Source: a virus. From it: 20,067 nt of DNA. Made by a program: the position numbers and the translations under genes. Where the stretch lies: positions 1 to 20,067 of IMG/VR virus record IMGVR_UViG_3300019458_000619. The stretch is one strand, 5' to 3'. This document shows positions 1 through 20,067 of the stretch, piece after piece. The notes below the pieces were generated by a model. That model was given only the letters and a program-made list of their open reading frames with translations. It was not told the origin of the DNA and did not search any database. The first letter of the stretch is position 1; every line of letters starts with the position of its first letter.

Positions 1-1698
1 ATGTCCAACACGCTCGCCACCGCGCTGATCGCCCGCCAGGAGCGTCTCGCCGCCGAACGCGGCACGATCGAAAGCCATTGGCAGGAGATCGCCGAGCTGG
101 TCGCGCCCATGCGGGCCGAGTTCACGCTCCGTCGCATGGCGGGCGACAAACGCCAGCAACGGATTTACGACGGCACACCCGGCCTTGCCGCCGAGAATCT
201 CGCGGCCGGCATCTGGGGCATGGTCACGAACAGCGCCAACGAATGGTTTCGCATCGAGGCGCGCGAGGACCGCATCAACGCGGATCCGGCGGCGCAACGC
301 TGGCTCGAGGATGTCTCGCGGCTCATGCGGCAGGCCTTCGCCGCCGGCGGCCAACGCTTCTACGCGCGGGCGGTCGATCTCTATGCCGACCTGGTGACGT
401 TCGGCACCGGCATTTTCTATGTCGAGGAGAAGGCGGACGGCGGGGCGCACTTCGCCTGCCGGCATCTTGCGGAATGCTACATCGCCGAGAACGAGCGCGA
501 CGAGATCGACACGGTCTACCGGCGGTTCGAATGGACGGCACGGCAGGCGCATCTGCAATGGGGCGACAAATGCAGCGAGGCGGTGTGCCGCGCGGTCGAG
601 CGCGAACCGGAACGCAAGTTCGCCTTTCTTCATGTCGTGCGGCCGCGCGAGACGGGTCCGGCGGGCCGCGATCGCATGCAGCTCGACAAGGCCTTCGAGA
701 GTTTCCATGTCGATGTCGAGGGACGCTGTATCGTCGCCGAAGGCGGCTATTACGAGTTTCCGTTCCAGGTGCCGCGCTGGTCGACACGCTCGCGCAGCGT
801 CTATGGCGACAGCCCGGCCATGCTGGCGTTGCCTGACATCAAGATGCTGAACGCGATGGCGAAGACCACGATCGTCGCCGCGCAGAAGGCGGCCGATCCG
901 CCGATCCTGGCGCCCGATGAAACAGCGGTGCGCGGCATCCGCACCGCGCCGGGCGGCATCATCTATGGCGGCATCGACGATAACGGGCGCGTGCGCTACC
1001 AGCCGCTGGTGACCGGCGCCAATATCGGGCTCACGCTCGAGATGGCGGAGCAGCGGCGGCAAGCGATCCGCGAGGCGTTTCACTGGTCGCTGCTGCTGAT
1101 GGTCGCGCAGCCGAACCAGACCGCGACCGAGGTGCTGGCGCGCCAGGAGGAGAAGCTGCGGCTCATGGGACCGCATCTCGGGCGCATCCAGAGCGAGTTT
1201 CTCGATCCGCTGCTGGATCGTCTTTTCGGCATGCTGGTGCGTGCCGGCCGCGTGCCGCCCATTCCGCCGATCTTCGCGGACCTGCCGGAGCTCAAGATCG
1301 AGTATGTCTCGCCGGCGGCGCGTGCGCAGCGTGCGGCCGAGGGCCAGGCGATCGTGCAGGCGTTGCAGGCGCTGATGCCGCTCGGCGCGATCAAGCCGGA
1401 GCTTTACGAAGCGATCGATGTCGACGCCGCGGCGCGTGCGATCGCCAGCGCGTTCGGTGCGCCATCGTCACTGCTGAAACCGGCCGACGAAGTAGCCGCG
1501 GCTCGGGAGGCGAATGCGCAGCAGACGATGATGCAGGGCCTGCTCGGGGCGGCGGGCCCGGCAACCGGCGCGCTCAAGAATCTCGCGCAGGCCGGCAAGG
1601 CCGGGCAGGAGCTGCTCGGCGGCGAGGGGCTTGCCGCGATGATCGGCAATCTCGCCGGCAATGCGGCAACGAGCGAACCGGTGACGCCGAATGGTTGA
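1..1698 (+). CDS. Podovirus-type portal (head-to-tail connector) protein
   Basis: A 565-residue protein of the T7/BPP-1-type head-to-tail connecting protein family. It forms the dodecameric ring at one capsid vertex through which DNA is packaged and ejected. Family-like features are the N-terminal segment around residues 20-75 (W-x-E-I-A-E-L-V-A-P-M, then a G-x-W-G-M stretch), an SVYGDSPAM-like clip/stem region near residues 267-275, and the central QPNQTATEV segment followed by a long helix ending in FLDPLLDRLFG. The length is typical. The C-terminal 60 residues are Ala/Gly-rich with a Q-rich start, as in many podoviral portals. The window begins on its ATG, so the upstream ribosome binding site is not visible. 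It is the first of a same-strand structural operon and overlaps the next gene by 8 nt. Confidence 0.93.
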   Translation: MSNTLATALIARQERLAAERGTIESHWQEIAELVAPMRAEFTLRRMAGDKRQQRIYDGTPGLAAENLAAGIWGMVTNSANEWFRIEAREDRINADPAAQRWLEDVSRLMRQAFAAGGQRFYARAVDLYADLVTFGTGIFYVEEKADGGAHFACRHLAECYIAENERDEIDTVYRRFEWTARQAHLQWGDKCSEAVCRAVEREPERKFAFLHVVRPRETGPAGRDRMQLDKAFESFHVDVEGRCIVAEGGYYEFPFQVPRWSTRSRSVYGDSPAMLALPDIKMLNAMAKTTIVAAQKAADPPILAPDETAVRGIRTAPGGIIYGGIDDNGRVRYQPLVTGANIGLTLEMAEQRRQAIREAFHWSLLLMVAQPNQTATEVLARQEEKLRLMGPHLGRIQSEFLDPLLDRLFGMLVRAGRVPPIPPIFADLPELKIEYVSPAARAQRAAEGQAIVQALQALMPLGAIKPELYEAIDVDAAARAIASAFGAPSSLLKPADEVAAAREANAQQTMMQGLLGAAGPATGALKNLAQAGKAGQELLGGEGLAAMIGNLAGNAATSEPVTPNG

Positions 1699-2014
1699 TG
1701 CGGCGACGCAGGCGCGCGCAACACCCAAGGGCGGCGTGCTCTGGCTGATGCGCGCATTCGGCTGGCGGCGCGCGCAAGCGGTCGCCGCCGCCTATCGCCG
1801 CCTTCTCGATCCGAAGGACGAAGCGGCGCGCCTGATCCTCGACGACCTCGCGCGCTATTGCCGCGCGGGCGCGACGAGTTTCGTTGCCGGCGATCCGCAC
1901 CAGACCGCGTTCAACGAAGGCGCGCGCGATGCATTCCTGCACGTGATCGAGATGATCGGGCTCGAGCCGTCCGATCTGCCGCTCGATCTGCCGGAACGGA
2001 GCGCGCAGGACTGA
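1691..2014 (+). CDS. Bbp19-like small phage protein
   Basis: A 107-residue protein resembling the Bbp19-like phage family, named after Bordetella phage BPP-1. The recognisable core is residues 52-95: a (I/V)LDDLARYCRAG helix, then SFVAGDP, then TAFNEGARDAFLHVIE. In this family the gene typically sits beside the podovirus portal, as here; its molecular role is not established, although a head or packaging accessory role is plausible. The ATG lies inside the last codons of the portal gene, which points to translational coupling. An N-terminal basic helix (LMRAFGWRRAQAVAAAYRRL) precedes the core. The family assignment is by motif recognition only. Confidence 0.75.
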   Translation: MVDAATQARATPKGGVLWLMRAFGWRRAQAVAAAYRRLLDPKDEAARLILDDLARYCRAGATSFVAGDPHQTAFNEGARDAFLHVIEMIGLEPSDLPLDLPERSAQD

Positions 2015-2238
2015 CGCGGCGCAAGACCGCGCCGAAACCGTAACGACGACTGAAACCTGATGCGTGCTGCTCGCGGCGCGAGCCCGTGAGGGTTCGCCGT
2101 CGCGGCGCCGGCCGGCGGCGTGCGCGTGGCGCCGCAGGGGCTCCCGACTGCATGCCGTTCCGACGGCGCGGACGGGCGGCGACTCGCCGCGGCCGGCCGG
2201 CTGCTTTCTCCGCACGCCATTCCACGAGGTGACGATCG
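2015..2238. other. GC-rich non-coding gap between Bbp19-like gene and toxin 1
   Basis: This 224-nt stretch holds no convincing gene: the short ORFs in it are Arg/Ala-rich by-products of extreme GC content. It can fold into several small hairpins, for example GGCGC/GCGCC near 2018-2033 with a 6-nt loop, and GC-palindromic runs around 2140-2205, but none has a T-tract. The only clear signal is the GAGGTG ribosome binding site at 2226-2231 for the next gene. It may be a structured leader or the scar of an insertion between the portal block and the toxin island. Confidence 0.5.
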
Positions 2239-5200
2239 ATGGACGATCCGAGACCGGGCAGCAAGCTCGCGCCCGAACCATCTGCCTTGGGCGCGGGCTG
2301 GAGCCTGTCGCAGTCGCTCGACGGCGCGCTCCGGCACGCGAAGCCGAAAGAATCGCTGAGCCGGCATCTCGTCGGGTATCGCGTCGCCTTGCCGGAAGCC
2401 GATCAAACGCAGGTGTCCGAGTATTCGCCTGACGATGCGGCGCTGGTCGCGCGTGCGACGCAGGCAGGCGAGGCGGCCTGGGCGCATGAGCGGATCGCGC
2501 TGATCGGGCGCGCGCTCGACGAGGAGGCGCAGCGTCTCGCGGCCGATCCGCAGAAGGCCGGCAAGGTCGCGGAACACCTGGCGCCGCTGATCGAAAAAGC
2601 TTTTGCCGGCGCGCTGGCCGAAGCGCCGGGCGAGCAGGCGCGCGCGATCGTGGGCCGCGAGCAGGAGCCGCTCGAAACCGAGCTGCTGGCGGAGCGCGCG
2701 GTGATGTCGGTTGCGGCCGCGCAGCGCGCCGAGCGCGAGGGGCGTCGCGCCGCGCTGGAAGACGAGCTCGCGATGCTGAAGACGCAGCCGCAGCGCTGGG
2801 CCGCGGCGCACGGACGGCGCGCGCGCTCGATCGACGATCTGCCGTTCGACGGGAAGCGCAAGACGGCGCTCAAGGGCGTGGCCGCGCGGGCGCAGGCGAA
2901 TGCGGCGGCGGAAGGGTTGCTGCAGCAGGACGCGCACTGGCTGCTCGAGGATCTTGACGATCCGGCGTTTGCCGGCGCGCTGGGCAAGGACGATGCGGCG
3001 CGCTGGCGCTCGGAAGCGGAAACGGCGATCGCGCGGCGGGCGGAACGTGTCGCGGCGGAAGGCGCGGAGCGCGCGCAGCTCGCGGCCGCCGACATGCGCG
3101 CGACCTTGAAGCGCTTCAAGGACAAGGACGACGGGCCGTTGCCGCCGCGCGAAAAGATCGTCGCGGCGCTGGGCGTGGACGCAGCGAACGACGTGCTGTC
3201 GGCGACGCTCAAAGGTCGCAAGCATCGCCACGCGATCGGTGCGGCCGCCTTGCTGGCGCCGGCGGACGAGGGCGCCTGGCTCGATGCCGCGCCAGACAAG
3301 GAGACGCGCACGGTTCGCGAGCTCGCGGTCGCGACCAAAGGCGCCGCGGTTGCCGGCAATCCCGGCCGCTGGCTGATGCAGCACAGCGCGACGCTCAAAG
3401 AGCTCGCGAAAGAAGCAACGGACGATCCGGTGAAGCTGCCGCGCCTCGCCGATCACTACGCAGCGCTGCGGAACCAGGTGAGCGGGCGTGCGGCGAATGA
3501 CGCCGATGCCGCCCCCGCAGCAACAGATGCCCCGGCGTCGACCGCCGCTTCGGCAGGCGCAGACTCACCGAGCGACGATGCGCCGTTGCCGGACGAAGTC
3601 GCGGCCGACCTGGTCGAGCAGGTGCTGGCCGGCGAGACGCCGCAGGCGCGGCTCGATTCGCTGACGACGATTCTAGACGGCGCAGCGGACGGCGGCAGCA
3701 CCGATCCCGACGATCGCGCGCGCGCCGATGCGATCGCGCGTCAGCTCGAAACGCTCGGCCTGCCGACCGGCACGGCAACGCGCTGGGCGCAGCTATCCGA
3801 TCCGCAGACGCGCCGCAGCGCGCGCCTCGCGTTGCTCGGCGGGTTCGCAAAGCAAATCGCGGAGGAAGGAAAGATCCTCAGCGGGGAAAGCGAGGAGTCG
3901 GAGATCGTCGGCGGGGAAGGCGAGGAGCCGGAGATCGTCGGCGGGGAAGGCGGCGACACGATTTCAATCGAAGACCTAGGACCGATTTTCTTTCCGCGCG
4001 GGATGACCAGCGACCTATACAAGCGACTCATTCGCGCTCGTGTCGATCAGCTTGTTAAAACGGGCGACGTTTCGCGTGAGGAAGCGGATCGGTTTCTTGC
4101 GGATGAGGGGCTCACGGCCCTTACGGAAATCGAGCTACCGGAAGAAACAGCAACGCAACTCTACAGCGCCGACAACAATGAAGTGGTTGCGGCGCTGTCA
4201 GAGTTCGCCGATGTCGTTCTCTTGGGCGCCGAAAAGCTAGCGGAACTCGAAGAAAAGTACGGCTGGCTGGCCGAAGTTGCGCTGCGGGGCGCTCAGCTAA
4301 TAGTTGGCGGACCCTTCAAAACGATTGTCAGCATCATTGTAGATCGGGGAATCGATGCGGTTCTAAATGAGTACGGCGAGGAAGCATTTGACCGCGCCAT
4401 AACGTTTGTTGGCGATCAGTTTACAAACATCTTCAGTATCAACAGTGAAGATGCACAAAAGATTGGCGCCGCTACAATCTTTGGCCTTCTGGCTGTTACC
4501 GGCGTCGCTTCCGGTGCGGTCGACACGTTCCGGTTCGCTCGACACATCGTTCGGCGGTTTCGAAATCAATTGAGATGGGCAGCCAATCGTCCATCACTTG
4601 AGAATGAACCGTTCTATAGGGATCGTCCCGAAACGCGTGACGCGGTCGAGGTCTGGACCAGTAAGCACGGCACCGAGCGGTACACCGTAACGCTCACGAA
4701 GTTCATGGAAAGCCGTGCCTTTCGACACTTGAGTCGACGTGAGAAGGCCTGGTTAATCGGAATGTTTCGTCAGGATGTGCTTCCACGTACGTCTGAGAGT
4801 TACGCACAACGTCTGATCGGTCCGCTCGCAGAACGAGAGGATTTCAAGATGGCTGTACACTATGTAGTCCAGCTTCCAAATGGAAAGAGTACTAAGCCGG
4901 ACCTCGTATTGTTTGCGAGTAGCGCGGATCCGGACGCACTGCATCGATTGGATCCGTTTTTGAAGAGTGTGGCAGAGGGTTTTACGGCTGTTGTTGAAGC
5001 CAAGGGTCCACTCCAACGGCTAACAAGCAACCAGTTCTATCTCCGTCGTGCCATGGACGAAATTGGGCGTAGCGATAGCTTTGAAGTTGGGGATTTGCCG
5101 ATCAGCGAATATCCACCTGACCTCCTAAGGGAGTCTGTGGATGTGATTCTTCAGCGGTATCCGGATGTGAAGCCGGCGCACGCTTACCTCCTGGTCGACG

Positions 5201-5319
5201 AACTACGCAAGCATTTCAATCCGAAATTGCCGGTATGGCAACTACTAGCGGCCACGTCTGGAATTCTTGGTTTAATTGCAGTTATTGGCGGCGATCAAAC
5301 CAGTGATTCGAAGCAGTAA
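2239..5319 (+). CDS. Large modular toxin 1: helical N-module, hydrophobic middle domain, PD-(D/E)xK nuclease C-terminus
   Basis: 1026 residues; the ATG is preceded by GAGGTG at 2226-2231. Residues 16-420 are Ala/Glu/Arg-rich, predicted almost wholly helical, and resemble podoviral internal virion or ejection proteins in style without matching a family I recognise. Residues 420-545 form a low-complexity Ala/Asp linker plus a second helical block. Residues 549-571 are an acidic repeat linker. From about 575 the sequence diverges from its paralogue and GC falls. Hydrophobic Gly-rich stretches at about 676-710 and 742-760 look like a membrane-interacting pre-toxin domain. Residues 870-945 carry a PD-(D/E)xK signature: D888 in a KPDLVLF strand, E920-A-K922 in a VVEAKG strand, then a conserved Q after LTSN. 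A hydrophobic segment near 1000-1017 ends the protein. A DNA-cleaving toxin is likely. Delivery by the virion is inferred only from gene position. Confidence 0.72.
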   Translation: MDDPRPGSKLAPEPSALGAGWSLSQSLDGALRHAKPKESLSRHLVGYRVALPEADQTQVSEYSPDDAALVARATQAGEAAWAHERIALIGRALDEEAQRLAADPQKAGKVAEHLAPLIEKAFAGALAEAPGEQARAIVGREQEPLETELLAERAVMSVAAAQRAEREGRRAALEDELAMLKTQPQRWAAAHGRRARSIDDLPFDGKRKTALKGVAARAQANAAAEGLLQQDAHWLLEDLDDPAFAGALGKDDAARWRSEAETAIARRAERVAAEGAERAQLAAADMRATLKRFKDKDDGPLPPREKIVAALGVDAANDVLSATLKGRKHRHAIGAAALLAPADEGAWLDAAPDKETRTVRELAVATKGAAVAGNPGRWLMQHSATLKELAKEATDDPVKLPRLADHYAALRNQVSGRAANDADAAPAATDAPASTAASAGADSPSDDAPLPDEVAADLVEQVLAGETPQARLDSLTTILDGAADGGSTDPDDRARADAIARQLETLGLPTGTATRWAQLSDPQTRRSARLALLGGFAKQIAEEGKILSGESEESEIVGGEGEEPEIVGGEGGDTISIEDLGPIFFPRGMTSDLYKRLIRARVDQLVKTGDVSREEADRFLADEGLTALTEIELPEETATQLYSADNNEVVAALSEFADVVLLGAEKLAELEEKYGWLAEVALRGAQLIVGGPFKTIVSIIVDRGIDAVLNEYGEEAFDRAITFVGDQFTNIFSINSEDAQKIGAATIFGLLAVTGVASGAVDTFRFARHIVRRFRNQLRWAANRPSLENEPFYRDRPETRDAVEVWTSKHGTERYTVTLTKFMESRAFRHLSRREKAWLIGMFRQDVLPRTSESYAQRLIGPLAEREDFKMAVHYVVQLPNGKSTKPDLVLFASSADPDALHRLDPFLKSVAEGFTAVVEAKGPLQRLTSNQFYLRRAMDEIGRSDSFEVGDLPISEYPPDLLRESVDVILQRYPDVKPAHAYLLVDELRKHFNPKLPVWQLLAATSGILGLIAVIGGDQTSDSKQ
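2290..3975. repeat. Large direct repeat, copy 1 (toxin N-module)
   Basis: This stretch encodes residues about 18-579 of toxin 1 and repeats at 6653-8285. The start aligns at the GAGWSLSQSLD motif in both copies (W at 2299 and at 6662). At protein level the copies are nearly collinear apart from the Ala/Asp-rich linker around 3490-3590, which differs. Nucleotide identity is uneven: a 175-nt block at 3274-3448 has only 5 differences from 7640-7814, whereas the preceding 90 nt differ at about one base in five. Confidence 0.9.
3883..3951 (+). repeat. 30-nt tandem repeat encoding an acidic linker
   Basis: Two full 30-nt units (3883-3912 and 3913-3942) plus a partial third encode GE(S/G)EE(S/P)EIVG twice and then GEG. 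Toxin 2 has only one equivalent unit near 8221-8255, so the number of units varies between paralogues. The repeat marks the boundary between the conserved N-module and the variable C-terminal part. An acidic, flexible hinge or a cleavage/processing site are both possible roles. Confidence 0.8.
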
Positions 5320-5327
5320 CAATCATC

Positions 5328-5355
5328 TTGCCAAACTTTGTCCGACGAATAAGAT
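5328..5355 (+). promoter_or_regulatory. Candidate sigma70-type promoter for immunity gene A
   Basis: TTGCCA (5328-5333) matches the -35 consensus at 5 of 6 positions. After a 16-nt spacer, TAAGAT (5350-5355) matches the -10 consensus at 4 of 6. The 73-nt gap before the ATG at 5393 would give a leader of about 30 nt. A private promoter would let the immunity gene be expressed in a lysogen while late genes are silent. Prediction by eye only. Confidence 0.35.
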
Positions 5356-5392
5356 GCGGTACCGATAACTAAACACGTAAAACGAGCATCAC

Positions 5393-5968
5393 ATGGGCGT
5401 AGGTATTGAAGTATGGTTTCGAAGCGGTCCGTCGCTTGATCCCGTCGTTGAGACGCTTAATGACCCAGCCTTGCCGGTTGACCGGTTTCGCCCCGTTCGT
5501 TCGGCAGCCAAACCCGGACTGGGATTTCCGGCTGATTCCTACGGATTCTCGATATTCAGGGCTTTTCAAGCATCAGACGTCGAGAGTTTTCGAGAGAAGA
5601 CCAAGGCTTTGGGTTTGGAAGGGCTATGCGTTCTCAATTTCCGTCAGACAATAGACGAACTTTTAGTTCCAGAGGATCCTTTCTCCCCATTCTGGATTGA
5701 CAATGTGGATGTTCAACATGCCGAACAGACGGCTGAGTCCGCCGAGAACATGCTGCGGATGATTGAGGGCGGTCGGTGGGATGAACTGCAACATTTTGTG
5801 ACTAGAATGGAGCGATGGAAACTGGACGGATACTATCTTGGCGTGGCCGTTTCAGAAGCTGAGTTCATTGAAGCTGTGGTAGATGAATTGACGAAGATCG
5901 CCGGACATTGTCGCTGGTTCGCTGCCAATCGAACGCAACCGGTTCTGGTGTCAGTCGCGACAATATAA
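5393..5968 (+). CDS. Putative immunity protein A for toxin 1
   Basis: 191 residues, directly downstream of toxin 1 after a 73-nt gap. It has no signal peptide or membrane segment, as expected for a cytoplasmic immunity protein. It is a divergent relative of the two other small island proteins. Shared landmarks are an N-terminal strand ending F-(V/R)-(K/R)-S, a (V/M)-x-E-x-L-x-DP motif, a central GLEGLC-(V/I)-(L/V)-N stretch at residues 74-82, FW about 20 residues later, and a C-terminal W-x-x-x-N-R-x-x-PV strand. The start is chosen because it aligns with the paralogues; its ribosome binding site is weak. GC is lower than in the phage genes (32 of 60 at 5881-5940). The cognate pairing with toxin 1 is inferred from adjacency. 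Confidence 0.6.
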   Translation: MGVGIEVWFRSGPSLDPVVETLNDPALPVDRFRPVRSAAKPGLGFPADSYGFSIFRAFQASDVESFREKTKALGLEGLCVLNFRQTIDELLVPEDPFSPFWIDNVDVQHAEQTAESAENMLRMIEGGRWDELQHFVTRMERWKLDGYYLGVAVSEAEFIEAVVDELTKIAGHCRWFAANRTQPVLVSVATI

Positions 5969-6024
5969 CGGGGGCCGCCACGAAGAAATAGCAAAGCGTA
6001 TGCCGACCGAACCAAAGGTGCATC

Positions 6025-6567
6025 ATGTACCTGCACAATTTTGCAATCTTCGTGAAGAGCAGCGATCCCGCAAATCCAATGATCGAGATTCTGGGAGATC
6101 CCGAGTATCAGAACGACTACGCGCCCGTGGTTGGCGCGCCGGGGGTTGACGGGTTGAGCGACACGGCGTTGGGCAATCTGTTCCATGCCATGTCGTATTT
6201 CATGGGGGAGCCGCTGCCGTGGGCGGTTACGCATGGGCTTGAGGGCCTGTGCATCGTAAATGACTACAATATGGATGCCTTGAATGGCATAGTGCCGATT
6301 GACGCGACATCTCTGTTTTGGCGCGACGCGATTCACGTTCGAACTGCCTCGGCGACGCTCACAGCTGGACGTCGACTGCAGAGTCTGTTCGGCGAGCGGA
6401 ATCCGGAGATCGTTGCCAAGGTGGCCGAATGCCCCAAAGCAAGCGGACAAACGACAGAGGACCAACTCATCGAACTGGCCGAACAACTCGAGTTCTTGCT
6501 CCGACATCTCGAATGGATCGTCGAGAACCGTTCCTGGCCGGTCGTCTCCATGTGTTTTTACGACTAG
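6025..6567 (+). CDS. Putative immunity protein B (orphan or second immunity)
   Basis: 180 residues, exactly the length of immunity C (9709-10251) and about two-thirds identical to it by eye, with near-identical stretches such as PEYQNDYAPVVGAPG and the C-terminal PVVSMCFYD. It carries the family core GLEGLCIVN at residues 72-80. The start is supported by an AAAGG ribosome binding site 7 nt upstream, matching that of immunity C. It has no toxin directly upstream that immunity A does not already serve, so it may be an orphan immunity left by loss or exchange of a toxin, or it may protect against a competitor's variant. It is followed after 64 nt by the start of toxin 2. Confidence 0.6.
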   Translation: MYLHNFAIFVKSSDPANPMIEILGDPEYQNDYAPVVGAPGVDGLSDTALGNLFHAMSYFMGEPLPWAVTHGLEGLCIVNDYNMDALNGIVPIDATSLFWRDAIHVRTASATLTAGRRLQSLFGERNPEIVAKVAECPKASGQTTEDQLIELAEQLEFLLRHLEWIVENRSWPVVSMCFYD

Positions 6568-6631
6568 GACTTAATTGAACTAATTCTCGGTTCGCTCGGA
6601 CCTGTTTCAGGAGACTATTGAGGGGGCCCGT

Positions 6632-9079
6632 ATGTCCGATCCTATCGGAGTCGGCGCGGGCTGGAGCCTGTCGCAGTCGCTCGACGGCGCCCTGCGACGC
6701 GCGAAGCCGAAGGAGTCGCTGAGCCGGCACCTGGTCGGCCATCGGGTCGCGCTGCCGGCAGCCGAACAGGGTCACGAGTCCGATCGCTCGCCGGCGGATA
6801 CGGCATTGGGCGCGCGTGCGGCGCAATCGGGCGAGGCGGCCTGGGCGCATGAGCGGGTTGCGCTGATCGGGCGCGCGCTCGATGCGGAGGCGCAGCGTCT
6901 CGCCGCCGATCCGCAGAAGGCCGGCAGGGTTGCCGAGCATCTGGCGCCGCTGATCGAGCAGGCGTTTGCCGGTGCGCTCGCCGAAGCGCCGGGCGAGCAG
7001 GCGCGCGCGATCGTGGACCGCGAGCAGGAGCCGCTCGAGACCGAACTGCTCGCCGAGCGCGCGGTGATGTCGGTCGCGGCCACGCAGCGTGCCGAGCGCG
7101 AAGGCCGCCGCGCGGCGCTCGCCGACGAGCTCGCGATGCTGAAGACGCAGCCGCAGCGCTGGGCCGCTTCGCATGCGCGACGGGGTCGCGCGATCGGCGA
7201 TCTGCCGCTCGACGAGAAGCGCAAGACGGCGCTCAAGGGTGTAACTGCGCGGGCGCAGGCGAACGCGGTGGCGGAAGGCTTGCTGCAGCAGGACGCCACC
7301 TGGCTGCTCGAGGATCTCGACGATCCGGATTTTACGGCCGCGCTGGGCAAAGACGATGCAGCGCGATGGCGGTCGGAAGCCGAAGCGGCGGTTGCGCGGC
7401 GGGCCGAGCGGATCGCGGCGGAGAGCGCCGAGCGCGCGCAGCTCGCGGCCTCCGACATGCGTGCGAGCTTGAAGCGCTTCAAGGACAAGGATGACGGGCC
7501 GTTGCCGCCGCGCGAACAGGTGGTCGCGGCACTTGGAGACGAGGCGGTGGCGGATGCGGTTCTGTCGGCGACGCTGAAGGGTCGCAAGCATCGCTATGCC
7601 ATCGGTGCCGCTGCCTTGCTGGCATCAGTGGACGAAGGTGCCTGGCTCGATGCCGCGCCAGACAAGGAGACGCGCACGACCCGCGAGCTCGCGGTCGCGA
7701 CCAAACGCGCCGCGGTTGCCGGCAATCCCGGCCGCTGGCTGATGCAGCACAGCGCGACGCTCAAAGAGCTCGCGAAAGAAGCAACGGACGATCCGGCGAA
7801 GCTGCCGCGCCTCGTCGACCAGTATGCCGCACTGCGAAGCCAAGTCGGCGGGCGGAGCGGCGAGGCCGAGGATGGTACCAACATCCGGACAAAACCCAAT
7901 GTCGGTAGCGCAACCGATACGCCGTTGCCCGACGCCGTTGCCGCCGATCTGGTCGAGCAGGTGCTGGCCGGCGAGACGCCGCAGGCACGGCTCGATTCGC
8001 TGATCGAGACTCTCGATGGCGCAGCGGACGGCGGCAGCACCGATGGTGGCGATCGCGCGCGTGCCGATGCGATCGCACGCCAGCTCGAAACGCTCGGCCT
8101 GCCGGAAGGAACGGCCACGCGATGGGCACAGCTATCCGAACAGCAGACGCGCCGCAGCGCGCGACTCGGGCTGCTCGGCGGCTTCGCCAAGCAGATCGCG
8201 GAAGAAGAAAAGATCCTCAGCGGCGAGGGCGAGGAGCCGGAGATCGTCGGCGAGGAAGGCGACGACACGATCTCGCTCGGCGACATCGAAACCGGTGCCT
8301 TTGCGGACCAGCACCGTTTCGAGCAGCTCCGGCAGCAAGTTCAGGCACTCGTCGCAAGTGGTGCCATTTCAGAGGAAACGGCCCAGCGGTTTCTTGCGGA
8401 CGCCCGACTCAACGGTCTGGCCTCCGTCGAACTTCCGGCCGAGGCGATCGAAGCCCTGGCCTCGGGCGACAACGCCGCGATCGTCGACACCCTTTCCGGC
8501 ATTGCCGACGTCGTGCTGGGTGCAGCGGCCAAGTTTGCCGAACTCGAAGAAGAGTACGGCTGGCTGGCAACGGCCACCTTCTATGGCGTTCAAGCCCTGA
8601 TCGGCGGTCCGGCAAAGGCCATCGTTGGATTTCTCATCGACAAGGGCTTCGAAAAAATTCTCGGTGACGAAGTCGCCGAGGGCATGCAGGCCGGAATCGA
8701 TGTCGGCTCGGCGATCCTTCAAAAAGAACTGGGAATAGATGACAAGCTGACGGCCGATCGAATTTCGAGCGCCGGCATCCTCCTGATTGCAACGCTCGCC
8801 GGCGGGACGGGCACCGCGCTTCGATTGATGAGGCATGTCGGACGTTCGGTCGTGGAGCGTCTGCGAGGTGGAACGGGTGCACTCGCGGACGTGCCCATGT
8901 TCGACAACAAGCCGCTCACGAGACGCTTCCTTGAACGGGCCATGGCGAAAAAGGCGGATGAAACAAACCTGCAATACATGGACAGGCTTCTATCGATGCC
9001 ACAGTTTCGCCACTGGTCGCCAGATGCGAAAAGAGAGCTTGGCGGGTTCTTCAGCACACAGATATTGGTCGCGCACTAG
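6632..9079 (+). CDS. Large modular toxin 2, N-module and middle domain; nuclease domain frameshifted away
   Basis: 815 residues, ATG preceded by AGGGGG at 6621-6626. Residues 8-545 align almost collinearly with toxin 1 (GAGWSLSQSLDGAL start, the same helical blocks, one acidic repeat unit EGEEPEIVG). From about 547 it diverges but keeps the same architecture: an EEYGWLA stretch at W644, Gly-rich hydrophobic segments near 648-670 and 711-726, and a QFRHWSPDAKRELGGFF block corresponding to AFRHLSRREKAWLIGMF in toxin 1. The reading frame ends shortly after that block. The next frame continues with the rest of a nuclease domain, so this product would lack its catalytic part. As annotated it is a truncated toxin; a mutation, phase-variable slippage at the CACACA run near 9053-9059, or an assembly error could each explain it. 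Confidence 0.75.
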   Translation: MSDPIGVGAGWSLSQSLDGALRRAKPKESLSRHLVGHRVALPAAEQGHESDRSPADTALGARAAQSGEAAWAHERVALIGRALDAEAQRLAADPQKAGRVAEHLAPLIEQAFAGALAEAPGEQARAIVDREQEPLETELLAERAVMSVAATQRAEREGRRAALADELAMLKTQPQRWAASHARRGRAIGDLPLDEKRKTALKGVTARAQANAVAEGLLQQDATWLLEDLDDPDFTAALGKDDAARWRSEAEAAVARRAERIAAESAERAQLAASDMRASLKRFKDKDDGPLPPREQVVAALGDEAVADAVLSATLKGRKHRYAIGAAALLASVDEGAWLDAAPDKETRTTRELAVATKRAAVAGNPGRWLMQHSATLKELAKEATDDPAKLPRLVDQYAALRSQVGGRSGEAEDGTNIRTKPNVGSATDTPLPDAVAADLVEQVLAGETPQARLDSLIETLDGAADGGSTDGGDRARADAIARQLETLGLPEGTATRWAQLSEQQTRRSARLGLLGGFAKQIAEEEKILSGEGEEPEIVGEEGDDTISLGDIETGAFADQHRFEQLRQQVQALVASGAISEETAQRFLADARLNGLASVELPAEAIEALASGDNAAIVDTLSGIADVVLGAAAKFAELEEEYGWLATATFYGVQALIGGPAKAIVGFLIDKGFEKILGDEVAEGMQAGIDVGSAILQKELGIDDKLTADRISSAGILLIATLAGGTGTALRLMRHVGRSVVERLRGGTGALADVPMFDNKPLTRRFLERAMAKKADETNLQYMDRLLSMPQFRHWSPDAKRELGGFFSTQILVAH
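6653..8285. repeat. Large direct repeat, copy 2 (toxin N-module)
   Basis: Second copy of the repeat at 2290-3975. The two copies in direct orientation, 4.4 kb apart, could recombine to delete immunity A, immunity B and the toxin 1 tip, or to exchange tips. The third, truncated copy at 10331-10490 shares only the first approximately 150 nt. Confidence 0.9.
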
Positions 9080-9183
9080 AAATTCATTTCCGTGACGAGC
9101 TCAGGAATCTATCCAGGAGAGAAGGGTTCACCCTCCTTGAGCAGTACCGAATAAACACAGGTGTTGGCAGACGCTTCTCGAAG

Positions 9184-9465
9184 ATGGACTTGGTGCTCGT
9201 CGATGGAACGCCAGACGCTAGTGTTCTGAATGCAATAACCAAGAATTTCTATGAGTATGCAAAAAAGAATGAAGCGGTCCTTCTGGAAGTCAAGACGGGT
9301 GGCGGTAAACTATCACCGAACCAGGGCGCAATCTTCCGCAAGTTGGAAGACGAGGGGCTAGGCGACTACGCCTTGCTCGCCAGTTTTCCTGCGCGGGAAC
9401 TTCCAGTCGATGCAATCATCAAGGCGATGGCCGAGCAAAGATCGGTCGCGGCTACAATCACATAA
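9184..9465 (+). CDS. PD-(D/E)xK nuclease fragment of toxin 2
   Basis: 93 residues from the first ATG, but the coding frame is open further upstream and probably belongs to the toxin 2 gene. It shows a clear PD-(D/E)xK core: D in KMDLVLVDG (codon 9187), E and K in LLEVKTGGG (codons 9286 and 9292), followed by KLSPNQ with the conserved Gln. The spacing of 32 residues between D and E is close to the 31 in toxin 1. Starting at 9184 would drop the first helix (ALEIHFRDEL, with a typical helix-1 Glu), so an independent active enzyme is doubtful. No ribosome binding site of note precedes 9184. It is best read as the displaced toxin tip. Confidence 0.6.
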   Translation: MDLVLVDGTPDASVLNAITKNFYEYAKKNEAVLLEVKTGGGKLSPNQGAIFRKLEDEGLGDYALLASFPARELPVDAIIKAMAEQRSVAATIT

Positions 9466-9473
9466 CCAAAGAA

Positions 9474-9599
9474 ATGGCGGAGGAAGTGGTCAATTCGGCT
9501 CTGCGCAATTCCGATCCGGAAGCGCCGGTTTGGCTGATCGTTATGGTCAGTGCGGCGACATTGGCTGCAGTTGACGAAGCGCTCTCCGAAGGCGAGTAA
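9474..9599 (+). CDS. 41-residue hydrophobic tail ORF, probable end of toxin 2
   Basis: A short ORF of 41 residues starting MAEEVVNSAL and ending in a hydrophobic segment APVWLIVMVSAATLAAVDEAL. The PVW-plus-hydrophobic motif matches the extreme C-terminus of toxin 1 (near residues 998-1017 there). The frame is open upstream through ITKEM, so it is more likely the last exon-like piece of the frameshifted toxin 2 than a separate gene. An independent small membrane protein remains possible. Confidence 0.4.
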   Translation: MAEEVVNSALRNSDPEAPVWLIVMVSAATLAAVDEALSEGE

Positions 9600-9609
9600 G
9601 CAGTTCCGC

Positions 9610-9670
9610 TTGACAATTGAGTAAGGTGGTATGCGGGGGCTTTGACATCTCGGTGTCGGAGCGATAAAGG
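9610..9670 (+). promoter_or_regulatory. Candidate promoter region for immunity gene C
   Basis: Two perfect TTGACA hexamers (9610-9615 and 9642-9647) lie in the 109-nt gap upstream of immunity C. The second is followed after 17 nt by TAAAGG (9665-9670), a poor -10 match (3 of 6). Alphaproteobacterial promoters often show a strong -35 with a weak -10, so a private promoter is plausible but not shown. Confidence 0.3.
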
Positions 9671-9708
9671 TGAATCATGAATCACACGGAACAACTAAAA
9701 GGTGTCTC

Positions 9709-10251
9709 GTGTATTTGCATCACTTCGCGATCTTTGTGAAGAGCGGCGATCCGGCAAAACCCCAAATCGAGATTCTCGACAATCCCGAGTATCAAAATGA
9801 CGATGCGCCTGTCGTTGGCGCGCCAGGAATCGATGGGTTGAGCGATACGGCCTTGGGCAACTTGTTCTTCAGTATGTCGTACGCGCTGGGTGAACCCCAG
9901 CCTTGGGCCGTTACGCTTGGACTTGAAGGTCTGTGCATTGTGAACTGTTACACTATAGACGCGTTGGCGGGTGAGCCGCCCAGCAGCGTAACCTCTGCAT
10001 TTTGGCAGGACTCTGTTCACATCCGGTCTGCTGCAGAAGTAGTGACGTCTGGACGCCGCTTGCAGACGTTGTTCAACGCGCGAAATCCAGAGGTCGTTTC
10101 AAAGGTTGCAGAACGCTGCTTGCTCAGCCAACAGACCACCGAAGACGCGATCATCGAATTGTCCGAGCAGCTCGATCTCATGATTCGACATTTGGAATGG
10201 GTGAACGAGAATCGTGGGTTTCCTGTTGTCTCGATGTGCTTTTACGATTGA
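9709..10251 (+). CDS. Putative immunity protein C for toxin 2
   Basis: 180 residues from GTG at 9709. This start is preferred over the more upstream in-frame GTG at 9670 because it gives the same length and N-terminus (YLHHFAIFVKSGDP) as immunity B and has the same AAAGG ribosome binding site 7 nt upstream. It carries the family core GLEGLCIVN and the C-terminal PVVSMCFYD. It is cytoplasmic by appearance. It lies directly after the toxin 2 tip and before the truncated third N-module. Although the toxin 2 reading frame is broken, this gene is intact, which would make sense if it still protects against related phages or a sister toxin. Immunity function is inferred from context. Confidence 0.62.
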   Translation: MYLHHFAIFVKSGDPAKPQIEILDNPEYQNDDAPVVGAPGIDGLSDTALGNLFFSMSYALGEPQPWAVTLGLEGLCIVNCYTIDALAGEPPSSVTSAFWQDSVHIRSAAEVVTSGRRLQTLFNARNPEVVSKVAERCLLSQQTTEDAIIELSEQLDLMIRHLEWVNENRGFPVVSMCFYD

Positions 10252-10330
10252 GACGTACGCCAGGAATCACGCGGGAGAGTATTTCTCGAATCGGCCACTT
10301 GTCGTCTGTAAGATTGTTGCGGAGGCCCGC

Positions 10331-10528
10331 ATGTCCGATCCTATCGGAGTCGGCGCGGGCTGGAGCCTGTCGCAATCGCTCGACGTTGCGCTGCGACGCG
10401 CGAAGCCGAAGGAATCGCTAAGCCGGCACCTGGTCGGGCATCACGTCGCGTTGCCGGCGGTCAAAGAATCCAACCGCTCGCCCGACGATACGATAACCAC
10501 ACAGAAACACTCTCGGGAGTCAGCATGA
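10331..10528 (+). CDS. Truncated third copy of the toxin N-module (stub)
   Basis: 65 residues, ATG preceded by GGAGG at 10321-10325. The first 44 nt are identical to the start of toxin 2, and the first 132 nt differ at about 12 positions. The homology (WSLSQSLDVALRRAKPKESL through about residue 53) then stops and the frame runs into unrelated sequence, ending with TGA overlapping the scaffold ATG (ATGA). It may be only a recombination scar, a landing site for new toxin cassettes, or a leader peptide coupling translation to the scaffold gene. Confidence 0.65.
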   Translation: MSDPIGVGAGWSLSQSLDVALRRAKPKESLSRHLVGHHVALPAVKESNRSPDDTITTQKHSRESA

Positions 10529-11475
10529 ACACCGACCGCCAACCGGCGGGCGCGGCCGATGCCGCGCTGCCGCCGTCCACCATCGCAACCAATGCGGCGT
10601 CCGCTGCCAGTGCGCCCGCCGTCGCGCCGACAACTTCGTCGTTTGCCGCTGCCGTGATGGCCGGCGACATGCTTCCTGCCGCGGGGGAGACGGGCGAGAG
10701 CGCATCCGCTCCGTCGGCCGGCTGGGCGGATGCGCTCGATCCCGCGCTGCGCGAGGTCGCCGTGGCCAAGGGATGGCAAACGCCGGCCGATGCGGTGCGC
10801 TCCTACGCGAGCCTCGAACGACTGCTCGGCGCCGAGAAGATCGCACTGCCGCCCGCGAACGCGCCGGTATCGGACTGGGATGCAGTCTGGGACCGGCTCG
10901 GCCGGCCGCGAAACCCCGACGGCTATGCGTTCAAGAAGCCGGAGGGCTATGGCGATTATTCGGACGAGTTTGCGCAGTGGGCGCGCAAGACCTGTCACAA
11001 GGTCGGCATGCCGGCGCGCATGGCCGAGGCGTTCCACGACGAGTTCGTCGGTTTTGCACGCAACTTGGTCGAGACGAATGAGAGCCGGCAGGCCATGAAC
11101 GATGTCGAGCTGCACGCGTTCATGGACCGCGAATGGGGTTCGCAGCGCGACGCGAAGCTCGGGGCATTCCGGCGGGCGGCCAATGCTTTTATGGAATCGC
11201 CGCAATCGCTCGACCGGCTGCAGCAGATCATGGGCACGCCCACGCTGCTGCGCATGTTCGTGCGGATCGGCGAGTTTCTCGGCGAGGACCGCGCGGTCGG
11301 CGTCGGGCAGCGCTCGTTCCGCCTCACGCGCGAGGAGGCCGAACAGGAATTCTCGAAGATACGCCAGGCAGCGATTGCCGATCCCAGGCATCCGCTCATG
11401 GACAAGCTGCACCCCGACCACCAGAATCTGGTCGAGCGGGTCGAGACCCTCATGCGCACGATCTATCCGGAGTAG
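10525..11475 (+). CDS. Capsid assembly scaffold protein
   Basis: 316 residues, ATG with GGGAG at 10515-10519. The position, between portal region and major capsid gene, is that of podoviral scaffolds. The sequence fits: a disordered Ala/Ser/Pro-rich N-terminus (1-65), a segment SYASLERLLGAEKIALPP (around residue 91), the GRPRNPDGYAFKKPEGY motif seen in many phage scaffold-like proteins, then a long charged helical region ending in a short basic/hydrophobic tail likely to contact the coat. It directs procapsid assembly and is lost before DNA packaging. Its start overlaps the stop of the N-module stub, implying coupled translation with whatever cassette lies upstream. Confidence 0.85.
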   Translation: MNTDRQPAGAADAALPPSTIATNAASAASAPAVAPTTSSFAAAVMAGDMLPAAGETGESASAPSAGWADALDPALREVAVAKGWQTPADAVRSYASLERLLGAEKIALPPANAPVSDWDAVWDRLGRPRNPDGYAFKKPEGYGDYSDEFAQWARKTCHKVGMPARMAEAFHDEFVGFARNLVETNESRQAMNDVELHAFMDREWGSQRDAKLGAFRRAANAFMESPQSLDRLQQIMGTPTLLRMFVRIGEFLGEDRAVGVGQRSFRLTREEAEQEFSKIRQAAIADPRHPLMDKLHPDHQNLVERVETLMRTIYPE

Positions 11476-11480
11476 GGGCC

Positions 11481-11759
11481 ATGAGCGGACGACACAGACG
11501 ACCGCAGCGCGGCGTGCCACCGGATGGGCACGCATCGGCGGCTTCACATGACCTGACGGCGCGCGATGAAGTGCGCGGCGACGAGGCGTTGGCGGGCAAG
11601 GCGGATCGCGCGATCCGGCTCGGCTGTCTGCGCGCCGCCATCGAGCTGCGCAGCCCCGGCAGTGCCTTGGGCGATCTGCTCGTGACGGCGGCCGCGTTCT
11701 ACGAATTCGTCACCGGCGCGCGCGACGATGCGCCCAGCCGGGATCCCTCATCTAACTGA
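11481..11759 (+). CDS. Small phage protein of unknown function
   Basis: 92 residues, starting 5 nt after the scaffold stop, with a GGAG/GGGG ribosome binding site overlapping that stop. The N-terminal 40 residues are basic and probably disordered (MSGRHRRPQRG...). Residues 45-80 form an amphipathic helical pair (DRAIRLGCLRAAIELRS, then LGDLLVTAAAFYEFVTG). I do not recognise the family. Its place between scaffold and capsid genes suggests a head-assembly accessory. Confidence 0.7.
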   Translation: MSGRHRRPQRGVPPDGHASAASHDLTARDEVRGDEALAGKADRAIRLGCLRAAIELRSPGSALGDLLVTAAAFYEFVTGARDDAPSRDPSSN

Positions 11760-11986
11760 TTTCCGGGCAACCGTCTTCGGCAATCCGACGGCGGTCCGGC
11801 TGACACGCGGGAAAGACCGCCGCCCACGGCCCCGTTACGGCCGAGGACGGGTCCGTGCGTGACTTTGTTTGACCCATGTCCGGCAGCCGCCACACCAATC
11901 CTGCCGGCCAAGGGTCGAAGAGGCTCAATTCACGGGCAACCCATCCGTCCCCACGCAACCACAATCGCAACGGAGGACGGACAGAG
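11760..11986 (+). promoter_or_regulatory. Structured leader upstream of the major capsid gene
   Basis: A 227-nt gap with no convincing gene. It contains an 8-bp perfect inverted repeat CGGCGGTC/GACCGCCG (11789-11796 and 11815-11822, 18-nt loop), the loop-conserved hairpin at 11880-11907, and the capsid ribosome binding site GGAGG at 11972-11976. There is no T-tract after either hairpin, so these are not intrinsic terminators. A role in mRNA processing, stability or translation of the most abundant virion protein is plausible. I saw no good promoter. Confidence 0.5.
11880..11907 (+). promoter_or_regulatory. Hairpin with conserved loop, upstream partner
   Basis: CCGGCAG pairs with CTGCCGG around the 14-nt loop CCGCCACACCAATC (11887-11900). 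The loop differs at only 2 of 14 positions from that of the terminator hairpin after the capsid gene. The outer base pairs of the two hairpins differ but remain paired. No T-tract follows. Confidence 0.6.
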
Positions 11987-12847
11987 ATGTCCTTTCAAAT
12001 CACCACCTGGCACACGCAGCAATACTCGTCTGCGGTGCAGATGCTGGTCCAGCAAAAGGGTTCGCGTCTGCGCGATTGCGTGCGCGTCGAATCCGTGACC
12101 GGCGACACGGCCTATTTCGACCAGGTCGGTGCCGGCACGGCTGTCAAGCGCGGCGCGCGCCATGCCGACACGCCCTTCACCGAAACGCCGCACAGCCGGC
12201 GCCAGGTGACGCTGGAGGATTACGAGTATTCGGACCTGATCGACAAGCAGGACCGCGTTCGCACCATCGCCGATCCGACCAGTTTCTATGCGCAGGCGGC
12301 GGCAAGTGCGATGGGCCGCGCAATGGACGACGTGATCATCGGCCAGGCGCTCGGCTCCGCGAAGACCGGCAAGACCGGTGCGACTTCGGTGACGCTGCCC
12401 ATCGGGCAGAAGATCGTCAAGAACGCGTCCGGGCTCACTCTGGCGAAACTGCTGAACGCCAAGGAAATCCTCGATGCGGCCGAGAACGATCCGGATGAGG
12501 AGCGCTACCTCATCTGCCCCGCCAAGGATGTCACGGTGCTGCTCAACACCACCGAGGTGAAGAGCGCCGACTACAATACCGTGCGCGCGCTGGTCGCGGG
12601 ACAAATCGACACGTTCCTCGGCTTCCGCTTCATCCGCTCGCAGCGACTGACGTTGGATTCGAGCGGCGACCGTCAGTGCTTCGCCTGGCGCAAGTCGGGC
12701 CTGCTGCTGGCGGTCGGGCAGGCGCCGACGGCCCGAATCTCCGAGCGCGACGACAAATCTTACTCGACGCAGGTCTATTACTGCATGTCGATCGGTGCCG
12801 TGCGCATGGAGGAAGAAGCGGTCGTCGAGATCGCGACGACTCCCTAA
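11987..12847 (+). CDS. Major capsid protein
   Basis: 286 residues starting MSFQITTWHTQQYSSAVQ. It matches in style the podoviral phage capsid protein family with an HK97-type fold: the N-terminal ITTWHTQQYSSAVQMLVQQKGSRLRDCV segment, a TPHSRRQVTLEDYEYSDLID stretch, and the conserved C-terminal half with YLICPAKD, then a FLGFRFIRSQRL strand and a YSTQVYYCMSIGAVRMEE ending. I chose ATG 11987, with GGAGG 10 nt upstream. An in-frame ATG at 11876 would add 37 Pro/Asn/Arg-rich residues, lacks a ribosome binding site and would run through a hairpin. The gene is isolated by a structured leader and a strong terminator, consistent with high and separately tuned expression. Confidence 0.9.
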   Translation: MSFQITTWHTQQYSSAVQMLVQQKGSRLRDCVRVESVTGDTAYFDQVGAGTAVKRGARHADTPFTETPHSRRQVTLEDYEYSDLIDKQDRVRTIADPTSFYAQAAASAMGRAMDDVIIGQALGSAKTGKTGATSVTLPIGQKIVKNASGLTLAKLLNAKEILDAAENDPDEERYLICPAKDVTVLLNTTEVKSADYNTVRALVAGQIDTFLGFRFIRSQRLTLDSSGDRQCFAWRKSGLLLAVGQAPTARISERDDKSYSTQVYYCMSIGAVRMEEEAVVEIATTP

Positions 12848-12855
12848 GTGAAACG

Positions 12856-12900
12856 CGCGCGGGCAGCCGCCACGCCAACCCTGCCCGCGCGAGTTTTTTT
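12856..12900 (+). terminator. Strong intrinsic terminator after the capsid gene
   Basis: An 11-bp perfect stem CGCGCGGGCAG/CTGCCCGCGCG (12856-12866 and 12881-12891) with the 14-nt loop CCGCCACGCCAACC is followed by GAG and seven T residues (12894-12900). It starts 9 nt past the capsid stop. Such terminators just after a capsid gene are typical of T7-like phages, where they limit read-through and raise capsid yield. Confidence 0.9.
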
Positions 12901-12948
12901 GGCGATCCGGCTCTTCGTTTCGAACGCTAACCTATAAGGAGTTCTACA

Positions 12949-13374
12949 ATGGCGGTTCTGTATGGAACCCAGATGGCGAAACTGCGCAATTCGACGCCGG
13001 TGCAGCTTCCTGCCGTCTCCGACGTGCACGGTCGCGTGCGGGTCTTCAACGAGACCGTGACGCTCGCCTCCCAGACCACGTCGGACACGATCGAGATCGC
13101 GTCGCTGCCGAAAGGCGCACGCGTGCTCTACGGCGTGCTGACGACCGACACTTCGCTCGGTTCCTCGACGATCGCAATCGGCATCGCCGGGTCGACCGGC
13201 AAGTACCGCGCAGTCGCAACCTTCACCGCGACCAACACGCCGACTCTGTTCGGCGCAACGGCCGGAATCGGCAGCGGCATAGCAATCGACGAGATCGTTT
13301 TCATCACGATCGCAACTGCGGCGATGCCATCGAGCGGTACGCTGCGTGTGATGATCTTCTATACCCTCGATTGA
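12949..13374 (+). CDS. Probable capsid accessory (decoration/cement) protein
   Basis: 141 residues, ATG with AAGGAG at 12936-12941. The sequence is Thr/Ala/Ile/Gly-rich with alternating hydrophobic residues, suggesting an all-beta fold (TIEIASLPKGARVLYGVL, then STIAIGIAGSTGKYRAVATF, and a C-terminal TLRVMIFYTLD strand). It sits alone between two terminators directly after the capsid gene. In BPP-1-like phages a small cement or decoration protein neighbours the coat gene, so this role is plausible, but I do not recognise a named family here. Another beta-rich head protein is the alternative. Confidence 0.6.
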   Translation: MAVLYGTQMAKLRNSTPVQLPAVSDVHGRVRVFNETVTLASQTTSDTIEIASLPKGARVLYGVLTTDTSLGSSTIAIGIAGSTGKYRAVATFTATNTPTLFGATAGIGSGIAIDEIVFITIATAAMPSSGTLRVMIFYTLD

Positions 13375-13380
13375 TCGAAT

Positions 13381-13440
13381 GCGCCGGGCGGGCGAAGGGG
13401 CATTGCGACCGTTTCGCCCGTCCGGTGCATGCTTTTCTTT
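13381..13440 (+). terminator. Intrinsic terminator with 16-bp stem
   Basis: The left arm 13381-13396 (GCGCCGGGCGGGCGAA) pairs with 13413-13428 over 16 positions, two of them G-U wobbles, with a 16-nt loop. It is followed by a T-rich run, CTTTTCTTT at 13432-13440. It lies 6 nt after the previous stop and 20 nt before the next gene, so it separates the head genes from the tail genes or attenuates transcription between them. Confidence 0.8.
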
Positions 13441-13459
13441 CTCATTCCGGAGTTGATCG

Positions 13460-14050
13460 ATGCCGATCTCCGATATCGCTATCTGCAACCGCGCGCTCGA
13501 CATGCTGGGCGCCGACCCGATCGTGTCTTTCGACGACGACACGCAGGTCGGCCGACTCTGTAAGCGCAACTACGACCCGGTGCGCGACGCAGTGCTGCGC
13601 GCCTATCCGTGGAACCCTGCGATCCGGCGCGCTGCGCTGCCGACGCTCGCGGAGGCACCGGCCTGGGGTTTCGCGTTTCAATACGCGCTGCCCGAAGGGC
13701 CGGAGCCGCCCTGCTGTCTGCGAGTGCTCGCAATCGAAAGCGAAAGCGACGGGCAGGCGACAGACTATCGCATCGAGGGGCGTCGGATTCTGAGTGACGA
13801 GAGCGCGCCGCTGCGGATTCTTTATATCGCGCAGATCACCGACCCGACACGGTTTGGGCCGCTGCTGGCCGATGCGATCTCCGCGCGGCTGGCGGCCGAG
13901 TTGGCGTATCCGCTGACGGCGTCCTCAGCGCTCGGCCAGGCGATGGCGCAGTCCTATCGCGAAAAACTTGCCGAGGCGCGCGCCATCGACGCGCAGGAAG
14001 GCAGCGCAGGTCGCCTAAACGCCAGTGAATGGCTGGAGAGCCGGGCTTGA
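13460..14050 (+). CDS. Tail tubular protein A (T7 gp11-like)
   Basis: 196 residues with a CGGAG ribosome binding site at 13448-13452. The N-terminal signature IAICNRALDMLGADPIVSF, then C-K-R-N-Y-D-P-V-R-D-A-V-L-R-A-Y-P-W-N, is characteristic of the T7 gp11/tail tubular protein A family (adaptor/gatekeeper ring between portal and nozzle). The central WGFAFQYALPEGP motif and C-terminal helices (ADAISARLAAELAYPL, then YREKLAEARAID) also fit. The length matches the family. It lies immediately upstream of the tail tube B gene as in T7. Confidence 0.88.
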   Translation: MPISDIAICNRALDMLGADPIVSFDDDTQVGRLCKRNYDPVRDAVLRAYPWNPAIRRAALPTLAEAPAWGFAFQYALPEGPEPPCCLRVLAIESESDGQATDYRIEGRRILSDESAPLRILYIAQITDPTRFGPLLADAISARLAAELAYPLTASSALGQAMAQSYREKLAEARAIDAQEGSAGRLNASEWLESRA

Positions 14051-14220
14051 ACTTCCCGCGATCGCTCATTGCGTACGCGGCTGCAGCCGTTCGATCTGCG
14101 ATCGTGCGCGCAATCGCCGCGGTTCGGGCTCCACGGATTCGGCTCGCCGGAACCCTTCAGTCCATCGTTCTTCACCTGCGCGACATCGCGACGACCATTG
14201 TGCGCACTCTGGGAGGCTAG
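14029..14220 (+). CDS. Small hydrophobic/amphipathic phage protein of unknown function
   Basis: 63 residues if started at ATG 14029, inside the end of tail tube A. Alternatively 57 residues start at TTG 14047, which overlaps the previous stop as TTGA and has GGAGAG 7 nt upstream (14034-14039). The sequence is one long Ala/Ile/Arg/Val-rich helix pair (SLIAYAAAAVRSAIVRAI, then LQSIVLHLRDIATTIVRTL). It ends 3 nt before the tail tube B ATG and contains that gene's ribosome binding site. I do not recognise the family. Coding is supported by tight packing rather than homology. Confidence 0.5.
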   Translation: MAGEPGLNFPRSLIAYAAAAVRSAIVRAIAAVRAPRIRLAGTLQSIVLHLRDIATTIVRTLGG

Positions 14221-14223
14221 CTC

Positions 14224-16689
14224 ATGCCGCGCGTCGCACCTGCCTTCACCACCTTCAACGCCGGCGAATGGTCGCCCGAGCTCTACGGGCGCATCGATCT
14301 CGCCAAATATCCGAACGCCTGCCGCACGTTGCAGAACATGATTCCGCTACCGCAGGGTGCCGCCACCCGGCGCCCGGGCACGCGCTTCGTTGCCGAAACG
14401 AAACTCGGTGGGCCAGTGCGGCTGATCCCGTTCCGGTTTTCGAGCGAGCAGTCTTATGTGATCGAGGCGGGGCCGCAATATTTCCGATTCTATGCCGAGA
14501 CCGGCCGGATCGAAGACCCGCCCGGCACGCCGATCGAGATCGCAACGCCCTATCGCTCGGACGATCTGGCGCTGCTGCAATGGGCGCAATCGGCCGACGT
14601 GCTGTTCCTCGTGCACCCAGTGCATGCTCCGCGCCGGCTGAGCCGGCTTGGCCATACGCAGTGGACGCTTGAAACCGTCGTGTTCAAGGACGGGCCCTAT
14701 CTCGATCTCAATACGGTGAGCACACTGACGATTGCGCCGTCGGCGGTGACCGGAACGGGCATCACGCTGACCGCCTCTGCCTCATTGTTCGTGCCAGCGC
14801 ATGTCGGCTCGATCTGGCGGATCGAAGAGAATGCAGGCCATCTCAACTACAGCGACTGGGAGCCGACGCGAAACTACAATGCCGGCCAGAAGGTCAAGTT
14901 TGCTGACCGCGTCTACGAGACAACAGCCGGCGGCACTTCAGGCACGGCGCCGCCTTTGCATGGCGAGGGCACCGAGAACGATCAAGGCACAAATTCGAGC
15001 GGCGTCAACTGGACCTTCCTGCATGCCGGACATGGTTGGGTGCGGGTCACCGGCCATATCAGCGCGACGGTCGTGACGGCCGATGTGATGTCGCGCCTGC
15101 CCGGAACCGGCGCGACGCGCAAATGGCGCGAGGGCGCCTGGTCGGACCACCGCGGCTGGCCGTCGGCGATCGGCTTCTACGAAGACCGGCTGTTCTTTGC
15201 GAACAGTACGCACCAGCCGCAGACACTGTGGGCGTCGGCTTCGGGCGCCTATGACCGTTTCAGTCCGACCGACAACGGCCCGACCGTGCTGGACGATACC
15301 GCGATCACGGCGACGATCGCCGACAACGAGGTAAATGCGATTCGTTGGCTGGCGGCAGGCAAGGTCATGACGATCGGCACCGAAGGCGGCGAGTTCACGG
15401 CGCAGGCTTCCAACCTGAACGAGGCGCTGACACCGGGGAACGTGACAGTCCGCGCGCAATCGAATGTAGGCTGCGCGGCACTGCCGCCGGTTCGGATCGG
15501 CGGCGCGATCCTTTTTGTGCAGCGCGCGCGCCGCAAGCTCTACGAGATCGCCTATCGGTTCGAGAGCGATTCCTACGGCGCACCCGAGATGTCGATACTC
15601 GTTGGCCACCTGTTGCAAGAGGGGATCGTGGCGCTGGAACTCCAGCGCCAACCATGGTCGGTGCTCTGGGTCGTCCGTGGCGACGGCATGCTGCTTGGCT
15701 TCACCTATCTGCGCGAACAGGATGTGATTGCCTGGCATCGGCATCCGCTGGGTGGAACCGACGCGCTAGTCCTGTCGCTCGCTGCAATCCCGACGGCGGA
15801 TCACGACCGGCTCTGGCTGGCGGTTGAGCGACGGTGCGCCGGAGAGACGATCACTTCAATCGAGTTTCTCGAACGCGCTTTCTGGTCCGATTCGGTTAAG
15901 GATCAAGATTTGGCGTTCTTCGTCGACGCCGGCTTGTCGTTCGACGGTTGGAACTACGATCCGATGTGCACGGTGACGATCGGTGGCGGTGCGCCCTGGT
16001 CTGCAGGTGCCATTAAGACTTTGACCGCCTCCGGGCACGGACCGTTCAATCCGGGCGATATAGGCCGAATCTTTCGGGTCGGTGCCCCGCAACTCGCTTG
16101 GCCGCCGGTTGGCTTGAAAGTCATCGGCCATGTCGCCGCGGACGAAGTAACCGTGCAGCTGATTGATGCCGTCCCGCCCGCGTTACAGCAGCAGGCAACC
16201 CTGCATTGGGCTCGAACGGTGACGCAAATCGCAGGCCTCGATCATGTCGATGGCGAGACGGTGCGCATTCTCGCCGACGGCGCGACGCATCCCGATCGGG
16301 TCGTTGTCGGTGGCGGCATCATGCTCGATCGGCCCGCTGCAGTCGTGCATGTCGGGCTTCCTTATGAGAGCCGGCTCGAGACTCTCGATCTCGAAGCGGG
16401 TTCTGCAGATGGGACTGCGATCGGAAAGTCGAAACGCGTTCATCGTGCCACGGTGCGTCTGTTCGCGAGCCTCGGATGCCGGATCGGCTTCGACGATGCG
16501 CATCTCGAAGAGCTTTCGTTCCGCGGCAGCTTCGATGCCATGGATCGGCCACCCCCGCTCTTTACCGGCGACCGCACGATCGCGTTTCCGAAAGGCTGGG
16601 ACGGCGAGGCGAGGGTGCTCGTCGCGCAGTCGCAAGCTTTGCCGCTGACCGTCGTAGCGATCGCACCGCATATGACGACGAACGATTAA
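14224..16689 (+). CDS. Tail tubular protein B / nozzle (T7 gp12-like)
   Basis: 821 residues, ATG with GGGAGG at 14211-14216. The N-terminus (FTTFNAGEWSPELYGRIDL, then NMIPLPQGAATRRPGT) is characteristic of podoviral nozzle proteins, which form the beta-propeller tube below the adaptor ring. A segment at residues about 212-265 (W-E-P-T-R-N-Y-N-A-G-Q-K-V, then VYET, and ending NWTF) looks like an inserted carbohydrate-binding-module-like domain often seen in such proteins. Beyond it come repeated WREGAW, GWPSAIGFYEDRLFF and later FLGFTYLREQDVIAWHRH propeller motifs. The C-terminal half has beta-rich blocks and ends in a domain likely to dock the fibres. Confidence 0.88.
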   Translation: MPRVAPAFTTFNAGEWSPELYGRIDLAKYPNACRTLQNMIPLPQGAATRRPGTRFVAETKLGGPVRLIPFRFSSEQSYVIEAGPQYFRFYAETGRIEDPPGTPIEIATPYRSDDLALLQWAQSADVLFLVHPVHAPRRLSRLGHTQWTLETVVFKDGPYLDLNTVSTLTIAPSAVTGTGITLTASASLFVPAHVGSIWRIEENAGHLNYSDWEPTRNYNAGQKVKFADRVYETTAGGTSGTAPPLHGEGTENDQGTNSSGVNWTFLHAGHGWVRVTGHISATVVTADVMSRLPGTGATRKWREGAWSDHRGWPSAIGFYEDRLFFANSTHQPQTLWASASGAYDRFSPTDNGPTVLDDTAITATIADNEVNAIRWLAAGKVMTIGTEGGEFTAQASNLNEALTPGNVTVRAQSNVGCAALPPVRIGGAILFVQRARRKLYEIAYRFESDSYGAPEMSILVGHLLQEGIVALELQRQPWSVLWVVRGDGMLLGFTYLREQDVIAWHRHPLGGTDALVLSLAAIPTADHDRLWLAVERRCAGETITSIEFLERAFWSDSVKDQDLAFFVDAGLSFDGWNYDPMCTVTIGGGAPWSAGAIKTLTASGHGPFNPGDIGRIFRVGAPQLAWPPVGLKVIGHVAADEVTVQLIDAVPPALQQQATLHWARTVTQIAGLDHVDGETVRILADGATHPDRVVVGGGIMLDRPAAVVHVGLPYESRLETLDLEAGSADGTAIGKSKRVHRATVRLFASLGCRIGFDDAHLEELSFRGSFDAMDRPPPLFTGDRTIAFPKGWDGEARVLVAQSQALPLTVVAIAPHMTTND

Positions 16690-16704
16690 AGGAGAGCTGC
16701 ATTC

Positions 16705-17130
16705 ATGTGTGGACCCGCCATTCCATTTGTTCTCATGACTGCCGCGACCGCGGCGACCGCCATGTCACAGTTCCAGCAGGCACGCGGCGACGCTGCGCAG
16801 TACGAGCGCGAGGCGATAGTCGCGCGACAACAGGCAGTGTTCGAATCGCAACGGCAGCAACGCGATCTCACTCGCAAACTCGCGAGCTTGCATGCCCATG
16901 CGTCCGGTTCCGGTGTTCAATCCGGCAGCGGCACCCCACTCGACATTGCCGCCAACTTCGCTGCGGAAGGTCAGCTCGAACCCTTTGAGACGATCCGGCA
17001 GGGGTTAATCCAATTTCAGGATCTCCGGTTCGCTGCCAAGCGAACCAAGAGTGCGGCAACCGCGGACCTGATCGGCAGCGGGCTCCATCTCGGCTCGACG
17101 ATCACCGCCAGAATGCCGTTCTTCCAGTAA
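16705..17130 (+). CDS. Internal virion protein, T7 gp14-like
   Basis: 141 residues, with AAAGGAGAG at 16688-16696. The pattern is that of the podoviral gp14-like core/ejection protein: an N-terminal hydrophobic/Ala segment (PFVLMTAATAATAMSQF), a long Gln/Arg-rich coiled region (EREAIVARQQAVFESQRQQRDL), then a Gly/Ser-rich motif ASGSGVQSGSGTPLDI typical of the family, and a C-terminal Ala/Gly helix. It would be ejected with the DNA to form a pore in the outer membrane. It sits where T7 has gp14, but no gp15- or gp16-like gene follows. Confidence 0.72.
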   Translation: MCGPAIPFVLMTAATAATAMSQFQQARGDAAQYEREAIVARQQAVFESQRQQRDLTRKLASLHAHASGSGVQSGSGTPLDIAANFAAEGQLEPFETIRQGLIQFQDLRFAAKRTKSAATADLIGSGLHLGSTITARMPFFQ

Positions 17131-17304
17131 ATGAAGTTACCGCCGCAGGTTCGAAAGTTTCCTCAACCCGTTCTATCCGCGCGATCTAGAAACGGGCACC
17201 ATCGAAGAAAAATGTATGTCGCGACCGGATTCTGTTCCCGCGCGCTCTTATTCCCCAATCCTGCTCGCGCGTTCCGCGCCAAGTACATCCAGTCTAAGGA
17301 GTAG
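17131..17304 (+). CDS. Possible 57-residue ORF filling the gap before the tail fibre
   Basis: An ATG directly follows the TAA of the gp14-like gene, and the frame stays open for 57 codons to a TAG inside the ribosome binding site region of the tail fibre. It is basic (MKLPPQVRKFPQPV start, HHRRK in the middle). There is no ribosome binding site, so it would need reinitiation. I recognise no family. The alternative is a non-coding gap containing a CCCGTT/AACGGG inverted repeat (about 17168-17197). Confidence 0.25.
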   Translation: MKLPPQVRKFPQPVLSARSRNGHHRRKMYVATGFCSRALLFPNPARAFRAKYIQSKE

Positions 17305-17307
17305 AGA

Positions 17308-18729
17308 ATGACGGTAGCTACCACTCTGTCCCGTGTCGCGTACGCGGGCGACGGGGTCACCGTTGCGTTCGCGGTGCCATTCCCGTTCTTCGATCCGGCC
17401 GATCTGATGGTGATCGAGCGCACGATCGCGAGCGGCGCAGAGGTCGCGAAGACGCTCAACGTCGATTACACCGTCGCCGGCGGCGCCGGCTCGACCGGCA
17501 CCGTGACGGCAGGCGGCGCGCCGGCTTCGACGAAGCAATGGATCATCCTGCGCGCGACGCCGCTGACCCAGCTCATCGACTATGTGTCCAATGACGGGTT
17601 TCCGGCCGAGACGCACGAGGCGGGTCTCGATCGCAGCGCCATGCGCGCCCAGGAGATCCAGGAGAAGCTCGGCCGCTCGCTCAAGTTCCCGATCGGCGAT
17701 TCCGACACGCTCGATCCCGAGCTGCCGAGCTCGGTCGAGCGCGCCGGCAAGGTCCTGGGCTTCGATGCCAACGGCAACCCGGTGCCGGTGACCGACATTC
17801 CGGCCGGCGCGATCAACCTGCCGCTGCCGATCGCCGATGGTGGCACCGGGACTACGTCGGCGAGCGGTGCGCGGACGGCGCTCGGCGCTGCCGGCGTGGC
17901 CGATGCCAATGTCTTCAGCGCCACGCAGACCGTCCGCTCGACCGATGCTGGTGCCGGCGTCGGGCCCGAGCTCGTGCTCGATCGCGCGAGCGCCAGCCCG
18001 ACCGCCGACGACGTGCTCGGCGCGGTGAGATTCGACGGGAAAGATTCATCGGCAAACACAGAGACGTATGCGCGTATCGAAGCGGGCATCGTCGATCCGG
18101 CGAACGGCAGCGAAGACGGCATCATCGCTTTCCTGACGAAGATCGCCGGCTCGCTCGCGCGGCGCTGGCGCATCGGTGCCGGTCTCTACAGCGAGGGCGC
18201 GACGGGCGGCGACAAGGGCGCCGGCACGATCAATTGCGCCGGCGTCTACGTCAACAACGTGCTGCTGGCGCCCGGCGCCGTCGCCGGTCAGACGGTGCAG
18301 CGGTCGCACACGGCATTGACAGGTGTGGTTGCGGTGACTGCCGATATTCCGGCGGATAACAGTGCACCGCAATCGAGCGAAGGTACGCAGGTTATGACTC
18401 ACAACCATACGCCTCTCGCCGCCAGCAACAAACTGTTGGTTCGCGTCTTGCTGCTGATTTCGACCGCCGGCGGTACTCCTTCGGCGGTCGTTGCGCTTTT
18501 CAAGGATGCGGACACAAGCGCGCTTGCAGCGACATTGGTGGATGGGCCGGCTCTTGCGAACGTCGCACTGGAGTACCAAATGACGGCGCCGAATACGACC
18601 GCGATCACGTTCCGGGTTCGTGTCGGCAACGGCGGCGGCACCGTCCACGTCAACGGCGACAGCTCGGGCACGGTTCTCTTCGGCTCTCTCTCGAAGACCA
18701 CGATCACCGTCGAAGAGGTCAAGGCATGA
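17308..18729 (+). CDS. Tail fibre/spike protein with T7 gp17-type N-terminal anchor
   Basis: 473 residues, with AAGGAG at 17296-17301. Residues 1-125 match the T7 tail-fibre N-terminal domain that anchors fibres to the nozzle (VAYAGDGVTVAFAVPFPFFD, later DYTVAGGAGSTGTVTAGG, then ETHEAGLDRSAMRAQEIQEKL). The middle has a collagen-like/shaft-style region rich in Ala/Gly/Asp. The C-terminal 140 residues form a beta-rich tip (QRSHTALTGVV, IPADNSAPQSSEGTQVMT, later TFRVRVGN and a final TITVEEVKA strand), of a type shared by tail fibres of many phages. It is the receptor-binding protein. No template/variable repeat or reverse transcriptase is nearby, so no diversity-generating element is seen. Confidence 0.85.
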   Translation: MTVATTLSRVAYAGDGVTVAFAVPFPFFDPADLMVIERTIASGAEVAKTLNVDYTVAGGAGSTGTVTAGGAPASTKQWIILRATPLTQLIDYVSNDGFPAETHEAGLDRSAMRAQEIQEKLGRSLKFPIGDSDTLDPELPSSVERAGKVLGFDANGNPVPVTDIPAGAINLPLPIADGGTGTTSASGARTALGAAGVADANVFSATQTVRSTDAGAGVGPELVLDRASASPTADDVLGAVRFDGKDSSANTETYARIEAGIVDPANGSEDGIIAFLTKIAGSLARRWRIGAGLYSEGATGGDKGAGTINCAGVYVNNVLLAPGAVAGQTVQRSHTALTGVVAVTADIPADNSAPQSSEGTQVMTHNHTPLAASNKLLVRVLLLISTAGGTPSAVVALFKDADTSALAATLVDGPALANVALEYQMTAPNTTAITFRVRVGNGGGTVHVNGDSSGTVLFGSLSKTTITVEEVKA

Positions 18730-18953
18730 CCGAAACGGAGGAACGGATCGCGCGGCTGGAAGTGCGCATGCAGGACACGCGCGAAGACCTCCGTGAGCTC
18801 AAGGATGATGCGAAGGCCACGCGTGCCGACGTCGCTGCAATACGCAGCAAGATCGACCGTGCGGAAGGGGGATGGAAGGCGCTGCTGGCGGTCAGTTCGG
18901 CATCAGCGGGCCTCGGTGCCGTTGTGATGAAGGCCGTGGACTGGATGCGATAG
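18726..18953 (+). CDS. XhlA-like small coiled-coil membrane protein (lysis accessory)
   Basis: 75 residues; its ATG overlaps the fibre stop (ATGA), with GAAGAGG at 18712-18718. Residues 1-48 form a charged coiled coil (RIARLEVRMQDTREDLRELKDD...), followed by one hydrophobic segment (LLAVSSASAGLGAVVMKAV). This is the layout of haemolysin XhlA-type phage proteins, which act with a holin at the inner membrane. The neighbouring holin candidate and endolysin support a lysis role. Confidence 0.65.
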   Translation: MTETEERIARLEVRMQDTREDLRELKDDAKATRADVAAIRSKIDRAEGGWKALLAVSSASAGLGAVVMKAVDWMR

Positions 18954-18964
18954 GAGAGCGACAG

Positions 18965-19504
18965 ATGCTGGCAATTCTTTCGGCAATTTTCGGATTTCTT
19001 GCGCCGTTCCTGCCCGAGCTGCTCAAATGGTTCACGCGCCGCCAAGACAACGCGCACGAGATCGCCATGACGAGGCTCCGGCTTGAGGCCGCCTCGCAGG
19101 AGCATCTCTGGCGGATGGAGGAAATCAACGCGACCGCCGACATCGCCGAGATGAAGGCGTTGCATCAGCCGCAACCGTCGCTCGGCGTCAAGCTGCTCGA
19201 TGCGGCCGACGGAAAGTACCCGGCTTGGACCGTGGTGCCTGTATTCTGGCTGTTCGGTCTGCTCGACTGGCTGTCGGGCATGGTGCGTCCGACCGTGACC
19301 TATGCCGCCTTTACCTTTTACATGGTCGTTAAATTCGCGCGCTTCCGGCTGATGGAATCGGTCGTCAGCACCGAGACGCAATGGTATGGGCTCGTCACGA
19401 AGATGTGGGACGGGAACGACATGGCGGTGCTGACGCTCGTGCTCTCCTACTGGTTCGGCAATCGAATTGCGCAGAAGGCGTTCGGGTGGGGGCAGGGGCG
19501 CTGA
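18965..19504 (+). CDS. Putative multi-transmembrane holin
   Basis: 179 residues, with AGGAGAG at 18952-18958. It has an N-terminal hydrophobic segment (LAILSAIFGFLAPFLPELL, about 2-21), a charged helical linker (about 26-75), two hydrophobic stretches (YPAWTVVPVFWLFGLLDWL and TVTYAAFTFYMVVKF, about 82-120) and a last one (MAVLTLVLSYWFGNRI, about 153-169). This is reminiscent of phage 'holin of 3TMs' proteins. It lies directly upstream of the endolysin. The role is to permeabilise the inner membrane for endolysin release. The start is clear; the exact holin class is not. Confidence 0.65.
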   Translation: MLAILSAIFGFLAPFLPELLKWFTRRQDNAHEIAMTRLRLEAASQEHLWRMEEINATADIAEMKALHQPQPSLGVKLLDAADGKYPAWTVVPVFWLFGLLDWLSGMVRPTVTYAAFTFYMVVKFARFRLMESVVSTETQWYGLVTKMWDGNDMAVLTLVLSYWFGNRIAQKAFGWGQGR

Positions 19505-19514
19505 CCGCATGCTT

Positions 19515-19534
19515 GGTTGCCTGACGCGGCAACC
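19515..19534 (+). other. Small hairpin in the holin-endolysin gap
   Basis: GGTTGCC pairs with GGCAACC (7 bp) around the loop TGACGC. No T-tract follows, so it is not an intrinsic terminator. It lies about 30 nt upstream of the endolysin ribosome binding site and could tune mRNA stability or translation. Confidence 0.4.
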
Positions 19535-19578
19535 CGCTGATCGGCGCTGCCGCGCCGGCGTTCGACAAGGATGATACC

Positions 19579-20067
19579 GTGAGACCCATTCCCGAGATCG
19601 CCTTTGCGCTTGCGCGTGCGCACGAGGCGCTCCACGATCCAAAGCCGGCAACGGCGCTTTATGAACCGTACCACGATCCGGTCGGTTTCCCGACCATCGG
19701 CTACGGGCATCTGCTCTCGCGCGAGCCGTGGGCGCCGCTCGACCGCTGGGCGCCGATCACCGAGGCGGAGGCCGATGCGTTACTCAGCCGCGACATGGCG
19801 CGAGCCGCCGATGCCGTGCTTCGGTTCATCGCCGTGCCGCTGGCTGACGGGCAGTTTGCGGCGTTGGTCGATTTTACGTTCAACGTCGGCGCCGGCAATC
19901 TCGAGTCATCAACGCTGCGCCGGGTGATTAATCGTGCCGAGTATGGGGAGGCGCCCCGTCAGTTCCGCCGCTGGGTCTTCGCCCGCGGCGTGAAGCTGCC
20001 CGGACTCGTTCGACGTCGGGAAGACGAGATTGCGCTCTGGATCGGTCGCGCCGCGCGAGAGCCTTGA
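19579..20067 (+). CDS. Endolysin, GH24 lysozyme (T4/P21 type)
   Basis: 162 residues, GTG start with AAGGAT upstream (19567-19572). The catalytic triad of phage lysozymes is visible: E16 (HEAL), D33 (YHDPVG) and T39 (FPTIGYGH). The spacing between E16 and D33 is about 8 residues longer than in T4 or P21 lysozymes, owing to an insert HDPKPATALYEP. Later family motifs include FAALVDFTFNVGAGN, STLRRVIN, then FRRWVFARGVKLPGLVRRRE near the C-terminus. It cleaves peptidoglycan at the end of infection. There is no signal peptide or SAR segment, so release depends on the upstream holin candidate. Confidence 0.92.
   Translation: MRPIPEIAFALARAHEALHDPKPATALYEPYHDPVGFPTIGYGHLLSREPWAPLDRWAPITEAEADALLSRDMARAADAVLRFIAVPLADGQFAALVDFTFNVGAGNLESSTLRRVINRAEYGEAPRQFRRWVFARGVKLPGLVRRREDEIALWIGRAAREP

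Follow-up and report, generated by a model that had tools for sequence, protein, structure and literature searches.

Two hairpins with a common loop flank a major capsid gene

The window, a 20-kb phage contig from IMG/VR (20,067 nt), carries HTVC010P-type genes for portal, scaffold/assembly, capsid and tail, as identified with PHROGs. Its major capsid gene (coding sequence 11987-12847, + strand) matches the major head protein family PHROG 3437 (E 3e-88), in agreement with the assignment in the preliminary description, and the best cultured match of its product is a Pelagibacter phage capsid (61% identical). This gene lies between two hairpins on the same strand. The upstream hairpin (11880-11907, +), 79 nt 5' of the capsid gene, consists of a 7-bp stem (CCGGCAG at 11880-11886 and CTGCCGG at 11901-11907) and the 14-nt loop CCGCCACACCAATC (11887-11900), while the downstream hairpin (12856-12891, +), which begins 8 nt past the capsid stop codon, has an 11-bp stem (CGCGCGGGCAG at 12856-12866 and CTGCCCGCGCG at 12881-12891) and the 14-nt loop CCGCCACGCCAACC (12867-12880). 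Sequence inspection and folding placed both hairpins where they had been described and with the structures claimed, and the two loops are identical at 12 of 14 positions, as had been reported. The covariance model R1 matched the upstream hairpin with 33.6 bits and the downstream hairpin with 54.2 bits, the latter being one of the sequences from which R1 was built. The window has two occurrences of a 22-nt core, GCAGCCGCCACRCCAAYCCTGC, which appeared in 0 of 100 dinucleotide-preserving shuffles of the window with up to 3 mismatches allowed.

The preliminary description had also claimed compensatory change in the outer stem. This holds for the outer pairs in the window; the inner GCAG/CTGC is the same in both copies, so compensatory change within the window is limited to the outer pairs, and it is among relatives that nearly every stem pair changes. 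The upstream hairpin lacks a T-tract, as noted before. The downstream hairpin is followed by AG and then by seven T (12894-12900, +), and it could therefore also serve as an intrinsic terminator.

Elsewhere in the window, the interval between the portal and scaffold genes holds tandem copies of a large protein, a small ORF and an N-terminal remnant (2239-5319, 6632-9079, 9184-9465 and 10214-10528). The tandem proteins share 65% identity over 839 aa and diverge at their C-termini; the first has a weak VRR-nuclease match at its C-terminus (E 0.014), a similar weak match is found in the separate small ORF (E 0.001), and the second copy seems to be interrupted close to its C-terminal end. Each large duplicated gene is followed by one of two small proteins that are 69% identical (6025-6567 and 9670-10251) and that have no Pfam match. 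The arrangement looks like a polymorphic toxin locus embedded in the late region of a phage, and the two small proteins look like immunity partners.

The loop is conserved after the capsid gene of relatives

Relatives of the window were gathered by capsid protein alone, without use of the loop sequence in selection, which yielded 27 loci. In the window and nine of these (L021-L029), the strongest hairpin within 130 nt past the capsid stop has the loop CCGCC-N1-3-CCAACC in 10 of 10 cases, and its stems of 11-20 bp are fully paired and largely unrelated in sequence. The preliminary description had made its reading depend on whether relatives conserve the loop; here, the loop is kept at the same position while the stems around it are unrelated. 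Ten further loci of this set (L014-L020 and L030-L032) have no strong hairpin (at least 10 bp) after the capsid gene. The element is thus optional, and any strong hairpin that does occur here carries the loop CCGCC-N1-3-CCAACC. In HTVC010P and cultured pelagiphages that share this capsid family, the gap after the capsid gene is 12 nt and holds no hairpin, which indicates that capsid expression does not generally require the hairpin.

The upstream hairpin caps a structured capsid leader

An alignment and consensus fold of nine relatives, together with single-sequence folding, revealed a conserved structured leader immediately upstream of the capsid gene (11759-11986, +). This leader of ~180-250 nt precedes the capsid gene in L014, L021-L028 and the window, shares the fixed blocks CCGG..AACCG, CGG.CCGG.TGAC, GG..A.AG and GGCAACC, and has no Rfam match; it may itself be an RNA that regulates the capsid gene in cis. 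The last domain of the leader, which reads GACGGGT...ACCCATCCGTC in the window and GAGGT...ACCTC in most relatives, has the upstream hairpin as its tip. In the window, an outer helix spanning 11870-11917 encloses this hairpin (-23.7 kcal/mol, z -4.5). The hairpin is gained and lost among relatives, being present in L021, L022, L026 and L027 and absent from L014, L024 and L028. Since L024 and L028 show short loops in its place, the hairpin is an optional extension of this domain. It is no relic of the downstream copy, the deflationary reading that the preliminary description had set out; it holds a place at a conserved leader tip and has counterparts in several relatives. In the leader of L023, a short additional hairpin interrupts the loop of the upstream hairpin (CCGC-ACAGTCGGCGGATGCCGACATGCGTCGGCGG-CCAACC) as a nested insertion.

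Stems drift around a fixed loop in an apparently undescribed hairpin family

The window hairpins belong to what is apparently an undescribed family, in which stems are free to change and a 14-base loop is fixed, with members in numerous Alphaproteobacteria and their phages. Members have a GC-rich stem of 8-20 bp and the loop CCGCC-N1-3-CCAACC, 13-14 nt in length. The exact 22-nt core, with two free positions, occurs in 11 viral contigs, and ~50 such hairpins were found in viral contigs other than the window. Matches to looser loop patterns were bimodal, with chance stems of 0-4 bp on one side and long stems of at least 12 bp on the other. Because the loop itself was used to fetch the viral loci, the overall count of loop matches is too high, and the fair measure is the fraction of matches that have stems: a stem of at least 9 bp accompanied 50 of 297 loop matches but none of the 33 matches to the reversed motif and none of the 194 matches to 20 shuffled motifs. 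Across 39 viral copies, 98.5% of stem cells pair, with 192 double changes, and stem covariation is 1.088 versus 0.203 in shuffles; as this set was chosen for its stems, the covariation serves as description and not as a test, and the tests proper are the relatives selected by capsid protein (10/10) and the reversed and shuffled motif controls. In these 39 copies, the constant columns are the loop and the closing G-C pair, and all other stem columns vary.

Searches of Rfam 15 at gathering score gave no hit in the window or over the hairpins of 18 loci, and a permissive search gave only a chance microRNA match (E 3.4). None of six loop strings, on either strand, was found in the literature searched, and we found no description of the family in literature on Acetobacteraceae palindromes, capsid-gene hairpins or conserved loops. 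An RNase III site comprises about two helical turns of double-stranded RNA, and the stems of the family (8-20 bp) are mostly shorter than 20 bp. A general pseudoknot between the loop and the downstream tail found no support: matches of at least 6 nt were present in 11 of 40 hairpins versus 3.9 expected, several of these were head-to-head pairs, and mean match length showed no excess. In head-to-head pairs (L003, L011, L112, L234, L255 and L330), a near-complement of the loop (GGTTGG...GGCGG) lies ~30 nt or less past the hairpin.

The family was also rejected as one of classical intrinsic terminators. If these were ordinary terminators whose loop is conserved by chance, a GC-rich stem after a stop codon would be expected, as would the seven T after the downstream window copy and the CCCCGTTTTTTG after the second copy of L029. 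However, a T-tract follows just 3 of 53 viral copies; termination requires no fixed loop, and terminator loops are short (about 3-8 nt) and without sequence requirement, whereas the loop here is 13-14 nt and constant. Classical terminators do occur in relatives as separate elements, and these have loops of the TTCG/TGCG type and TTTTCTTTT tails. We thus consider ordinary termination a very unlikely account of the family, and the earlier label of "strong terminator" is a plausible one for the downstream copy in the window but does not extend to the other members.

A signal at the DNA level was weighed as well, in the form of an extruded cruciform or of a G-rich template strand in which a quadruplex-capped hairpin blocks polymerases or binds a DNA protein. 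Canonical loops all keep four GG runs on the complementary strand (GGTTGG-N1-3-GGCGG), resembling the thrombin aptamer GGTTGGTGTGGTTGG, and the middle spacer alone is variable. The loop was, however, selected by the search in most sets, the few one-change loop variants affect GG runs as well as spacers and so lend the quadruplex reading no support, and such a signal gives no reason for a position right after stop codons. We regard it as the least probable of the explanations considered.

Hairpins follow stop codons and adjoin capsid genes of unrelated phages

Gene contexts were taken from ORFs that end at the hairpin and from HMM identities, as automatic ORF contexts were unreliable owing to shadow ORFs in GC-rich DNA. 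For 23 of 40 distinct viral hairpins, an ORF of at least 120 aa on the strand carrying the C-rich loop ends within 30 nt upstream (random, ~6%), and for 6 of 40 an antisense ORF ends just past the hairpin (random, ~4%). The distance from stop codon to hairpin is typically 0-14 nt. Near three tail genes (L305, L318 and L331), it is the G-rich loop that lies on the coding strand.

The hairpin lies directly next to the major head gene in phages of five unrelated capsid families (PHROG 3437, 10, 29, 371 and 1357). HMM identities place it directly 3' of this gene in L297, L332, L334 and L361 (PHROG 3437) and in L284 (PHROG 10), and directly 5' of it in L008 (PHROG 29), L249 (PHROG 371) and L405 (PHROG 1357, after a scaffold gene). 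It lies between head protease and decoration protein in L363, and between tail sheath and tail tube in L277. With the capsid lineage of the window set aside, a hairpin stands beside a capsid gene in 4 of ~25 hairpin-bearing contigs, where our own estimate of the random expectation, made post hoc for a 50-gene genome, is ~1. Other viral neighbors are tail, replication and unknown genes, several of which are not abundant virion proteins (e.g., the replication protein in L010). The position in relatives, the capsid adjacency in unrelated phages and the location of the C-rich strand after stop codons support the central part of the earlier proposal, namely that the loop is conserved, around capsid expression, for a reason beyond simple termination.

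Copies are abundant and patchily distributed in host genomes

The exact core matched at least 120 places in GTDB genomes. Among the matches listed, all records assigned to a known group belong to the Alphaproteobacteria; most of these are Acetobacteraceae, with Rhizobiales and Sphingomonadales also represented. A search with model R1 revealed the family in 15 of 40 Acetobacteraceae genomes. The exact 22-nt pattern was present in 3 of 384 other, evenly sampled alphaproteobacterial genomes (~1%) and in 1 of 298 other genomes of the phylum; given this low frequency, the family is patchy in distribution. BLAST of a 31-nt copy gave two matches in Sinorhizobium megaplasmids and no convincing match in cultured phages.

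Host copies can also follow genes closely. In Rubritepida, two long-stem copies stand in tandem between an ABC-transporter gene, which ends 5 nt before them, and rpoN; the laboratory strain Rubritepida flocculans DSM 14296 carries many copies. In L149 and L156, long-stem copies begin 5 nt beyond AhpC/TSA genes. In L048, L052, L077, L144 and L004, hairpins lie ~15 nt past tRNA 3' ends, in the order CCA, T-rich stretch, hairpin; L004 is a phage contig in which ARAGORN found no whole tRNA, and a tRNA-like 3' end precedes its hairpin, as in an attachment site. Many Acetobacteraceae copies are the middle part of a three-hairpin composite, in which a long hairpin and then a T-rich stretch come before the constant-loop hairpin and a third hairpin comes after it, often overlapping the facing gene's stop codon. 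The loop is constant across genera in the middle hairpin only, and intergenic composites of Acetobacteraceae and Devosia (L118, L142, L127, L105, L073 and L057) have ATACC...GGTAT boxes at their ends.

The Acetobacteraceae composites occur in both orientations and in tandem or head-to-head pairs, and they have the look of a dispersed repeat. The main rival to an RNA function is a selfish or mobile palindromic repeat, REP-like but untagged, that inserts in intergenic gaps; its mobilizing enzyme would read the fixed loop as single-stranded DNA, and any effect on mRNA would be secondary. Copy numbers of up to ~70 per Acetobacteraceae genome (both strands, up to 3 mismatches; 0-4 control matches, ~1 beside the highest counts), tandem and head-to-head pairs, the patchy distribution and gain or loss between close relatives (L027 and L028) are all consistent with such an element. 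However, neighboring phage copies mostly have unrelated stem sequences, unlike transposed copies, and the strand bias after stop codons and the repeated placement at capsid genes speak against it as well. Tagged, RAYT-mobilized REPs were rejected. No constant tetranucleotide tag of the GTAG/CGTC kind lies at the stem foot in the 39 copies, whose alignment reaches 12 bp, with the bases below longer stems inspected by eye. The Y1_Tnp domain (PF01797) of the RAYT transposase, which would mobilize REPs, was detected in 0 of 10 copy-rich host genomes, while 5 of 14 control genomes were positive. We therefore judge a selfish repeat to be unlikely, if a more serious contender than termination or a DNA-level signal.

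A recognized loop may bound virion mRNAs

At the level of sequence, the family combines a constant loop, covarying stems, a position after stop codons on the transcribed strand and capsid adjacency in unrelated phages. By analogy with known RNAs, the reading that we hold to be probable, by a modest measure, is that the hairpins are intercistronic or 3'-UTR stem-loops with a recognized loop, which bound or stabilize abundant virion mRNAs. In this model, the stem in the nascent or finished mRNA would mark the 3' boundary of a highly expressed gene, where it would block 3'-5' exonucleases and/or limit read-through, and the capsid segment of the polycistronic late transcript would then accumulate above neighboring segments. 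A putative host factor, either an RNA-binding protein or a small RNA, would recognize the loop and hence keep it constant. The element may have been taken over by phages from their hosts, or it may be common to both. The fixed loop suggests that something in the cell reads it and thereby helps to set the amount of capsid protein.

We hold more tentatively, as a possibility that falls somewhat short of probable, that this is a class-wide RNA signal, in which a dedicated alphaproteobacterial loop-binding factor would read CCGCC-N1-3-CCAACC hairpins at gene ends and phages of several unrelated lineages would each have placed the signal by capsid or tail-sheath genes to set the stoichiometry of virion proteins. 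In most dispersed palindromes and terminators, either the stem is what is kept or the loop sequence is of no consequence. Here, the stems have drifted around a loop that stays frozen in bacteria as well as in unrelated phages. This suggests that a trans-acting factor of Alphaproteobacteria reads RNA 3' ends, for which a hairpin with the frozen loop is a ready-made bait. The placement beside capsid genes in several lineages makes it directly testable how an excess of capsid over minor proteins is obtained from one late transcript.

Comparison with known systems

Like REP elements, the GTAG- or CGTC-tagged palindromes described in PMC3733652, the hairpins are short and dispersed, lie mostly 3' of genes and occur singly, in tandem or head-to-head. 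In the present family, however, the stem varies and the loop is constant, the reverse of REP, with neither a stem-foot tag nor RAYT in the hosts. According to PMC3733652, REP-like families without a tag also exist, and the authors ask whether DNA- or RNA-binding proteins associate with them.

The model of capsid-segment protection rests on a likeness to the puf hairpin of Rhodobacter, which is one of function and not of membership. According to the puf account given in PMC11354728, which cites Klug et al. 1987, ribonucleases and the position of RNA-stabilizing structures set the stoichiometry of pufBALMX proteins, and the hairpin between pufBA and pufLMX is, like those described here, intercistronic in an alphaproteobacterial polycistronic mRNA. 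As in puf, hairpins of the family are found right after a stop codon between co-directional cistrons. The puf hairpin nevertheless is a single locus whose effect on RNA is established, whereas the family ranges over many loci and its effect on RNA is a proposed one. To our knowledge, no fixed loop family is associated with the puf hairpin.

Phages also have late terminators and processing sites near capsid genes, such as Tphi and the RNase III sites of T7. The hairpins of the family likewise adjoin the major capsid gene, where T7-type sites shape late mRNAs; unlike these sites, they carry a family-wide fixed 14-nt loop, usually without a T-tract, that is common to hosts and unrelated phages.
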